Of a stretch of DNA of 64,000 nt, positions 1 to 64,000 are shown piece by piece. How positions within the stretch are numbered: position 1 is the stretch's first letter; the number at the start of each line of letters is the position of its first letter. The position numbers and the translations under genes were made by a program. The notes beneath the pieces were generated by a model. That model saw nothing but the letters and a program-made list of their open reading frames with translations. It was not told the DNA's origin and did not search any database. The DNA comes from Gammaproteobacteria bacterium (lineage in GTDB: Bacteria > Pseudomonadota > Gammaproteobacteria > SpSt-1174), in contig JARRKE010000003.1 in assembly GCA_037388465.1 (NCBI GenBank), positions 1-64,000 of the forward strand, in the 5' to 3' direction.

Positions 1-4
1 GAGG

Positions 5-835
5 TCACTGTTCATGTCTGGCGGCTTCCCAGGCCAGTATGGCATGTTTGCGCGCCTCGCCCCAGTGATAGCCGCCCAGGTCGCCGTTTTGTCTGAGCAC
101 GCGATGACACGGGATGAGAAGGGCGATCGGGTTGGCGCCTACGGCATTCCCCACGGCCCTTGCCGCGTTGGGATGGCCAATGGCATTCGCGATCTGGTTG
201 TAACTCGCCACCTTGCCGGGAGGAATATTCAGCAATGCCTTCCATACACGGGTCTGAAAGTTCGTCCCGGCCACGAACAACGACAACGGACGTTCCGGTG
301 TCGTCCCGTTGCCGAACAGGGCATCCATAACCGGCAGTGTGCGCTCCCGATTTTCGTTTATCTCGGCTTGAGGCCATTGCTTGCGTAAATCGGCCAGATG
401 CTCATGGACCTCATCGCGCTCCAGGAAGGCAAGATTGCAGACGCCTCTCGGCGTGGTCGCGATAAAGGCGTTTCCAAAAGGACTGTCGTGTACGGCGTAG
501 TCGATGCTCAGGCCGGCGCCGCCGGTTTTGTACTCGCCGGGCGTAACCGCCTCCAGATGGACGAAATGATCGTGCAGGCGCGAGCCGCTGCTCAGTCCCA
601 GCGAGCCGGATACCTCCAGCAGGGATTGGGGTTCGTTCAGTAATCGCTTGGCGCGCTCCAGCGTCAGGACCTGCAGGAATCGCTTGGGGGTGATGCCGGC
701 CCAGCGGCTGAACAGGCGCTGGAAATGAAAAGGGCTCAAATGCACGTGCGCGGCGATTTCTTCCAGAGACGGTTGTTCGTTCACCCGGCTCGAAATGAAA
801 CCGATTGCCTCAGCGATACGTTCGTAGTCCGACAT
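5..835 (-). CDS. AraC-type / O6-alkylguanine-DNA alkyltransferase fusion (Ada-like)
   Basis: A 276-residue protein. Residues 1-105 form an AraC-family helix-turn-helix domain. Residues about 185-270 form the methylguanine methyltransferase domain with the active-site IPCHRV motif, acceptor Cys about 243, followed by the GGY segment. It should transfer alkyl groups from O6-alkylguanine to itself. Unlike E. coli Ada, the N-terminal zinc methylphosphotriester domain (four Cys) is absent, so it is an Ada-like variant without the usual methyl-sensor, and whether it activates transcription is unknown. I chose the ATG at 835 because the reading frame upstream of it shows no family similarity and overlaps the next gene. 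It lies 31 bases downstream of the flavin-reductase-like gene and is probably cotranscribed with it. Confidence 0.9.
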   Translation of the reverse strand: MSDYERIAEAIGFISSRVNEQPSLEEIAAHVHLSPFHFQRLFSRWAGITPKRFLQVLTLERAKRLLNEPQSLLEVSGSLGLSSGSRLHDHFVHLEAVTPGEYKTGGAGLSIDYAVHDSPFGNAFIATTPRGVCNLAFLERDEVHEHLADLRKQWPQAEINENRERTLPVMDALFGNGTTPERPLSLFVAGTNFQTRVWKALLNIPPGKVASYNQIANAIGHPNAARAVGNAVGANPIALLIPCHRVLRQNGDLGGYHWGEARKHAILAWEAARHEQ

Positions 836-866
836 TTCGGTATATCCTGGCGCGGTGCGGCATATA

Positions 867-1538
867 TTATTCTGTCGCGGTGCCGGCCTGTTTAGCGTCC
901 GGAGTGCGATACATGTTTTCCGGAACCTGCGCCAGCGTGGATTCGAACAGTCTAGGCCCAAGTCCGTAGAATTGCTGAAAGCTCATGATGAGCGGGCGCC
1001 ACCTGTCCGGGTCTACATGGTCGGGTTTGTCGTGCGCCAGTATCGATTCCTCTACGTGGACGCGTCGCACCCGAACCTCGATACAGGCAAGGATACCGCG
1101 TTGCAAAGGATCGTCGTCGGCGATGCCATGCACCTTTTCAACAGTGCCTTCCATCTGCACAGGGCATTCGCTTACCCGTGGCGCAGCTACCGTATCGGAC
1201 GATTCCCATGTCAGTCCGGAAATCGCAAACTTATCGGCTTCGAAGCGGTACCCTCTGCGCAGCTTGGCCTCTGGTACCGGGTTGCTACCTGTCGTCAATG
1301 CAAGCCGGTCCACAGCGGCAACTTCGTGTACCGATGGCAGGTTGAGCACGCATTCGCCCGTTCGGATCATGTTCTGAGTGGTTTTGGAGCGCATGGACAA
1401 GCCCAGCACGCAGCGCCAGCCAAGCCAGAATACGGACGACATTGGAGAAAGGTTGTATGTCCCATCCTCGTTCAGGGTGCTTATCAGGGCCACGGGCGTG
1501 CCGAAATACAAAATCGACGGCTTGATGGTTTTGTGCAT
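867..1538 (-). CDS. Flavin reductase-like (FMN-binding split barrel) protein
   Basis: A 223-residue protein starting MHKTIKPSILYFGTPVALIS. The GTPVALIST, NEDG, NLSPMSSVFWLGW and NMIRTGECVLNL segments fit the flavin-reductase-like FMN-binding split-barrel family. These cytoplasmic proteins bind FMN and commonly act as flavin reductases or flavoprotein oxidoreductases; the substrate cannot be named from sequence. The start at 1538 is preferred because upstream in-frame codons run through the promoter region and the phosphatase terminator. It is followed 31 bases later by the Ada-like repair gene, so the two probably form one transcript from the promoter at 1573-1601. Confidence 0.82.
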   Translation of the reverse strand: MHKTIKPSILYFGTPVALISTLNEDGTYNLSPMSSVFWLGWRCVLGLSMRSKTTQNMIRTGECVLNLPSVHEVAAVDRLALTTGSNPVPEAKLRRGYRFEADKFAISGLTWESSDTVAAPRVSECPVQMEGTVEKVHGIADDDPLQRGILACIEVRVRRVHVEESILAHDKPDHVDPDRWRPLIMSFQQFYGLGPRLFESTLAQVPENMYRTPDAKQAGTATE

Positions 1539-1572
1539 GATCCGATCTCGATATTTTTTGTGAAGCAACCAG

Positions 1573-1601
1573 AGTATTGAGTCCCACCGACGGTCTCTCA
1601 A
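1573..1601 (-). promoter_or_regulatory. Putative sigma70 promoter of the flavin reductase-like / Ada-like operon
   Basis: On the minus strand TTGAGA (1601-1596) and AATACT (1578-1573) are separated by exactly 17 bases, about 35 bases upstream of the ATG at 1538. The -35 matches consensus at 5 of 6 positions, the -10 at 4 of 6. Read by eye only. Confidence 0.45.
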
Positions 1602-1633
1602 TCCGGATCTTGCTGTATTGGGGTATGAATTCA

Positions 1634-1652
1634 GATCCTCCTGATGAGGATC
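1634..1652. repeat. Inverted repeat upstream of the flavin reductase-like promoter
   Basis: GATCCTC and GAGGATC are perfect 7-base arms around a 5-base centre. The dyad lies about 33 bases upstream of the proposed -35 and 18 bases or more beyond the phosphatase terminator, so it could be a regulator-binding site. No known regulator is recognised. Confidence 0.4.
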
Positions 1653-1681
1653 GAACGATGGCTTCCGGAGTGGATGAAAAT

Positions 1682-1710
1682 AAAAAAACGGGGGCGCGTA
1701 CGCCCCCGTT
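1682..1710 (-). terminator. Intrinsic terminator of the PhoX-like gene
   Basis: A perfect 10-base stem (AACGGGGGCG / CGCCCCCGTT) with a CGTA loop spans 1687-1710. On the minus strand it is followed by seven T. It lies 45 bases after the stop of the phosphatase gene, in the correct orientation. Confidence 0.88.
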
Positions 1711-1755
1711 CCGCTGGTCCTTCTGCGCTGGTCGCGGCACTCGGTGCCGCCTGGC

Positions 1756-3192
1756 TTAGCGCCAGCCCAGGATCTCCAGGATGACACCGTGGCCGGTGAC
1801 GTTGTGCTGCACGCTCACGAAGAAGCGCTTGCCCGTGGCGTCGAACAGCCCGCCGGTCCATTCGGCGTGCAGGTCGTTCAGGGTGGCGATGCGGACGCAG
1901 CCGTCCGACAGCGTGTCCACGTCCTTGCCGTCCTCCAGGCAGGCCCACAGGTCGTTGTTGTGCGGATCGACCGCAAACCCGGGGGCGTCGCCGTCCTCGT
2001 GGATGACCCAGTTGGCGCGGCCGGGCTGATAGGCGATGTTGTCCATCATCGCGAACTGGCTGGTGCCTACGGCGAACAACTGCACCTCCGGCGTGGCAAG
2101 ATTGGCGGTGGCCTCTTCCAGCGTGCCGTCGGTCACGCAGACGGTCTCGCCCCAGTTGCGGTCACTGCCTTCGTTGCCGGTGTTGTTGGCGCAAAAACGC
2201 ACCTGCCCGTGGTCCAGTGCCCTGGTGTCGATCGCCAGGTCTTCGGGGCGATAGTAGCCGGTCAGGCTCAGGTCGGCCGCGGCGGCACGCAAGTCGGCGT
2301 CATAGGCGTTGTTGATCATGACCCAGCTGCCCAGGCCGGTGTTGGTGCCCTGGCCATAGTCGGTGTTGCCGCTGCGCTTGCCCAGGCGCAGGCCGTACAC
2401 GCTGCCCGAGACCAGCGGCGATTCGTCGAGGCTGCCGATCGGTGCCGTCCCGTTCCACGGCGTGGTGGGCACGAACTTGAAGTAGGCGCCCCCCGGCGTA
2501 CCCGTATGCGGACGGTTTTCGTCTCCGTAGTACATGACCCCGTTGGGGTAGATGCCCACACCCTCGAAGGACAGATGCCCCAGTGCGGGACGGACCGCGA
2601 CATTGCCCGCGTCAGCGCCCGACAGGGTGCCGGTATCGCGGTCGTAGGACACGTTGGTCGTGTGCAGCGGATCGATGATCTCCAGGATGGTTCCGGTATT
2701 GCCGGCTTCCTCGCCGATGACCACCGTACCCCACGGCGTGGTGTGCGCCGGATCGCACGACCGGGTGCCGCTCAGGATGGTTTCCACCTGGCCGTCCGAC
2801 AGGCGCACCCGCTGAATGCCCGGCGCGCTCGGCCCCTGCTCGTTGCACACGATCAGGTGGGTCGGGTGCTTGGCGTTCGGCCACAGGGTCATCATGTCGA
2901 TGTTGGGGCCCAGATCCGCGCGGGCGGAGACCACGCGCGCGTGCAGACTGCGTGCCAGCGTGGCCAGGGTGAGCGGATTGGCCTCCGCGGCGGCGGCATC
3001 CACGCTCTGCGTTGAAGATGCGGCGAGCGGACCGGCAATGCCGAACAACTGACGGGACTGCGCATGCAGCAGGTGGTCGCGTAACTGGCCGAAGTCCCGC
3101 TTGCCATGATGATGATAATAACCATCGGCGGCGGCCGGTGCGGAGAACGCAACGGCCAGCGCCAGCCCGGCAAACACTGATTTGAATTTCAT
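1756..3192 (-). CDS. Secreted PhoX-like (DUF839) phosphatase family protein
   Basis: A 478-residue protein. Residues 1-22 are a clear signal peptide (MKFKSVFAGLALAVAFSAPA, then AAADG), so it acts in the periplasm or outside. Segments such as HLSFEGVGIYPNGVMYYGDE, GGAYFKFVP, RPEDLAID and the C-terminal FVSVQHN match the PhoX/DUF839 beta-propeller family, whose best-known members are calcium- and iron-dependent alkaline phosphatases. The substrate here is not proven, and many DUF839 proteins are uncharacterised. The ATG at 3192 follows a strong AAGGAAA-type ribosome site and starts the signal peptide exactly; longer in-frame starts would bury it. It is transcribed alone and ends at a strong terminator. 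No convincing Pho box was found upstream. Confidence 0.8.
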   Translation of the reverse strand: MKFKSVFAGLALAVAFSAPAAADGYYHHHGKRDFGQLRDHLLHAQSRQLFGIAGPLAASSTQSVDAAAAEANPLTLATLARSLHARVVSARADLGPNIDMMTLWPNAKHPTHLIVCNEQGPSAPGIQRVRLSDGQVETILSGTRSCDPAHTTPWGTVVIGEEAGNTGTILEIIDPLHTTNVSYDRDTGTLSGADAGNVAVRPALGHLSFEGVGIYPNGVMYYGDENRPHTGTPGGAYFKFVPTTPWNGTAPIGSLDESPLVSGSVYGLRLGKRSGNTDYGQGTNTGLGSWVMINNAYDADLRAAAADLSLTGYYRPEDLAIDTRALDHGQVRFCANNTGNEGSDRNWGETVCVTDGTLEEATANLATPEVQLFAVGTSQFAMMDNIAYQPGRANWVIHEDGDAPGFAVDPHNNDLWACLEDGKDVDTLSDGCVRIATLNDLHAEWTGGLFDATGKRFFVSVQHNVTGHGVILEILGWR

Positions 3193-3448
3193 GCTTTCCT
3201 TCCCCCCTAGGTAAGGTTGACGTGCAGACACACACCATGTGTGCTGACGGAGATATGTTCGGGAAGGGATGTGTCGTGTTGCTTACCGGGAAATTAAGCT
3301 TTCTTGCCGGTGGGATGACGGTAGTTTGAACAAAAAATGAACACGCCGGTTCGAGGCGATGTATAGGCGGTCACGTGGGAAACACCGGCCTGGGACCGAT
3401 GCTTAGATCTCTGGCATTCCCACGGCGTAGGGTGTTCCAAAAGGGGGG
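3193..3448. other. Intergenic region, no gene seen
   Basis: 256 bases between two minus-strand genes. It must hold the phosphatase promoter. An imperfect CACAC-CAT-GTGTG dyad lies near 3231-3243. I see no gene, no clear terminator for the upstream gene and no convincing Pho box. Confidence 0.5.
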
Positions 3449-4525
3449 TTACAGCGCCTTCAGCAGATCGACCACCCGCTGGCCGGCACCTGCCTGGCTG
3501 TCCAGCCACTGACGGGCCTGTTTGGCCTGGGTTTCGCGCAGCGCCGCATCCACGCCCAGTCTTGCGGCCTGTTCCGCGATGGCGTCCACGTCTTCGCCGG
3601 TCAGCACTACGCCGGCCGCCACGGCGGCAGCGAGCAGGGCGTCGTCGCGCCGCCTGCCCACGATAACGGGGCTGCCCGCCAGGATGGGGGTGACCAGATC
3701 CGGCGCATGTGTCGCCTCGTCCGCCAGCGTACCGCCCGGGATCACGAAGTCCGCGCAGGCGTACAGGCTGTCGAGCGGGGTCGGGTCTTCGACGAAATAC
3801 ACGCGGTTTTTGCGCGGCACGAAGGAGGTATACAGGCGGGTGTGCCGGATGGTCGGCATGCTGTACTTGATCGCGTCCCGATACACGGGCTCGTAGCGTT
3901 CGGGGTCCTTCGGCGCCACGATCATGATGCAGGTCTGCTGGCGCAGCAGTTCGAACAGAACGGCATAGGCGACGCGTTCCTCGCCTTCGCCGGTGGCCGC
4001 GGCATAAAACACGGGATAGTTCCGTTCCCGATATTCCTGAAAGCGTTCGCACAGTGATGTATCGGGCGCGTACTCAGGCAGGGCATCGAGCAGGCACAAG
4101 GGGTCGCCGGTGAGAGCGGCGTCCGGCAGCAGACGGTGGGCGGCCTCGTCGGCGACCGTGATCAGTTTGCAGCCGGCCTGGGCGACGGCGTCGTCGCGCG
4201 CATTCAGCCAGACCTTGTCGGCCGGAATGTCGCGCACCAGTTCGTGGCATTGCGCGGCGGCGCCGATGACGATCACGCGCGCGGGTTTGAGCTTGCGTAC
4301 GCGTTTGATGTCGGCGCCGTAACGCGTGGGCAGTTCGAGATATGCGCGCGGACCCTGGTAGGCGTCCTCTCCGACGACGCCGAGCGCCAGCCGGCCGTAT
4401 GCCGTTTCCAGCAGGGCCAGGAACGGTTCGGCATTGGCGGCCGTCTGCGCATCGGCGATGACCAGTGTGGCACCGATCAGTTCGCGGTCGATGCGGCCGG
4501 CGGAAAACAATTCGGAGAGCGACAT
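3449..4525 (-). CDS. KDO transferase (WaaA/GT30)-like protein, atypical
   Basis: A 358-residue protein whose second half resembles the nucleotide-sugar-binding half of 3-deoxy-D-manno-octulosonic acid transferase: VFYAAATGEGEE, IMIVAPKDPERYEPV, the VEDPTPLDSLYACADFVIPGGTLADEATH stretch and the SPVIVGRRR segment align with the WaaA pattern. It differs from WaaA in three ways: it is shorter (about 420 residues is usual), it has no N-terminal membrane anchor, and I do not find the HxxSVGE motif that carries the catalytic Glu of WaaA. It may therefore be a relative with another sugar acceptor, or inactive. It is a lone gene, divergent from the 4620 operon. Confidence 0.6.
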   Translation of the reverse strand: MSLSELFSAGRIDRELIGATLVIADAQTAANAEPFLALLETAYGRLALGVVGEDAYQGPRAYLELPTRYGADIKRVRKLKPARVIVIGAAAQCHELVRDIPADKVWLNARDDAVAQAGCKLITVADEAAHRLLPDAALTGDPLCLLDALPEYAPDTSLCERFQEYRERNYPVFYAAATGEGEERVAYAVLFELLRQQTCIMIVAPKDPERYEPVYRDAIKYSMPTIRHTRLYTSFVPRKNRVYFVEDPTPLDSLYACADFVIPGGTLADEATHAPDLVTPILAGSPVIVGRRRDDALLAAAVAAGVVLTGEDVDAIAEQAARLGVDAALRETQAKQARQWLDSQAGAGQRVVDLLKAL

Positions 4526-4619
4526 AATCCCGTCCTGTGATGACCGGGGCGGATTATAACGGCCGCTTACCCCGTGCCAAAGCCTCGGATGTTATTATCG
4601 CGGCGGGTTTGATGCGCTG

Positions 4620-5309
4620 ATGCAGTCCGCGATGAAAAAATGGTTATTGATTTTGGTGTTGCTGCTGGTGCCGGTCGCCGCGCTGGTCGGATACATCGTG
4701 CTGGAAAAGCCGCAGCCACGCACCATTACGAATCTTCCCTGGCAGATCAGCGTCTTTCCTGACGGCACCTCGCAGGTTTTCGGCATCCATCTCGGCGTCA
4801 CCACCCTGGACGACATGGCGCGTGATCTGAAAAGCGTGCCCGACGTCGGTCTGTTCCGTTCCCCCGATGGACACACAACCCTGGAGGCCTATTTCGGCAA
4901 ACAGCGTCTGGGCATTTTTGAAGCGCGCCTGATCGCGGTGCTTGCGGCTTCGCCCGTGCAGCTCGATGAAATGATGCGCGGCGCCGCCAAGAAGGAACCA
5001 ATGCCCAGTGGTTCCTATCAGTTCACGCTCGCGGAATCCGATTTGAAATCGGTATATGCGCTGCCGGTATCAGAACTGAGTTATGTCCCCTCGGCGCAGT
5101 ACACGCCGGATATCGTGTCGGAACGTTTCGGTGTGCCCGAGGAAAAGATCCCGTTCAACGATCACCAGCAGTGGTGGCTGTATCCCAAACGCGGCCTGGC
5201 TTTGATGCTCGATACCCAGGGCAAGAGCGAACTGCATTACGTTCGCCCGGCGGATTTCGATGCATTGAAGCAGCGCATCCAGGCGTTGAAGGCCAAACCC
5301 CCCGCATGA
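4620..5309 (+). CDS. Unknown membrane-anchored protein
   Basis: A 229-residue protein of unrecognised family. A positively charged start (MQSAMKKW) is followed by a hydrophobic segment at about residues 8-28 (LLILVLLLVPVAALVGYIVL), so it is probably an inner-membrane protein with its bulk in the periplasm. The soluble part has a FGIHLGVTTLDDMARDL segment and an FGVPEEKI segment. An alternative start is the second ATG at 4632. Its stop overlaps the start of the YcgN-family gene by an ATGA, so the two are translationally coupled, and the oxidoreductase follows six bases later. Function unknown. Confidence 0.78.
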   Translation: MQSAMKKWLLILVLLLVPVAALVGYIVLEKPQPRTITNLPWQISVFPDGTSQVFGIHLGVTTLDDMARDLKSVPDVGLFRSPDGHTTLEAYFGKQRLGIFEARLIAVLAASPVQLDEMMRGAAKKEPMPSGSYQFTLAESDLKSVYALPVSELSYVPSAQYTPDIVSERFGVPEEKIPFNDHQQWWLYPKRGLALMLDTQGKSELHYVRPADFDALKQRIQALKAKPPA

Positions 5310-5737
5310 AGCCCTTCTGGCAGGACAGGCCGCTGACCGAATTCACCGAGGCGGAATGGGAGTCGTTGTGCGACGGCTGCGGCAAGTGCTGCCTGCACAA
5401 GCTGCAGGACGAAGCCGACGACCGCATTTACTACACCGATGTCGCCTGCCGTCTGCTGGACTTGCATAGCTGTCGCTGTACCGATTACAGCCGGCGTTTC
5501 AACCGCGTGCCCGATTGCATGCAGGTGAGCCCGTCCCAGCCCGAGGTCTTCGAATGGCTGCCTGTCACCTGCGCCTATCGCCTGTTGTGGGAAGGCAGAG
5601 ATCTGCCCGACTGGCATCCGCTGCGCACGGGTAACCCGCTCAGCACCCACGAGCAGGGCCACGGCATCTGCGGCCGCGCCTGCTCCGAACTCGACGTGGA
5701 CGACATCGAGGAACACATCGTGGAGTGGGTGGAATAA
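5306..5737 (+). CDS. YcgN/UPF0260 family cysteine-cluster protein
   Basis: A 143-residue protein. The N-terminal CDGCGKCC cluster followed by further conserved Cys (CRLLDLHSCRC, PDCMQ, VTCAYR) and the C-terminal IEEHIVEWV match the YcgN/UPF0260 branch of the YkgJ CxxCxxCC superfamily, presumed zinc or iron-sulfur binding. The cellular role is not established. The start at 5306 overlaps the previous stop as ATGA and begins the family motif MKPFW; a longer upstream frame lies inside the preceding gene and is rejected. Confidence 0.88.
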   Translation: MKPFWQDRPLTEFTEAEWESLCDGCGKCCLHKLQDEADDRIYYTDVACRLLDLHSCRCTDYSRRFNRVPDCMQVSPSQPEVFEWLPVTCAYRLLWEGRDLPDWHPLRTGNPLSTHEQGHGICGRACSELDVDDIEEHIVEWVE

Positions 5738-5743
5738 CGCGTC

Positions 5744-6742
5744 ATGGCCGGCAGCAGCCCCGAGAAGATCGCCATCATCGGCGCCGGCATGGCCGGACTG
5801 ACCTGCGCTACATCGCTGACCTTGAGCGTGCCCGACGTGCATGTGTTCGAGCAGGCGCTGCACCCCGGCGGACGCATGGGCGTGATTCGCGAACGCGGGT
5901 TCGAGTTCGACGCCGGCACGCAGTATTTCACGGCTCAGGACGAGCGCTTCGCCATGGCGGTGGACGGCTGGCTCGACGAGGGTGTCGTGCAGCCTTGGTC
6001 AGCATGGGTCGTGGAACTCGAGCGCGGCAACTTCCTGGCCCGGCCGCCCGAAGCGCGTTACGTGGCCGTGCCGCATATGGGCGGGCTTTCCCAGCATCTC
6101 GCCGAGCTTTGCACCCGGGTCGAGTACGGCACACCGGTGGAGCGTCTGGAAAAACAGGCATCGGGATGGCGCCTGTACGACCGCTTCGGCACCGATCTCG
6201 GCTGTTTCGATCTGGTCGTCACCGCCGTACCGCCGGCCGAGGCCATGCGCCTGCTGGGCGAGGCGGCGCCCGATCTGGGGCTCATGCTGACGGGGCAGGC
6301 CATGAGTGCGTGCTGGACCCTGCTGGTGGGCAGCGATGACGGCCTGCCGCTGATGTTCGATGCCGCCTTTATCGGCAACTCCCCGCTGCGCTGGGCGGCC
6401 CGCAACAACAGCAAGCCGGGGCGCGCCCCGCGCGAGGCCTGGGTGCTGCAGGCGACGCCGGAGTGGTCCGAAGCGCATCTGGACGATACGCCGGACGATG
6501 TGGCCGGCGCCTTGTGGCATGCATTCGAAGAGGCTGCCGGCGGATTGCCCGGCGTGCGGCCCCAGGTGCGCCGCGCCGAACTCTGGCGCGAGGCCCAGCC
6601 GATCGCCGGCCTGGAGCAGCCGTTCTTGTTCGACGCGCAGAACGGCGTGGCCGCCTGCGGCGACTGGTGCCTGGGGCCGCGTGTCGAGGCGGCCTTTCTC
6701 AGCGGCCTGGCGCTCGCCGACCGGATCCTGCAGGACGTCTAG
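5744..6742 (+). CDS. FAD/NAD(P)-dependent oxidoreductase, renalase-like
   Basis: A 332-residue cytoplasmic flavoprotein. An N-terminal dinucleotide-binding GAGMAGL motif at about residues 13-19 is followed by GGRM and FDAGTQYFTAQD, and near the C-terminus by VAACGDWCLGPRVEAAFLSG. This is the pattern of the amine-oxidase-like renalase group of bacterial flavoproteins. Known bacterial renalases oxidise isomeric dihydropyridine nucleotides, so a repair role for damaged NAD(P)H is possible but inferred. It follows the YcgN gene by six bases and is probably the last gene of the 4620-6742 operon. Confidence 0.82.
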   Translation: MAGSSPEKIAIIGAGMAGLTCATSLTLSVPDVHVFEQALHPGGRMGVIRERGFEFDAGTQYFTAQDERFAMAVDGWLDEGVVQPWSAWVVELERGNFLARPPEARYVAVPHMGGLSQHLAELCTRVEYGTPVERLEKQASGWRLYDRFGTDLGCFDLVVTAVPPAEAMRLLGEAAPDLGLMLTGQAMSACWTLLVGSDDGLPLMFDAAFIGNSPLRWAARNNSKPGRAPREAWVLQATPEWSEAHLDDTPDDVAGALWHAFEEAAGGLPGVRPQVRRAELWREAQPIAGLEQPFLFDAQNGVAACGDWCLGPRVEAAFLSGLALADRILQDV

Positions 6743-6766
6743 CGCGAAGCACCCAACGTGTCGCCG

Positions 6767-7429
6767 TCAGGCCGCGAAGGCGGTGGCGGCGTAATGACCG
6801 TGTTTGTGCAGATAGGCGAAGAACAGATCGTCGAAGTCAGGCACCACCGATTCCTTTACCGCATCCAGTTCCAGCAGGCGGTCGCCCCAGGCCCACAGCT
6901 TCGGCGTCGCCGCGTGGTCGAACAGCGGATGGCGCTCCTCGAGCAGACGATAGCGCATGAACAGGGGGGCATAGGCGGCGTCCACCAGCGAAAAGTCCGC
7001 GCCGTTGAAATACGGGCCTTCGCCCAGGATCTCCTCGACCTTGTGCAGGTTGGCCTCCGCCTTGGCCAGCGTTTCCTCGAAGACCTTTTCGTCCTTGGCC
7101 GTGCTGAGCTGGTACTGGTCGAACAGGCACTGCTGGCCGAATTCGATCCAGGCCCGGCCGCGGGCCAGCGCCATCGGCTCTTCGGGGCGCAGCCGGCCCG
7201 GGGTCACATCGTCGATGTACTCGTTGATGATGGCGGACTCGAACAGCACGGCGTCGTTGTCCACGCGCAGGGCCGGGACCTTGCCGAAGGGGGAGATCTT
7301 GAGGAACCACTCCGGCGGGTTCTCCAGGTCGATGTAGGTGATGTCGTACGGCAGCGACTTGTAGTTCAGGGTGATGACGCTGCGCTGTACGAAGGGGCAG
7401 AGTTTGAAGCTGATGAGTTCCAGATTCAT
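6767..7429 (-). CDS. Glutathione S-transferase family protein
   Basis: A 220-residue protein with an N-terminal thioredoxin fold (residues 1-80) and an all-helical C-terminal domain. The active-site region reads SFKLCPFVQRS, with a Cys at about residue 11 in the place used by omega- and SspA-like GSTs. The glutathione-binding GKVPAL and FESAIINEYID segments are present. It probably catalyses glutathione-dependent thiol transfer or reduction rather than classical conjugation; the substrate is unknown. The start at 7429 is preceded by GGGAA and begins directly at the first beta strand. It is convergent with the renalase-like gene and divergent from pcnB. Confidence 0.87.
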   Translation of the reverse strand: MNLELISFKLCPFVQRSVITLNYKSLPYDITYIDLENPPEWFLKISPFGKVPALRVDNDAVLFESAIINEYIDDVTPGRLRPEEPMALARGRAWIEFGQQCLFDQYQLSTAKDEKVFEETLAKAEANLHKVEEILGEGPYFNGADFSLVDAAYAPLFMRYRLLEERHPLFDHAATPKLWAWGDRLLELDAVKESVVPDFDDLFFAYLHKHGHYAATAFAA

Positions 7430-7576
7430 GGCGTGTTCCCGGCAAAATGGATGGTTCATGATAGTGTGCCACGCGGCTGCACGGAAATGCCCTCAGACGG
7501 TACAGGGAACTGCAGCGGCGACGCAGCCAGTCTGTTATGATTGGCCTTTCTTTTGTCAGCTTAATCAAGGACATCG

Positions 7577-8893
7577 GTGACAGCCAGTCGTTCCCCGTCG
7601 GGCCCGCGCATCCTCTCCCGTGCCGAGCACGGGATATCCCGCAGTCAGATATCCCAGAATGCCCTCAAGGTCCTGTATCGCCTGAAAGATGCGGGCTACG
7701 AAGGCTATCTGGTGGGTGGCGGCGTGCGCGACCTGCTGCTCGGCCGGGAACCCAAGGATTTCGACATCGCCACCGATGCCCGTCCCGAGGAGGTCCGCCA
7801 GCTGTTTCGCAACTGCCGGCTGATCGGCCGGCGTTTCCGGTTGGCGCACGTCCATTTCGGGCGCGAAATCATCGAGGTCGCCACCTTCCGCGCGCCGCAC
7901 GACGAGGCCGAGGGCGGTGAAGGGGAGGTGGTCGACGGGCGCATCGTGCGGGACAACGTCTACGGCACCCTGGAACAGGATGCCTGGCGCCGCGATTTCA
8001 CCGCCAATGCCCTGTACTACAACATCGCGGACTTCTCGGTGGTGGACTACACCGAGGGCGTGGAAGACCTGCGCGCCGGTCTGCTGCGCCCCATCGGCGA
8101 CCCCGAGGTACGTTTCCGTGAGGACCCGGTACGCATGCTGCGCGCGGTGCGGTTCGCGGCCAAGCTGGGGTTCCGCATCGAGGCGGCCTGCGAGCGGCAT
8201 ATCACCGGGCATGCCGAGCTGCTCGAGACCGTGGCGCCCGCCCGCCTGTTCGACGAGGTGCTCAAGCTGTTTCACGGCGGCTGCGCGCTCAACACCTTCG
8301 AGATGCTGCGCCATTACGGGCTGTTCGAGCATCTGTTCCCGCTGACCGAGGAGGCGTTGACGCGCCAGGAAGGCGGCTTCCCGCTGACCTTTGTCAGCCA
8401 GGCGCTGAACAACACCGATTCGCGCATCAATCAGGACCTGCCCGTCACGCCCGCCTTTTTGTATGCCGTCATGCTCTGGGAGCCGGTGCGCCGCGAGGCC
8501 CTGCTGCTGGAAGAGGGCGGCATGGCGAGCCTGCAGGCCCTGCAGGCTGCGGGCGGACAGGTGTTGGCGGCCCAGGCGCGCCACATCACGATCCCCAAGC
8601 GTTTTGCCTTCCCGGTGCGCGAGATCTGGGAAATGCAGGCCAAGCTGGAACGTTTCGGCACGCGCCGCGCCTTGCGCCTGCTGACGCATCCGCGCTTCCG
8701 CGCGGCCTACGATTTCTTTTGCCTGCGCGCCAAGGCCGGCGAGACCAGCAGCGAGGCCTGCGACTGGTGGACCGATATTCAGGAAGCCGACGAGGCCCGC
8801 CAGCTGGACATGACGGAAGGCAAGGGCGGTGGCCCGCGCCCCAAACGGCGCCGCCGTCCCCGCAAACGGCGTCCGGCCTCCCATGGCGTCTGA
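7577..8893 (+). CDS. pcnB: Poly(A) polymerase I
   Basis: A 438-residue nucleotidyltransferase that adds 3' poly(A) tails to RNA and so promotes its decay. The LVGGGVRDLLLG signature and the DFDIATDA metal-binding carboxylates are in the N-terminal third, the second carboxylate region reads RRDFTANALYYN, and the RNA-binding FREDPVRMLRAVRFAAKLGF segment follows. The C-terminus is a highly basic KRRRRPRKRR tail typical of PcnB and not of CCA-adding enzymes. The start is a GTG at 7577 with AAGGA eight bases upstream. It leads a tightly packed operon with folK, a deoxynucleoside kinase, panB and panC. Confidence 0.96.
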   Translation: MTASRSPSGPRILSRAEHGISRSQISQNALKVLYRLKDAGYEGYLVGGGVRDLLLGREPKDFDIATDARPEEVRQLFRNCRLIGRRFRLAHVHFGREIIEVATFRAPHDEAEGGEGEVVDGRIVRDNVYGTLEQDAWRRDFTANALYYNIADFSVVDYTEGVEDLRAGLLRPIGDPEVRFREDPVRMLRAVRFAAKLGFRIEAACERHITGHAELLETVAPARLFDEVLKLFHGGCALNTFEMLRHYGLFEHLFPLTEEALTRQEGGFPLTFVSQALNNTDSRINQDLPVTPAFLYAVMLWEPVRREALLLEEGGMASLQALQAAGGQVLAAQARHITIPKRFAFPVREIWEMQAKLERFGTRRALRLLTHPRFRAAYDFFCLRAKAGETSSEACDWWTDIQEADEARQLDMTEGKGGGPRPKRRRRPRKRRPASHGV

Positions 8894-9383
8894 GTACGTG
8901 GCGGCCTGGGTCGGACTTGGCAGCAACCTGGACGATCCGCAGGCACAGATACTCAGGGCCCTGGAGGAACTGGACGAGCTGCCCGAGACCCGGCGGGTGA
9001 AGGCCTCCGGCCTGTACCGCAATCCGCCCATGGGGCCGCAGGACCAACCCGACTACGTCAACGCCGTGGCCCGCCTGGAGACGGCGCTGACGCCGCTCGC
9101 ACTGCTCGATGCCCTGCTGGCGATCGAGCAGGCGCACGGGCGCATCCGCGCCTTACACTGGGGCCCACGCACCCTGGACCTGGACCTGCTGCTCTACGGG
9201 GACCAGGTGCTGGATCACGAACGGCTGCGGTTACCGCATCCCGGTCTGCACGAACGCGCCTTCGTCCTGTATCCTTTGCTCGAAATCGATCCCGGGCTGG
9301 AGATTCCCGGCCTGGGCCGTCTGAGGGACCTGGCGGCGGCGTGTCCCGCCGACGGGCTGATCCGCATTAGTGCATCCCTATGA
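8883..9383 (+). CDS. folK: 2-amino-4-hydroxy-6-hydroxymethyldihydropteridine pyrophosphokinase
   Basis: A 166-residue enzyme of folate synthesis that transfers pyrophosphate from ATP to hydroxymethyldihydropterin. Diagnostic segments are WVGLGSNLDDP near the N-terminus, RTLDLDLLLYGD in the middle and PHPGLHERAFVLYPL near the end. The ATG at 8883 lies 11 bases before the end of pcnB in another frame, which keeps the family's N-terminus (SEYVAAWVGLGSN); longer starts lie deep in pcnB. Its end overlaps the kinase gene by four bases. Confidence 0.97.
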   Translation: MASEYVAAWVGLGSNLDDPQAQILRALEELDELPETRRVKASGLYRNPPMGPQDQPDYVNAVARLETALTPLALLDALLAIEQAHGRIRALHWGPRTLDLDLLLYGDQVLDHERLRLPHPGLHERAFVLYPLLEIDPGLEIPGLGRLRDLAAACPADGLIRISASL

Positions 9384-10030
9384 GTCAGATGACACCCTCC
9401 TATATCGTTGTGGAAGGTCCGATCGGTGTGGGCAAGACCACCTTGGCGCGTCGTCTGGCCGAGGAGTTCGGCAGCGAGCTCATGCTGGAAGGGGCGGAGG
9501 AAAACCCCTTTCTGGAACGCTTTTACCAGAGCCCGAAACAGGCGGCCCTGGCCACCCAGCTGTATTTCCTGATGCAGCGCGTGCGCCAGCTGCAGTCCCT
9601 GCGTCAGGGGGATATCTTCAATCCGGTGTGGATGGCCGACTACCTGATCGAGAAGGACCGCCTGTTCGCCAAGTTGACCCTGGACGACGACGAGTTCGGC
9701 CTGTACGAACAGGTCTACGCCAGCCTGACCACCGACGCGCCGGTGCCCGATCTGGTGATTTATCTGCAGGCGCCCGTCGATGTGCTGCTGGCCCGCATCG
9801 CCCGGCGGGGTCGGCACTTCGAGCGGAGTATCGAGCCGGCCTATCTGACCCGGCTGTGCGAGGCCTATACCGAATTTTTCCACCGCTACGACGACGCGCC
9901 GGTATTGATCGTCAACGCCAGCGAGATCGATCTGGTCAACAACGAACAGGATTTCCAGCAATTGCTGCAGCAGGTGAAGGCGCCCGCGACCGGGCGGCGC
10001 TATTTCAATCCGCTGCCGTTTGCCATGTGA
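9380..10030 (+). CDS. Deoxynucleoside kinase
   Basis: A 216-residue P-loop kinase of the deoxyadenosine/deoxyguanosine/deoxycytidine kinase family. The P-loop reads [15 protein letters not shown] at residues 10-24. The [11 protein letters not shown] segment, the DRLF region and the lid arginines in [13 protein letters not shown] follow the family order. It phosphorylates deoxynucleosides with ATP for salvage; the preferred base is uncertain. Start overlaps the folK stop (ATGA). Placement between folK and panB is a common gammaproteobacterial arrangement. Confidence 0.92.
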
Positions 10031-10040
10031 GACGAGCCCT

Positions 10041-10856
10041 ATGTCCGACCAACCCAAAACCAAGCGCATTACGCTGACCACCCTGCGGCGCATGAAGTCC
10101 GAAGGTGAGAAGATCGCCGTGCTGACCGCCTATGACGCCCCCATGGCCCGGGTGGCGGAGGCCGCCGGCGTCGAGGTCGTGCTGGTCGGGGATACGCTGG
10201 GCATGGTGATCCAGGGACACGATACCACCCTGCCGGTGACGGTCGATCATGTCGTCTACCACACCCAGGCCGTGATGCGCGGCAGTCAGCGCGCCCTGGT
10301 GATCGCCGACATGCCTTTCATGAGCTACGCCCATACCCCTCAGGCGCTGGACAATGCGGCGCGCCTGATGCGCGAGGGCGGGGCGCAGATGATCAAGCTG
10401 GAGGGCGGTGCCACCGAGGCGGAAACCGTCCGCGCCCTGGCCCTGCACGGTATCCCCGTCTGCGCGCATCTCGGCCTGACCCCGCAGTCCGTACATAAGC
10501 TGGGCGGCTATCGCGTGCAGGGCCGCGAGGCGCATGCTGCCGAGGCCATTCTGCACGATGCCCTGGCCTTGCAGGCGGCCGGTGCGGACATGATGGTGCT
10601 GGAGTGCGTGCCCGTGGCGCTGGCCGCCGAGATCACCCGCAACCTGGACATTCCGGTCATCGGCATCGGCGCCGGTGCCGATACTGACGGACAGGTGCTG
10701 GTGCTGCAGGACGTGCTCGGGCTCACCCCCAACGCGCCCCGTTTCAGTGAGAATTTCATGGCGCCCGGTCGGGCCAGCATCCAGGAAGCCATCGAAGCCT
10801 ACGTGCAGGGCGTCAAATCCGGGACCTTCCCGGATGCCGCGCACAGCTTCTCCTGA
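10041..10856 (+). CDS. panB: 3-methyl-2-oxobutanoate hydroxymethyltransferase
   Basis: A 271-residue enzyme that adds a hydroxymethyl group from methylene-tetrahydrofolate to ketoisovalerate, the first step of pantothenate synthesis. Family segments are [28 protein letters not shown], the DMPFMSYAH strand, IKLEGG and the [20 protein letters not shown] region. The start at 10041 (MSDQPKTKR) follows GACGAGCC and leaves a ten-base gap to the kinase gene; a longer frame would overlap it. panC follows after 13 bases. Confidence 0.97.
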
Positions 10857-10869
10857 GCCGACATCCCCT

Positions 10870-11730
10870 ATGCACATCGTTCACGAGCCTGGACAGCTGC
10901 GTGCCGTGCTCGCCGGCCTGCGCCGCGAGGAGGGCCGTATCGCCCTGGTGCCGACCATGGGCAACCTGCATGCCGGCCATCTGGCGCTGGTGCGCCGCGC
11001 GCGCGAGCTGGCCAGCCGAGTGGTGGTCAGCATCTTCGTCAATCCGCTGCAATTCGATCGCGCCGAGGATCTCGCCGCCTATCCGCGCACACCGGAAGCG
11101 GACTGCAGGCTGCTGGAGGAGCTTGGGGTGGACGTGGTCTTCATGCCCACCCCCGAAAAGCTTTATCCGCACGGTGAGGCCGCCAGCACCCGGGTCGAGG
11201 TGCCGGTATTGGGCGAGATACTGGAAGGGGCCTCACGGCCGGGACATTTCACGGGCGTGGCCACCATCGTGACCAAGCTGTTCAACCTGGTGTTGCCCGA
11301 CCTGGCGGTATTCGGCAGCAAGGATTTCCAGCAACTGCAGCTCATCCGCCGCATGGTTCAGGATCTGGACATGGATGTGGAGGTCATCGGTGTCGATACC
11401 GTGCGTGAGCCGGATGGTCTGGCCATGAGCTCGCGCAACGGCTATCTGAGCGAGGCGGAGCGGGTCGAGGCCCCCGGACTGTATCGCAGCCTGGTCTGGG
11501 TGAAAGCGGCGCTGGAATCGGGCGAGACCGATCTGGCGCGGCTTTGCGATCAGGCCGCGCAGCGTCTGGCTCAGGCGGGTTTTCGCAGTGACTACGTTAC
11601 TATCCGCCGGGCCGCGGATCTCCGGCCGGCCGGCGAAGCCGACCGGGAACTGGTGGTGCTGGCCGCCGCCTGGCTGGGGCGGGCGCGGCTGATCGACAAC
11701 CTGCAGGTGACGCTGCCGCCGCCCCGGTGA
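10870..11730 (+). CDS. panC: Pantothenate synthetase
   Basis: A 286-residue ATP-dependent ligase joining pantoate and beta-alanine. The nucleotide-binding VPTMGNLHAGHLALVRRA carries the HxGH signature. VNPLQF, GVATIVTKLFNLV, FGSKDFQQLQLIRRM and the KMSKS-like MSSRNGYLS follow in the usual order. Start ATG at 10870 lies 13 bases after panB. It is the last recognisable gene of the pcnB operon; no strong intrinsic terminator is seen between it and the convergent SAP-domain gene, only a short CCCGCGGG followed by TTTT near 11760. Confidence 0.97.
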   Translation: MHIVHEPGQLRAVLAGLRREEGRIALVPTMGNLHAGHLALVRRARELASRVVVSIFVNPLQFDRAEDLAAYPRTPEADCRLLEELGVDVVFMPTPEKLYPHGEAASTRVEVPVLGEILEGASRPGHFTGVATIVTKLFNLVLPDLAVFGSKDFQQLQLIRRMVQDLDMDVEVIGVDTVREPDGLAMSSRNGYLSEAERVEAPGLYRSLVWVKAALESGETDLARLCDQAAQRLAQAGFRSDYVTIRRAADLRPAGEADRELVVLAAAWLGRARLIDNLQVTLPPPR

Positions 11731-11813
11731 GGGCGTTCTAAGGGCGGTCAGCCTGCCTGTCCCGCGGGTTTTGCACCACGCCGGTTCACCCGCACCCCGG
11801 CGTCAGGCCGTGG

Positions 11814-12008
11814 TCAGCGGCGCACCGGACTCAGACAGTCCTGCCGCCACAGGCACTCGCCCTGAGTGCATTCGCCCTGCTGGGCGCTGCCATAACAGTC
11901 GAAATTCCCTTCGTTGCGTTGGATAAGCCGGATCAGGTCCGCCTTGCGGCTGCGACCGGGCTTGAGTCCCATTTCCGTTACGATGATCTGAATGTCCTGC
12001 AAGCGCAT
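11814..12008 (-). CDS. Small SAP-domain protein
   Basis: A 64-residue protein. Residues 1-32 (RLQDIQIIVTEMGLKPGRS, then KADLIRLIQ) fit the SAP helix-extension-helix nucleic-acid-binding motif. The second half contains the NFDCYG segment and four or five Cys (CYG, GECTQGEC, CLWRQDC) that could bind metal. Proteins of this layout are common, uncharacterised gammaproteobacterial genes. The ATG at 12008 has a strong AGGAGG site five bases upstream. DNA or RNA binding is inferred. Confidence 0.85.
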   Translation of the reverse strand: MRLQDIQIIVTEMGLKPGRSRKADLIRLIQRNEGNFDCYGSAQQGECTQGECLWRQDCLSPVRR

Positions 12009-12059
12009 GGCGGCCTCCTGGACTGATGGCTGGAGTTGCGGGTGTTTAGGCTACCCAGC

Positions 12060-12216
12060 ATATCCAAAGCAAATTTCGTTCCTATTAAGGCGGAACTTTC
12101 AGCAGGAAGCGGAGACTAATTCTTTGACCGCATGACATGCGGGCATTGCGCTTCGCATGAACAGTAATTCATGGGTATTGCCTCCTTGCCGCCGCCCCTT
12201 ACGGGGCGGCTTTTTT
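12060..12216 (+). ncRNA. Candidate small RNA ending at an orphan terminator
   Basis: The forward strand between the SAP gene and ppc (both on the minus strand) ends in a textbook intrinsic terminator at 12191-12216, yet no forward gene lies upstream within the intergenic region. The preceding sequence has three GGA triplets in about 25 bases (12092-12115), a short CCGCATG/CATGCGG hairpin at 12128-12142 and a GCGCTTCGC hairpin. A possible promoter (TTGCGG, 17 bases, CATATC) starts near 12035, but its -10 is poor. Start and existence are inferred. An alternative is that the hairpin serves ppc read from the other side, but it lacks a U tract in that direction. Confidence 0.35.
12191..12216 (+). 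terminator. Orphan intrinsic terminator, forward strand
   Basis: Perfect 8-base stem GCCGCCCC / GGGGCGGC with a TTAC loop, followed by six T on the plus strand. On the minus strand the hairpin follows the ppc stop closely but is not followed by a U tract, so the forward direction is favoured. Confidence 0.85.
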
Positions 12217-12227
12217 ATGCGCGGCGT

Positions 12228-15047
12228 TCAGCCGGTGTTGCGCATGCCCGCGGCGATGGCGTTGATGGAGCGCAGCAGCGGGCTCAACCAGGGCGAGAGC
12301 TCGCCTTCCGGGGCGGGATGTTCACGGTGTCGGCGCAGCAGCATGATCTGGATGTGGTTGAGGGGGTCCAGGTAGGGGTCGCGGCGCGAGAGCGACAGCG
12401 ACAGCGGCTCGTTTTCCTCGAGCAGGGTCTGGGTCTGGGAGATTTGCAGGACCTGTTCCACCGTGCGCGCGTGTTCCTCGCGGATCATGGTAAAGATGCG
12501 GCGCGCCTGCTCGGGCTGCTGGCTGAGCTGGGCATATTCCTCGGCCGTGCTCATGTCCGCCTTGGTCAGCGACATCTGTACGTTGCTGAGCAGCGAGTGG
12601 AGGAAGGGCCATTCGTCGTACATCCTGCGCAGCTGTGCCAGCGCCTCCGGGCCGCGGCTGGTGTAGGAGGCGAGCGCGGTGCCGATGCCATACCACGCTG
12701 GAAGGGTGTGGCGCGACTGGGCCCAGCCGAAGACCCAGGGGATGGCCCGGATCGAGCTTTTGGAGCGGTCGGCCTTCTTGCGGTGCGAGGGACGTGAACC
12801 GATGTTCATCTGGCCGATTTCCTGCACCGGTGTGATCTCGTAGAAATAGTCGAGGAATCCTTCGGTGCGATCGGTCAGTTCGCGGTATTGCGCTTCGCCG
12901 GCCTGGGAGAGCTCGTCCATCACCGCCAGGTATTCGGTGCGGTCCTCGGCGATCGGCTCGATGACGCTGCGGCTGGCCTTGAACAGACCGGTGATGCCCA
13001 TGGTCAGTTCGTAGGCCGCGGTTTCGGCGTTGCTGTACTTGTAGGACAGCACCTCGCCCTGCTCGGTGAACTTGATTTCGCCGTGCGCGGTGCCCGGCGG
13101 CTGCGCCAGGATCGATTCGTGGGTCGGGCCGCCGCCGCGGCCGATGGTGCCGCCGCGGCCGTGGAACAGGCGGCAGCGCACGCCGTGCGCCTCCGTGATG
13201 CGGATGATCTTTTTCTGGGCGTCGTACAGGTTCCAGGAGGACGAGATGATGCCGCCGTCCTTGCACGAATCCGAATAACCCAGCATGACTTCCTGCAGGT
13301 TGCCGGACCGTTTGAGCAGCCGGGCATAGACATCGTTGTCCAGCAGGTCGGTGAGCACCGTCTCGACATGCTGCAGGTCGTCGATGGTCTCGAACAGGGG
13401 CGAGATGATGATGTTGCAGAACTGCTCGCCCTGCGCGTCATAGCCCACCAGGCCGCCCAGTCGGGCCAGCAGCATGACCTCCAGCACATGGCTGGCGGTA
13501 TGGGTCATGGAGATCACGTAGCTGCCGAATGTCGCCTCGCCGGCTTCTTCACGCAGGCGGCGCATGACCTTGACGACTTCCAGGGTCTGGCGGGTTTCTT
13601 CGCTCAGCGCCTCCTCGTCCAGCATCGGCAGTTCGGGGCGCTCGACGAGGGCGGACAGCAGGCGCAGGCGTTCGGCCTCGGAGAGGCGGGTATAGTCGGT
13701 TTCGGGCTCCAGCCGGTCGATGACCTCCGTCACCGCGCGCGTGTGCACCGTCGATTCCTGGCGCACGTCCAGGTTCAGCATGTGGAAGCCGAAGCTTTCC
13801 ACCAGGCGGATCAGGTCCTGCAGCTCGCTGTTGGCAATGGCGGTGTCGCCATGGCTGATCAGCGAGTCGCGGATCACATACAGGTCGCGCAGAAAATCGC
13901 CGGGCGTGGTGTACGCCGCGGCAGGCAGAACGGCGCGTTCGCCGTGCAGGCGCCGGCGCACGGTGTTGAGCGTTTCCATGATGCGGTGCCGCATGATGTA
14001 CAGCTTGCGGCGGTAGGGTTCGCCCTGGAAGCGCGTGGTGGCACCGTTGAAGACGGCGCCGGTGATCGGTTCGTCCTCCTTCAGGCTGTGCATGAAGGCT
14101 TCCGACGGCTCGCACAGCAGCAGCGAGTGGGTCAGCACATGGCGCAGGTCGTTGATGCGGCGCAGGTATTCGGTCAGCACCTCCTGCATCTGCAGGCGGA
14201 TGGCCAGCTCGGTCACCTCCGGGGTGACGAACGGGTTGCCGTCCCGGTCGCCGCCGATCCAGGAGCCGAAGCGCAGGAAGCTCGGGGCGTGGATCAGGGG
14301 CAGGCCATGGTTGTCCATGCCGTAGGTGCGGCGCACCGCCTTGTCGAAAAAGCGGTAGACGGTGGGGACGGCGGTGAACAGGCTTTCCTTGAAGTAGAAC
14401 AACCCGTAGCGGATCTCGTCCTCCACCTTGGGCTTGTGGGTGCGCACCTCGTTGGTGCGCCACAGGGTCAGGATCTGCGCTTCCAGGGCCTCGATGATCT
14501 CGCGACGCACCTCGGGGCCCAATGCGGGCGTGTTCAGCCGGTCGGTGGACAGGAAGATACGGCGCTGCGCCTCCATGATGGTGCGGCGGCGCGCCTCGGT
14601 CGGATGGGCCGTCAATACGGGCATGTAGCGCAGCTGGTCGACCAGTTCCTGCAGCTTTTCGGGGGAGGTGCCGCGGTTGTAGAACTCGCGCAGGGTGGCG
14701 TCGAAAGAGCCCATCCACAGCGGGCCGCCCCGCTGCATCTGCCGCCGCCGCTGGCGGTGGGCATGGGCCTCCTCGGCGATGTTCACCAGGGAGAAATAGG
14801 TGCTGAAGGCGCGGATGACCTGCTCCAGGGTGACCTCGTCCAGATTTTCGATAAACGCCATGAGGCGCACACGCAGGGCTTCACTCTCCTCTTTGCGCAG
14901 CTTCAGATAGCCTTTGCGCAGGTTCTCCACGGCGGCGTAGACCTTGTGGCCTGCCTGCGCGCGCAGCACGTTGCCAAGGAGGGTGCCGAGCAGTTTGACG
15001 CGGGCACGCAGTTCCTTGTCGTTCTGGGCAGATATCGGTGTCTGCAT
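12228..15047 (-). CDS. ppc: Phosphoenolpyruvate carboxylase
   Basis: A 939-residue cytoplasmic enzyme that carboxylates PEP with bicarbonate to oxaloacetate, replenishing the TCA cycle. Conserved blocks are VLTAHPTEARRRT (catalytic His), GGDRDGNPFVTPEVT, GYSDSCKDGGIISSSW, the FHGRGGTIGRGGGPTHESI glycine-rich loop, RAIPWVFGWAQSRHTLPAW, and the C-terminal AAGMRNTG. Length agrees with the bacterial family. The ATG at 15047 (MQTPISAQNDKEL) starts the conserved region; earlier in-frame codons run into GC-rich upstream DNA. It lies 139 bases downstream of glgA on the same strand. Confidence 0.97.
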   Translation of the reverse strand: MQTPISAQNDKELRARVKLLGTLLGNVLRAQAGHKVYAAVENLRKGYLKLRKEESEALRVRLMAFIENLDEVTLEQVIRAFSTYFSLVNIAEEAHAHRQRRRQMQRGGPLWMGSFDATLREFYNRGTSPEKLQELVDQLRYMPVLTAHPTEARRRTIMEAQRRIFLSTDRLNTPALGPEVRREIIEALEAQILTLWRTNEVRTHKPKVEDEIRYGLFYFKESLFTAVPTVYRFFDKAVRRTYGMDNHGLPLIHAPSFLRFGSWIGGDRDGNPFVTPEVTELAIRLQMQEVLTEYLRRINDLRHVLTHSLLLCEPSEAFMHSLKEDEPITGAVFNGATTRFQGEPYRRKLYIMRHRIMETLNTVRRRLHGERAVLPAAAYTTPGDFLRDLYVIRDSLISHGDTAIANSELQDLIRLVESFGFHMLNLDVRQESTVHTRAVTEVIDRLEPETDYTRLSEAERLRLLSALVERPELPMLDEEALSEETRQTLEVVKVMRRLREEAGEATFGSYVISMTHTASHVLEVMLLARLGGLVGYDAQGEQFCNIIISPLFETIDDLQHVETVLTDLLDNDVYARLLKRSGNLQEVMLGYSDSCKDGGIISSSWNLYDAQKKIIRITEAHGVRCRLFHGRGGTIGRGGGPTHESILAQPPGTAHGEIKFTEQGEVLSYKYSNAETAAYELTMGITGLFKASRSVIEPIAEDRTEYLAVMDELSQAGEAQYRELTDRTEGFLDYFYEITPVQEIGQMNIGSRPSHRKKADRSKSSIRAIPWVFGWAQSRHTLPAWYGIGTALASYTSRGPEALAQLRRMYDEWPFLHSLLSNVQMSLTKADMSTAEEYAQLSQQPEQARRIFTMIREEHARTVEQVLQISQTQTLLEENEPLSLSLSRRDPYLDPLNHIQIMLLRRHREHPAPEGELSPWLSPLLRSINAIAAGMRNTG

Positions 15048-15186
15048 ATTGTTGAATGCTTGATTGAGTGAATGAAGGTCGCGGGTCACCCCGTCGGCCG
15101 CGGCCTTTCGGGGCGAAGTCCAGGGGCAGGCAGCACCCGGCCGGCGGGCGCAGCGGGCGCACATTATACTGGTAATGGCCGAGGTG

Positions 15187-16644
15187 TTAAGTCGGGCGGG
15201 TTTTGCGCAGCTGGGAATAGAGTTCCAGATAGCGCTTGGCGCTCTTCTGCCAGCTGAAGTCGCGCTGCATGCCGTTCAGCATGAGCGCATGCCAGCGCTG
15301 GGTGTGCGGATAGAGTGCAAGCGCCCGTTCCAGGGTGCCACGCAGGGCATCAGGCAGGGCCTTGTCGAATATGAAGCCGGTGGCCGTGCCGTCGGCGATG
15401 TTGCCCTCGGCGACGTCCACCACGCTGTCGGCCAGCCCGCCGGTGCGGCGCACCACCGGCACCGTCCCGTAGCGCAGGCTGTAGAGCTGGTTGAGGCCGC
15501 AGGGCTCGAAGCGCGAGGGCATGACGAAGATGTCCGCGCCGGCCTCGATGCGGTGCGCGAGGGCCTCATCGTAGCCGATATGCACCGCAAGCTGGCGCGG
15601 ATAGCGCTTGGCCAGTTCCTTCAATGCCTGTTCGAAGCGCTTCTCGCCCGAACCGAGCACGATTGTTTGCAGCTTCGGCTGGCTTTCCAGCAGCCGCGGC
15701 AGAGCGGCCAGGGTCAGATCGATGCCTTTTTGTTCGACCAGCCGCCCGATATGGCCGACCAGGGGTGACTGCTCCGCTTCGGGCAGCCCGCATTCGGCCT
15801 GCAGGGCGCGTTTGTTGGCGGCCTTGCCGGCCAGGTCGCTGGCGTCGTAGGTGCGTTTGAGATGGCGGTCGTGAGCCGGGTCCCAGATGGCCGGGTCGAT
15901 ACCGTTCATGATGCCCACCAGGTCGTCGCCCCGGTAAAGCAGCAGACCCTCCAGGCCGTAACCGTAGGACGGGGTACGGATCTCCTGCGCGTAGGTGGGG
16001 CTGACCGTGGTGATGCGATCGGCGTACACCAGCCCGCCCTTAATGAAGGAGAGCTTGCCGAAGAACTCCAGCCCGTGGGTGGTCATGAGATGGTCGGGCA
16101 GCCCCAGCGTCTTGTAGGCCTCCCACGGAAACAGGCCCTGATAGGCGAGGTTGTGCGCCGTGAAGACCACGCCCGGACGTTCCGGGTAGGCGTGCAGCAG
16201 GGCGGGCGCCAGCGCGCTTTGCCAGTCGTTGCAGTGCAGGATGTCGGGGCGCCACTCCAGCCCGGCCTGATCGAGCGCAAGCCTCGCGATGATGCGGTTG
16301 AAATAACCAAAGCGCAGGTGGTTGTCCTGCCAGTCCCGCCCGTCGGGCGAACGGTAGGGGTCGCCGGCGCGGGCGAAATAGCGCGGGCAGTCGAGCAGGT
16401 AAAGCGGCGCCCGGCTGCCCGGGAGGCGGCTTTCCAGCAGCCTGGCGGACTCGCCGTCGTCGGTGAATTCGGCGACCACGGTCGGATTCTTCAGGCCTTC
16501 CAGTACCTCCAGGTACGCGGGCATGACGATGCGCACGTCCTGACGCAGGGTCTTGAGTGCTCTGGGCAGGCTGGCGCTGACATCGGCCAGTCCTCCGGTC
16601 TTGATCAGCGGAAAGACTTCGCTGCTGGCAAAAAGAATCTTCAT
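15187..16644 (-). CDS. glgA: Glycogen synthase (ADP-glucose)
   Basis: A 485-residue GT5 glycosyltransferase that extends alpha-1,4-glucan from ADP-glucose. The N-terminal ILFASSEVFPLIKTGGLADV holds the KTGGL substrate-binding motif. FTAHNLAYQG, GIMNGID, GHIGRLVEQKGIDL and the C-terminal PSRFEPCGLNQLYSLRYGTVP motif (with the catalytic Glu) follow in order. The ATG at 16644 is preceded directly by a TTG that could lengthen it by one residue. It is divergent from gnd, with a 26-base dyad in its leader. ADP-glucose would come from GlgC, encoded at 54382-55647. Confidence 0.96.
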   Translation of the reverse strand: MKILFASSEVFPLIKTGGLADVSASLPRALKTLRQDVRIVMPAYLEVLEGLKNPTVVAEFTDDGESARLLESRLPGSRAPLYLLDCPRYFARAGDPYRSPDGRDWQDNHLRFGYFNRIIARLALDQAGLEWRPDILHCNDWQSALAPALLHAYPERPGVVFTAHNLAYQGLFPWEAYKTLGLPDHLMTTHGLEFFGKLSFIKGGLVYADRITTVSPTYAQEIRTPSYGYGLEGLLLYRGDDLVGIMNGIDPAIWDPAHDRHLKRTYDASDLAGKAANKRALQAECGLPEAEQSPLVGHIGRLVEQKGIDLTLAALPRLLESQPKLQTIVLGSGEKRFEQALKELAKRYPRQLAVHIGYDEALAHRIEAGADIFVMPSRFEPCGLNQLYSLRYGTVPVVRRTGGLADSVVDVAEGNIADGTATGFIFDKALPDALRGTLERALALYPHTQRWHALMLNGMQRDFSWQKSAKRYLELYSQLRKTRPT

Positions 16645-16672
16645 CAAGTCGTTTGTTCTTGCTTTTCCGCGG

Positions 16673-16698
16673 CACTGATATTGCTTGGCATATCAGTG
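16673..16698. repeat. Dyad between divergent glgA and gnd
   Basis: CACTGATAT and ATATCAGTG are perfect 9-base arms separated by 8 bases (TGCTTGGC). The dyad is 29 bases upstream of the glgA start and about 86 bases upstream of gnd. It could be an operator serving both genes or a hairpin in the glgA leader. It does not resemble a HexR box. No regulator is assigned. Confidence 0.5.
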
Positions 16699-16783
16699 AA
16701 GAAATATCGCTGTTTCCGGGCACGGAAGGGCGCCCGGCTTATGTTAGGGTAATGCTTACGTTCCCAGGCCGAAAGGAGGGACC

Positions 16784-17695
16784 ATGAAGCTGGCAATGGT
16801 AGGTCTTGGCCGCATGGGCGGCAACATGGCCCGCCGGCTCCGGCGCGGCGAGATCGAAGTCGTCGGTGTGAACCGTTCCCACGCGGTCACCGAAGAACTC
16901 GCCGCCGAGGTCGGCGTGATTCCCGCCCGCGACATCCCCGAGGCCATCAGCATGTTGTCCGCGCCGCGCATCGTCTGGCTGATGCTGCCGAGCGGCGAGA
17001 TCACCGAACAGGCTATCCAGGAGGCGGCCGCCCATCTCGAGGCGGGCGATCTGCTGGTGGACGGCGGGAACGCGAATTACCGCGACAGCATGCGCCGCGC
17101 CGAGTGGCTGGCCGAACGCGGCATCGAATTCATGGACGTAGGCACCTCGGGCGGCATCTGGGGACTGGCGGAAGGCTACTGCCTGATGGCCGGCGGCAGC
17201 GAGGCCGCTGCGCGTCTGCTGGAACCGGTGTTTAAGGTGCTGGCCCCCGACATTGACCGCGGGTGGGCCCATGTCGGACCGGTCGGGGCGGGACATTTCA
17301 CCAAAATGGTGCATAACGGCATCGAGTACGGAATGATGCAGGCGCTCGCCGAAGGGCTCGATCTGCTGCATGCCAAGCGGGAATTCGACCTCGATCTCGC
17401 GCAGATCAGCGAGCTGTGGCGACACGGTTCGGTGGTGCGTTCCTGGCTGCTCGACCTGACCGCCGATTTTCTGGCCAGGGATCAGGTGCTGGAATCGATC
17501 GCGCCGCATGTCGCCGATTCCGGCGAGGGGCGCTGGACGGTGCTGGAATCCGTCGAGCTGGGTGTGCCGGCGCCGGTGCTGACTCTGGCGCTTTCGATGC
17601 GTTTCGCCAGCCAGGATGAATACGGTTATGCCTATCGCCTGCTGGCGATGATGCGCAAGGGTTTCGGGGGACACGCCGTCGAGACCCGCGCATGA
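16784..17695 (+). CDS. gnd: 6-phosphogluconate dehydrogenase, decarboxylating (short type)
   Basis: A 303-residue enzyme oxidising 6-phosphogluconate to ribulose 5-phosphate. The N-terminal [14 protein letters not shown] is the dinucleotide-binding loop. [23 protein letters not shown], the catalytic Lys region [17 protein letters not shown] and the helical C-terminal domain follow. At about 300 residues it belongs to the short class (YqeC/GntZ type), usually NAD-preferring, rather than the 470-residue E. coli Gnd. A strong AAAGGAGGG site lies upstream of the ATG. It overlaps zwf by four bases and heads gnd-zwf-pgi. Confidence 0.94.
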
Positions 17696-19185
17696 ACGGC
17701 AGCCCCATCGATCCCTGCACCTTCGTCATTTTTGGGGCCACCGGGAACCTGGCCTGTAACAAGCTGCTGCCCGCACTGTACCGGCTCGAGGCAGCCGGGC
17801 GACTGCCGGAACAGATGGCGATACTCGGTTTCGGGCGCCGCCCCTGGAGCGACGACGAATGGCGCGCCCAGGTCCGGGCCGATCTCGAGGCCGTCCTGTC
17901 GCAGCCCGATGCCGATGTCCTGGCATCGTTTCTGAACCGCCTGTATTTCCTGGAAGGAGACGTCGCCCGCGATCAGGATTTCGTGCGGCTGCGCGAGGTG
18001 CTGGCGGAACGTCCTGAGTTTCCCCAGAACGTGGTGTTTTACATGGCGCTGCGCCCGGCCGAGTTCGGGGTGGTGAGTCGGCAGCTGGCCGATGCCGGAC
18101 TCAACGAGGAGCGCCGGGGCTGGCGGCGGCTGGTGGTGGAGAAACCCTTCGGTTACGACCTGGAAAGCGCCCAGGTGCTGGACCAGCGTCTGCACCGGCA
18201 TTTCCGCGAGGAGCAGATCTTTCGCATCGATCACTACCTCGGCAAGGGCACGGTGCAGAACATCCTGGTTTTCCGCTTCGCCAACCTCATGCTCGAACCG
18301 CTGTGGAACCGCAATTACATCGATCACGTGCAGATCTCGCATGCCGAAACCAAGGGCATCGAGGGGCGGGCGGATTACTTCGAGAGTGCCGGCGCCCTGC
18401 GGGACATGATCCAGAGCCATCTGCTGCAGATGCTGACCCTGGTGGCCATGGAGCCGCCGGCGAGTCTGGATGCGGAGGCGCTGCGCGACGAGAAGGTGAA
18501 GGTGCTGCGCTCGATCCGGCCGATTTCCAGTACCTCGGTGCACGCGCATGCGTTTCGTGCGCAATATACCGAGGGCCAGCTGGACGGCGGATTGATTCCC
18601 GGTTATCTGCAGGAACCGGGGGTGGCGGCCGACAGCACCACCGAAACCTATGCTGCGCTCAAGCTGTATATCGACAACTGGCGCTGGCGCAACGTGCCGT
18701 TTTATCTGCGCACCGGCAAGCGCATGGCGCGCAGTCAGGCCCAGGTCAGCATCCGTTTCAAGCATCCGCCCCAGCAGCTGTTCCGGGAAACCGCCATCGA
18801 GCGCCTGCGCCCCAACTGGCTGCTGCTCGGCATCCAGCCCGAGGAATGTCTGCGCATGGAGCTGCAGATCAAACAGGAGGGCCTGGAGATGCGTACCCGC
18901 ACCATCCAGCTCGACGCCAGTTATCTCGATACCGAAAAGACCGGCCTGGACGCCTACGATGCGCTGCTGCTGGACGTGATGGCCGGCGACCATTCCCTGT
19001 TCCTGCGCTACGACGAGGTGGCGTGGGCCTGGCGTACCGTCGAGCCGGTCCTCAAGGCCTGGGCCAGCGAGCGCGATTTCATTCACAGTTATCGCGCCGG
19101 CAGCTGGGGGCCGGACGAGTCGGCGCGCCTGTTCGATCGCGACGACCAGCACTGGCGCAACGATATCGACCTGAACTCTGCCTAG
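17692..19185 (+). CDS. zwf: Glucose-6-phosphate 1-dehydrogenase
   Basis: A 497-residue enzyme oxidising glucose 6-phosphate to 6-phosphogluconolactone with NADP (or NAD). The N-terminal [19 protein letters not shown] is the coenzyme-binding motif; VVEKPFGYD and the active-site [13 protein letters not shown] are intact. FYLRTGKRM lies in the C-terminal domain. Its ATG overlaps the gnd stop, so translation is coupled. No phosphogluconolactonase gene is present here. Confidence 0.97.
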
Positions 19186-19235
19186 TCGGCGGTATCAATA
19201 TTCATATGCGGTTGGATAGATAAAACGGGAGCCGT

Positions 19236-20882
19236 ATGTCACTGACCACGACGCATGCCTGGCAGGCGCTCAGCGCCCATTTCGATTCCATGAAGGATGT
19301 GCATATGCGGGATCTGTTCGCGCGCGATCCCGACCGGTTCGAACGCTTCTCGCTGCGCTTCGAAGACCTGCTGCTCGATTTTTCCAAGAACCGCATCACC
19401 GAAGAGACGATGGAGCTGCTCGTCGGGCTGGCGCAGGAGATGCAAGTCGAGCAATGGCGCGAACGCATGTTCAGCGGCGAGAAGATCAACAACACCGAAG
19501 GGCGTGCGGTGCTGCACACCGCGCTGCGCAACCGTTCCGACCGCCCGGTGTACGTGGACGGCGAGGATGTCATGCCCGGCATCCATGCCGTGCTGGACCG
19601 CATGCGCCGCTTCAGCGACCGCGTGCGCAGCGGCGAATGGCTCGGGCACAGCGGCAAGCCGATCACTGACGTGGTGAACATCGGCATCGGCGGCTCCGAC
19701 CTCGGGCCGCACATGGTGTGCGAGGCGCTGCGTCCCTATGCGCATCCGCGCATCGAGACCCATTTCGTCTCCAACGTCGACGGCACCGCGATCCGCGAGG
19801 TGCTGAGAAGGGTCGATCCGGAGACCGTGCTGTTTATCGTGGCATCCAAGACCTTTACCACCCAGGAGACGATGACCAACGCGCACACCGCGCGCGAGTG
19901 GCTGCTCGACTATCACGAAGATGCCGCGGCGGTCAGCCGGCATTTCGTGGCGGTTTCCACGAATACCGAAGCGGTACGGTCATTCGGGATCGATACCGAG
20001 CATATGTTCGAGTTCTGGGACTGGGTGGGCGGGCGCTACTCGCTGTGGTCGGCGATCGGCCTGCCCATCGTGCTGTCTCTCGGCATGGATCGTTTCGAGG
20101 AGCTGCTGGGTGGCGCCTATGCCATGGACGGGCATTTTCGATCCGCGCCATTGCGGGAAAACCTGCCGGTGGTGCTGGGGCTGCTCGGTATCTGGTACAA
20201 CAATTTTTTCGGTGCCCAGACGCACGCCATCCTGCCCTACGACCAGTACCTGGAATACTTCGCGACGTATTTCCAGCAGGGGGATATGGAGAGCAACGGC
20301 AAGTACATCGATCGCGACGGACGCCGCGTGGGTTACACCACGGGTCCCGTCATCTGGGGGCAGCCGGGCACCAACGGCCAGCATGCGTTTTACCAGTTGA
20401 TCCATCAGGGCACCAAGCTCATCCCCGCGGATTTCCTGGCCGCAGCCGAGACCCACAATCCGGTGGGCGAGCATCACAGGATTCTGCTGTCGAATTTTTT
20501 CGCGCAGCCCGAGGCCCTGATGCAGGGGCGCAGCCTGGAGCAGGCGCGCAACGAAGTGAAAAAACTCGGCCTGCCAAAAGCGGAGATGGATGTACGACTG
20601 CCGCACATGGTCTTCGAAGGCAATCGGCCGACCAACTCGCTGCTGTACCGCAAGCTCACCCCGCATACCCTGGGCATGCTGATTGCGCTGTACGAGCACA
20701 AGATCTTCGTGCAGGGCATCATCTGGCATATCAACTCGTTCGATCAGTGGGGGGTCGAGCTGGGCAAGCAGCTGGCGAAAGCCATCCTGCCGGAACTGGA
20801 AGGCGACGCATCCGTCGCCGGCCACGACAGTTCGACCAACGGCCTGATCAACGCCTACAAGGCGTTGCGTACGGGCGGCTGA
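19236..20882 (+). CDS. pgi: Glucose-6-phosphate isomerase
   Basis: A 548-residue enzyme interconverting glucose 6-phosphate and fructose 6-phosphate. The [11 protein letters not shown] and [12 protein letters not shown] phosphate-binding segments, [14 protein letters not shown], the [19 protein letters not shown] signature and the [11 protein letters not shown] signature are all present. Start follows GGGAGCC. It completes the gnd-zwf-pgi block and ends directly against the stop of the convergent lipoate ligase gene with no base between. Confidence 0.97.
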
Positions 20883-21968
20883 TCAGTCCCGGTGCTCGGC
20901 CGCGAGGATGGCTTCGGCGAAATCCGCCGACGTCACCCCCGGCGTCTGCATGAGCGTGCGGGCGTAGACCGCCTCGATGGCCTCCATCAAAGCAGCACGC
21001 TCCAGGCGGACGCCGTGCAGGGCGCGCACCAACGCGGGAATGGCGCTGTCCGGCAGGCAGGTGAAATCACCGGTGAGATCCAGGTCGCGGATATAGCCGT
21101 CGCGGCTCAGTAGTTGAACGCGGATCAGACCACCGGGCGCCTTGTGGTCATGCAGGGTGAGATGCGTGCCCGCGGCGAGCTTGATCCCCTTTTCGATCAG
21201 GCGGCGGCCGACGCTGTAGGTCCACTCGGGATCGGTGAGGGCTCGTTCCTGTTCTGCAATGCGCTCGAGTTCCGCGCCGGTCGGTTCGGATGCGACGATG
21301 TTCACCGCCAGGTCCCGCGCCACCTGTTCGAGGAACGCGCCGATGACCGCCTCGCGGGAGGGTGGTTGCCCGAGTTCACGGCGCATGGTGGTGATGTAGT
21401 CGCCGAGACCCTGGCGCAGTTTGTCCCGGAACTTCTCCGAAGGTACCCGCAGGCACTGTGCCATCATGTCGAAGTCGAAATCGAACATGAAGCTTCCCAC
21501 CGCTACGCTGGCATCGTCGATGTGTGCCGCGCCGGTGCCGCCGATCTTGCGCCCTTTGACGTGAATATCGTTGATGGGGCGCAGCACGGCCTCCACACCG
21601 AAACGCCGATAAGTGTTGACCACCGGTTCGATGAATATGGGAAACATCCGCTCCACCAGGGCGGGGACGAGCCGCCGCGGGTAGATGAAATGAAAGAACA
21701 GCTGGTTGTGGTCCAGGTAAACGGCGCCGCCACCTACTTCGCGCCGAATGACGGCGAGGCCGTTGGCCCGGCAGAAATCTTCGTCGACTTCGAGTTCCAC
21801 CGATTGATGGCGGCCGACGCAGACATAAGGATTGGCGGGGTTGACCAGGGTCAGGACGGGATCATCGTCCGATCCGAGCTGGCGGGCTATGCCGTGGTAG
21901 ATGGCTTGAGAGCGAATATCAGGTTGCGTTCCGAAATCGATCACGCGCAGGTTCATCTGGTCTGACAT
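20883..21968 (-). CDS. Lipoate-protein ligase A family protein
   Basis: A 361-residue protein. Residues about 10-245 form the BPL/LplA catalytic domain: NPYVCVGRHQSVELEVD, the RREVGGGAVYLDHNQLFFHF segment with the RRxxGGGAVYHD-type motif, and KGRKIGGTGA with the catalytic Lys. The C-terminal 100 residues look like the accessory domain of LplA-type ligases (KAPGGLIRVQL, GDFTCLP). It should adenylate lipoate and attach it to lipoyl domains. Start chosen at 21968 because AGGA lies eight bases upstream; MNLRV at 21956 is an alternative. No lipoyl-domain protein or heterodisulfide-reductase gene is in the window, so its target is unknown. Confidence 0.82.
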   Translation of the reverse strand: MSDQMNLRVIDFGTQPDIRSQAIYHGIARQLGSDDDPVLTLVNPANPYVCVGRHQSVELEVDEDFCRANGLAVIRREVGGGAVYLDHNQLFFHFIYPRRLVPALVERMFPIFIEPVVNTYRRFGVEAVLRPINDIHVKGRKIGGTGAAHIDDASVAVGSFMFDFDFDMMAQCLRVPSEKFRDKLRQGLGDYITTMRRELGQPPSREAVIGAFLEQVARDLAVNIVASEPTGAELERIAEQERALTDPEWTYSVGRRLIEKGIKLAAGTHLTLHDHKAPGGLIRVQLLSRDGYIRDLDLTGDFTCLPDSAIPALVRALHGVRLERAALMEAIEAVYARTLMQTPGVTSADFAEAILAAEHRD

Positions 21969-22088
21969 TCCGCTGTCCTGGATGCTCGCTAGCAGTGTAG
22001 TAGAGCGCTGGAAAACAACCAATCCATGGTCATTTTGTGTGCAGCCGGATGCTGGAGGGCGGGGAACGCCGCGCCGTATACTGCCGGA

Positions 22089-23567
22089 ATGAGCGAGCTA
22101 CCCAGTCGACTGTATACGGCCGAACAAACCCGGGATCTGGATCGCATCGCCATCGAGGAACACCGCATGGCGGGCTATGATCTCATGTTGCGCGCGGGTC
22201 GGGCGGCGTTCGAGTGCCTGTCGGCCTGCTGGCCGCAGGCCGAACATCTGGCGGTGCTGTGCGGCGCCGGCAACAACGCGGGCGACGGTTATGTGGTGGC
22301 ACGTCTGGCGCGTGAATCCGGCTACCGGGTGGACGTGCTCCAGGTCGGCAAGGCCGCGGCCCTGAAGGGCGATGCGCGGCGCGCCTGTGACGACTTCGTG
22401 GATGAAGGCGGGCAGGTGCTGCCTTATGACGGGCGGCTGCCCGGCGTGGACGTGATCGTCGATGCACTGTTCGGTACCGGCCTCTCCCGCCCCGTGGCCG
22501 GGGATTACAAGACCCTGATCGAGGCGGTGAATCACGCGGCGGCGCCGGTGCTGTCCCTGGACCTGCCTTCCGGGCTCGGCGCCGACACGGGCATGCCGCT
22601 GGGTGCGGCGGTCCGCGCCGATCACACCATTACCTTTATCGGGCTCAAACGCGGCTTGTTGACCGGGGAAGGTCCCGCCTACTGCGGCGAGCTGCATTTC
22701 GCCAACCTGAGTGTGCCGCGCGGCGTGTACCGGCAGGTGGAACCGGTTGCCTGGCGCTTGAGCGACGCGGATCTGGCGGCTCATCTCGGACCGCGCATGC
22801 GTACTGCGCACAAGGGCCATTTCGGTCACGTGCTGATCGTCGGCGGCGAGTCGGGTTACGCGGGTGCATTGCGTATGGCCGGGGAGGCGGCGTTGCGGGT
22901 CGGTGCGGGGCTGGTCAGCCTGGCGACCCGCGCCGCGCACGCCGGCCAGATTGCGGCCCAACGCCCCGAATTGATGTGCCACGGCGTCGAGTCGCTGGAC
23001 GATCTGGCCCCCCTGCTGGCCCGGGCCACGGTGGTGGCAGTCGGTCCGGGGCTGGGGCAGGGTGACTGGGGGCGCGCGCTGTTCAAGCACCTGAAAACCC
23101 AACCGGCCTTGCGGGTGATCGACGCGGACGGGCTCAACCTGCTCGCTGAGCAGGGCGGTGAGAATGGTCACCGCGATTGGGTGCTGACGCCGCATCCCGG
23201 CGAGGCGGGGCGTCTGTTGGGCCTGCCTGCCGCCCAGGTGCAGGCGGACCGGTTTGCGGCGGCAGCCGCGATCCGGCGTCGCTACGGCGGGATCTGCGTC
23301 CTCAAAGGGGCGGGCACGCTGGTCGATTCGACCGCCCGCACGGCGATCTGCGACGCGGGCAATCCGGGTATGGCCTCGGGCGGGATGGGCGATGTGCTGA
23401 CCGGCGTGGTCAGTGGCCTGCTGGCTCAGGGCCTGAGCCCGGCCGTCGCTGCCGAAGTGGGTGTGTGCTTGCACGCCAGGGCGGCTGATCTGGCGGCCGG
23501 TCAGGGTGAACGCGGCCTGCTGGCCAGCGATCTGTTTCCCTTTTTGCGCAAGCTGGCCAATCCATGA
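22089..23567 (+). CDS. nnr: Bifunctional NAD(P)H-hydrate epimerase / ADP-dependent dehydratase
   Basis: A 492-residue metabolite-repair enzyme. The N-terminal half (residues 1-210) is the YjeF_N epimerase with LCGAGNNAGDGYVVARLA; the C-terminal half is the ribokinase-fold dehydratase with GGESGYAGALRMAGEAALRVGAG, VGPGLG, the DADGLNLL and the GNPGMASGGMGDVLTG motif. Together they recover hydrated NADH and NADPH. The ATG at 22089 matches the usual N-terminus (RLYTAEQTRDLD); upstream in-frame starts add an unrelated leader. It overlaps tsaE by four bases, a widely conserved pair. Confidence 0.95.
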   Translation: MSELPSRLYTAEQTRDLDRIAIEEHRMAGYDLMLRAGRAAFECLSACWPQAEHLAVLCGAGNNAGDGYVVARLARESGYRVDVLQVGKAAALKGDARRACDDFVDEGGQVLPYDGRLPGVDVIVDALFGTGLSRPVAGDYKTLIEAVNHAAAPVLSLDLPSGLGADTGMPLGAAVRADHTITFIGLKRGLLTGEGPAYCGELHFANLSVPRGVYRQVEPVAWRLSDADLAAHLGPRMRTAHKGHFGHVLIVGGESGYAGALRMAGEAALRVGAGLVSLATRAAHAGQIAAQRPELMCHGVESLDDLAPLLARATVVAVGPGLGQGDWGRALFKHLKTQPALRVIDADGLNLLAEQGGENGHRDWVLTPHPGEAGRLLGLPAAQVQADRFAAAAAIRRRYGGICVLKGAGTLVDSTARTAICDAGNPGMASGGMGDVLTGVVSGLLAQGLSPAVAAEVGVCLHARAADLAAGQGERGLLASDLFPFLRKLANP

Positions 23568-24049
23568 GACTCCATTTGCCCGACGAAACGGCCCAGCTCG
23601 AACTGGGGGCCGCGCTGGCGCGATACTGTCCTGCGGGTGCGCTGGTCACGCTCAGAGGCGATCTCGGTGCCGGCAAGACCACGCTGGTACGCGGCTTTTT
23701 GCGCGAGTACGGCTACCGTGGGGCCGTGAAAAGTCCGACCTATACGCTCGTGGAACCGTATGAATTTTCTGGAATAGCCGTTTATCATTTTGATTTATAT
23801 AGGCTTTCTTCTCCGCTGGAGCTGGAGGAGATGGGGCTTCGGGACTACTTCGATTCGAACGCCATCTGCCTGGTGGAGTGGCCGGAACGGGCCGGAAAGG
23901 CCTTGCCCGAAGCCGATGTACAGGTGGTGTTGCGCTACCTGGCGCCCGGGCGGGAGGCGCAGCTGAGCTTTGCGGGCACCGGCGGTGAGGCGGTGGCGGC
24001 CGCGCTGCTAACTGAGAAGGTTCTGAAGGAATATCTCCTATCTGATTAA
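23564..24049 (+). CDS. tsaE: tRNA threonylcarbamoyladenosine biosynthesis ATPase TsaE
   Basis: A 161-residue P-loop ATPase (RGDLGAGKTTLVRGFL) that works with TsaB, TsaC and TsaD to make t6A37 in ANN-decoding tRNAs. SPTYTLVEPY, HFDLYRL and CLVEWPERA are family hallmarks. ATGA overlap with nnr. The stretch at 23760-23815 coding for the HFDLYRL region is markedly AT-rich compared with its surroundings. Confidence 0.96.
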   Translation: MRLHLPDETAQLELGAALARYCPAGALVTLRGDLGAGKTTLVRGFLREYGYRGAVKSPTYTLVEPYEFSGIAVYHFDLYRLSSPLELEEMGLRDYFDSNAICLVEWPERAGKALPEADVQVVLRYLAPGREAQLSFAGTGGEAVAAALLTEKVLKEYLLSD

Positions 24050-24084
24050 ATTTATTGACAATTGACCTTGAACTTTAGCTCGGA

Positions 24085-24121
24085 ATGGGTTACTCATATA
24101 GCATGAAGCGAGGTAACCCAT
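24085..24121. repeat. Inverted repeat upstream of amiC
   Basis: Perfect 9-base arms ATGGGTTAC (24085-24093) and GTAACCCAT (24113-24121) separated by 19 bases. The right arm ends two bases before the AGGAG ribosome site of amiC. It may be an operator, or an mRNA hairpin near the translation start. Confidence 0.5.
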
Positions 24122-24136
24122 AGCAGGAGAGCTGTG

Positions 24137-25369
24137 ATGGACCGTTTTGGGCACGATGAGCTGCGCAGAAAGTTCCTCATTCGCTTGCTCGAGGCATCGG
24201 GCGCGGTGACTGCTGCCAGCCTGTTTCCGGGGACCGTGTTCGCTGCCGAGGCCGCGGCCGTAGTGAAAGGGGTGCGCATGTCCAAGGACAAAGACGCGAC
24301 CCGTGTCGTATTCGACCTGACCGGCGATCCCGATCATCATCTTTTTGTGCTGCACAATCCCAACCGCGTGGTCATCGACTTCAGTCGCTCCGCGGTCAAG
24401 GATTCGCTGGATCTGTTCGCGCTGCCGAATTCCATGGTCAAGGGAATCCGCTATGCGCCGCGCAACGTGAACGATCTGCGTGTAGTGCTGGACCTGCGGC
24501 AGGCGGCCCAACCCAGCAGCTTTCTGATCAAGCCGACTGCCGGCAATCCGGATTACCGATTGGTCGTGGACCTCAAGCAAACGGATGCCAGCCATCCCGA
24601 GCCGGTCATGACCATGGATCATATCGATCGCGAATTGCGCGACGTCGTCGTGGCGATCGATCCCGGCCATGGCGGCAAGGATCCGGGGGCCGTCGGCAAA
24701 CACGGCACTTATGAGAAAAGCGTGGTGCTCGACATGGGCAGGCGCCTGCATCATCGCCTGAACCGCGAAAAGGGCATTCGTACCTTCATGACCCGCGACC
24801 GGGACGTTTTCCTGCCGCTGCGTGAACGGGTGCGCATCGCCCGTCAGCAGAAGGCGGACATGTTCATTTCCATCCATGCGGATGCCTCCACGGACCGCCG
24901 GGTCAGGGGTTCGTCGGTGTATATCCTGTCCGAGCACGGCGCCTCCAGTGAGATGGCGCGCCGCCTGGCGGACCGGGAGAACAACGCCGACCTGGTGGGC
25001 GGCGTGAATCTCAGCGACAAGGACCAGATGCTGGCTTCCGTGCTGCTCGACCTGTCCCAGACGGCCACCATCGAGGCGAGCACCGATCTCGCCGACGACG
25101 TGCTGGATCATCTCGATCGCGTCGGGCGCATATTCAGCAACCGCGTGGAGCGGGCCGGCTTCGTAGTGCTCAAGTCGCCGGATATCCCCTCGGTGCTGGT
25201 GGAGACGGCGTTCATCTCCAATCCGCGGGAGGAGCGCCTGCTGCGAACCCGGGGCTTCCAGGACAAGATCGTCCATGCGCTGCACAACGGTATCCACAAT
25301 TACTTCAAGGAAAACGCGCCGCCCGGCACCTTGCTGGCCGCGCTCAACCGCAAGCAGAACGTGGGCTGA
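24137..25369 (+). CDS. amiC: N-acetylmuramoyl-L-alanine amidase (AmiC-like)
   Basis: A 410-residue periplasmic amidase that cuts the amide bond between MurNAc and the stem peptide during daughter-cell separation. The N-terminus has a twin-arginine-type signal (RRKFLIRLLEASG), as in E. coli AmiC. Residues about 35-140 form the AMIN domain for septal localisation. Residues about 170-395 form the Amidase_3 domain with zinc ligands in AIDPGHGGKDPG (His), TYEKSVVLDM (Glu) and ISIHADAS (His), and the catalytic Glu in VLVETAFISNP. A GTG directly before the ATG could add one residue; the ATG fits the AGGAG spacing. No LysM domain is present. Confidence 0.94.
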   Translation: MDRFGHDELRRKFLIRLLEASGAVTAASLFPGTVFAAEAAAVVKGVRMSKDKDATRVVFDLTGDPDHHLFVLHNPNRVVIDFSRSAVKDSLDLFALPNSMVKGIRYAPRNVNDLRVVLDLRQAAQPSSFLIKPTAGNPDYRLVVDLKQTDASHPEPVMTMDHIDRELRDVVVAIDPGHGGKDPGAVGKHGTYEKSVVLDMGRRLHHRLNREKGIRTFMTRDRDVFLPLRERVRIARQQKADMFISIHADASTDRRVRGSSVYILSEHGASSEMARRLADRENNADLVGGVNLSDKDQMLASVLLDLSQTATIEASTDLADDVLDHLDRVGRIFSNRVERAGFVVLKSPDIPSVLVETAFISNPREERLLRTRGFQDKIVHALHNGIHNYFKENAPPGTLLAALNRKQNVG

Positions 25370-25415
25370 GCCCAACCCGCTTTATCCGTTCGCGCAGGCG
25401 CAGTAAGCTGTCCGG

Positions 25416-27221
25416 ATGAGCCACATCCGGCAGCTGCCGCCACAACTGATCAACCAGATTGCCGCGGGTGAAGTGGTCGAGCGCCCGGCCTCCGTCGTCA
25501 AGGAGCTGCTCGAAAACAGCCTCGACGCCGGCGCGCGCGCGATCCATGTCGAAACCGAGCAGGGGGGTACCCGACGCATTCGGGTGCGCGACGACGGTAT
25601 CGGCATCCCCGCCGACGAGCTGGCCCTCGCCCTGAGCCGCCACGCCACCAGCAAGATCACTTCCCTCGACGACCTGGAACGGGTCAACAGTCTCGGCTTC
25701 CGGGGCGAGGCGCTGCCCAGCATCGCATCCGTCTCCCGCCTGACGCTGACCTCGCGGGCACGGGATGCGGAACACGCCTGGCAGGTGAGCAGCGACGGCA
25801 GCGACCGGGTCGGCGAGCCGCAGCCGGCCGCGCACGATACGGGGACCTCGGTCGACGTGCGCGATCTGTTCTTCAACGTGCCGGCACGGCGCAAGTTTTT
25901 GCGCACGGAGCGCACCGAACACCAGCATATCGAACAGCTGCTGCGGCGCATCGCGCTGAGCCGCTACGAGATCGCCTTCGAACTGCGCCACAACGGACGC
26001 ACCGTCAACCGCTGGCCGGTGGCGCAGGATCAGGCCGGCATGGGCCGACGCGTCGCCGAGGTCTGCGGCGAACCCTTCGTCGAGGAGGCGGTGTTCATCG
26101 AGCACGCGGCGGCAGGGCTGCGGCTGTGGGGCTGGATCGCACGCCCGACCTTTTCCCGCGCCCAGGCCGACCTGCAGTACTTCTACGTCAACGGCCGCAT
26201 GGTGCGCGACAAGGTCATCGCCCATGCGGTCCGGCAGGCCTATCAGGACGTGCTGTACCACGGCCGTCATCCGGCCTTCGTCCTGTATCTGGAACTCGAC
26301 CCTGCCTTGGTGGACGTCAACGCTCATCCCACCAAGCACGAGGTGCGGTTCCGGGAACAGCGCCTGGTGCACGATTTTCTCTATCGCACCCTGTCCGAGG
26401 CGATCGCCGGTCTGCGGCCGGGCGCGAATGCCCCGCAGCCTGTGTTGACAGCCGATGCGGAGAGAACCGGTTCCGCGCCGCATCCGGACACCGCCGGCCG
26501 GGTCTGGCAGTCCCCGCCACGCCAGAGCGGTCTGGGCCTGGCCGCCGCCGAGCAGACGGCCGTGTACGCCGCCCTGCACGAGCCGGCAGTGGCGCAGGCG
26601 GTTGCGGCCGAGGCCGAGATGCAACCCGGGGCGGATATCCCCCCGCTGGGGTATGCTCTGGCCCAGCTGGCCGGCATCTATATCCTGGCCGAGAACGCGC
26701 AGGGACTGGTGCTGGTGGACATGCACGCGGCCCATGAACGCATTACCTATGAACAGCTCAAGACGGCCTGGGCGGGCGAAGGAATCAGGGCGCAGCCGCT
26801 GCTGGTGCCCCTCAAGCTGCATGTCAGCCAGGCCGAGGCGGAACTGGCGGAGACCCACGATACGGTGTTCCGTGAGCTCGGTCTGGAGCTGGATCGTATC
26901 GGACCGGAGGCGCTGATGGTGCGCGCGGTCCCCGCCTTGCTGGCCCGCTCCGATGTGGCGCAGCTGGTGCGGGACGTGCTGGCGGACCTGCGCGTCCATG
27001 GCGAGAGTTCCCGGCTGGCCGAACATCGCAACGAAATTCTTTCCACCATGGCCTGCCACGGATCCGTTCGCGCCAACCGCCGGCTGACGCAAGCTGAAAT
27101 GGATGCGCTGCTGCGTGACATGGAACGTACCGAACGCAGCGGCCAGTGCAATCACGGACGACCGACCTGGGTGCAGCTTTCCATCGCCCAGCTCGACAAG
27201 TTGTTCCTGCGAGGACAGTAG
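25416..27221 (+). CDS. mutL: DNA mismatch repair protein MutL
   Basis: A 601-residue GHKL ATPase linking MutS mismatch recognition to strand excision. The N-terminal ATPase has [38 protein letters not shown] and [10 protein letters not shown] variable linker around residues 340-405 leads to the C-terminal dimerisation domain with DMHAAHER and QCNHGRPT. I see no DQHA-E-X2-E endonuclease motif: [12 protein letters not shown] lacks the acidic spacing, so it is probably the non-endonuclease enterobacterial type. It sits in the usual amiC-mutL-miaA-hfq order. Confidence 0.96.
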
Positions 27222-27230
27222 GATCTGCAA

Positions 27231-28205
27231 ATGTCATCCAGTCAGTCTGCTTCGCAGACGCGCGTCGACGAGCGTCCCCCCTGTGTGTTCCTGATGGGGC
27301 CGACCGCCAGCGGCAAGACCGCGTTGGCGGTCGAGCTGGTGAGCCGGTTGCCGTTCGAGATCGTGAGCGTCGATTCGGCCATGATTTATCGCGGCATGGA
27401 CATCGGCACCGCCAAGCCGGATGCCGAGACCCTGGACCGAGCACCGCACCGGTTGATCGATATCCTCGATCCCGCCGAGTCCTACTCCGCGGCCCAGTTT
27501 CGCGAGGACGCCATGCGCGAGATGGGGGATATCCTGGCGAAGGGGCGCATCCCGCTGCTGGTCGGCGGCACCATGCTCTATTTCAAGGCGCTGGAGGAGG
27601 GACTGGCGGAACTGCCCTCGGCCGACCCGGAGGTCCGGGCGCGCCTCGATGCCCTGGCCGAGAAGAAGGGGTGGGGGCATTTGCACGAATATCTGGCAAA
27701 GGTCGACCCCATCGCCGCGCGCCGCATCCATCCCAACGATCCCCAGCGCCTGCAGCGGGCGCTGGAGGTGTACGAGCTTACCGGCCAGCCCTTGTCCGCC
27801 TGGCTGGCCGAGTCGCGCAGCCGTCACACCCTGCCTTACAGCGTATACAAGCTCGCTTTGTATCCGCGTTCGCGGGAGGTGCTGCACACGCGGATCGCGG
27901 ATCGGTTTATCGCCATGGTAGAGGCGGGATTCATCGACGAAGTCGCCTGCCTGTGGCACCGCCCCGACCTGCACCTCGGCCTGCCGAGCATGCGGGCGGT
28001 GGGGTATCGCCAAGTATGGGAGTATCTGGAAGGGAATTCCGACCGCCAAACCATGGTCACAAGGGGGATTGCCGCCACCCGGCAGCTCGCCAAGCGTCAG
28101 CTGACCTGGCTGCGCGGGATGCAGAACGTGGAAACGGTGTATGCCGAGACCCTGGACAGCGAAGCCATGGTGAGGCGAATTGCGGATCGTTGCGGCCTGG
28201 ATTAA
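27231..28205 (+). CDS. miaA: tRNA dimethylallyltransferase
   Basis: A 324-residue enzyme that prenylates A37 of tRNAs reading UNN codons, using dimethylallyl diphosphate. The P-loop [17 protein letters not shown], the [16 protein letters not shown] segment, [13 protein letters not shown] and the [13 protein letters not shown] motif are in order. Start nine bases after mutL. hfq follows after 129 bases with its own probable promoter. Confidence 0.97.
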
Positions 28206-28270
28206 GCCAGGATTAAGCAACTTATTGAATAGCTTATGCTAGAATCGGTCTAATTTCGGGCGGCAGGTCC

Positions 28271-28299
28271 CTGGCAATGCTCGGATGCGACTATATATA
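28271..28299 (+). promoter_or_regulatory. Putative hfq promoter
   Basis: CTGGCA (28271-28276), 17-base spacer, TATATA (28294-28299), about 35 bases upstream of hfq. A second possible extended -10, TGCTAGAAT, lies near 28238-28246. Both are by eye. Confidence 0.4.
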
Positions 28300-28334
28300 T
28301 AAATAGATGTACACAAGTTCTGGAGAAGAAGAAG

Positions 28335-28574
28335 ATGTCAAAAGGGCAGACCCTGCAAGAACCCTTCCTGAATGCCCTGCGCAAGGAGCGAGTACCGGTG
28401 TCGATCTACCTGGTGAACGGTATCAAGCTGCAGGGACAGATCGACTCCTTTGATCAGTTCGTGGTGCTGCTGCGCAACAGTGTTAGCCAGATGGTATACA
28501 AGCATGCGATCTCGACGATCGTGCCTGCACGTCCCGTCAAAATTCAGGCCTCCGAGGGCGCTGCCGAGGAATGA
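28335..28574 (+). CDS. hfq: RNA chaperone Hfq
   Basis: A 79-residue Sm-like hexameric RNA chaperone that pairs small RNAs with mRNAs. [29 protein letters not shown] is the Sm1 region, seen here as [20 protein letters not shown] then NGIKLQG; the Sm2 motif is [10 protein letters not shown]. The C-terminal tail is short (about 12 residues), shorter than the E. coli tail of about 35. Start follows GGAGAAGAAG. hflX follows 41 bases later. Confidence 0.98.
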
Positions 28575-28615
28575 TTCCTTGCGTTTTCGCCCGCCGGCCG
28601 GGTAGCGTCTGAAGC

Positions 28616-29896
28616 TTGTTCGAACGTCCCGATAGCGGCGAGCGCGCCGTCCTGGTTCAGCTCGACATCAACGGCGCCCTGCTGGAGGAAGACCGCAGGG
28701 AGTTCGTCGAGCTCGTGCGGTCCGCGGGGGTCGAGCCGTTGACCCTGGTCGACGGCTCGCGTCATGCGCCGGAGCCCAAGTACTTCGTCGGCAGCGGCAA
28801 GGTCGACGAGATCCGTGCCGCGGTGTCGGCGGGCGGCGCCGAGGTGGTGATTTTCGATCATCCTCTGAGCCCCGCCCAGGAACGAAATCTGGAAAAGGCC
28901 CTGCAGTGCCGGGTATTGGACCGCACCGGTCTGATCCTCGACATCTTTGCACAGCGCGCTCATTCCCACGAAGGCAAGCTGCAGGTGGAGCTGGCCCAGT
29001 TACGTCATCTGGCGACGCGGCTGGTGCGCGGGTGGACGCACCTTGAGCGTCAAAAGGGCGGTATCGGCCTGCGTGGTCCCGGTGAAACCCAGCTCGAAAC
29101 CGACCGCCGGCTGCTCGGGCAGCGCATCAAGCAGATCAATCTGCGGCTGGAAAAAGTGCAACGCCAGCGAGAGCAGGGGAGACAGTCGCGCAAAAAGGCC
29201 GAGCTGCCCACGGTGTCGCTGGTGGGTTACACCAATGCCGGCAAATCCACGCTGTTCAACCGCCTCACCGGCGCCGGCGTTTATGCGGCCGACCAGCTGT
29301 TCGCGACTCTGGACCCCACGCTGCGGCGGGTGGAGCTGGGCGACGGGCAAATGGCCATTCTCGCCGATACCGTCGGATTCATCCGGCACCTGCCGCACGA
29401 TCTGGTGGCGGCGTTTCGAGCCACCCTGCAGGAGACGACCGAGGCGGACCTGTTGCTGCACGTGATCGACGCCCACGACGAGGCGCGCGATCACTACATC
29501 GACCAGGTGAACGCGGTACTCGGGGAAATCGGCGCCGACGAGGTGCCGCAGATCCTGGTGTACAACAAGATCGACCTGCTCGACATGATGCCCCGGGCCG
29601 AGTCGGGCCGGGACGGAGAGCCGGCACGGGTATGGGTTTCCGCGCAGACCGGCGCAGGCATCGAACTGCTGCGCAAGCAGATCGCCGCCCATTTCCGGCG
29701 CGAGGTCGTGCACGGCTGGGTGGATCTGCGCCCCGAGCAGGGGCGGTTACGTGCCAGCCTGTTCGAGCGCGGCGCCGTGCTTGCCGAGCAGGTCGACGAC
29801 GAGGGGATCAGCCATATCGAGATTCGCCTACCAAGGCGCGATTTCGAGCGGCTTTCCAAGCGCACGGGCCTGTCCGAGGGTGCGCTCAGACATTGA
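28616..29896 (+). CDS. hflX: Ribosome-associated GTPase HflX
   Basis: A 426-residue GTPase that binds the 50S subunit and splits stalled or stress-damaged ribosomes. The N-terminal domain has PKYFVGSGKVDEI and the GLRGPGETQLETDRR segment; the G domain has GYTNAGKSTLFN (G1), DTVGFIRHLPHDLV (G3) and NKIDLL (G4). The start appears to be TTG at 28616, because the following FERPDSGERAVLVQ aligns with the N-terminus of E. coli HflX (MFDRYDAGEQAVLV); no ATG fits. Its ribosome site is weak, so translation may depend on hfq readthrough. Confidence 0.95.
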   Translation: MFERPDSGERAVLVQLDINGALLEEDRREFVELVRSAGVEPLTLVDGSRHAPEPKYFVGSGKVDEIRAAVSAGGAEVVIFDHPLSPAQERNLEKALQCRVLDRTGLILDIFAQRAHSHEGKLQVELAQLRHLATRLVRGWTHLERQKGGIGLRGPGETQLETDRRLLGQRIKQINLRLEKVQRQREQGRQSRKKAELPTVSLVGYTNAGKSTLFNRLTGAGVYAADQLFATLDPTLRRVELGDGQMAILADTVGFIRHLPHDLVAAFRATLQETTEADLLLHVIDAHDEARDHYIDQVNAVLGEIGADEVPQILVYNKIDLLDMMPRAESGRDGEPARVWVSAQTGAGIELLRKQIAAHFRREVVHGWVDLRPEQGRLRASLFERGAVLAEQVDDEGISHIEIRLPRRDFERLSKRTGLSEGALRH

Positions 29897-29918
29897 ACGT
29901 CCTAGGGATGGGCGCGCC

Positions 29919-29947
29919 TTGCGGGGTATACATCGGACCCCTAGAAT
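29919..29947 (+). promoter_or_regulatory. Putative hflK promoter
   Basis: TTGCGG (29919-29924) and TAGAAT (29942-29947) separated by 17 bases, 50 bases upstream of the hflK ATG. CCTAGGG and CCCCTAG segments flank it as an imperfect dyad. Confidence 0.5.
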
Positions 29948-29997
29948 GTCCGCTCGTGCGCGCAGCGAGCAATTTTTGAACCAGCAGGAGTGACCAC

Positions 29998-31194
29998 ATG
30001 CCCTGGAATGAGCCGGGCGGCGACAACCGAGACCCCTGGAGCGGCGGCAGCCGCGGTGGCGGCGGTGGTGGTGGTAAACCACCCAATCTCGACGAGTGGC
30101 TGCGCAAGCTGAACAACTGGATATCGAGCCTGCTTCGCGGCAGCCGCCAAGGCGGCGGCGATGATGGCGGTGGCGGGCGTTCCGGCAGTCTGCTGGGCGG
30201 CAGCGGTCCGCTGCTGGTGGTGGGTGTGCTGGTGGTGGTCTGGATCGCTTCCGGTTTCTATATCGTCGGGGCCGGCGAACGCGGCGTGGTGACGCGCTTC
30301 GGCGCCTACGCCGGCGACACCACCGGGCCGGGACCGCACTGGCATCTGCCGTACCCGATCGAATCCGCCAGCGTGGTGGACGTCGATCAGATCCGCAGTG
30401 CACAGCACAAGGCGCTGATGCTGACCCAGGACGAGAACATCGTCGATGTCGACATGTCGGCCCAGTACCGGGTGAAGAATCCGGAAGAGTACCTGTTCGA
30501 CGTGCGTGGCCCTGATCTCACCCTGAACCAGGTGATGGAAAGCGCCATGCGCGAGGTCGTGGGACGCAATAAGATGGACTTCATCATCGGGCCGGGCCGT
30601 GCGCAGATCGCGGTCGATGTCGAGAAGCTGATGCAGCAGATACTGGACAGCTACAAGACGGGCCTCGACGTCGTCAAGGTCAACCTGCAGGATGCACAGC
30701 CGCCGGAGCAGGTGCAGGGCGCGTTTGCCGACGCCATCAAGGCGCGTGAGGACGAAGTGCGCTTCCGCAACGAGGCGGACGCGTACGCCAATACCGTCAT
30801 TCCCCAGGCGCGTGGCCAGGCCACCCGCGTGAAGCAGGAGGCGGAGGCCTATAAGGATCAGGTGATCGCGCGCGCCGAGGGCGATGCCTCCCGTTTCACC
30901 GATCTGCTCAAGGAATACCAGAAGGCGCCGCGGGTGACCCGCGAACGCCTGTATCTGGATGCCATCCAGTCCGTGCTGAGCAACAGCACCAAGGTGATGG
31001 TCGACCTCAAGGGGGGCAACAACCTGATGTATCTCCCGCTCGACAAGCTGCTGAGCGGGCAGAGCCTTTCCGAAACAGGTAAAACGTCAGATTCCGGAGC
31101 CGGCAGTTCGGCATCGCAGTCTTCCTCCAATGGCGGTTCCCAGAGTCAGCCCACGCCGCTGACGACGCGCAGCCGCTCGGACCGTTCACGATAA
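29998..31194 (+). CDS. hflK: FtsH protease modulator HflK
   Basis: A 398-residue inner-membrane SPFH/prohibitin-family protein that forms with HflC a large periplasmic complex around FtsH. A glycine-rich N-terminal tail (GGSRGGGGGGGK) precedes one transmembrane segment at about residues 70-88. The SPFH domain follows (GERGVVTRFGAYAG, GPGPHWHLPYPIES). A long helical region ends in a Ser/Gln-rich tail with basic end. Start after GCAGGAGTG. It is followed by hflC 15 bases later. Confidence 0.95.
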   Translation: MPWNEPGGDNRDPWSGGSRGGGGGGGKPPNLDEWLRKLNNWISSLLRGSRQGGGDDGGGGRSGSLLGGSGPLLVVGVLVVVWIASGFYIVGAGERGVVTRFGAYAGDTTGPGPHWHLPYPIESASVVDVDQIRSAQHKALMLTQDENIVDVDMSAQYRVKNPEEYLFDVRGPDLTLNQVMESAMREVVGRNKMDFIIGPGRAQIAVDVEKLMQQILDSYKTGLDVVKVNLQDAQPPEQVQGAFADAIKAREDEVRFRNEADAYANTVIPQARGQATRVKQEAEAYKDQVIARAEGDASRFTDLLKEYQKAPRVTRERLYLDAIQSVLSNSTKVMVDLKGGNNLMYLPLDKLLSGQSLSETGKTSDSGAGSSASQSSSNGGSQSQPTPLTTRSRSDRSR

Positions 31195-31209
31195 GGGGGA
31201 TGCACTGAT

Positions 31210-32064
31210 ATGAAGTTGAAGATTCTTGCCGTCGTCGTCGTGCTTGGCCTGCTGGTGCTCAGCATGTCGGCCTATACGGTCAAGCAGTCCCAGACCGCGA
31301 TTCTGGTCAAGCTGGGCCAGATCAAGAAGGCCGATATCAAGCCGGGCCTGCACTGGAAGTGGCCGCTGATCGAGCAGGTCAAGATTTTCGATCATCGCAT
31401 CCTGACCATGGATGCGCAGCCCGAGCGGTTCCTGACCAGCGAGAAAAAGAACGTCATCGTCGACTACTACGTGAAGTGGCGCATCGCCAATGTCAATCGT
31501 TACTACCGCAGAACGCTGGGTGACGAGATCAAGGCGCAGTCCACGCTGTCTCAGATCGTCAAGGACGGCCTGCGCAGCGAGTTCGGCAAGCGCACGATTC
31601 AGGAGGCGGTTTCCGGCGAACGCAACGAGATCATGGACGCCCTGCGCGTGAACGCCAACAAGTCGGCCAACGAACTGGGCATCGAGATCGTCGACGTGCG
31701 TCTCAGTCAGATCGATCTGCCCAACCAGGTAAGCAGCTCCGTGTATCAGCGCATGGAGGCGGAACGTGCGCGGGTGGCCGCCGACTTCCGGGCGCGCGGC
31801 AAGGAGGCGGCGGAAGGGATCCGTGCCAAGGCCGACCGTGAGCGCACCGTGCTGCTGGCGGACGCCTATCGCGAGTCGCAGCGTATCCGCGGCCAGGGAG
31901 ACGCCAAGGCGGCCGAGATCTATGCGCGCGCCTATGAAAAGAATCCGGATTTCTATGCCTTTTACCGCAGCCTGAACGCCTACAAGGACGTCTTCAACAA
32001 CAAGAAGGACATTCTGCTGCTCGAGCCGGACTCGGATTTCTTCAAGTACTTCAACAAGAAATAA
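31210..32064 (+). CDS. hflC: FtsH protease modulator HflC
   Basis: A 284-residue SPFH-family partner of HflK. The N-terminal membrane segment is at residues 4-22, followed by QSQTAILVKLGQIKKADIKP and GLHWKWPLIEQVKIFDHRIL. The helical C-terminal half has the EAAEGIRAKADRERTVLLA region and ends DSDFFKYFNKK, as in other HflC proteins. Ribosome site AAGGGG upstream. Cotranscribed with hflK and probably the DUF2065 gene. Confidence 0.96.
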   Translation: MKLKILAVVVVLGLLVLSMSAYTVKQSQTAILVKLGQIKKADIKPGLHWKWPLIEQVKIFDHRILTMDAQPERFLTSEKKNVIVDYYVKWRIANVNRYYRRTLGDEIKAQSTLSQIVKDGLRSEFGKRTIQEAVSGERNEIMDALRVNANKSANELGIEIVDVRLSQIDLPNQVSSSVYQRMEAERARVAADFRARGKEAAEGIRAKADRERTVLLADAYRESQRIRGQGDAKAAEIYARAYEKNPDFYAFYRSLNAYKDVFNNKKDILLLEPDSDFFKYFNKK

Positions 32065-32070
32065 CCGTGA

Positions 32071-32259
32071 ATGTGGCAGGACTTCCTCGCAGCGCTGGCC
32101 CTCATGATGGTCTTGGAGGGGATTCCGTTCTTTCTGAGCCCGGCCTCGCTGCGCAGGAGCCTGCAGATGGTCATGCAACTGTCGGACAACGCGTTGCGCG
32201 CCATTGGGCTGGTCAGCATGGCCGCCGGCGCCCTGTTGCTGTACCTGGTGCGGCATTGA
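32071..32259 (+). CDS. DUF2065 family small membrane protein (YjeT-like)
   Basis: A 62-residue protein with two hydrophobic helices (about residues 4-22 and 42-60) and the conserved MVLEGIPFFLSPASLR segment between them. It matches the YjeT/DUF2065 family found between hflC and hisZ or purA in many gammaproteobacteria. Function unknown; the position suggests a link to the HflKC-FtsH membrane complex. Confidence 0.92.
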   Translation: MWQDFLAALALMMVLEGIPFFLSPASLRRSLQMVMQLSDNALRAIGLVSMAAGALLLYLVRH

Positions 32260-32327
32260 CCATGCCTGACGCCGCAGCCGGTTATTCTGCGTTTTATCAC
32301 CTTCCGTAACCCGTCACCGAGTACAAG

Positions 32328-34834
<2,507 letters not shown>

Positions 34835-34872
34835 ATCCTAATGTCGGGTCGCGCCAGGGACGGCGCAACCAG

Positions 34873-34893
34873 CCAAGCCGGTTAACGGCTTGG
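34873..34893. repeat. Hairpin between purA and tRNA-Leu
   Basis: Perfect 8-base arms CCAAGCCG / CGGCTTGG around GTTAA. No U tract follows on either strand, so terminator function for purA or the convergent tRNA is uncertain. Confidence 0.4.
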
Positions 34894-34932
34894 GCAAGAA
34901 CCAGTATCCAGGGACGGGAACAAAACAGGAAA

Positions 34933-35019
34933 TGGTGCCGAGGAGAGGACTTGAACCTCCACGGGGTTACCCCCACTAGCACCTGAAGCTAGCGCGTCTA
35001 CCAATTCCGCCACCTCGGC
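34933..35019 (-). tRNA. tRNA-Leu(CAG)
   Basis: Read on the minus strand: a class II tRNA of 87 bases including an encoded CCA. GCCGAGG pairs with CCTCGGC, discriminator A. The anticodon loop CTTCAGG gives anticodon CAG, the D arm GGCGGAATTGGTAGAC is the leucine type, a long variable arm is present, and the T loop is GTTCAAGTC. Strong resemblance to the E. coli leuPQV product. Confidence 0.96.
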
Positions 35020-35058
35020 AGGAGATCGGGCCGAAAGGCCCGGCTTCAGGGAGCGCGC

Positions 35059-35087
35059 AATTTACCCACTCAGCGCGGCAAAGTCAA
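35059..35087 (-). promoter_or_regulatory. tRNA-Leu promoter
   Basis: On the minus strand TTGACT (35087-35082), 17 bases, TAAATT (35064-35059), followed by a GC-rich GCGCGCTCCC discriminator as expected for a stringently controlled stable RNA promoter. A GGGCC/GGCCC hairpin lies in the tRNA leader at about 35027-35041. The promoter sits in the leader of the divergent rnr gene. Confidence 0.7.
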
Positions 35088-35120
35088 TCGCTTCCAGACC
35101 GCGCCGCAGAACAGAATTTT

Positions 35121-37364
35121 ATGAGCCGCAAAAAAAGAACACCCCAGTTAAAGGACCCGCACTTCGAGCGCGAGGCCGCAAAATACGACCGTCCCATACC
35201 GAGCCGGGAAATGATCCTCGAGGTGCTGGGCGACAGCGAAGGCCCCCTGCGCTTCGACCTGTTGGCCGAGCGCCTGGGACTCGCCGAAGACGTGGACCGC
35301 GAGGCGCTCGGCAAGCGCGTGCGGGCCATGGTGCGCGATGGGCAGATCCTGGAAAACCGTCGCGGCGGTTATGTCCCCGTGACGCAGGCGGCGCTGGTCC
35401 GCGGCCGGGTGATCGGGCATCCGGACGGCTTCGGCTTCCTGGTGCCGGACAGCGGCGGCGACGACCTGTTTCTCTCACCGCGCCAGATGCGCTCGCTGTT
35501 TCACGGCGATCGCGCCGTGGCGCGCGTGGTCGGCGTGGACCGGCGCGGACGCCGCGAGGGCGCCGTCGTCGAGGTGCTGGAGCGCAATACCGAACAGGTC
35601 GTCGGGCGCTATTTCGAGGAACGCGGCATCGGGTTCGTGACGCCGGATAACCGCCGTCTGGCGCAGGACATCGTCATCCCGCCCGAGCAGCGCCAGGCCG
35701 CCCAGCCGGGACAGATCGTCATCGCCGACATCACCGAGCAGCCCACCAAGCACAGCCGTCCCATCGGGCGCATCGTGCAGATCCTCGGCGAGCACATGGC
35801 GCCGGGTATGGAAACCGAGGTGGCCATCCATTCCTACGGCCTGCCGGTGAAATGGCCCGACGGTGTGACCGAGGAGGCCGACCGGTTCGGTGCGCAGATC
35901 CGGCAGAGTGACCTGCCCGGCCGCGTTGACCTGCGCGGTTTCCCGCTGGTGACCATCGACGGTGAGGATGCCCGCGATTTCGATGACGCGGTGTACTGCG
36001 AGCCGCTGGAATCCGGCTTCAATCGGTTGATCGTCGCCATCGCCGACGTGGCTACCTATGTGAAGCCCGACTCGGCACTGGATGTGGAGGCGCGTCAGCG
36101 CGGCAACTCGGTGTATTTCCCCGAGCGGGTGATCCCGATGCTGCCGGAGGTGCTCTCCAACGGCCTGTGTTCGCTGAATCCCGAGGTCGAGCGACTGTGC
36201 ATGATCGCCGACATGGTCATCGACCCGGACGGGAATATCGCCCGCTATGCCTTCCACGAGGGCGTGATGCGTTCCGTGGCGCGACTGACCTATAACGAGG
36301 TGTCCCAGATCGTCGAGCACCGCGATCCGGAGGCGCGCAACCGGCGCGCCGGGATCGTCCGCCACCTCGACGACCTGTATCACGTCTACAAGGTGCTGCG
36401 CGCTTCCCGCGAGCAGCGCGGCGCCATCGATTTCGATACCCAGGAAACGCGCATCGTCTTCGGGCCCGAGCGTAAGATCGAGCGTATCGTGCCCACCGTG
36501 CGCAATCAGGCCCACATGCTGATCGAGGAGTGCATGATCGCCGCCAACGTGGCGGCCGCGCGTTTCCTCAAACAGCATCGCATGCCGACGCTTTACCGGG
36601 TGCACGAAGGTCCGCCGGCCGACAAGATCGAGGACCTGCGCAGCTTCCTGGGCGAAGTGGGGCTGTCGCTGGGCGGTGGCGACGAGCCGGAGCCGCTGGA
36701 TTATGCGCGCCTGATCAAGCGCATCCAGGGACGTGCCGACTTCCAGCTTATTCAACAGGTCTTGTTGCGTTCGCTGTCCCAGGCGGTGTACAGCCCCAAG
36801 CAGGTAGGGCACTTCGGTCTGGCGCACGAGGATTACGTGCACTTCACCTCGCCGATCCGCCGCTATCCGGATCTGATCGTGCATCGTGCCATCAAGCATG
36901 CGCTCAAGGGACGCCGGCCCGAACAGTTCGTCTACAGTGAGGCCGACCTGGAAGGGCTGGGCGAACATTGTTCGATGACGGAGCGGCGCGCCGACGAAGC
37001 GACGCGGGACGTCGCCGACTGGCTCAAGACCGAGTACATGCAGGACAAGCTGGGCGAGACCTTCGACGGCATTATCAATACCGTGACCTCGTTCGGCCTG
37101 TTCGTCGAGCTGAAGGACATTTACGTCGAGGGGCTGGTGCACGTCACGTCGCTGCCGCACGACTACTACCAGTTCGACCCCACGCACCATCGCATGCGCG
37201 GTGAGCGCAGCGGCCGTACCTATCGGGTTGGCGACAGCATCCGGGTGACGGTGGCGCGGGTGAATCTCGACGAACGCAAGATCGATTTCGTCCCGGCCGA
37301 GCAGGAAACCGCCAAACGCAGCGGTGGGCCCAAGCGGAGCGCGCGCCGGCGCCGCCGGCGCTGA
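35121..37364 (+). CDS. rnr: Ribonuclease R
   Basis: A 747-residue 3'-5' exoribonuclease of the RNB family that degrades structured RNA. An N-terminal winged-helix segment (residues 25-85) precedes two cold-shock domains, the RNB catalytic domain with TIDGEDARDFDDAVYCE (metal-binding Asp cluster), a C-terminal S1 domain (FDGIINTVTSFGLFVELKD) and a basic tail (KRSARRRRRR). This order, with the basic tail, marks RNase R rather than RNase II. The ribosome site is weak. Convergent with tesA. Confidence 0.97.
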   Translation: MSRKKRTPQLKDPHFEREAAKYDRPIPSREMILEVLGDSEGPLRFDLLAERLGLAEDVDREALGKRVRAMVRDGQILENRRGGYVPVTQAALVRGRVIGHPDGFGFLVPDSGGDDLFLSPRQMRSLFHGDRAVARVVGVDRRGRREGAVVEVLERNTEQVVGRYFEERGIGFVTPDNRRLAQDIVIPPEQRQAAQPGQIVIADITEQPTKHSRPIGRIVQILGEHMAPGMETEVAIHSYGLPVKWPDGVTEEADRFGAQIRQSDLPGRVDLRGFPLVTIDGEDARDFDDAVYCEPLESGFNRLIVAIADVATYVKPDSALDVEARQRGNSVYFPERVIPMLPEVLSNGLCSLNPEVERLCMIADMVIDPDGNIARYAFHEGVMRSVARLTYNEVSQIVEHRDPEARNRRAGIVRHLDDLYHVYKVLRASREQRGAIDFDTQETRIVFGPERKIERIVPTVRNQAHMLIEECMIAANVAAARFLKQHRMPTLYRVHEGPPADKIEDLRSFLGEVGLSLGGGDEPEPLDYARLIKRIQGRADFQLIQQVLLRSLSQAVYSPKQVGHFGLAHEDYVHFTSPIRRYPDLIVHRAIKHALKGRRPEQFVYSEADLEGLGEHCSMTERRADEATRDVADWLKTEYMQDKLGETFDGIINTVTSFGLFVELKDIYVEGLVHVTSLPHDYYQFDPTHHRMRGERSGRTYRVGDSIRVTVARVNLDERKIDFVPAEQETAKRSGGPKRSARRRRRR

Positions 37365-37414
37365 GCCTGATTTTGACGCCCTATCGGGCCGTGTGAGTAG
37401 ACAATAACGACCTG

Positions 37415-38038
37415 TCAGGGTTTCAGCCAGGGTGCCAGCTGCCGCCAGACGTTGTCCAGCAGTCTGGGTTGGGCCTTGGGCAGCGGATGAATGCCGTCCT
37501 CCTGCATCAGGCTGCGATCCTTGGCCACGCCGGCCAGCAGGTGCGGGACGAGTTTCGCGCCGGTAGCCTTGGCCACCTGCGGATAAATGCGTTCGAATTG
37601 CCGGGTGTAGGTCTCGCCGTAATTGGGCGGCAGCCGCACGCCGATCAGCAGTACCCGGGCGCCTTGTTTCTGGGCCAGGCGGATCAGGCGCTCCAGGTTG
37701 TCCCGCATGTCGCTCAGCGGCAACGCCCGCAGGCCGTCGTTGCCGCCCAGTTCAATGATCACGATCGAAGGCCGGCTGCGTGCCAGCTCGGCGGGCAACC
37801 GGCTCAGGGCGCCCGCCGTGGTGTCGCCGCTGATGCTGGCGTTGACGACCCGCCACGGCAGGCCGTCGCGTTTGATCCGCTGCGCGAGCAGGTGTACCCA
37901 ACCGTCCTCGCGTGGGATACCGTAGGCGGCACTGAGACTGTCGCCCACCACCAGCAGGGTGCGGGTCGGCGCAGCCTGGGCGGTGCCGAAGGCGACAACG
38001 GGCAGCAGGCAAAACAGGAGCAACAGGACGCGTTTCAT
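37415..38038 (-). CDS. tesA: Periplasmic GDSL acyl-CoA thioesterase I / arylesterase
   Basis: A 207-residue SGNH hydrolase. A signal peptide (KRVLLLLFCLLPVVAFGTAQ, then A) targets it to the periplasm. Catalytic blocks are VVGDSLSAAYG (Ser), the GGNDGLR block (Asn) and QEDGIHP (Asp and His). It acts as thioesterase, lysophospholipase or arylesterase. The ATG at 38038 gives the signal peptide exactly; the upstream frame is antisense to ybbA. Its start codon overlaps that of ybbA on the other strand. The tesA / ybbAP arrangement is conserved from E. coli. Confidence 0.95.
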   Translation of the reverse strand: MKRVLLLLFCLLPVVAFGTAQAAPTRTLLVVGDSLSAAYGIPREDGWVHLLAQRIKRDGLPWRVVNASISGDTTAGALSRLPAELARSRPSIVIIELGGNDGLRALPLSDMRDNLERLIRLAQKQGARVLLIGVRLPPNYGETYTRQFERIYPQVAKATGAKLVPHLLAGVAKDRSLMQEDGIHPLPKAQPRLLDNVWRQLAPWLKP

Positions 38039-38729
38039 GAACAAAGACTCCATGGAATCCGTACTCGAGGTCAAGGGGCTGGCCAAGTCCGTGGTGGGAC
38101 CTGCGGGAAGCCTGACGATTCTCAAGCAGGTTGACCTGACGGTGTGCGCCGGTGAGGCGGTGGCCATTCTCGGCGCTTCAGGCTCGGGCAAGTCGACCTT
38201 GCTCGGTCTGCTCGCCGGACTGGATGAGCCGACCGACGGCGAGGTCTGTTTGTTCGGGCGCACGTTTTCCTCGCTGGACGAAGACGCCCGCGCCACCTTG
38301 CGGGCCGGTCAGGTCGGATTCGTTTTCCAGTCCTTTCAGTTGCTGCCCCGCCTCACCGCGCTGGAGAACGTGATGCTGGCGATGGAACTGGCCGGGCAGA
38401 TTGGCGACGCGCGCGCGCGGGCCGAGCAGACCCTGTCCGAGGTGGGGCTGGGGGAACGCCTGGGCCATTATCCGCGTCAGCTGTCCGGTGGCGAGCAGCA
38501 GCGGGTCGCCCTGGCGCGGGCCTTCGCCGTTCAGCCCCGCATCTTGTTTGCGGACGAACCCACCGGCAATCTGGACGAGCGCACGGGCGCCCAGGTCATC
38601 GACCTCATGTTCCGCATGCGCGAGGCGCACGACGCCAGCCTGGTGCTGGTGACGCATGATCCATCCCTGGCCGGACGTTGCGAACGGCGCCTGCGCCTCG
38701 AGGAAGGCGTACTGAAGGAGGTGCCGTGA
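38037..38729 (+). CDS. ybbA: ABC transporter ATP-binding protein YbbA
   Basis: A 230-residue ATPase of the LolD/MacB type. Walker A is GASGSGKST, the signature is LSGGEQQRVALARA, Walker B is ILFADEPTGNLD and the H loop is VTHD. It powers the YbbP permease next to it. An ATG at 38052 (MESVLEV) is an alternative start; 38037 is chosen because AGGACG is suitably spaced before it. The two-gene exporter lies divergent from tesA as in E. coli; its substrate is not known. Confidence 0.93.
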   Translation: MNKDSMESVLEVKGLAKSVVGPAGSLTILKQVDLTVCAGEAVAILGASGSGKSTLLGLLAGLDEPTDGEVCLFGRTFSSLDEDARATLRAGQVGFVFQSFQLLPRLTALENVMLAMELAGQIGDARARAEQTLSEVGLGERLGHYPRQLSGGEQQRVALARAFAVQPRILFADEPTGNLDERTGAQVIDLMFRMREAHDASLVLVTHDPSLAGRCERRLRLEEGVLKEVP

Positions 38730-41221
38730 GACGGTTGCTGCGTCTCGTGCTGCGCGATCTGCGCCGCGATCTCGCCACGCCCGACCTGCGGTTGATGGTG
38801 CTGGCGGTGGTGATCGCCGTGGGGGCGGTGAGTGCGGTCGGTTTTTTCAGCGACCGGGTCAACCAGGCCATGCGCCTGCAGGGCGCCGAATTGCTGGCCG
38901 CCGATCTCGTGGTGAGCGGCCCGGCTGCGGCGGCTCCCGCATTCGCCGATCAGGCCCGTGAGCTGGGATTGCGGGTCGCACACCTGATCACCTTCCCCAG
39001 CGTGGTGCTGGGTCCCCAACGCCCCGTGCTGGTGGAGGTGAAGTCGGCCAGTGATGCTTATCCGCTGCGGGGCAAGCTGCGCATCAGTGAAACCGCTTAC
39101 GGCCCCGAGACGGCGGTGCAGGCCATCCCGGCACCGGGCAGCGTCTGGGTGGAGCCCCGTTTGCTCACCACCCTGGGCCTCAAGGTGGGGGATACCCTGA
39201 GCCTGGGACGCACACATTTTCGAATCACCCGCGCCCTGCGCTACGAACCCGACCGCAGCGGTAACCTGTTCGCACTGGCGCCGCAGGTGTTGCTCAATGC
39301 CGCCGATCTGCAGGCCACCGGTCTGCTCACCCCGGCAAGCCGCGCGCACTTCCGTCTGCTGGTCGCGGGCAAACCCGCCGCGGTGCGGGATTTTCGCGCC
39401 TGGGTCAAACCCCGTCTGCAACCGGGCGAGCGGCTGCTCGGACTCAAGGACGCACGTCCGGAGATGCGTCAGGCCCTGGAGCGGGCGGGGCGGTTTCTCA
39501 ATCTGGCCGCCTTGCTGGCGGTGCTGCTCGGCGGTGCGGCGGTGGCGGTGACGGCGCGCCAGTTCGCCGAACGCGAGGCCGACGCCACGGCCATTTTGCG
39601 CACTTTGGGTGCCACGCGGCGGACCGTGCTGGCGCTGATGACGTTAAGGCTCACGGGCCTGGGGGTGCTGGCCAGCGCCGCAGGCGCGGTGCTGGGCTAT
39701 GTCGCGCAACTTGTGCTGGCGGATACGCTTTCCCGCTGGTTCACCGACAGCCTGCCGGCGCCCGGCGCCTGGCCGTGGCTGACGGCGCTGGCCACCGGCT
39801 TGCTCATGCTGCTCGGCTTCGCGCTGCCCAGCGTGCTGCGTCTGGGCCGGGTGTCGCCGCTGCGGGTACTGCGTAACGAACTCGGCGGCATCTCGGCTTC
39901 CAGTTGGGCGGTGCTGCTCGCCGCGCTCGGCACCATGAGTGCACTGCTCGCCTGGCAGGTGGCGGATGCCGCGCTGGTGAAGTGGGCCATACTGGGCATG
40001 CTCGCGGCCCTGGCCGTGCTGTGGCTGGCGGCCCAGGTCCTGTTGCGCGGCGTCGAATGGGGGCTGCGCGGGCTGGGCCTGCGCTGGCGGTTCGCCGTCT
40101 CGCGTCTGGCCCGTGCGCGCGGCCTGGGCGGCGTGCAGCTGACCGCCCTGGGAGTGGGGCTTGCCGCGCTGCTGCTCCTGACCCTGGTGCGCAACGACCT
40201 GCTGGCGGGCTGGCAGCACAGCCTGCCAGCCAAGGCGCCGAATCAGTTTTTGATCAACATTCAGCCGCGGGACGTCGACGCCCTCAAGGCCTTTTTCAAG
40301 TCGCAGAGCCTGACGGCGCCCAAGATCTATCCCATGATCCGCGGGCGCTATATTTCGCACAACGGCAGACCGGTGCATCCCGACGCCTTCGGGGATGCGC
40401 GCGCCCGGCGTCTGGCGGAGCGAGAGTTCAATCTGTCCTGGACGGCGGAGCCCGCGCCGGACAATCACGTCATCGCCGGTCAATGGTGGTCGGACACGCA
40501 ATCCGACCCGCGGCAGTTTTCGGTCGAGGAGGGTCTGGCCAAGACGCTCGGTATCAAGCTGGGCGACACGCTTACCTTCGAGGTGGCGGGCGTTCCGGTC
40601 AGCGGGCGGGTCACGAGTCTGCGCCAGGTGCAATGGGATTCCTTCCGGGTGAATTTCTTCGTGGTGGCGCCGCCCGGTTTGCTGCAGGACTATCCGGCCA
40701 CCTGGATCACCAGTTTCTATCTGCCGCCGCAACACGACGAACTGCTCAACAAGCTGGTCAGCCGTTTCCCGAGCGTAACGGTGCTCGACGTGCGCGCGCT
40801 CATCAGCCAGGTACGCAGCATCATGGACCAGGCGAGCCGGGCTGTGCAGTTCGTGTTTTTGTTCACCCTGCTCGCGGGGCTGCTGGTGCTGATCGCGGCG
40901 CTGAACGCCACGCGCAGTGAACGCCGCCAGGAGATCGCCCTGCAGCGCGCGCTCGGGGCGCGCCGCCGCGTGGTGTTGCTGGGTGCCCTGCTGGAGTTCG
41001 GGACCCTGGGCGTGCTGGCCGGTGTGATGGCCTCCGCTGCCGCGACGGTGCTCGGCTACGTGCTGGCGCGACAGGTGTTCGAATTCGATTACGTTGCTGA
41101 CCCCCGTTTATGGCTCGTTGGTTTGACCGGCGGGGTGGTTGGCGCCCTTGCCGTGGGCTATTGGGGTACGCAGCGGGTGCTGCGCCTGACGCCGTTGAGC
41201 GTGCTCCGCTCGGGCTCCTGA
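38726..41221 (+). CDS. ybbP: ABC transporter permease YbbP (FtsX/MacB-like)
   Basis: An 831-residue inner-membrane permease with two FtsX-like repeats. An N-terminal membrane helix (residues 15-37) is followed by a periplasmic domain, three or four helices at about 250-400, further helices around 410-480, a second periplasmic domain and a final set of three helices at about 700-815. The GTG start at 38726 overlaps the ybbA stop as GTGA; no ATG lies before the first helix. E. coli YbbP is 804 residues. Function is inferred as export or release of an envelope substrate. Confidence 0.92.
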   Translation: MRRLLRLVLRDLRRDLATPDLRLMVLAVVIAVGAVSAVGFFSDRVNQAMRLQGAELLAADLVVSGPAAAAPAFADQARELGLRVAHLITFPSVVLGPQRPVLVEVKSASDAYPLRGKLRISETAYGPETAVQAIPAPGSVWVEPRLLTTLGLKVGDTLSLGRTHFRITRALRYEPDRSGNLFALAPQVLLNAADLQATGLLTPASRAHFRLLVAGKPAAVRDFRAWVKPRLQPGERLLGLKDARPEMRQALERAGRFLNLAALLAVLLGGAAVAVTARQFAEREADATAILRTLGATRRTVLALMTLRLTGLGVLASAAGAVLGYVAQLVLADTLSRWFTDSLPAPGAWPWLTALATGLLMLLGFALPSVLRLGRVSPLRVLRNELGGISASSWAVLLAALGTMSALLAWQVADAALVKWAILGMLAALAVLWLAAQVLLRGVEWGLRGLGLRWRFAVSRLARARGLGGVQLTALGVGLAALLLLTLVRNDLLAGWQHSLPAKAPNQFLINIQPRDVDALKAFFKSQSLTAPKIYPMIRGRYISHNGRPVHPDAFGDARARRLAEREFNLSWTAEPAPDNHVIAGQWWSDTQSDPRQFSVEEGLAKTLGIKLGDTLTFEVAGVPVSGRVTSLRQVQWDSFRVNFFVVAPPGLLQDYPATWITSFYLPPQHDELLNKLVSRFPSVTVLDVRALISQVRSIMDQASRAVQFVFLFTLLAGLLVLIAALNATRSERRQEIALQRALGARRRVVLLGALLEFGTLGVLAGVMASAAATVLGYVLARQVFEFDYVADPRLWLVGLTGGVVGALAVGYWGTQRVLRLTPLSVLRSGS

Positions 41222-41245
41222 GCGGCGACCACGTATAATCGCGTT

Positions 41246-43402
41246 ATGCGACACAGCCGTCATCACACGACCAGTCCCGGTGACGCGGCCACCGTCATCG
41301 CGCCGGACCGTTACCTCGCCGATCCCGAGGCGAGGCCGCTGGTCGAACGCGCCCTGGCGCTGTTGCAGGAATACGCGGACCAGGACGAAACCCGTCCGCG
41401 CAGCATTCAGGTGGCTGACCTGCTGATCGACCTGGGTGCAGACCAGACGACGCTGCTCACCGCCCTGCTCAGTGATCCGCGCCTGCGCGACCGGCTGCCG
41501 GACGATGCCATCCAGCAGGAGTTCGGCGATACCATCGCCGGCCTGGTGCGCAACGTCAATTGGCTGAACACCTTCCGCGAATGCCGCGAGGACAGCTTCC
41601 AGGCGCCGGAGCAGGCCGAGCATCTGCGCCGCATGCTGCTGGCGATGGTGGACGACGTGCGCGCGGTGCTGATCAAGCTCGGCTACCGCGTGATCCGGCT
41701 GCGCATCCTGCCGCGCCAGTCCTATGAGACCCGACGCTGCATCGCCCGCGAAACGCTGGACATCTATGCGCCGCTGGCCAACCGCCTCGGTCTCGGTCAG
41801 CTCAAATGGGAACTGGAGGATCTCGCCTTCCGCTATCTCGAACCCCAAGTCTACAAGCGGCTGGCCAAGTCGCTGGAAGAGAACCGGGTCGGGCGCGAGC
41901 GTTACATCCAGGACTTTATCGGACGCCTGAAGGCTGCGCTCACGACGGAGGGCATCGAGGCGCAGGTGCTGGGGCGGCCCAAGCACATCTACAGCATCTG
42001 GAAAAAGATGCAGCGCAAGCACCTCAACTTCGAGGAGTTGTACGACATTCGCGCGGTGCGCGTCATCACCGACAAGATCGCCGGCTGTTATACCGCACTC
42101 GGTGTCGTGCACAGCCTGTGGACGCATATCCCCAAGGAATTCGACGATTACATCGCCCATCCCAAGGAGAACGGCTATCAGTCCCTGCACACCGCGGTGG
42201 TCGGTCCCCAGGGCAAGGTGGTCGAGGTGCAGATTCGCACGCCCGAGATGCACGAGTTCGCCGAACACGGTGTGGCTGCGCACTGGCGATACAAGGAAGG
42301 GGGCAAGCAGGATCAGGCCCTGGACCGCGCCATCAACTCGTTGCGCCATCTGCTCGAACACCGCGACGACGACGCCGAGCTGCTGGAAAGTTTCCACACC
42401 GAGCTGTTCACGGACCGGGTGTTCGTGCTCACGCCGCGCGGTGACGTGATCGATATGCCGCAGGGCTCCACGCCACTCGATTTCGCCTACGCGATCCACA
42501 CCGACGTGGGCAATCGCTGCCGGGGCGCCAAGGTCAACGGCCGCATCGTGCCGCTGACCTATCAACTGCACAACGGCGAGCAGGTGGAGGTACTTACCGG
42601 CAAGCAGGCCTCACCCAGCCGCGACTGGTACAACCCCGGCTCGGGTTATCTGAACACGGCCCGGGCCCGGCAGAAGGTGCGCCACTGGTTCTCCCAGCAG
42701 GACCGCGAGCGCAACCTGGCGGACGGGCGTGCCCTGCTGGAACGGGAGTGCAGCCGCTTCGGGGTGACGGCTCCCGACCTGCCCGCATTGCAGCGCCGGT
42801 TTCACGCCCAAAGCGAAGAGGAATTGCTGCTGGCGCTGGGGCGCGGGGATATCAGCCAGGCCCAGCTGGCCACGGCATTGCAGCCGGTCGAGGCGCCGCG
42901 TCTGGTGCCGGCCGCCCCCAAGCGCCCGTCACGCAAAAAGCCCAAGGGCAAGGGCGTTCAGGTGCGCGGCGTCGGCAACCTGCTGGTGCAGTTTGCGCGC
43001 TGCTGCAAGCCGGTGCCTGGCGATCCCATCGTCGGCTTCATCACGCGCGGCAAGGGTGTGACCATCCACCGCCAGGATTGCCCGAACATCCTCAAGATGC
43101 CGGAGGAGAAGCGCAACCGGCTGATCGAGGTCGACTGGGGCGGCGCGGCGCAGACCTATACTGCCGATCTGCATATCGAGGCCTTCGACCGTCAGGGACT
43201 GCTGCGCGACATCACGGCCGTGCTGTCCAACGAAAAGGTCAACGTGATGTCGGCCAATACCCGCACCAACGCGGACGACCAGATGGTGGTGATGGATCTC
43301 AATGTCGAGATCGAGGACAGCGTGCAGTTGTCGCGGGTGCTTGCCCGCATCGCCCAGCTGCCCAATGTCCTCACCGCGCAGCGCCGGCACCTTGCCGGCT
43401 GA
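41246..43402 (+). CDS. relA: (p)ppGpp synthetase RelA
   Basis: A 718-residue protein of the long RelA/SpoT family. The N-terminal HD-like region lacks the HD hydrolase pair (LLTALLSDPRLRDRLP at about 70-85), so hydrolysis is not expected. The synthetase domain has EELYDIRAVRVI and the acidic EFDDYIAHPKENGYQSLHT, the EXDD form typical of RelA rather than RXKD of SpoT. TGS (residues 385-450) and ACT (640-718) domains follow, with CCKPVPGD in between. It should respond to uncharged tRNA on the ribosome. dksA, its partner in transcription control, is at 59797-60246. Confidence 0.96.
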   Translation: MRHSRHHTTSPGDAATVIAPDRYLADPEARPLVERALALLQEYADQDETRPRSIQVADLLIDLGADQTTLLTALLSDPRLRDRLPDDAIQQEFGDTIAGLVRNVNWLNTFRECREDSFQAPEQAEHLRRMLLAMVDDVRAVLIKLGYRVIRLRILPRQSYETRRCIARETLDIYAPLANRLGLGQLKWELEDLAFRYLEPQVYKRLAKSLEENRVGRERYIQDFIGRLKAALTTEGIEAQVLGRPKHIYSIWKKMQRKHLNFEELYDIRAVRVITDKIAGCYTALGVVHSLWTHIPKEFDDYIAHPKENGYQSLHTAVVGPQGKVVEVQIRTPEMHEFAEHGVAAHWRYKEGGKQDQALDRAINSLRHLLEHRDDDAELLESFHTELFTDRVFVLTPRGDVIDMPQGSTPLDFAYAIHTDVGNRCRGAKVNGRIVPLTYQLHNGEQVEVLTGKQASPSRDWYNPGSGYLNTARARQKVRHWFSQQDRERNLADGRALLERECSRFGVTAPDLPALQRRFHAQSEEELLLALGRGDISQAQLATALQPVEAPRLVPAAPKRPSRKKPKGKGVQVRGVGNLLVQFARCCKPVPGDPIVGFITRGKGVTIHRQDCPNILKMPEEKRNRLIEVDWGGAAQTYTADLHIEAFDRQGLLRDITAVLSNEKVNVMSANTRTNADDQMVVMDLNVEIEDSVQLSRVLARIAQLPNVLTAQRRHLAG

Positions 43403-43409
43403 GTGCGGT

Positions 43410-43907
43410 TCAGTCGGCTTTGCGTTTGGGATAGTCGAATCGCACCAGTCGGGCACAGCCCGGTGAGGCCTCCGGCCAGGCGCCAATGTCCAGCGTCATG
43501 TCCAGAAACCCGCAGGTCGGCACATTGTCGATGGCCATGCCGCACAGCCGGTTGCCGAGCAGGGTAAAGCCGGGGTTGTGCCCCACCATCAACACCCGTT
43601 CCGCCTCACCGGGGCATTCGCGAACGACCTGCAGCAGGGTGTCCGGATCGGCCTCGTAAATGGTGTCCACCCAGGTAATCGCCTGTCCGTCGAAGGGGAA
43701 GGTTTCGGCGAGCAGGGCGAGCGTCTCGCGCACGCGTTGCGCAGGGCTGGCCAGGACGAGGTCGAAGTTGTATCCATGTTTTTTCAGCCGCCGGCCCATT
43801 TCGGGGGCGTCATGGCGACCGCGTTTGTTCAGGGGGCGTTCGAAATCGCTTTGCCCGGGATCGTCCCAGCTCGATTTGGCATGGCGCAGCAGGGCGAGGT
43901 GTTTCAT
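43410..43907 (-). CDS. sixA: Phosphohistidine phosphatase SixA family
   Basis: A 165-residue histidine-phosphatase-fold protein. The RHG-type motif reads LLRHAKSSWDD near residue 8, RPLNKRGRHDAPEMG follows, and the second catalytic His is in LMVGHNPGF. SixA enzymes dephosphorylate histidine phosphocarrier domains, in E. coli those of the nitrogen PTS or ArcB. The target here is not known. Convergent with relA, separated by seven bases. Confidence 0.92.
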   Translation of the reverse strand: MKHLALLRHAKSSWDDPGQSDFERPLNKRGRHDAPEMGRRLKKHGYNFDLVLASPAQRVRETLALLAETFPFDGQAITWVDTIYEADPDTLLQVVRECPGEAERVLMVGHNPGFTLLGNRLCGMAIDNVPTCGFLDMTLDIGAWPEASPGCARLVRFDYPKRKAD

Positions 43908-44072
43908 GTCCGTGTCTTTACCTGTTGTACAACGCGTTTTGCGTCTTCGCTGGTGAGTTTACTCGCCCGGGTGGGGCGATGCAGAAGCGGAACGTCCCGA
44001 AGCACCGCAGTGTCAAATGGACGTCGTAGGGAGGATTTCGGTCCACGTATTTCACTATTCCAAGGGGGGTAC

Positions 44073-44552
44073 ATGAAAATCACATCATCCTTATATGCCG
44101 TACTGGTGGGAGGGGTTTTACTGGGTTCGGCGCTCAGCCAGGCCGATGCCGATACCGGCGGGTATGCCATGGGTCCGGGCATGATGGGGCAAAACCCGGC
44201 GGCAGGGACGACCGGTTCGTCGGACAGCGAGCCGCCGACGCTGAACGAGGCCAATGCACGAAAACTGGCCGGCTATATCCAGGCCCAGGGACTGCGCTGC
44301 ATGCAATGCCATTCGGTTGACGACGGCGGCTTCGGCCCCAATTTCCTGAGCATCGCGGCGAATTACGAGGGTAACGCCGAGGCCGGGAAGATCCTCCAGG
44401 AGCGCATCGTCCGTGGCATCGGGCGCATGCCGGGCGGGTTTGCGTCGCCCTCCCAGGCCGAAAAACTGGCAACCCTGATCATCGATTTAACCGCCAAGCC
44501 CGAGCGCAAAAAAATCACCCCGCCGGGGGATTTCCGGCGGGGTGGTCACTAG
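44073..44552 (+). CDS. Secreted monohaem cytochrome c
   Basis: A 159-residue protein with a signal peptide at residues 1-26 (cleavage after a QADA segment). A Met/Gly-rich linker (YAMGPGMMGQ) precedes a class-I cytochrome domain with CMQCH at residues 76-80 and a candidate axial Met in GIGRMPGGF. It acts in periplasmic electron transfer; the partner is unknown. The ATG at 44073 follows AAGGGGGG. The last codons, about residues 148-158, coincide with a terminator hairpin for the opposing gene. The region 43908-44072 upstream is non-coding. Confidence 0.9.
   Translation: MKITSSLYAVLVGGVLLGSALSQADADTGGYAMGPGMMGQNPAAGTTGSSDSEPPTLNEANARKLAGYIQAQGLRCMQCHSVDDGGFGPNFLSIAANYEGNAEAGKILQERIVRGIGRMPGGFASPSQAEKLATLIIDLTAKPERKKITPPGDFRRGGH
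44508..44544 (-). terminator. Intrinsic terminator of the 44590-45075 gene, inside the cytochrome coding end
   Basis: Perfect 11-base arms CACCCCGCCGG (44516-44526) and CCGGCGGGGTG (44534-44544) with a 7-base loop. On the minus strand it is followed by seven T (44514-44508). It lies 45 bases after the stop of the minus-strand membrane gene and within the last 15 codons of the cytochrome gene on the plus strand. Confidence 0.85.
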
Positions 44553-44589
44553 GCCGTCGTCTCGCGGACGCGAGGCAGGTCAGGCTTTG

Positions 44590-45075
44590 TTACAGGGCGT
44601 CCTCGTGAACCACGGGGATGCATTCGACGCGCAGGCGCTCGGCCAGCGCCGCTTTTTGCCGGCGGGTGAGCCAGGTCAGGAGCAGGTGTTTGGGGTCCTG
44701 CGGATCGGGCTCGATCGGATGATGAGGATTGTCGGTGATCTGCCGGATCATGGTCGCGATTCTCGCCGCCTGCTCGAAATCCTGATAGCGGATGCGCACG
44801 GGTTTTAGCGTGGCGGGTGCCGGCCGCTCCGGCTTGGGTGCCCTGATCAGCACGAAGGAGGCCATGAACCCGGCCACCCAGCCCAGAACGAAGGCAGGCC
44901 AGGGGGCTTCGATGTGAAGTGCCGGATTACTGGCGACCACGATGCCGAGGCCGGCCAGCAGCCCCAGCATGCGGTGATAGAAGGGCGCGCGTCCGTTGTC
45001 GACGCGGGAAATGATCAGGATGGTCAGCGCGCTCAGGACCAGGGCGGCGGCAAAGACGACAATATCCAGGTTCAC
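44590..45075 (-). CDS. Unknown small membrane protein
   Basis: A 161-residue protein of unrecognised family. Three hydrophobic segments lie at about residues 5-22 (IVVFAAALVLSALTILII), 36-50 and 57-75, followed by a cytoplasmic-looking C-terminal half with EQAARIATMIRQITD and a charged end. The GTG at 45075 is preferred because GAGGAA lies nine bases upstream; a TTG at 45135 would add 20 residues without a ribosome site. Promoter candidate TTGCAG, 17 bases, TTACAT lies just upstream on the minus strand. It is divergent from arsR but there is no evidence that it belongs to that module. Confidence 0.7.
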   Translation of the reverse strand: MNLDIVVFAAALVLSALTILIISRVDNGRAPFYHRMLGLLAGLGIVVASNPALHIEAPWPAFVLGWVAGFMASFVLIRAPKPERPAPATLKPVRIRYQDFEQAARIATMIRQITDNPHHPIEPDPQDPKHLLLTWLTRRQKAALAERLRVECIPVVHEDAL

Positions 45076-45174
45076 AGGGACTGCTTCCTCGGTGGCGATT
45101 TCGGGTATGTAAATCCAAATAGTCACAAACTGCAAGTGGACTTTGTTTATACAGTTCTAATATTCTCATCCTGA

Positions 45175-45212
45175 AATATACGCTTGCGGTTATATAACTG
45201 AAGGCGTATATT
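45175..45212. promoter_or_regulatory. Nested dyad operator/promoter of the arsR operon
   Basis: A 38-base symmetric element ends six bases before the arsR ATG. Outer arms AATATACGC (45175-45183) and GCGTATATT (45204-45212) are perfect, spacers are five bases each, and the centre is the perfect palindrome GTTATATAAC (45189-45198), all sharing the axis at 45193.5. A -10 TATATT (45207-45212), 17 bases after TTGCGG (45184-45189), overlaps the right arm. AT-rich dyads at promoters are typical ArsR/SmtB binding sites; autorepression is inferred. Confidence 0.75.
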
Positions 45213-45218
45213 CTGCGC

Positions 45219-45572
45219 ATGGTCGATCCCTCCGTATTGTTCAAGGCGCTTGCCGATATGACGCGGCTGCGTTCCCTGGTGCTCCTGCAGCAGGAAGGGG
45301 AGCTGTGCGTTTGCGAGCTGATTTATGCATTGGGCGGAATCGCGCAGCCGAAGCTGTCCAAGCATCTTGCCGTGTTGCGCGAGGCCGGTCTGGTTCAGGT
45401 CAGGCGCGAGGGGCTGTGGGTGTTCTACCACATCGCGCCGCAACTGCCCGGTTGGATAGCGGAGGTCCTGCAAAAAACCGGGGCGGGGTTGGCGGAACAG
45501 GAGCCCTACCGGTCGGATCGCACCACGCTTCATGCCATGGTCGATCGGCCACGCTCGAGTTGCTGTGCCTGA
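45219..45572 (+). CDS. arsR: ArsR-family metalloregulator
   Basis: A 117-residue winged-helix repressor: LFKALADMTRLRSLVLLQ, then the recognition region QPKLSKHLAVLREAGLVQVR and the wing REGLWVFYHI. The ELCVCEL motif supplies Cys30 and Cys32, equivalent to Cys32 and Cys34 of E. coli ArsR, but the third ligand position holds Ile, not Cys. A Cys pair at the extreme C-terminus (SCCA) could complete an As(III) or Sb(III) site. No ribosome site precedes the ATG, and the promoter would start transcription at or next to it, so the mRNA may be leaderless. First gene of a four-gene cassette. Confidence 0.92.
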   Translation: MVDPSVLFKALADMTRLRSLVLLQQEGELCVCELIYALGGIAQPKLSKHLAVLREAGLVQVRREGLWVFYHIAPQLPGWIAEVLQKTGAGLAEQEPYRSDRTTLHAMVDRPRSSCCA

Positions 45573-45611
45573 GTACGTGTTTTCAGAACTATTCCCCAAA
45601 GGAGAAACCCG

Positions 45612-46052
45612 ATGAGCAAGTTTCATATTCACATTGCGGTCGAAGACCTGCAGCAGAACGTCACCTTCTATTCGGCGGTTTTCGGTTGCGAGCCGAGCGT
45701 GCTCAAGGATGACTACGCCAAATGGGCCCTGGAGGACCCGCGGCTCAATTTCGCCATTTCCACCCGCGGCAGCAAGCCGGGGCTGGACCATGTCGGTTTG
45801 CAGGCAGAGAACGACGCCGAACTGAGCGCGATGCAGTCGCGCCTCGAGGCCGCCGGCATCAAGGGGCTGACCCAGAAAGGTACGACCTGCTGCTACGCCC
45901 AATCGGACAAGTACTGGACGGTCGATCCCCAGGGAATCGCCTGGGAGTCGTTCCACAGTCTGGGCGAGGCGCCGGTATTCGGCGAACAGCCCAGTAATGC
46001 CGAGGAAGGTTCCGCGTGCTGCACGCCTGACCTTGGCGGTTGCTGCGGTTAA
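45612..46052 (+). CDS. arsI: ArsI/CadI-type VOC dioxygenase (probable C-As lyase)
   Basis: A 146-residue vicinal-oxygen-chelate protein. Probable Fe(II) ligands are an N-terminal His (KFHIHIAV), His60 (LDHVGL) and Glu112 (AWESF). The vicinal pair Cys93-Cys94 in TTCCYAQSDKYW is the organoarsenical-binding pair of ArsI C-As lyases, which demethylate trivalent methyl- and aryl-arsenicals. The tail carries two further Cys pairs (ACCTP and GGCCG). CadI, a cadmium-induced protein of the same fold, is the alternative, but the ArsR and permease context favours arsenic. Ribosome site AAAGGAGAAA. Confidence 0.85.
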   Translation: MSKFHIHIAVEDLQQNVTFYSAVFGCEPSVLKDDYAKWALEDPRLNFAISTRGSKPGLDHVGLQAENDAELSAMQSRLEAAGIKGLTQKGTTCCYAQSDKYWTVDPQGIAWESFHSLGEAPVFGEQPSNAEEGSACCTPDLGGCCG

Positions 46053-46078
46053 GTTCCGCAGCGGGATAAAAGATCGCG

Positions 46079-47032
46079 ATGTTCGAGGCGCTGGCAAACC
46101 TGTTGATTTACCGCTGGGCCGGTCTGGATCCCGATACCCACCTGGGGGCGGCGCTGCATTTCTTCGTCCAGGACACGGCGAAAATATTCTTTTTGCTGTT
46201 CGCCGTGATCTACGTGATGGGGCTGCTGCGCGCCATGCTGTCTCCAGAACGGGTCAGGGATTACGTACGCGGCCGGCCCACCTGGCTGGCACGGGCGTTC
46301 GCCGTCGGCCTGGGCGCCTTTACGCCGTTTTGTTCGTGTTCGTCGGTGCCGTTGTTCATCGGATTCGTGGAGGCCGGCATACCGCTGGGTGTGACCTTCT
46401 CGTTTCTGATCGCCAGCCCGATGATCAACGAAGTGGCGGCGGTGCTCCTGGTCGGCATACTGGGTTGGAAGCTTGCCGCCCTTTATGTTCTGGCGGGGCT
46501 GGTGGTGGCCTGGTTCGGCGGCATCCTGATGGCGCGGTTCAGGCCCGAGCGCTGGGTCGAAGACTATGTCTGGAACATCCAGATGGGGCAGGTGGAGCGT
46601 ACCGCGCCCGACACCAGCCTGTTGGGTCGCCACCGCTACGCCTGGCATGAAGTCAGGGAGATCGTCGGGCGTATCTGGAAGTGGGTGCTGGCCGGGATTG
46701 CCCTGGGGGCCCTGTTTCACGGTTACGTGCCGGCCGAATGGGTGGTCCGTCATCTGGGCGGGCACAACTGGCTGGCGGTCCCCATGGCGGTGCTCGTCGG
46801 GGTGCCGTTGTACTCCAACGCGACCGGCGTGATTCCCGTCGCCCAGGCATTACTGGGCAAGGGGGTTGCTGTAGGCACCACGCTGGCGCTGATGATGAGC
46901 GTGGCGGCCTTGTCGCTGCCCGAAATGCTGATCCTGCGCAAGGTGATCCGATGGCCCGCGCTGGCGTTGTACGCGGCGGTGCTGGCGGTCTCGTTCATGT
47001 TCGTTGGCTGGGGGTTCAACGCCCTGACCTGA
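46079..47032 (+). CDS. UPF0718/ArsP-type permease
   Basis: A 317-residue membrane protein with about eight hydrophobic helices. The hallmark FTPFCSCSSVPLFIGFVEAG (Cys85 and Cys87) is followed by GVTFSFLIASPMINEVA, and a second related repeat begins near residue 205 with VPLYSNATGVIPVAQALLGKG. This is the YraQ/UPF0718 family that includes ArsP, an exporter of trivalent organoarsenicals. With arsI beside it, export of arsenicals is the likely role, though ArsP and other UPF0718 permeases are hard to tell apart by sequence. It starts 26 bases after arsI. Confidence 0.85.
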   Translation: MFEALANLLIYRWAGLDPDTHLGAALHFFVQDTAKIFFLLFAVIYVMGLLRAMLSPERVRDYVRGRPTWLARAFAVGLGAFTPFCSCSSVPLFIGFVEAGIPLGVTFSFLIASPMINEVAAVLLVGILGWKLAALYVLAGLVVAWFGGILMARFRPERWVEDYVWNIQMGQVERTAPDTSLLGRHRYAWHEVREIVGRIWKWVLAGIALGALFHGYVPAEWVVRHLGGHNWLAVPMAVLVGVPLYSNATGVIPVAQALLGKGVAVGTTLALMMSVAALSLPEMLILRKVIRWPALALYAAVLAVSFMFVGWGFNALT

Positions 47033-47085
47033 GCCGGCGGCAATCTCCAATTTGCGACAGGTTGAATGAGTTAAGAGGACGAACG

Positions 47086-47319
47086 ATGAAACACGTTAAG
47101 GTATTGGGCAGCGGTTGTGCGAACTGCAAGGCCACGGCCAAATTGATCGAGGAGGTGGCCAGGGCCGCCGGGACCGAGATCGAGGTCGAAAAGGTCGAGG
47201 ACGTCGCGGACATCATGCGTTACGGCGTCATGTCGACGCCGGGTGTCGTCATCGACGACAAGGTGGTGCATGCGGGCGGCGTGCCGGATCGGCGGGTGGT
47301 CGAGCAGTGGTTCAGTTGA
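47086..47319 (+). CDS. Small thioredoxin-fold CxxC protein
   Basis: A 77-residue thioredoxin-like protein (VLGSGCANCKATAKLIEEV, with Cys11 and Cys14; MSTPGVVIDDKVVHAG). It matches the redox-active disulfide protein 2 / glutaredoxin-like family often encoded next to UPF0718 permeases. It could reduce or hand over thiol-bound arsenicals, or reduce a partner. That function is inferred from context. It is the last gene of the cassette, 53 bases after the permease, preceded by AAGAGGACG. Confidence 0.88.
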   Translation: MKHVKVLGSGCANCKATAKLIEEVARAAGTEIEVEKVEDVADIMRYGVMSTPGVVIDDKVVHAGGVPDRRVVEQWFS

Positions 47320-47395
47320 ACTGAGACTGTCGGGCGGGTAGGGTGCATGCCCTTCCCGAACCGGTTTGCATCAGCTGCGATACGCCGGAAGGAAA

Positions 47396-47472
47396 TGGTG
47401 CCCCGGACAGGATTCGAACCTGTGACCTTCCCCTTAGGAGGGGGACGCGCTATCCAGCTGTGCCACCGGGGC
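47396..47472 (-). tRNA. tRNA-Arg(CCT)
   Basis: 77 bases on the minus strand with encoded CCA. Acceptor GCCCCGG pairs with CCGGGGC. The D arm is GGCACAGCTGGATAGC, the anticodon loop CTCCTAA gives anticodon CCT, and the T arm is ACAGGTTCGAATCCTGT. Its 3' end faces the arsenic cassette. A perfect TATAAT box (47491-47486) lies just upstream on the minus strand with a poor -35. Confidence 0.95.
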
Positions 47473-47485
47473 ATTGGATGCGGGA

Positions 47486-47491
47486 ATTATA
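47486..47491 (-). promoter_or_regulatory. -10 box of tRNA-Arg
   Basis: Perfect TATAAT on the minus strand, 14 bases upstream of the tRNA 5' end; the -35 region (GAAATG at a 17-base distance) is weak. It lies in the 60-base gap shared with the divergent hisI. Confidence 0.5.
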
Positions 47492-47532
47492 CACACATCG
47501 CATTGCGGCATTTCCGCGCAGGACCAGGGTAA

Positions 47533-47952
47533 ATGAGCGAGCAATCAAATCAAGCCGGGACGGTCGCTTGGGAGGCATTCCGGGAGCGGATCAAGTTCGA
47601 TGACCAGGGCCTGATTCCCGCCATCGCGCAGCAGCACGATACCGGCGAGGTGCTCATGATGGCCTGGATGAATCGCGAGTCGCTGGACGAAACGCTCGAC
47701 ACGGGCCGGGTATGTTACTGGTCGCGTTCGCGCGGACGGCTGTGGCGCAAAGGTGAAACGTCCGGCCAGGTTCAGCGCCTGGTGGAACTGCGTGTGGATT
47801 GCGATGCCGACACGCTGCTGCTGCTGGTCGACCAGACCGGACCGGCCTGTCACACGGGGCGGCGCAGCTGTTTTTATCATGCGGTCCGCGACGGACAGGT
47901 TGAGATCATCAGCGAGCCCCTGATCGATCCCGACGAACTGTACTCGAGCTGA
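47533..47952 (+). CDS. hisI: Phosphoribosyl-AMP cyclohydrolase
   Basis: A 139-residue zinc/magnesium enzyme opening the purine ring of PR-AMP in histidine synthesis. The [14 protein letters not shown], the [19 protein letters not shown] segment, [12 protein letters not shown] and [14 protein letters not shown] (zinc Cys) segments are all present. No HisE domain is fused, so HisE is expected elsewhere. Start follows CAGGGTAA. Confidence 0.95.
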
Positions 47953-48197
47953 GTTCCATCGGGACGAGCGGGTGAGGGGCGCCTTCTAGGCAGTCCAGGT
48001 GGGAAAAGTCTGGTGCCGCAACGATGCAGCGAGACCGTCGGCTCCGGCTGCGAAGCGCACAATAATGATGGATTACCCGTGCGGCGGTTAGGGCTTTAAC
48101 CAAAAGTTCAGCAAATATTCAAACCAGCCTCATATGCAGGTCACGGGGCAGGAATAGGGTTCTCGACTCCATCTACACGTCCTCGAGGAGGATCAAC
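47953..48197. other. Intergenic region upstream of the secreted phosphoesterase
   Basis: 245 bases without a gene. It must contain the promoter for the 48198 gene; an AT-rich stretch at 48097-48135 is the likely place, but no hexamer pair is convincing. No riboswitch or Pho box was recognised. Confidence 0.45.
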
Positions 48198-49799
48198 ATG
48201 GAGTTGAAAAAACCCCTGAGTGCTGTTCGTAACGCGCTGTGTATTGCCACTGTATGCGGCACCGTGCTGGCCCCTGCTGCCTGGGCCAGCAGCGCGGATA
48301 TGCAAACGAATACGCCCATCAAGCATGTGGTTGTCATTTTCCAGGAAAACGTTTCTTTCGATCATTACTTCGCCACCTATCCCCACGCGAAAAACCCGGC
48401 CGGCGCGCCGCGTTTCGTGGCCCGCAAGGGAACGCCCGAGGTCAACGGCCTCAACGCGACCCTGCTGAATCACAACCCCAACAGCGCCAATCCGGAGCGT
48501 CTGGGACGTGACGAGGCTCTGACCTGCGACCAGGACCATCACTACGGCGACGAGCAGCGTGCGTTCGACGGCGGCCTGATGGACAAGTTCGTGGAATACA
48601 CCAATCGTGAATCCTGCAGCTCACCGGAGATCAGCAAGCCCGGCCTGGTGATGGACTACTACGACGGCAATACGGTGACGGCGTTGTGGAACTACGCCCA
48701 GCACTTCGCCATGAGCGACAACTCGTTCGACACCACCTTCGGTCCTTCCACGCCCGGCGCGCTGAACCTGGTGTCCGGCCAGACCTGGGGTGCGATCTCG
48801 ACCGAGCCGGCCACCGACACCTACGGTGTGGTGAGCCCGGACGCGAACGGCGTCGGCACGGTGATCAACGATCCCAATCCCACCTATGACGACTGCTCGA
48901 GCAGCAAGTACCCGACCGTGTCCATGATCGACAGCGACAAGAACGTCGGCAATCTGCTCAACGCCAAGGGCATCACCTGGGGCTGGTTCGAAGGCGGTTT
49001 CCGTCCCACCAGCCGGGACGCCAACGGCAAGGCGGTGTGCGGTGCGACCCATACCAACATCGGCGGCGCCACGGTGACCGACTACATCCCGCACCACGAG
49101 CCCTTCCAGTACTACAAGTCCACCTCGAATCCCCATCACCTGCCGCCGAGCTCGGTGGCCATGATCGGGCGTCAGGATCAGGCGAACCATCAGTACGACC
49201 TGAAGGACTTCTGGGCCGCGGTGGACGCGGGCAACCTGCCGGCGGTCAGCTTCCTGAAGGCCTCCGGGTATCAGGACGGACATGCGGGTTATTCCGATCC
49301 GCTGGACGAGCAGACCTTCCTGGTGCAGACCATCAACCGCCTGCAGAAGTCCAAGGACTGGAAGAGCACCGCCGTCATCATCGCCTATGACGACTCCGAC
49401 GGCTGGTACGACCACGTGATGGGTCCGATCGTGAATCAGTCCAGTGATCCGGCCAACGATGCCCTGACTGACAGCAGCTGCGGTACCGCTGCCGCCGGTG
49501 CGCATCAGGATCGCTGCGGTTACGGTCCGCGCCTGCCGCTGCTGGTGATCTCGCCCTGGGCGAAGCAGAACTACGTCGATCACAGCGTGACCGACCAGTC
49601 GTCCATTCTGCGTTTCATCGAGGACAACTGGGGCCTGGGCCGTATCGATCAGTCCTTCGACCAGAAGGCCGGCTCGCTGATGGGCATGTTCGACTTCGCA
49701 CATCGTCACGGCCATGACCGTCGTCTGCTGCTGGATCCGACCACCGGTCAGCCTCAGCGGCTGTCGTGGTACGGCGACCACGACGGTTACGGTATGTAA
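48198..49799 (+). CDS. Secreted phospholipase C / acid phosphatase-type phosphoesterase
   Basis: A 533-residue exported enzyme of the alkaline-phosphatase superfamily, phosphoesterase branch (AcpA and phospholipase C relatives). A signal peptide at residues 1-31 ends in AAWAS. IKHVVVIFQENVSFDHYF holds metal ligands Glu and Asn. FGPSTPGALNLVSGQ carries the presumed Thr nucleophile region. YDDSDGWYDH and SPWAKQNYVDHSVTDQSSIL complete the metal-binding set. The signal lacks a twin-arginine pair, unlike many phospholipases C. It probably releases phosphate from lipids or organophosphates; the substrate is not predictable. A strong GAGGAGGAT ribosome site and a strong terminator frame a single-gene transcript. 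Confidence 0.85.
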   Translation: MELKKPLSAVRNALCIATVCGTVLAPAAWASSADMQTNTPIKHVVVIFQENVSFDHYFATYPHAKNPAGAPRFVARKGTPEVNGLNATLLNHNPNSANPERLGRDEALTCDQDHHYGDEQRAFDGGLMDKFVEYTNRESCSSPEISKPGLVMDYYDGNTVTALWNYAQHFAMSDNSFDTTFGPSTPGALNLVSGQTWGAISTEPATDTYGVVSPDANGVGTVINDPNPTYDDCSSSKYPTVSMIDSDKNVGNLLNAKGITWGWFEGGFRPTSRDANGKAVCGATHTNIGGATVTDYIPHHEPFQYYKSTSNPHHLPPSSVAMIGRQDQANHQYDLKDFWAAVDAGNLPAVSFLKASGYQDGHAGYSDPLDEQTFLVQTINRLQKSKDWKSTAVIIAYDDSDGWYDHVMGPIVNQSSDPANDALTDSSCGTAAAGAHQDRCGYGPRLPLLVISPWAKQNYVDHSVTDQSSILRFIEDNWGLGRIDQSFDQKAGSLMGMFDFAHRHGHDRRLLLDPTTGQPQRLSWYGDHDGYGM

Positions 49800-49831
49800 G
49801 CCGTTTGGCTTGAAACGGTTGTAAGCTCGAG

Positions 49832-49864
49832 GGCCTGATCCCGCCCGGGATCAGGCCTTTTTTT
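49832..49864 (+). terminator. Intrinsic terminator of the phosphoesterase gene
   Basis: Perfect 11-base stem GGCCTGATCCC / GGGATCAGGCC with a GCCC loop, followed by seven T, 33 bases after the stop codon. Confidence 0.93.
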
Positions 49865-49883
49865 GTGGCGACGGGGCGTGGGC

Positions 49884-49915
49884 AAAAAATAAGCCGGCAT
49901 CGAGCCGGCTTATTT
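49884..49915 (-). terminator. Intrinsic terminator of tRNA-Ala
   Basis: Perfect 12-base arms AAATAAGCCGGC / GCCGGCTTATTT with loop ATCGA (49887-49915). On the minus strand the stem runs into a T tract (49890-49884), 25 bases after the tRNA 3' end. Confidence 0.85.
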
Positions 49916-49940
49916 CGGGTGCTGAAAATACCAGGAAATT

Positions 49941-50016
<76 letters not shown>

Positions 50017-50030
50017 ATTCGAGACCGCGC

Positions 50031-50059
50031 ATTCTATCCCGAGACGCGCAGTCTGTCAC
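50031..50059 (-). promoter_or_regulatory. tRNA-Ala promoter
   Basis: On the minus strand GTGACA (50059-50054), 17 bases, TAGAAT (50036-50031), then a GC-rich GCGCGG discriminator 14 bases before the tRNA. It starts just after the stop codon of the GGDEF/EAL gene, so the tRNA is probably transcribed independently of it. Confidence 0.65.
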
Positions 50060-50062
50060 GAG

Positions 50063-51919
50063 TCAATAAAACCGGTCCAGCGAAACGCCCGGCAGGGACA
50101 GGCTGGGCTTGCCCACCGCATAGCCCTGCGCGTAGTCCACGCCCAGCTGTTTGAGCAGGCTCAGGGCGTCTTCGTCCTCGACCATCTCGGCGATGGTTTT
50201 GAGATCCAGGGCGCGGGCGGCATCGACCATGGCGCGTACCAGGGACTGGTCCACCGGCTTGTCGGTCAGATGGCGGATGAAGGAGCCGTCGATCTTGACC
50301 TCGTTGAAGGGCAGCTCGCGCAGATAGCAGAAGGTGTTGTAGCCGGAGCCGAAATCGTCCAGCGCAAAGCCGCAGCCCAGCGCCTTGAGCCGTTTGACCA
50401 TGGTGACCGTTTGCTGAAAATCGCTGCTCGGCGCGGTCTCGGTGATCTCGAAGGTCAGGCGGGCGGGGTCGATCCCGCTGCGCTGAATCCGGCCCTCGAT
50501 GTGGCTGAGCAGGGAGGGGTCTTCCGGTGCATGTCCGGAGAGGTTGACGCAAAAGCGCACCGCCGGGTCCATTTCGCTCAGGATATCGATGGCCTTGCCG
50601 CTCACCCATTTGTCGATGCTGTGGATCATCCCGGCGGCCTCGGCGGCCTTGATGAATTCGGCCGGGGAATGCAGTTGGCCGCTGCCGTCGAGCATGCGTA
50701 CCAGCACCTCGTAGCGTTGCCCCGGCTCGCCCTGCAGCGGGACGATGGGCTGGAACATCAGGCGAAAACGGTTTTCCGTCAGCGCCAGGCGAATGCGGTT
50801 GGCCCAGTAGGCCTGCTTGCGCAGGGAGTCGATTTCGCTGTTGAGGGGGTTATAGAGATAGACCGCGTTGCGCCCCTGCCGTTTGGCGGTGCGAAAGGCC
50901 TGGTTGGCGCGATTGAGGATGTCCTCGGGGCGTTCGGATTCGCCCGCCTCGATCATGGTCAGGCCCAGGCTGGCCGTGCACTGGTAAGGGAGCTCGCCGA
51001 ATTCGATCTGGTGGCGTTCGATGACCTCGCGGATTTCCTGCGCCAGGAGCTGGCCGATTTGTATGTCGGCATCGTGGCGCAATACCGCGAATTCGTCCGC
51101 ACCGATGCGGCAAACCGTGTCGGTGGGCTGGCAGAGTTTGCGGATCTCGTGGCTGATCTCGATCAGCAGCCGGTCGCCGGCCTGATAGCCCTCGGCCATG
51201 TTGATGAGCCGGAACTGGTCGATATCGATGCTGATCAGGGCGGCGGTATGCTGATGCTGATTGGCGGCGCGTATGGCGGCTTCGATCTCCTCGTCCAGGC
51301 GGCGACGGTTGAACAGGCCGGTCAGCTCGTCGTGCCAGACCAGATAGCCGAGTTGGCGTTCCATGCTGTTGAGTTCGCGGATCTGGTTTTCGAGCTGCAT
51401 CTCGCGCTGATCGGCGAGGTCGTGTTCATGTTTGAGATTCAGCGCCAGGAAGACCCGCGACATGAGCTCGGCGCGTCGCAGCGGATGAAACAGGACATCC
51501 GCCGTGCCGGAGGCACGCGCCTCGGTGAGGGTGTCGAAATCCTCTTCGTCCTGATCGGCCACGATCATGACCGGGATGTTCTTCCAGCGATGGTCCGTGC
51601 GCAGGTTGTGCAGCAGCTGCTGCCGGTAAGAGGCGGTTTCACCCAGATTGCAGATGATCAGATCAAAGTTGAGCCTGTCCAGAACGACCAGCGCATCGTG
51701 CAGGGAATCGCAGTACTCCACGTTCAGAAAGCCGATGTCGTGCAGCAGCGGGGTGACCGGCGCACCGGCCTGTTCGGTCTGCTCCAGGACCAGAATGGGC
51801 ATGCGTAGCAGATCGGCCGTGGTTGCCATGGCGGGCGTTGCAGGGCCGGCATCGGCAATGGTGTGCGCCGCGGCGTCCCCCTCCCTGGGGGCGGTTGGGT
51901 AATCCCGGTCAGTGGTCAT
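50063..51919 (-). CDS. REC-like / degenerate GGDEF / EAL protein
   Basis: A 618-residue cytoplasmic c-di-GMP protein. Residues 40-150 resemble a receiver domain, but the phospho-acceptor position reads FDLIICNLGE, with Asn91 instead of Asp. Residues 190-355 are a GGDEF domain whose signature is GADEF (273-277), and the I-site Arg is missing, so cyclase activity is doubtful. Residues 375-610 are an EAL domain with YEVLVR (E404), VNLSGHA, EITET, the DDFGSGYNTF motif and AEMVED, which keeps the catalytic acids, so c-di-GMP hydrolysis is the probable activity. The gene stands alone upstream of tRNA-Ala. Confidence 0.9.
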   Translation of the reverse strand: MTTDRDYPTAPREGDAAAHTIADAGPATPAMATTADLLRMPILVLEQTEQAGAPVTPLLHDIGFLNVEYCDSLHDALVVLDRLNFDLIICNLGETASYRQQLLHNLRTDHRWKNIPVMIVADQDEEDFDTLTEARASGTADVLFHPLRRAELMSRVFLALNLKHEHDLADQREMQLENQIRELNSMERQLGYLVWHDELTGLFNRRRLDEEIEAAIRAANQHQHTAALISIDIDQFRLINMAEGYQAGDRLLIEISHEIRKLCQPTDTVCRIGADEFAVLRHDADIQIGQLLAQEIREVIERHQIEFGELPYQCTASLGLTMIEAGESERPEDILNRANQAFRTAKRQGRNAVYLYNPLNSEIDSLRKQAYWANRIRLALTENRFRLMFQPIVPLQGEPGQRYEVLVRMLDGSGQLHSPAEFIKAAEAAGMIHSIDKWVSGKAIDILSEMDPAVRFCVNLSGHAPEDPSLLSHIEGRIQRSGIDPARLTFEITETAPSSDFQQTVTMVKRLKALGCGFALDDFGSGYNTFCYLRELPFNEVKIDGSFIRHLTDKPVDQSLVRAMVDAARALDLKTIAEMVEDEDALSLLKQLGVDYAQGYAVGKPSLSLPGVSLDRFY

Positions 51920-52011
51920 GGTGTAACGTCGATTGGGGCCTATGCACCGGTCGATAGGTCAAAAAATATACAATTGTAAGCTGATTAGCGGCCGAAAGGG
52001 ACAAAACTTGA

Positions 52012-52042
52012 GTCCTCGCGCACCAAAAAGGCGCGCGAGGAC
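52012..52042. repeat. Inverted repeat, possible terminator of glgB
   Basis: Perfect 10-base arms GTCCTCGCGC / GCGCGAGGAC around an 11-base loop, 29 bases beyond the glgB stop. In the glgB direction only a weak CAAGTTTTG follows, so this is a plausible rather than a textbook terminator. It also lies upstream of the GGDEF/EAL gene. Confidence 0.45.
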
Positions 52043-52070
52043 GGTTTGAAGCGGGAATTTTTTTAGGGCG

Positions 52071-54251
52071 TCAGCCGCGCTGGGGGCGCAGCACGATGGC
52101 GCCGAGGGGCGGCAGGTGCAGATTCAGGGAACAGGGGCGCCCCATCCAGCTGATGTCTTCGCTGTGCAGCGCGCCCGCGTTGCCGACGTTGCTCCCGCCG
52201 TAGAATTCGGAATCCGAATTGAAGATTTCCTCATAGATTCCGGCCTGGGGGACGCCGACCCGGTAGTTGTGGCGCGGTACGGGGGTGAAATTCAGGATCA
52301 CGATGATGAGCTCGTCGCCGTTGCGGCGCAGATAGCTCAGGATGGACTGCGACGCATCGTGGCAGTCGATCCATTCGAAGCCCTGCCATTCGAAGTCGTA
52401 ATGATAAAGCGCCGCATGTTCGCGGTAGACATGGTTCAGGTCGCGCACGCAGGTCTGCACGCCCTGATGGAAGGGATACTGGAGCACGTACCAGTCCAGG
52501 TTGTGTTCGGCGCTCCACTCGCTGCCCTGGCCGAATTCGCAGCCCATGAACAGCAGTTTCTTGCCGGGATAGGTGAACTGATAGGTGTACAGCAGGCGCA
52601 GGTTGGCGAAACGCTGCCATTCGTCGCCGGGCATGCGGTACAGCAGCGAGCGTTTGCCGTGCACCACCTCGTCGTGGGAGAAGGGCAGCACGAAATTTTC
52701 GGTAAAGGCGTACAGCAGCCCGAAGGTGAGCTCGTCGTGATGGTAATGGCGGTAGATCGGGTCCATCTTGAAGTATTCCAGGGTGTCGTGCATCCACCCC
52801 ATGTTCCACTTGGATGAGAAGCCCAGTCCGCCCAGCGCCGGCGGGCGCGTCACCTGCGGCCAGGCGGTGGATTCCTCGGCCACGATCTGCACCCCGATGT
52901 GGCGGCCCTGCACCGAACCGTTGAGTTCGCGCAGGAAATCGATGGCCTCCAGGTTCTCGCGTCCGCCGAACTTGTTGGGCAGCCAGTCGCCCGCCTCGCG
53001 CGAGTAGTCGAGGTAGAGCATGGAGGCCACAGCATCCACGCGCAGGCCGTCGATATGGAATTCCTCCACCCAGTACATGGCGCTGGAGATCAGGAAATTG
53101 CGCACCTCGTTGCGGCCGTAATTGAAGATCAGCGTGCCCCAGTCGCGGTGCTCGCCGCGGCGCGGGTCCTCGTGCTCGTAAAGGGCCGTGCCGTCGTAGC
53201 GGGCGAGGGCGAAGGCGTCCTTGGGGAAGTGCCCCGGCGCCCAGTCGAGCAGCACGCCGATGCCGTTGCGATGGCAGTGGTCGACGAAGTAGCGGAAGTC
53301 GTCCGGGGCGCCGTAACGGCTGGTGGGGGCGTAGTAGCCCGTGGTCTGGTATCCCCAGGAGGCGTCCAGGGGATGTTCGGTCACCGGCAGCAGTTCGATA
53401 TGGGTGAACCCCATATCCTTCACGTAATCGACCAGCCGGTGGGCCAGCTCGCGATAGTCCAGGAAATTGCCGTATTCGTCACGCTGCCAGGAGCCCAGGT
53501 GCACCTCGTAGATGGACATCGGCGCATGCAGCCAGTCATTGCGGATACGTCCCTCGATCCAGTCGGCGTCGCGCCATTCGTAACCGTTGTCCTCGGCCAC
53601 GATGCAGGCGGTCTGCGGACGCAGTTCGAAGCGTTGGGCATAGGGGTCGGTCTTGACCAGCACGTCGCCCGTGTAGCGATTGCGGATCTCGAACTTGTAC
53701 AGGGCGCCGACGGACAGACCGGGGATGAACAGTTCCCACACGCCGCTGCCGCCGCGGGCACGCATGGGATGGCGCCGGCCGTCCCAGCGGTTGAAATCGC
53801 CGATCACGCTGACGCGTTCCGCATTTGGTGCCCAGACCGAAAACAGCACCCCGTCGATGCCCTCGAAGCTGTGCAGGTGCGCGCCCAGGAAGCGATAGGC
53901 GTGCTGGTGCTTGCCTTCCCCGAACAGGTGCAGATCGAAGTCGCTGAGCTGCGGGGGAAGGCAGTAGGGGTCCACCGCCTCGTGCCGGGTGCCGTGGTCG
54001 TCCGTCCACTGCAGGCGATAGGGCGTCGGAACGGCGTCTTCCGACCCGTGCCATTCGAAAAAATCGCTGCCCGGCACCCGCTCCAGCGCTGCGTCTGGTT
54101 CCGCCAGGCTTACCGACTGGACGTAGGGCAGGTAGGCCCGGATCACGGTCCGGCCGCCCTCGACATGCTTGCCCAGCACGTTGAAGGGATCGTGATGACG
54201 CGCTTCGATAATGGGGGTCAGGCGGTCGTCCAGCTCGTTTTGCAGGGGCAT
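52071..54251 (-). CDS. glgB: 1,4-alpha-glucan branching enzyme
   Basis: A 726-residue GH13 enzyme that makes alpha-1,6 branches in glycogen. An N-terminal CBM48 pair (residues 15-220) is followed by the catalytic barrel: HWxDYGTL-type segment [33 protein letters not shown] (nucleophile Asp), [13 protein letters not shown] (acid/base Glu) and [15 protein letters not shown] (transition-state Asp). Length equals the E. coli enzyme. It starts MPLQNELDD at 54251, divergent from glgC across 130 bases. Confidence 0.97.
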
Positions 54252-54381
54252 GCCGTTGTCCTGGGAACCAAAAGGATAGAAAGGGTCATTGTATGAAAGG
54301 ATTGGGGGTCGCGCGACGCACGCGTTCAGTTATCATAACGGCAAGCGGAAGGTCACCACCAACTTTTCCGGGGGTTCACGT

Positions 54382-55647
54382 ATGCAGGATCAGACACAAC
54401 GTTTCGTCAGCCGCCTCACTCGTGAAACCCTGGCGCTGATTCTGGCTGGCGGACGCGGTTCCCGACTCAAGCAACTGACCATGTGGCGGGCCAAACCGGC
54501 CGTGCCCTTCGGTGGCAAGTTCCGCATCATCGATTTCCCGCTTTCCAACTGCATCAACTCCGGGATTCGCCAGATTGGCATTCTCACCCAGTACAAGGCG
54601 CATTCGCTGATCCAGCATATCCAGCGCGGTTGGGGATTCCTGCGCGGCGAATTCGGCGAGTTCGTCGAGATCCTGCCCGCGCAGCAGCGCATCGAGACCT
54701 CCTGGTACATGGGTACAGCCGACGCGGTGTACCAGAACCTGGACATCATCCGTCTACACCGCCCGGAATACGTGCTGGTGCTGGCCGGCGATCATATCTA
54801 CAAGATGGACTACGGCGAAATGATCGCCTTTCACGTCGACAGTGACGCCGATATGACAGTGGCCTGCCTGGAGGTAAGCCTGGAGGAAGCCAAGTCGTTC
54901 GGCGTCATGCGCGCGGACGAGTCGGGCCAGGTGCGTGAATTTCAGGAAAAGCCCGACGACCCCAAGCCCATTCCCGGCCGCAGCGACCTCGCCCTGGCCA
55001 GCATGGGCATTTACGTCTTCAATCGGGATTTTCTGTACGAGCAGCTGATCAAGGACGCGGACCAGCCGGGCTCGAGCCACGATTTCGGCAAGGACATCAT
55101 TCCTTCGGTCATCGACAGCTACAAGGTCGTGGCCTATCCCTACCGTGAACGCGAGACGGGTGCGCAGGCCTACTGGCGCGATGTGGGTACGATCGATTCC
55201 TACTGGAAGGCCAACCTCGAGCTGATCGGGATCACGCCCGAACTCAACCTCTACGACGAGGTGTGGCCGATCTGGACCTATCAGGAGCAGTTGCCGCCGG
55301 CCAAGTTCATATTCGACGACGACGACCGGCGCGGCATGGCGGTGGATTCCATGGTCTCAGGGGGCTGCATCATCTCGGGCGCGCTGGTGCGGCATTCGCT
55401 GCTGTTTTCCAACGTCAGGGTCCATGCCCACGCGATGCTGGAGGACTCGGTGGTGCTGCCCAACGTGGAGATTGGCGAAAAGGCGCGTATCCGCAAGGCA
55501 GTGCTCGACAAGGGCTGCGTCATCCCGCCCGGCACCGTGATCGGTGAAGACCCGGAGGAGGACGCCAAGCGGTTCTATGTCTCACCGGGCGGGGTCGTGC
55601 TGGTCACGCCGGAAATGCTTGGAGTCAGTCGCCATCATGTCCGTTGA
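54382..55647 (+). CDS. glgC: Glucose-1-phosphate adenylyltransferase
   Basis: A 421-residue enzyme making ADP-glucose, the committed step of bacterial glycogen synthesis. [16 protein letters not shown] is the nucleotide loop, [20 protein letters not shown] the conserved activator and substrate region, and [14 protein letters not shown] the left-handed beta-helix. The ATG at 54382 gives the usual N-terminus; an earlier frame start would add 31 residues of no family similarity. It overlaps the GH57 gene by 11 bases. Confidence 0.97.
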
Positions 55648-57334
55648 ACAACGTCTCAAGGTGGTGCTGTGCTGGCACATGCACCAGCCACAGTACCGGC
55701 TGCAGGATGAGTACGCGCTGCCGTGGACCTACCTGCATGCCACCAAGGATTACGTCGATATGGCGGCGCATCTCGAAGCGGATCCCGAGGCGCGGGCCGT
55801 AGTCAACTTCGCGCCGATCCTGCTGGAGCAGATCGACGACTATGCGCATCAGGTCCGTGATCATCTGGAGCATGGCAGCCCGTTGCGCGACCCGCTTTTG
55901 TCCGCGCTGGTCGCCGAGCAGCTTCCCACCGACCCGAAGGCGCGCTTCGAACTGGCGGAGACCTGCCTGAAGGCCAACCGGCATCGCCTGATCGATCCCT
56001 TCCCGCGTTACCGGCTGCTTGCCGACCTGATCGCCTGGGTGCGCGAGCACCCGGCGGCCTGCGAGTATCTGAACGACGCCGTCCTGGGTGACCTGCTGGT
56101 CTGGTATCACCTGGCCTGGATAGGCGAGACCGTGCGCCGTAACGACATGCGTGTCCGGCGCCTGCTCGAAAAGCAGGGCGGCTATACGCTGGAGGACCGG
56201 CGCAGCCTGTTGGGGGTGATGAGTGAACTGCTCAGCGGGTTGATCCCGCGCTACCGGGTGCTGGCGGAACTGGGGCGTGTCGAGTTGTCGATGACGCCGT
56301 ATGCGCATCCCATCATGCCCTTGCTGCTCGATATCGGCTCGACCCTGGAGGCGATGCCGGAAGCACCGCTGCCCGATCTGGAGCGTTATCCGGGGGGCGA
56401 GGACAGGGTGCGCTGGCATCTGCAGCGCGGCATCGAGGTCTTCGAGCGCCACTTCGGCATCCGTCCCCGCGGTTGCTGGCCCTCCGAGGGCAGCGTCAGC
56501 GCATCGACCCTGAAGCTGCTCGGCGAACAGGGATTCAACTGGACGGCGAGCGGCGAAACCGTGCTGTCCAACAGCCTGCGCCGTTCCGGCCTCAAGGCGG
56601 ATGTCGCCGACAAGTCCTGGCTGTACCGCTGCTACCAGATGGACAATGAGGGCGTCGCCTGCTTTTTCCGCGACGACGGACTGTCGGACGCCATCGGGTT
56701 CGAATACCGCGACTGGCATGCCGACCATGCCGTCGCAAATCTCGTTCATCACCTAGAAAACATCGCCAAACGCACCAACGGGCGGGGTGTGGTGTCGATT
56801 GTCCTAGACGGCGAGAATGCCTGGGAGTATTACCCCAACAACGGCTATTACTTCCTGTCGGCCCTGTATCCGGCGCTTGCCGCCAACCCCCTGCTGGAAC
56901 TGACGACGTACAGCCGGGTCCTTGAGGATGCGGCCTGCCTGCCGTTGCCGCGGATGGTGGCCGGCAGCTGGGTCTATGGCTCCTTCTCCACCTGGATCGG
57001 CGAACCCGACAAGAACCGTGGCTGGGAGATGCTGGGCGAGGCCAAGCAGGCCTTCGATCGCGCGGTCGCGGAAGGCCGCCTGACGGGAGAGGCGCTGCAT
57101 GCGGCCGAGGATCAGCTCGCGATCTGCGAGGGCTCCGACTGGTGCTGGTGGTTCGGCGACTACAACCCTTCGGGTTCGGTAAGCGATTTCGAGTCACTTT
57201 ATCGTCGCCATCTGACCCTGCTTTATGAGATGCTCGGCGAACCTGCGCCGGATTACCTGCAACACCGGTTTACGCATGGTGGCGGCGAACCGGCTGCGGG
57301 GGGAACGATGCGCCACGGGCAGCAGCCCAATTGA
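55637..57334 (+). CDS. Glycoside hydrolase family 57 protein
   Basis: A 565-residue GH57 enzyme acting on alpha-glucans. Motif 1 is WHMHQPQYR, the nucleophile region is CWPSEGSVS (Glu), and the acid region is [20 protein letters not shown] (Asp). Near the C-terminus [21 protein letters not shown] is family-typical. Activity (amylase, 4-alpha-glucanotransferase or branching) cannot be settled from sequence. Position between glgC and malQ indicates glycogen or maltodextrin processing. The ATG at 55637 overlaps the glgC end; translational coupling is likely. Confidence 0.9.
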
Positions 57335-57347
57335 GGAGTTTTTGTCG

Positions 57348-58868
57348 GTGAGCCGGTCACACGTACAGACGACTACCGAAACCCCAAGCAGCAAGCACGG
57401 CATGCCGCAAACGGCGAAACCCACCGGTTGTGAGTTCCCTCTCGATCGCCGCCGTGCCGGCATCCTCCTGCATCCCACCTCTTTGCCAAGCGGCACGCTG
57501 GGCAAGGATGCCTACCGGTTTCTGGACTTTCTCGACCATGCGGGGCTCCGGGTCTGGCAGGTCCTGCCCATGGGGCCCACCCATGAGGATGGTTCCCCCT
57601 ATCTGGCCTTATCGGCGATGGCCGGCGATCCGGGCTTCATCGATCTGGATATCCTGCGTGAACAGGGATGGTTGAACGATGACGAATACCCGGATCACAT
57701 CCATGCGCTGCACGCCGCACGCGCCGGATTCATCGCCAACGCCGATGAGGCGCATCGGGCCGCCTATCGGGCGTTTCTCGACGCCAACGCCGAATGGCTG
57801 GACGACTACGTCCTGTTCATGGCCCTGCGCCAGGAGCAGGGCAATCGCCCCTGGTGGGAATGGCTGCCCGAATTGCGCGAACGTGAGCCGCGGGCGCTGA
57901 AGCAGGCGCGCAAGCGGCTGAGCGAGGTTATGGAGCAGCTTCGCTTCGAGCAGTTTTTGTTCTCTTCGCAATGGCATGCCCTGAAGGCGGAGGCCAATGC
58001 GCGGGGCATTCTGCTGTTCGGCGACATGCCCATTTTCGTGTCCCACGACAGCGCCGCCGTCTGGACGGTGCCCGAGGTCTTCGACCTGGATGAGCATGGC
58101 CATGCGCGACACGTGGCCGGCGTGCCGCCGGATTATTTTTCCGCCACCGGGCAGCGCTGGGGGAATCCGATCTTCGACTGGGAGGCGATGCGCAAGGACG
58201 ATTTCGCCTGGTGGAAGCGGCGCATGGGCAAGATGCTCGAGCTGTACGACTTCATCCGTGTCGACCATTTCCGCGGCTTCGAGGCCTTCTGGTCGATCCC
58301 GGCCGAGGAGGAGACCGCCATGGGCGGTCACTGGGTCAAGGCGCCCGGCAAGGAACTCTTCGAGGAATTCGAAAAGGTCTTCGGCCGCCTGCCGGTGGTC
58401 GCCGAGGATCTCGGCATCATCACGCCCGAGGTGGAGGCCCTGCGGGATGCGTTTCATCTGCCGGGCATGAAGATTCTGCAATTCGCCTTCGACGGCTCGC
58501 CCGACAATCCCTATCTGCCGGCGCATCACACGCCGAACAGCGTGGTGTATACCGGCACGCACGACAACGATACGACGCTCGGCTGGTTCCAGTCGCTGGG
58601 CGAGGGCACGCGTCAGAACGTCCTGCAAACCCTGCATTGCCGGGCAGAGGACATGCCCTGGGCGTTGATCGAGGTGAGCATGCAGTCGCCCGCCTGCCTG
58701 GCCGTCGTGCCGCTGCAGGACTTTCTGGCGCTGGATGGCACACACCGGCTCAATACGCCGGGCACCAATAACGGCAGCAACTGGCGTTGGAAGTTCGACT
58801 GGTCCCAGTTTCCCGCCGACCTGGCCGAACGGATCTGCAAACTGCTGGCGGCCACTCAGCGGGTCTGA
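57348..58868 (+). CDS. malQ: 4-alpha-glucanotransferase (amylomaltase)
   Basis: A 506-residue GH77 enzyme that transfers maltodextrin segments, releasing glucose. Key segments are GILLHPTSLPSG, QVLPMGPTHEDGSPY, IRVDHFRGFEAFW (nucleophile Asp), VAEDLGIITPEV (acid/base Glu) and YTGTHDNDTTLGWF. I chose the GTG at 57348 because GAGGAG lies nine bases upstream and just 13 bases after the GH57 stop; an ATG at 57402 (MPQTAKP) is the alternative. Its 3' end overlaps the convergent gluQRS gene by 13 bases. Confidence 0.94.
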   Translation: MSRSHVQTTTETPSSKHGMPQTAKPTGCEFPLDRRRAGILLHPTSLPSGTLGKDAYRFLDFLDHAGLRVWQVLPMGPTHEDGSPYLALSAMAGDPGFIDLDILREQGWLNDDEYPDHIHALHAARAGFIANADEAHRAAYRAFLDANAEWLDDYVLFMALRQEQGNRPWWEWLPELREREPRALKQARKRLSEVMEQLRFEQFLFSSQWHALKAEANARGILLFGDMPIFVSHDSAAVWTVPEVFDLDEHGHARHVAGVPPDYFSATGQRWGNPIFDWEAMRKDDFAWWKRRMGKMLELYDFIRVDHFRGFEAFWSIPAEEETAMGGHWVKAPGKELFEEFEKVFGRLPVVAEDLGIITPEVEALRDAFHLPGMKILQFAFDGSPDNPYLPAHHTPNSVVYTGTHDNDTTLGWFQSLGEGTRQNVLQTLHCRAEDMPWALIEVSMQSPACLAVVPLQDFLALDGTHRLNTPGTNNGSNWRWKFDWSQFPADLAERICKLLAATQRV

Positions 58869-59770
58869 GCCGTTTCCGAGCGGGGTATGGCCGCCACCTT
58901 CCAGTGGGCGATAGCCCATTCCCAGATCGTCTCCAGCGACTCCTCACCCAGTCCCGGGGGCGGGTGCTGCCCCAGAAAGGTCAACGCCGCCATCAGCGCC
59001 GGCCCGGGTCTGGAAGGGTCCAGCGCGGTGGCGCCCGTCTGCTTGCTGAGCTTCTCGCCGGCGGCGTTCCGCGCCAGCGGTACATGCAGGTAGTCCGGGG
59101 TGGGATAGTCCAGCAACTGCTGGAGCAGGATCTGGCGCGGGGTGGAGAACAGCAGGTCCGCGCCGCGTACGACCTCGGTTACGCCCTGCAGGGCGTCATC
59201 CACGACGACCGCAAGCTGATAGGCCGTCAGACCGTCCGCCCGCTGGACGACGAAGTCCCCGACCTCGGTTTCGACCCGCTGCGTGACCGCACCGTATACG
59301 GTGTCCGCGAAGGTGATCAGCCGGTCGTCGGTAAAAAGGCGCAGGGCGCGCGCCTTGCGTCCCGAGGGCGGTTTGCCGCGGCAGGTCCCCGGATAAACGG
59401 GGCCTTCCTCGCCCTGCCTTGCGATGGCGGCGATTTCCTTGCGGGTACAGCTGCAGGCGTAGAGCCGCTCGTCGCGAAGCAGCGTCTGCAGGGCCTCGTC
59501 GTAACAGGATTGACGCCGGCTTTGGTACAGGACTTCACCGTCCCATTCGAAGCCGTAGCGTTCCAGGGTCTTCAGGATCTGGACATCCGCCCCGGGGATT
59601 TCCCGGGGCGGATCCAGGTCTTCGATACGGACCAGCCACTGGCCGTCCCGGCTGCGGGCCTGCAGGTAGCTGGCCAGGGCCGCGATCAGGGAGCCGAGAT
59701 GCAGCGGGCCGGTGGGGGAGGGCGCGAAGCGGCCGACGTAGTCCTGGGTGGCGATGGATTGGCCGGCCAT
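58856..59770 (-). CDS. gluQ: Glutamyl-Q tRNA(Asp) synthetase
   Basis: A 304-residue truncated class-I glutamyl-tRNA synthetase without an anticodon-binding domain. It attaches glutamate to queuosine in the anticodon of tRNA(Asp). FAPSPTGPLHLGSLIAALAS is the HIGH region, EKLSKQTGA the KMSKS equivalent, and YACSCTRKEI with YPGTCRG the zinc-binding Cys. It follows dksA by 26 bases on the same strand, the same pair as in E. coli. Confidence 0.96.
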   Translation of the reverse strand: MAGQSIATQDYVGRFAPSPTGPLHLGSLIAALASYLQARSRDGQWLVRIEDLDPPREIPGADVQILKTLERYGFEWDGEVLYQSRRQSCYDEALQTLLRDERLYACSCTRKEIAAIARQGEEGPVYPGTCRGKPPSGRKARALRLFTDDRLITFADTVYGAVTQRVETEVGDFVVQRADGLTAYQLAVVVDDALQGVTEVVRGADLLFSTPRQILLQQLLDYPTPDYLHVPLARNAAGEKLSKQTGATALDPSRPGPALMAALTFLGQHPPPGLGEESLETIWEWAIAHWKVAAIPRSETAQTR

Positions 59771-59796
59771 GCGGAGCGCGGCCCGAGGGGGATCCC

Positions 59797-60246
59797 TCAG
59801 GCCATCTGCTTTTCCTTGATCTCCTGCAGGGTCTTGCAGTCGATGCAGAGGGTGGCGGTGGGACGGGCCTCGAGGCGGCGAACGCCGATCTCGACGCCGC
59901 AGGCCTCGCAGTAGCCGTAATCGCCCGCATCCAGGTCGTCCAGCGACTGGCTGATCTTCTTGATCAGCTTGCGTTCACGGTCGCGCGCCCGCAGTTCCAG
60001 GGAGAATTCTTCTTCCTGCGTGGCCCGGTCGGCCGGGTCCGCGAAGTTGGCGGCCTCTTCCTTCATGTGGTCGACCGTTTTGTCCACCTCTTCCATGAGC
60101 TCCTTTTTCCACGATTCCAAAATGTGGCGGAAATGCGCCTTCATCCCGTCGCTCATGTAGGGTTCTCCCTTCTTGAGCTTGTACGGCTTGAAGTCGGTGA
60201 AGGACATGGCCTCCGGCTTCTTGGCAGGAGTCTTGGGGGTGGCCAT
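59797..60246 (-). CDS. dksA: RNA polymerase-binding transcription factor DksA
   Basis: A 149-residue protein that enters the RNA polymerase secondary channel and works with ppGpp. A long coiled coil (residues 30-105) with the tip region FADPADRATQEEEF carries the acidic Asp pair, and a C-terminal zinc finger reads CEACGVEIGVRR and LCIDCKTLQEI. Start after AAGGAGACG. Together with relA in this window it supports a full stringent response. Confidence 0.97.
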   Translation of the reverse strand: MATPKTPAKKPEAMSFTDFKPYKLKKGEPYMSDGMKAHFRHILESWKKELMEEVDKTVDHMKEEAANFADPADRATQEEEFSLELRARDRERKLIKKISQSLDDLDAGDYGYCEACGVEIGVRRLEARPTATLCIDCKTLQEIKEKQMA

Positions 60247-60379
60247 TGAGACGTCTCCTTACGGTAAAAGGCGGCTTTAGTAGCAAATCTCGGGGGGTAC
60301 TGCAAGCAGAATCGTCAACTGGCCCGGCAGAAGGCGGCATGCTAGCCTGCCCGGCTCGATTTTGCCTGCTGAATGAGAC

Positions 60380-61144
60380 ATGACGAAACTCAAAGCCCTG
60401 TTGTTCGATGTTGACGGAACCCTGGCCGATACCGAGCGTGACGGCCACCGGGTTGCTTTCAACCAGGCCTTCGCCGATGCCGGCCTGGCCTGGGACTGGA
60501 CGCCGGAATTGTACGGCAAATTGCTCAAGGTCACCGGCGGTAAGGAGCGTATTCGCTATTACCTTACTGATTTTATTGATCATTTTGATTATTCGGGTGA
60601 TCTCGACGAGCTGATCGTCAACCTGCACCGCAGCAAGACGGCCCATTACCTGGAAATGCTCAAGGCAGGTGCCATTCCGCTGCGCCCCGGCGTGGCGCGT
60701 CTGCTCGACGAGGCGCGCGGTGCGGGGCTGCAGCTGGGTATCGCCACCACCACCACGCCCGAGAACGTTACCTATCTGCTCGAGGCGACCCTGGGGGCCG
60801 AGTCCATCGGCTGGTTCGACGTGATCGCCGCCGGGGACATCGTGCCGGCGAAAAAACCCGCGGCCGATATTTTTCATCACGCGCTGGAAGAACTGGGCCT
60901 GGAGCCGGACGACTGCGTGGCCTTCGAGGATTCGGAAAACGGGCTCAGGGCATCCCTGGGAGCCGGCGTGCCGACCATCGTGACCATTAACGACTATACG
61001 AGGGCGCAGGACTTCGACGGTGCAATGCTGGTGGTCAGCGACATGGGGGAACCGGAACAGCCCTTCGAGGTGCTGGCCGGCAATGCCGGTGATTCCGGCT
61101 GGGTCGACGTGGCGCTGGTCCGCCGTCTGGCGGGGGACTGCTGA
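60380..61144 (+). CDS. HAD-family phosphatase, CbbY-like
   Basis: A 254-residue HAD hydrolase. Motif 1 is LFDVDGTLADTERDGHRVAF, motif 2 lies in GIATTTTPENV, the Lys in PAKKPAADIF and motif 4 in AFEDSENGLRA. The ERDGHRVAFNQAF cap segment and VTGGKERI match CbbY proteins, which in Calvin-cycle bacteria and plastids hydrolyse xylulose-1,5-bisphosphate, a RuBisCO inhibitor. No cbb gene is nearby, so the Calvin-cycle link is inferred. Start follows a weak ribosome site 133 bases from divergent dksA. Confidence 0.85.
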   Translation: MTKLKALLFDVDGTLADTERDGHRVAFNQAFADAGLAWDWTPELYGKLLKVTGGKERIRYYLTDFIDHFDYSGDLDELIVNLHRSKTAHYLEMLKAGAIPLRPGVARLLDEARGAGLQLGIATTTTPENVTYLLEATLGAESIGWFDVIAAGDIVPAKKPAADIFHHALEELGLEPDDCVAFEDSENGLRASLGAGVPTIVTINDYTRAQDFDGAMLVVSDMGEPEQPFEVLAGNAGDSGWVDVALVRRLAGDC

Positions 61145-61151
61145 GGACGGC

Positions 61152-61520
61152 CTACATTTCGCGTACGGCCGCCTCCAGGATATCGAGGCGTTCGAGCAGG
61201 ATCCTGCAGTGATCGTTGATCTCGCCCATGACCTGCTCGGCCTGGTCGAGCCGGCCTTCGGATGCGAAGCCGTGTAAGCGGCGATAGGCTGCGTGCAGTT
61301 GGGCGTGGGGATCGTCGATTGCCTGGTAGGCCTCGAGTTCACCCATCTCCGTCTTTGCCGGCCCGTAATACCATTGGCCGAATTTGCAGTCCGTGTGGTT
61401 GATGGGGGCCTGTTCCTCGCTGACCTCGAGCCCCGAGGCCAGGGCCTGGGCGTAGCTGCGCCAGCGGAGATGCGAGGTACGGGCCTTGCGGATCGAATCG
61501 AGCAGGGTTTCTTTATCCAT
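61152..61520 (-). CDS. CZB-domain (zinc-binding) protein
   Basis: A 122-residue stand-alone CZB domain. Zinc-ligand candidates are His17 (TSHLRW), the His-Cys pair in NHTDCKFGQWYYG, and His in HAQLHAAYRRLH. CZB domains are usually attached to chemoreceptors or diguanylate cyclases and sense zinc or hypochlorite; here no output domain is fused, so it may act in trans. It is convergent with the cbbY-like gene. Confidence 0.82.
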   Translation of the reverse strand: MDKETLLDSIRKARTSHLRWRSYAQALASGLEVSEEQAPINHTDCKFGQWYYGPAKTEMGELEAYQAIDDPHAQLHAAYRRLHGFASEGRLDQAEQVMGEINDHCRILLERLDILEAAVREM

Positions 61521-61601
61521 CCAGCCTCCCCGTGATTTATCAAGGGCTTGCAGTGAGCATACCCGCCGGGAAGGATTTTACAAGCAGGTTACAGCGACGG
61601 T

Positions 61602-62960
61602 TCAGTCGGTGTCGTCTGTGGAGATGACGCGGGCGGGGATGATGCCCGCCTCAACCCGGACGCGGATCTCGTCCCCCGGTGCGACCTGGTCGGGGGAGCG
61701 GATCACGCTGCCGTCGCTCGCCACGGTGGCGATGGCATAGCCGCGTTCCAGCGTCTGCAGCGGGCTGATGGCGTTCAATGCGCGTGCCAGGGCGGTCATG
61801 CGTTCGCGCCGCCGTTCGATCAGCCGCAGTTCGGCACGCCGCAGCCGCCCCTCCAGTTCATCCAGCCGCTGCGTGACCTGCTGCATGCGCCGTCGGGGGT
61901 GCAGTCCCTGCAGGCGTTGGGACAGCCATTGCAGCCGTTGCCGGCGCTCCCGGCTGCGTTGCATCAGATTGCCTGCCAGGCGTGTCTGCAGCCATCCCAG
62001 GCGTTCGCGTTCACGGGTCAGGATATGGCCGACCTGACGTGCCAGACGCCGCCGCAGCTCCGCCAGCATCTGGCGATGATCCCCGATCAGCGTCGCGATG
62101 CCCGTCTGCAGGTCTCTGGTCTGGCCGCGCAGCACGGCGGCCAGCTCCTCGGCGCTGGGACTGATCAGCTCGGCGGCGGCCGAAGGGGTGGGGGCGCGCA
62201 CGTCGGCCGCGAAGTCGGCAATGGTGAAATCGGTTTCGTGTCCCACGCCGCAGACCACGGGAATGGCGCTGTCCCGCAGGGCGCGGGCCACCCGCTCGTC
62301 GTTGAAGCTCCACAGGTCCTCCAGCGACCCTCCGCCGCGCGCCAGGATCAGCACGTCGCAGCGTGGGTCGCGGGAGGCGCTGTGCAGGGCCTCGACGATC
62401 TGCGGCGCGGACTGCTCCCCTTGCACCTGTACCGGGTATACCAGGACCTCGATCAGCGGAAAGCGGCGCTTGAGCACGCTCAGAATGTCACGCAGCGCGG
62501 CGCCGCGGGGCGAGGTGATGACGCCGACCCGCCGGGGGAAGGCGGGCAGGGGGCGTTTCAGGGCCGCATCGAACAGGCCCTCGGCCTGCAACTTGGTCCT
62601 GAGTGCCTCGAAGGCGCGCTGCAGGGCGCCGTGGCCGGCCTCTTCGAGGTATTCGACGATGAGCTGGTAGTCGCCGCGCGCCTCGTACAGGCTGATGCCG
62701 CCGCGTACCAGGATCTGGCGCCCGTTCTGGGGTTCACACTGGATGCCGCTGCGCCGGTTGCGGAACAGGGCGCAGCGGATCTGGGCGCGTTCGTCCTTGA
62801 GGGTGAAGTAGAGATGGCCGGAGGCGGGGCGGCTGAGATTGGATATCTCACCCTCGACCCAGATCAGCGGAAAGCCGTCCTCCAGCAGCTGTCGAGCCGC
62901 GGCGTTGAGTTGGGAGACGCTGAATACCGGGCGTGAGGCGGCCTGGGTGTCGTCGGACAT
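61602..62960 (-). CDS. xseA: Exodeoxyribonuclease VII large subunit
   Basis: A 452-residue nuclease subunit that with XseB digests single-stranded DNA. The N-terminal OB fold reads FSVSQLNAAARQLLED and WVEGEISNLSRPASGHLYFT. The catalytic core has GVITSPRGAALRDI, LARGGGSLEDLWSFNDE, and VCGVGHETDFTIADFAADVR, followed by coiled coil (residues 265-390) and a C-terminal ERGYAIAT segment. The ATG at 62960 gives the family N-terminus; the upstream frame is antisense to the LysM gene. xseB is not in the window. Confidence 0.95.
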   Translation of the reverse strand: MSDDTQAASRPVFSVSQLNAAARQLLEDGFPLIWVEGEISNLSRPASGHLYFTLKDERAQIRCALFRNRRSGIQCEPQNGRQILVRGGISLYEARGDYQLIVEYLEEAGHGALQRAFEALRTKLQAEGLFDAALKRPLPAFPRRVGVITSPRGAALRDILSVLKRRFPLIEVLVYPVQVQGEQSAPQIVEALHSASRDPRCDVLILARGGGSLEDLWSFNDERVARALRDSAIPVVCGVGHETDFTIADFAADVRAPTPSAAAELISPSAEELAAVLRGQTRDLQTGIATLIGDHRQMLAELRRRLARQVGHILTRERERLGWLQTRLAGNLMQRSRERRQRLQWLSQRLQGLHPRRRMQQVTQRLDELEGRLRRAELRLIERRRERMTALARALNAISPLQTLERGYAIATVASDGSVIRSPDQVAPGDEIRVRVEAGIIPARVISTDDTD

Positions 62961-62982
62961 GAACCGGAAGCTGCGGTCCCGC

Positions 62983-64000
62983 TCAGCGCGAGGCCACGTC
63001 TTCTCCCAGCGTCCCCTGGGCGGTGTAGACGCGCTTCCAGACGACCAGGCGCATGCCGGGGTGCAGCGTGTCGTGCGGGGCCATGCCGTTCCAGCGCAAC
63101 AGGTTGTGCACGGAGACCTTGTAGTAACGCGCGATCTCCCAGAAGCTGTCGCCGGTCTTGACGGTATACACCAGGCGCTGACCCCGGCCGCGCACGCTGC
63201 GGTGCAGGCGGGGCGAGGCGATGGCATAGCGCGTCATTTCGGCCGTGGGCTTGGGCACGATGAGGTAATGCCCGGCGCGTATGGAATTCGAATGCAGGTG
63301 GTTGACGCGCTTGATCTGGTGCACCGTGGTCCGGTAACGGCGTGCGATGGCGATCAGCGATTCCCCGCTGCGGATCCGGTGGCGTTCCCAGAGCACGAGC
63401 TTGCGCTGCGGCTGATCCTGCAGGTTCGTCTCGAAGGTCTGGGCGTTCTGCTTGGGCATCAGCAGGTAATAGGGGCCGTTGGGTGCCGTCGCCCAGCGGT
63501 TGTAACCGGGGTTCAGGCGGTAGAGCTTGTCCAGGTCCATGTCCGCCAGGCGGGCGGCGATGGCCATGTCGATTTGGGAGTCCAGCTTGACGGTCTTCAG
63601 CACCGGCTCGTCGGGAATGTCGGTGAGGGCGATCTTGTAGGGCGTCGGATCGGAAATGATGTGCTTGACCGCCAGCAGCTTGGGCACGTAGTGGCGGGTT
63701 TCCTGGGGCAGCCGCAGGTGCCAGAAATCGGTGGGCCGGCCGTGGCGCTTGTTGTAGCGGATCGCCCGTTGCACGGTGCCTTCCCCGCAGTTGTACGCGG
63801 CGATGGCCAGCAGCCAGTCGTGTCCGAGATCGTTGTAGAGCTTGCTCAGGTAGTCCAGGGCGGCATTGGTGGAGGCGTGGATGTCGCGCCGGCCGTCGTA
63901 CCACCAGTTGATCTCCAGCCCGAAGCGGCGCCCGGTGGCGGGAATGAACTGCCAGAGGCCGGCGGCACGCGAGTGGGAGTAGGCATAGGGGCGGTAGGCG
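62983..64000 (-). CDS. mltD: MltD-type lytic transglycosylase with LysM repeats (5' end outside window)
   Basis: Partial, running off the right edge; about 338 C-terminal residues are visible. The first part is the lysozyme-like transglycosylase core: SRAAGLWQFIPATGRRFGL, then INWWYDGRRDIHASTNAAL, then DWLLAIAAYNCGEGTV. The catalytic Glu lies further upstream, beyond the edge. Two LysM repeats follow: one at about 153-112 codons from the end (HRIRSGESLIAIARRYRTTV) and one near the end (YTVKTGDSFWEIARYYKVSV). It cleaves peptidoglycan in the periplasm. A GTG within the frame at 63774 is internal, not the start. Confidence 0.93.
   Translation of the reverse strand, partial: AYRPYAYSHSRAAGLWQFIPATGRRFGLEINWWYDGRRDIHASTNAALDYLSKLYNDLGHDWLLAIAAYNCGEGTVQRAIRYNKRHGRPTDFWHLRLPQETRHYVPKLLAVKHIISDPTPYKIALTDIPDEPVLKTVKLDSQIDMAIAARLADMDLDKLYRLNPGYNRWATAPNGPYYLLMPKQNAQTFETNLQDQPQRKLVLWERHRIRSGESLIAIARRYRTTVHQIKRVNHLHSNSIRAGHYLIVPKPTAEMTRYAIASPRLHRSVRGRGQRLVYTVKTGDSFWEIARYYKVSVHNLLRWNGMAPHDTLHPGMRLVVWKRVYTAQGTLGEDVASR

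Follow-up and report, generated by a model that had tools for sequence, protein, structure and literature searches.

The arsR locus and its operon

The window (the whole 64-kb stretch of DNA that was analysed) contains an arsR gene, followed on the same strand by genes for an ArsI/CadI-type enzyme, a permease and a small thioredoxin-like protein (Table 1). The ArsR product was recognized by three profiles, NF007528 (99.9 bits; cut-off 97), NF033788 (90.2 bits; cut-off 55) and PF01022 (47.7 bits; cut-off 22). A CxC pair (C30/C32) lies in its ELCVC motif, in the recognition-helix region, and an equivalent CxC is present in the listed homologues. The third ligand of the E. coli type (C37) is missing from this ArsR, which has a C-terminal Cys pair instead. 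We note that the third Cys found in the E. coli motif ELCVCDLC is likewise missing from most ArsR orthologs and that the vicinal C-terminal pair (115-116) is conserved; it is possible that this pair supplies the third arsenical ligand.

Table 1 Features of the arsR promoter region and operon (window coordinates)
Feature	Position	Strand	Remarks
Whole composite dyad	45175..45212	.	Symmetry computed; kept at 41 distinct arsR upstream sites
Predicted ArsR site I, ATATACG-CTTGCG-GTTATAT	45176..45195	.	Consensus ATATATG-N6-CATATAT; would hold one dimer
-35 TTGCGG	45184..45189	+	In site I spacer; consensus TTGACC
Central palindrome GTTATATAAC	45189..45198	.	Inner half-sites of sites I and II
Predicted ArsR site II, ATATAAC-TGAAGG-CGTATAT	45192..45211	.	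Would hold one dimer; overlaps -10; footprinted P. putida operators have the same geometry
-10 TATATT	45207..45212	+	17-bp spacer from -35
Predicted transcription start	45219	+	A of arsR ATG; 6-base discriminator
arsR, 117 aa	45219..45572	+	NF007528 and HTH_metalloreg above cut-off; PF01022; ELCVCEL motif; C115-C116
Shine-Dalgarno AAAGGAG of arsI	45598..45604	+	Contrasts with arsR
arsI/cadI-type VOC metalloenzyme	45612..46052	+	NF041414 above cut-off
ArsP_1-family permease	46079..47032	+	PF03773
Small thioredoxin-like protein, CxxC (CANC)	47086..47319	+	Reading frame; permease and thioredoxin annotated adjacent in relatives

A composite dyad with a probable embedded promoter

The sequence upstream of arsR is strongly symmetrical. 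Its outer arms (AATATACGC, 45175-45183; GCGTATATT, 45204-45212) are perfectly complementary, and the arms, the central palindrome and the two 5-base spacers (TTGCG and TGAAG) have one axis in common, between 45193 and 45194, with 16 of 19 positions paired. The shared axis and equal spacers had been claimed from the sequence alone (hereafter the sequence-only reading), and every coordinate was confirmed. This is the sole dyad with 19-nt arms and at least 15/19 pairs in the 64-kb window. When the intergenic region (143 bp) and the core (53 bp) were each shuffled 3000 times with dinucleotides preserved, and the whole window 12 times, pairing of 16/19 was never reached. The dyad at the arsR promoter is not a product of chance.

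The sequence-only reading described a nested dyad. Its symmetry stands, but a more fitting description is a pair of overlapping 7-6-7 dyads, each 20 bp long (ATATATG-N6-CATATAT), whose starts are offset by 16 bp and which have four bases in common. The inner palindrome then corresponds to the inner pair of half-sites and the outer arms to the outer half-sites. In the window the central palindrome is degenerate (TTATATAA instead of CATATATATG), and the element scores 29 bits, below most orthologs (40-52 bits).

A predicted promoter is embedded in this arrangement, with the -35 (TTGAC in the general form) in the spacer of site I and the -10 (TATATT) in the right half of site II. TTGCGG, the 17-bp spacer, TATATT and a predicted start at about 45219 were all verified. 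The claim that TATATT is the only good -10 needs slight amendment, since TCTAAT (45156) and TATAAC (45193) also match at 5/6, neither with a usable partner. The embedded hexamers are weak when compared with the consensus (-35, 3/6; -10, 5/6), and a consensus-based promoter listing called no promoter at the dyad, the pair being below threshold. An upstream pair, TGGACT (45137) with TATTCT or AATATT, also matches at 8/12 and would start at ~45171-45173. Given these weak hexamers and an equal-scoring competitor, a single sequence could not decide which promoter is used.

Conservation of the layout across Gammaproteobacteria

To draw on more than one sequence, we collected homologues from the genomes of 94 relatives and from named species genomes, and compared their upstream regions; motif fitting over these regions yielded TATATATGCTTGACCATATATATGGAATATCATATATT. 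We also scanned 369 genomes of the class with a DNA pattern, allowing one mismatch, that took no account of genes or of how far away a start codon lay. The pattern did itself require TTG and RTATATT (within the one mismatch), so that independent evidence comes only from the positions outside the pattern and from the distance to the ATG. Pooling the scan with the loci from the homologue search gave 41 distinct sites of AATATATGcTTGACcATATATATG-N6-CATATATT before ArsR homologues, drawn from 24 or more families of the class (counted from the kinship assignments of the scan matches); Thiohalophilus thiocyanatoxydans DSM 16326 (L055) is a cultured carrier. The sequence-only reading had suggested looking for the nested dyad upstream of orthologous arsR-arsI operons, and the composite element is found upstream of orthologous arsR genes. 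The layout is real and conserved in ~40 related bacteria, and the switch is of a known type. The double element was absent from plasmid-borne arsR loci of Pseudomonas, Escherichia, Klebsiella and Acinetobacter.

Within the dyads, 17 bp separate the -35 from the -10, and TTGA occupies the left spacer at 32/41 sites. TTG was found in the mirrored right spacer at 0/41 sites, which argues that it is a promoter element and not part of the symmetry; had the repressor's symmetry included TTGAC, it would occur on both sides. The gap between TATATT and the ATG is 6 (19 sites), 7 (15), 8 (5) or 9 (1) bases, with one of the 41 sites lacking an ATG in range. A tree-based set of 42 orthologs, for which ATG was preferred when start codons were chosen, gave a spread of 18/16/7/1 for gaps of 6/7/8/9 bases.

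Information content averaged 1.2 bits per column for the element vs. 0.06 for the 60 bp upstream, which leaves the embedded promoter as the sole conserved one. This bears on the alternative that the true promoter is the upstream one (TGGACT, 45137), with dyad-bound ArsR acting as a roadblock just past the start and arsR carried on a ~46-base leader without a Shine-Dalgarno sequence. Its hexamers score as well as the embedded pair, but orthologs keep the embedded -35/-10 and the 6-9-base gap, not the region above the element, and a leader of this kind needs no fixed distance between TATATT and the ATG. We consider an upstream promoter improbable.

We also considered a bidirectional promoter as a general feature of the element. 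A leftward pair (TTCAGT/TATATT, start at ~45168) matches at 8/12 in the window, but because the mirrored spacer of orthologs never carries TTG, this was rejected. As a local observation, a divergent minus-strand frame runs from 44590 to ~45075, with a GTG start preceded by GAGGAAG. The mirror promoter of the dyad could drive this frame across the minus strand of 45076-45175, and the operator might act both ways here.

The arsR start codon and translation signals

No ribosome site precedes the arsR ATG, in agreement with the sequence-only reading: there is no Shine-Dalgarno sequence, and the anti-Shine-Dalgarno energy at 45219 is -3.8 kcal/mol vs. -8.7 kcal/mol for arsI. Across the 42 orthologs the mean energy is -1.4 kcal/mol for arsR vs. 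-5.3 kcal/mol for the second operon gene; arsR homologues outside the class average -4.5 kcal/mol. The base before the ATG is a pyrimidine in 38/42 orthologs, which is what a transcription start at the A would give. The start codon is ATG in the window's arsR and in all 42 orthologs (ATG having been preferred in choosing starts).

On the ArsR tree, sequences labelled leaderless cluster without forming a single clade (10 changes vs. 30.5 with shuffled labels). Leadered forms predominate in a supported group that includes Shewanella, Vibrionaceae, Pseudoalteromonas and Halomonas, on a tree built from few columns. The leaderless layout is not seen in the ArsR orthologs of these taxa, several of which are preceded by a Shine-Dalgarno leader; leaderlessness is thus not a family-wide trait. 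Plasmid arsR genes of Escherichia, Klebsiella and Acinetobacter have purine-rich, Shine-Dalgarno-like leaders.

Six further arsR genes (L054, L057, L061 and L064, from Cycloclasticus and Methylococcaceae, as well as L029 and L030) carry TATAAT 5-9 bases before the ATG and lack the exact double AT-rich element; two of the six have TTGACATATTTG-N6-CAAATATAAT-type sequences or near variants. Leaderless arsR may be wider than the double-operator class.

Linked genes and related sites

The composite element also occurs before other genes. It precedes the ATG of an SBF-family (Acr3-like) transporter gene by 7 bases, and it heads a DUF2703 and ArsP_1 permease operon with a leader of ~97 bases (locus L125, G126:C5, ~170460). 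The latter site would tie DUF2703 to the arsenical response. A weaker scan match (L095) precedes a low-molecular-weight-reductase-like (arsC-type) frame, with a Shine-Dalgarno-like GGAGGG at its start. The genes that follow leaderless arsR, as named from their N-termini, include arsC, arsI, GAPDH, acr3, an ArsP permease and arsB. All of these element-linked genes fit arsenic resistance, and the arsR genes, the Acr3-like transporter gene and the DUF2703-permease operon were found by a scan that used no protein information.

When up to 3 mismatches were allowed, the only matches to the full pattern in the genome from which the window comes were the window site, on both strands, and a single overlap of that site in a shifted register. 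A scan of the same genome for the single 7-6-7 dyad returned 16-bp-offset pairs at two places only, the site at arsR 45219 and a degenerate one at the region of an arsR/arsB paralog. This paralog is a second ArsR, 58% identical, encoded next to a divergent arsB on contig C46; the genome has a distant third ArsR as well.

It is conceivable that the main occupant of the dyad is a different ArsR-family protein, such as the C46 paralog, so that arsR 45219 is cross-regulated and not autoregulated. The similarity of that paralog and the related half-sites in its own promoter would allow this, as would the cross-binding of ArsR1 and ArsR2 in P. putida (PMC7994332). In most scanned genomes, however, the element is immediately followed by its own arsR, as autoregulation expects, and cross-talk would supplement autoregulation, not substitute for it. 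We therefore regard cross-regulation as the main function of the site as quite unlikely.

Five ATATWAG-N6-CTWATAT-like dyads were also seen in this genome (L141-L145 of G000; C2:15990, C5:32545, C14:48283, C22:24219 and C113:3477). They have the 7-6-7 geometry with a different half-site; one lies before a peroxiredoxin-like frame and one before a rhodanese-like frame. This suggests a second ArsR-type regulon (BigR/YgaV/SqrR-like, sulfur-responsive).

A model for arsR autoregulation

Our preferred reading, to which we give a probability of roughly 0.83, is that the dyad is the autoregulatory promoter-operator of the arsR-arsI-permease-thioredoxin operon, that it would hold two ArsR dimers and that arsR would be leaderless. 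The sequence-only reading anticipated much of this. An ArsR operator over its own promoter is in keeping with an AT-rich dyad that overlaps the arsR promoter and is retained in the families counted above, and the proposal of one or two dimers and a leaderless message appears well supported, on the side of two dimers, by the two overlapping dyads and by an ATG 6-9 bases after the -10 at 40/41 sites.

We infer the following sequence of events, including binding by the window's ArsR, its stoichiometry, its arsenical-driven release and the exact start of the RNA. Two ArsR dimers would occupy the two overlapping 20-bp sites, with centres 16 bp apart; the -35 as well as the -10 would thereby be covered and RNA polymerase shut out. 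Binding of a trivalent arsenical to the ArsR cysteines would cause the dimers to leave, and polymerase would then start at the arsR ATG or no more than ~2 bases from it. ArsR would be translated from the leaderless message, and arsI and the later genes by way of normal Shine-Dalgarno sites. Leaderless translation may keep the output of ArsR low compared with that of the enzymes made from Shine-Dalgarno sites, by analogy with acuR-acuI-dddL (PMC3017554). That the dyad serves instead as an RNA hairpin in the message, as its self-complementarity might suggest, is very improbable, given that it overlaps the promoter and so would not be transcribed from it, and that the half-sites ATATATG/CATATAT are kept as sequence and not as covarying pairs.

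More broadly, we lean towards the view that these sites represent a gammaproteobacterial arsR promoter class, spread over at least 24 families, in which ~44 bases combine two overlapping ArsR dimers, the -35/-10 and a leaderless start codon. If this is true, low-yield leaderless translation of the repressor, set against Shine-Dalgarno-led translation of the resistance genes, would be a feature of the arsenic switch that has been conserved and selected. Leaderless genes are reported to be uncommon in Gammaproteobacteria (detected in 15/239 genomes; PMC3160421), and a putatively leaderless arsR promoter found in many families would therefore provide a natural test set for the question of why leaders are so often missing from repressor genes. 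A compact, predictive operator model of this kind could also help to find arsenic regulons among uncultured bacteria and to design biosensors.

Comparison with known systems

We found no description of a fused double operator and leaderless start as a conserved class in the open-access literature. The closest operators are those of Pseudomonas putida Pars1 and Pars2 (CATATTCGAATAGTCATATATTCGG and CACATATGGAAATACGTATATTCGG), which have the 7-6-7 half-site geometry over the -10, like site II (PMC7994332). Read as ATATTCG-AATAGT-CATATAT, Pars1 matches site II in half-site and spacing; Pars2 was aligned by eye (ACATATG-GAAATA-CGTATAT), and automatic scoring picked another register. The footprints on Pars1/Pars2 are -39 to +14 / -36 to +23, with relief by arsenite. 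This system differs from our case in that ribosome-binding sites are marked before the arsR genes, and two overlapping dyads are not described in the sections consulted.

For the leaderless start, the arsRIC2BC1HP operon of Cupriavidus metallidurans CH34 is likewise headed by arsR and includes arsI. Its arsR message is reported to be leaderless, with an RpoD-dependent start listed 0 bp upstream of arsR (PMC7563307, PMC9045368); the likeness is one of gene order and start. The acuR-acuI-dddL operon of Rhodobacter sphaeroides also has an autoregulated leaderless repressor gene, with a TAATAGAC-N6-GTCTATTA operator over the promoter; its later genes were measured to be translated better, and the arrangement is conserved in other taxa. 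It differs in its TetR-family repressor, its acrylate inducer and its single dyad (PMC3017554). Thermus thermophilus TtsmtB is, like our arsR, the gene of an arsenic-responsive ArsR/SmtB regulator, with a transcription start mapped at -3 of the start codon, but that codon is TTG, the consensus-type palindrome is reported at the TTC0354 promoter and not at its own, and the Thermus phylum is rich in leaderless genes (PMC5658604). Leaderless repressor messages are further represented by lambda cI (from PRM) and Tn1721 tetR, as cited in PMC3017554, whose repressors and operators are unrelated to those described here. The parts of the arrangement, an ArsR operator over the -10 and a leaderless arsR, are already known; what is new is the breadth of their conservation.
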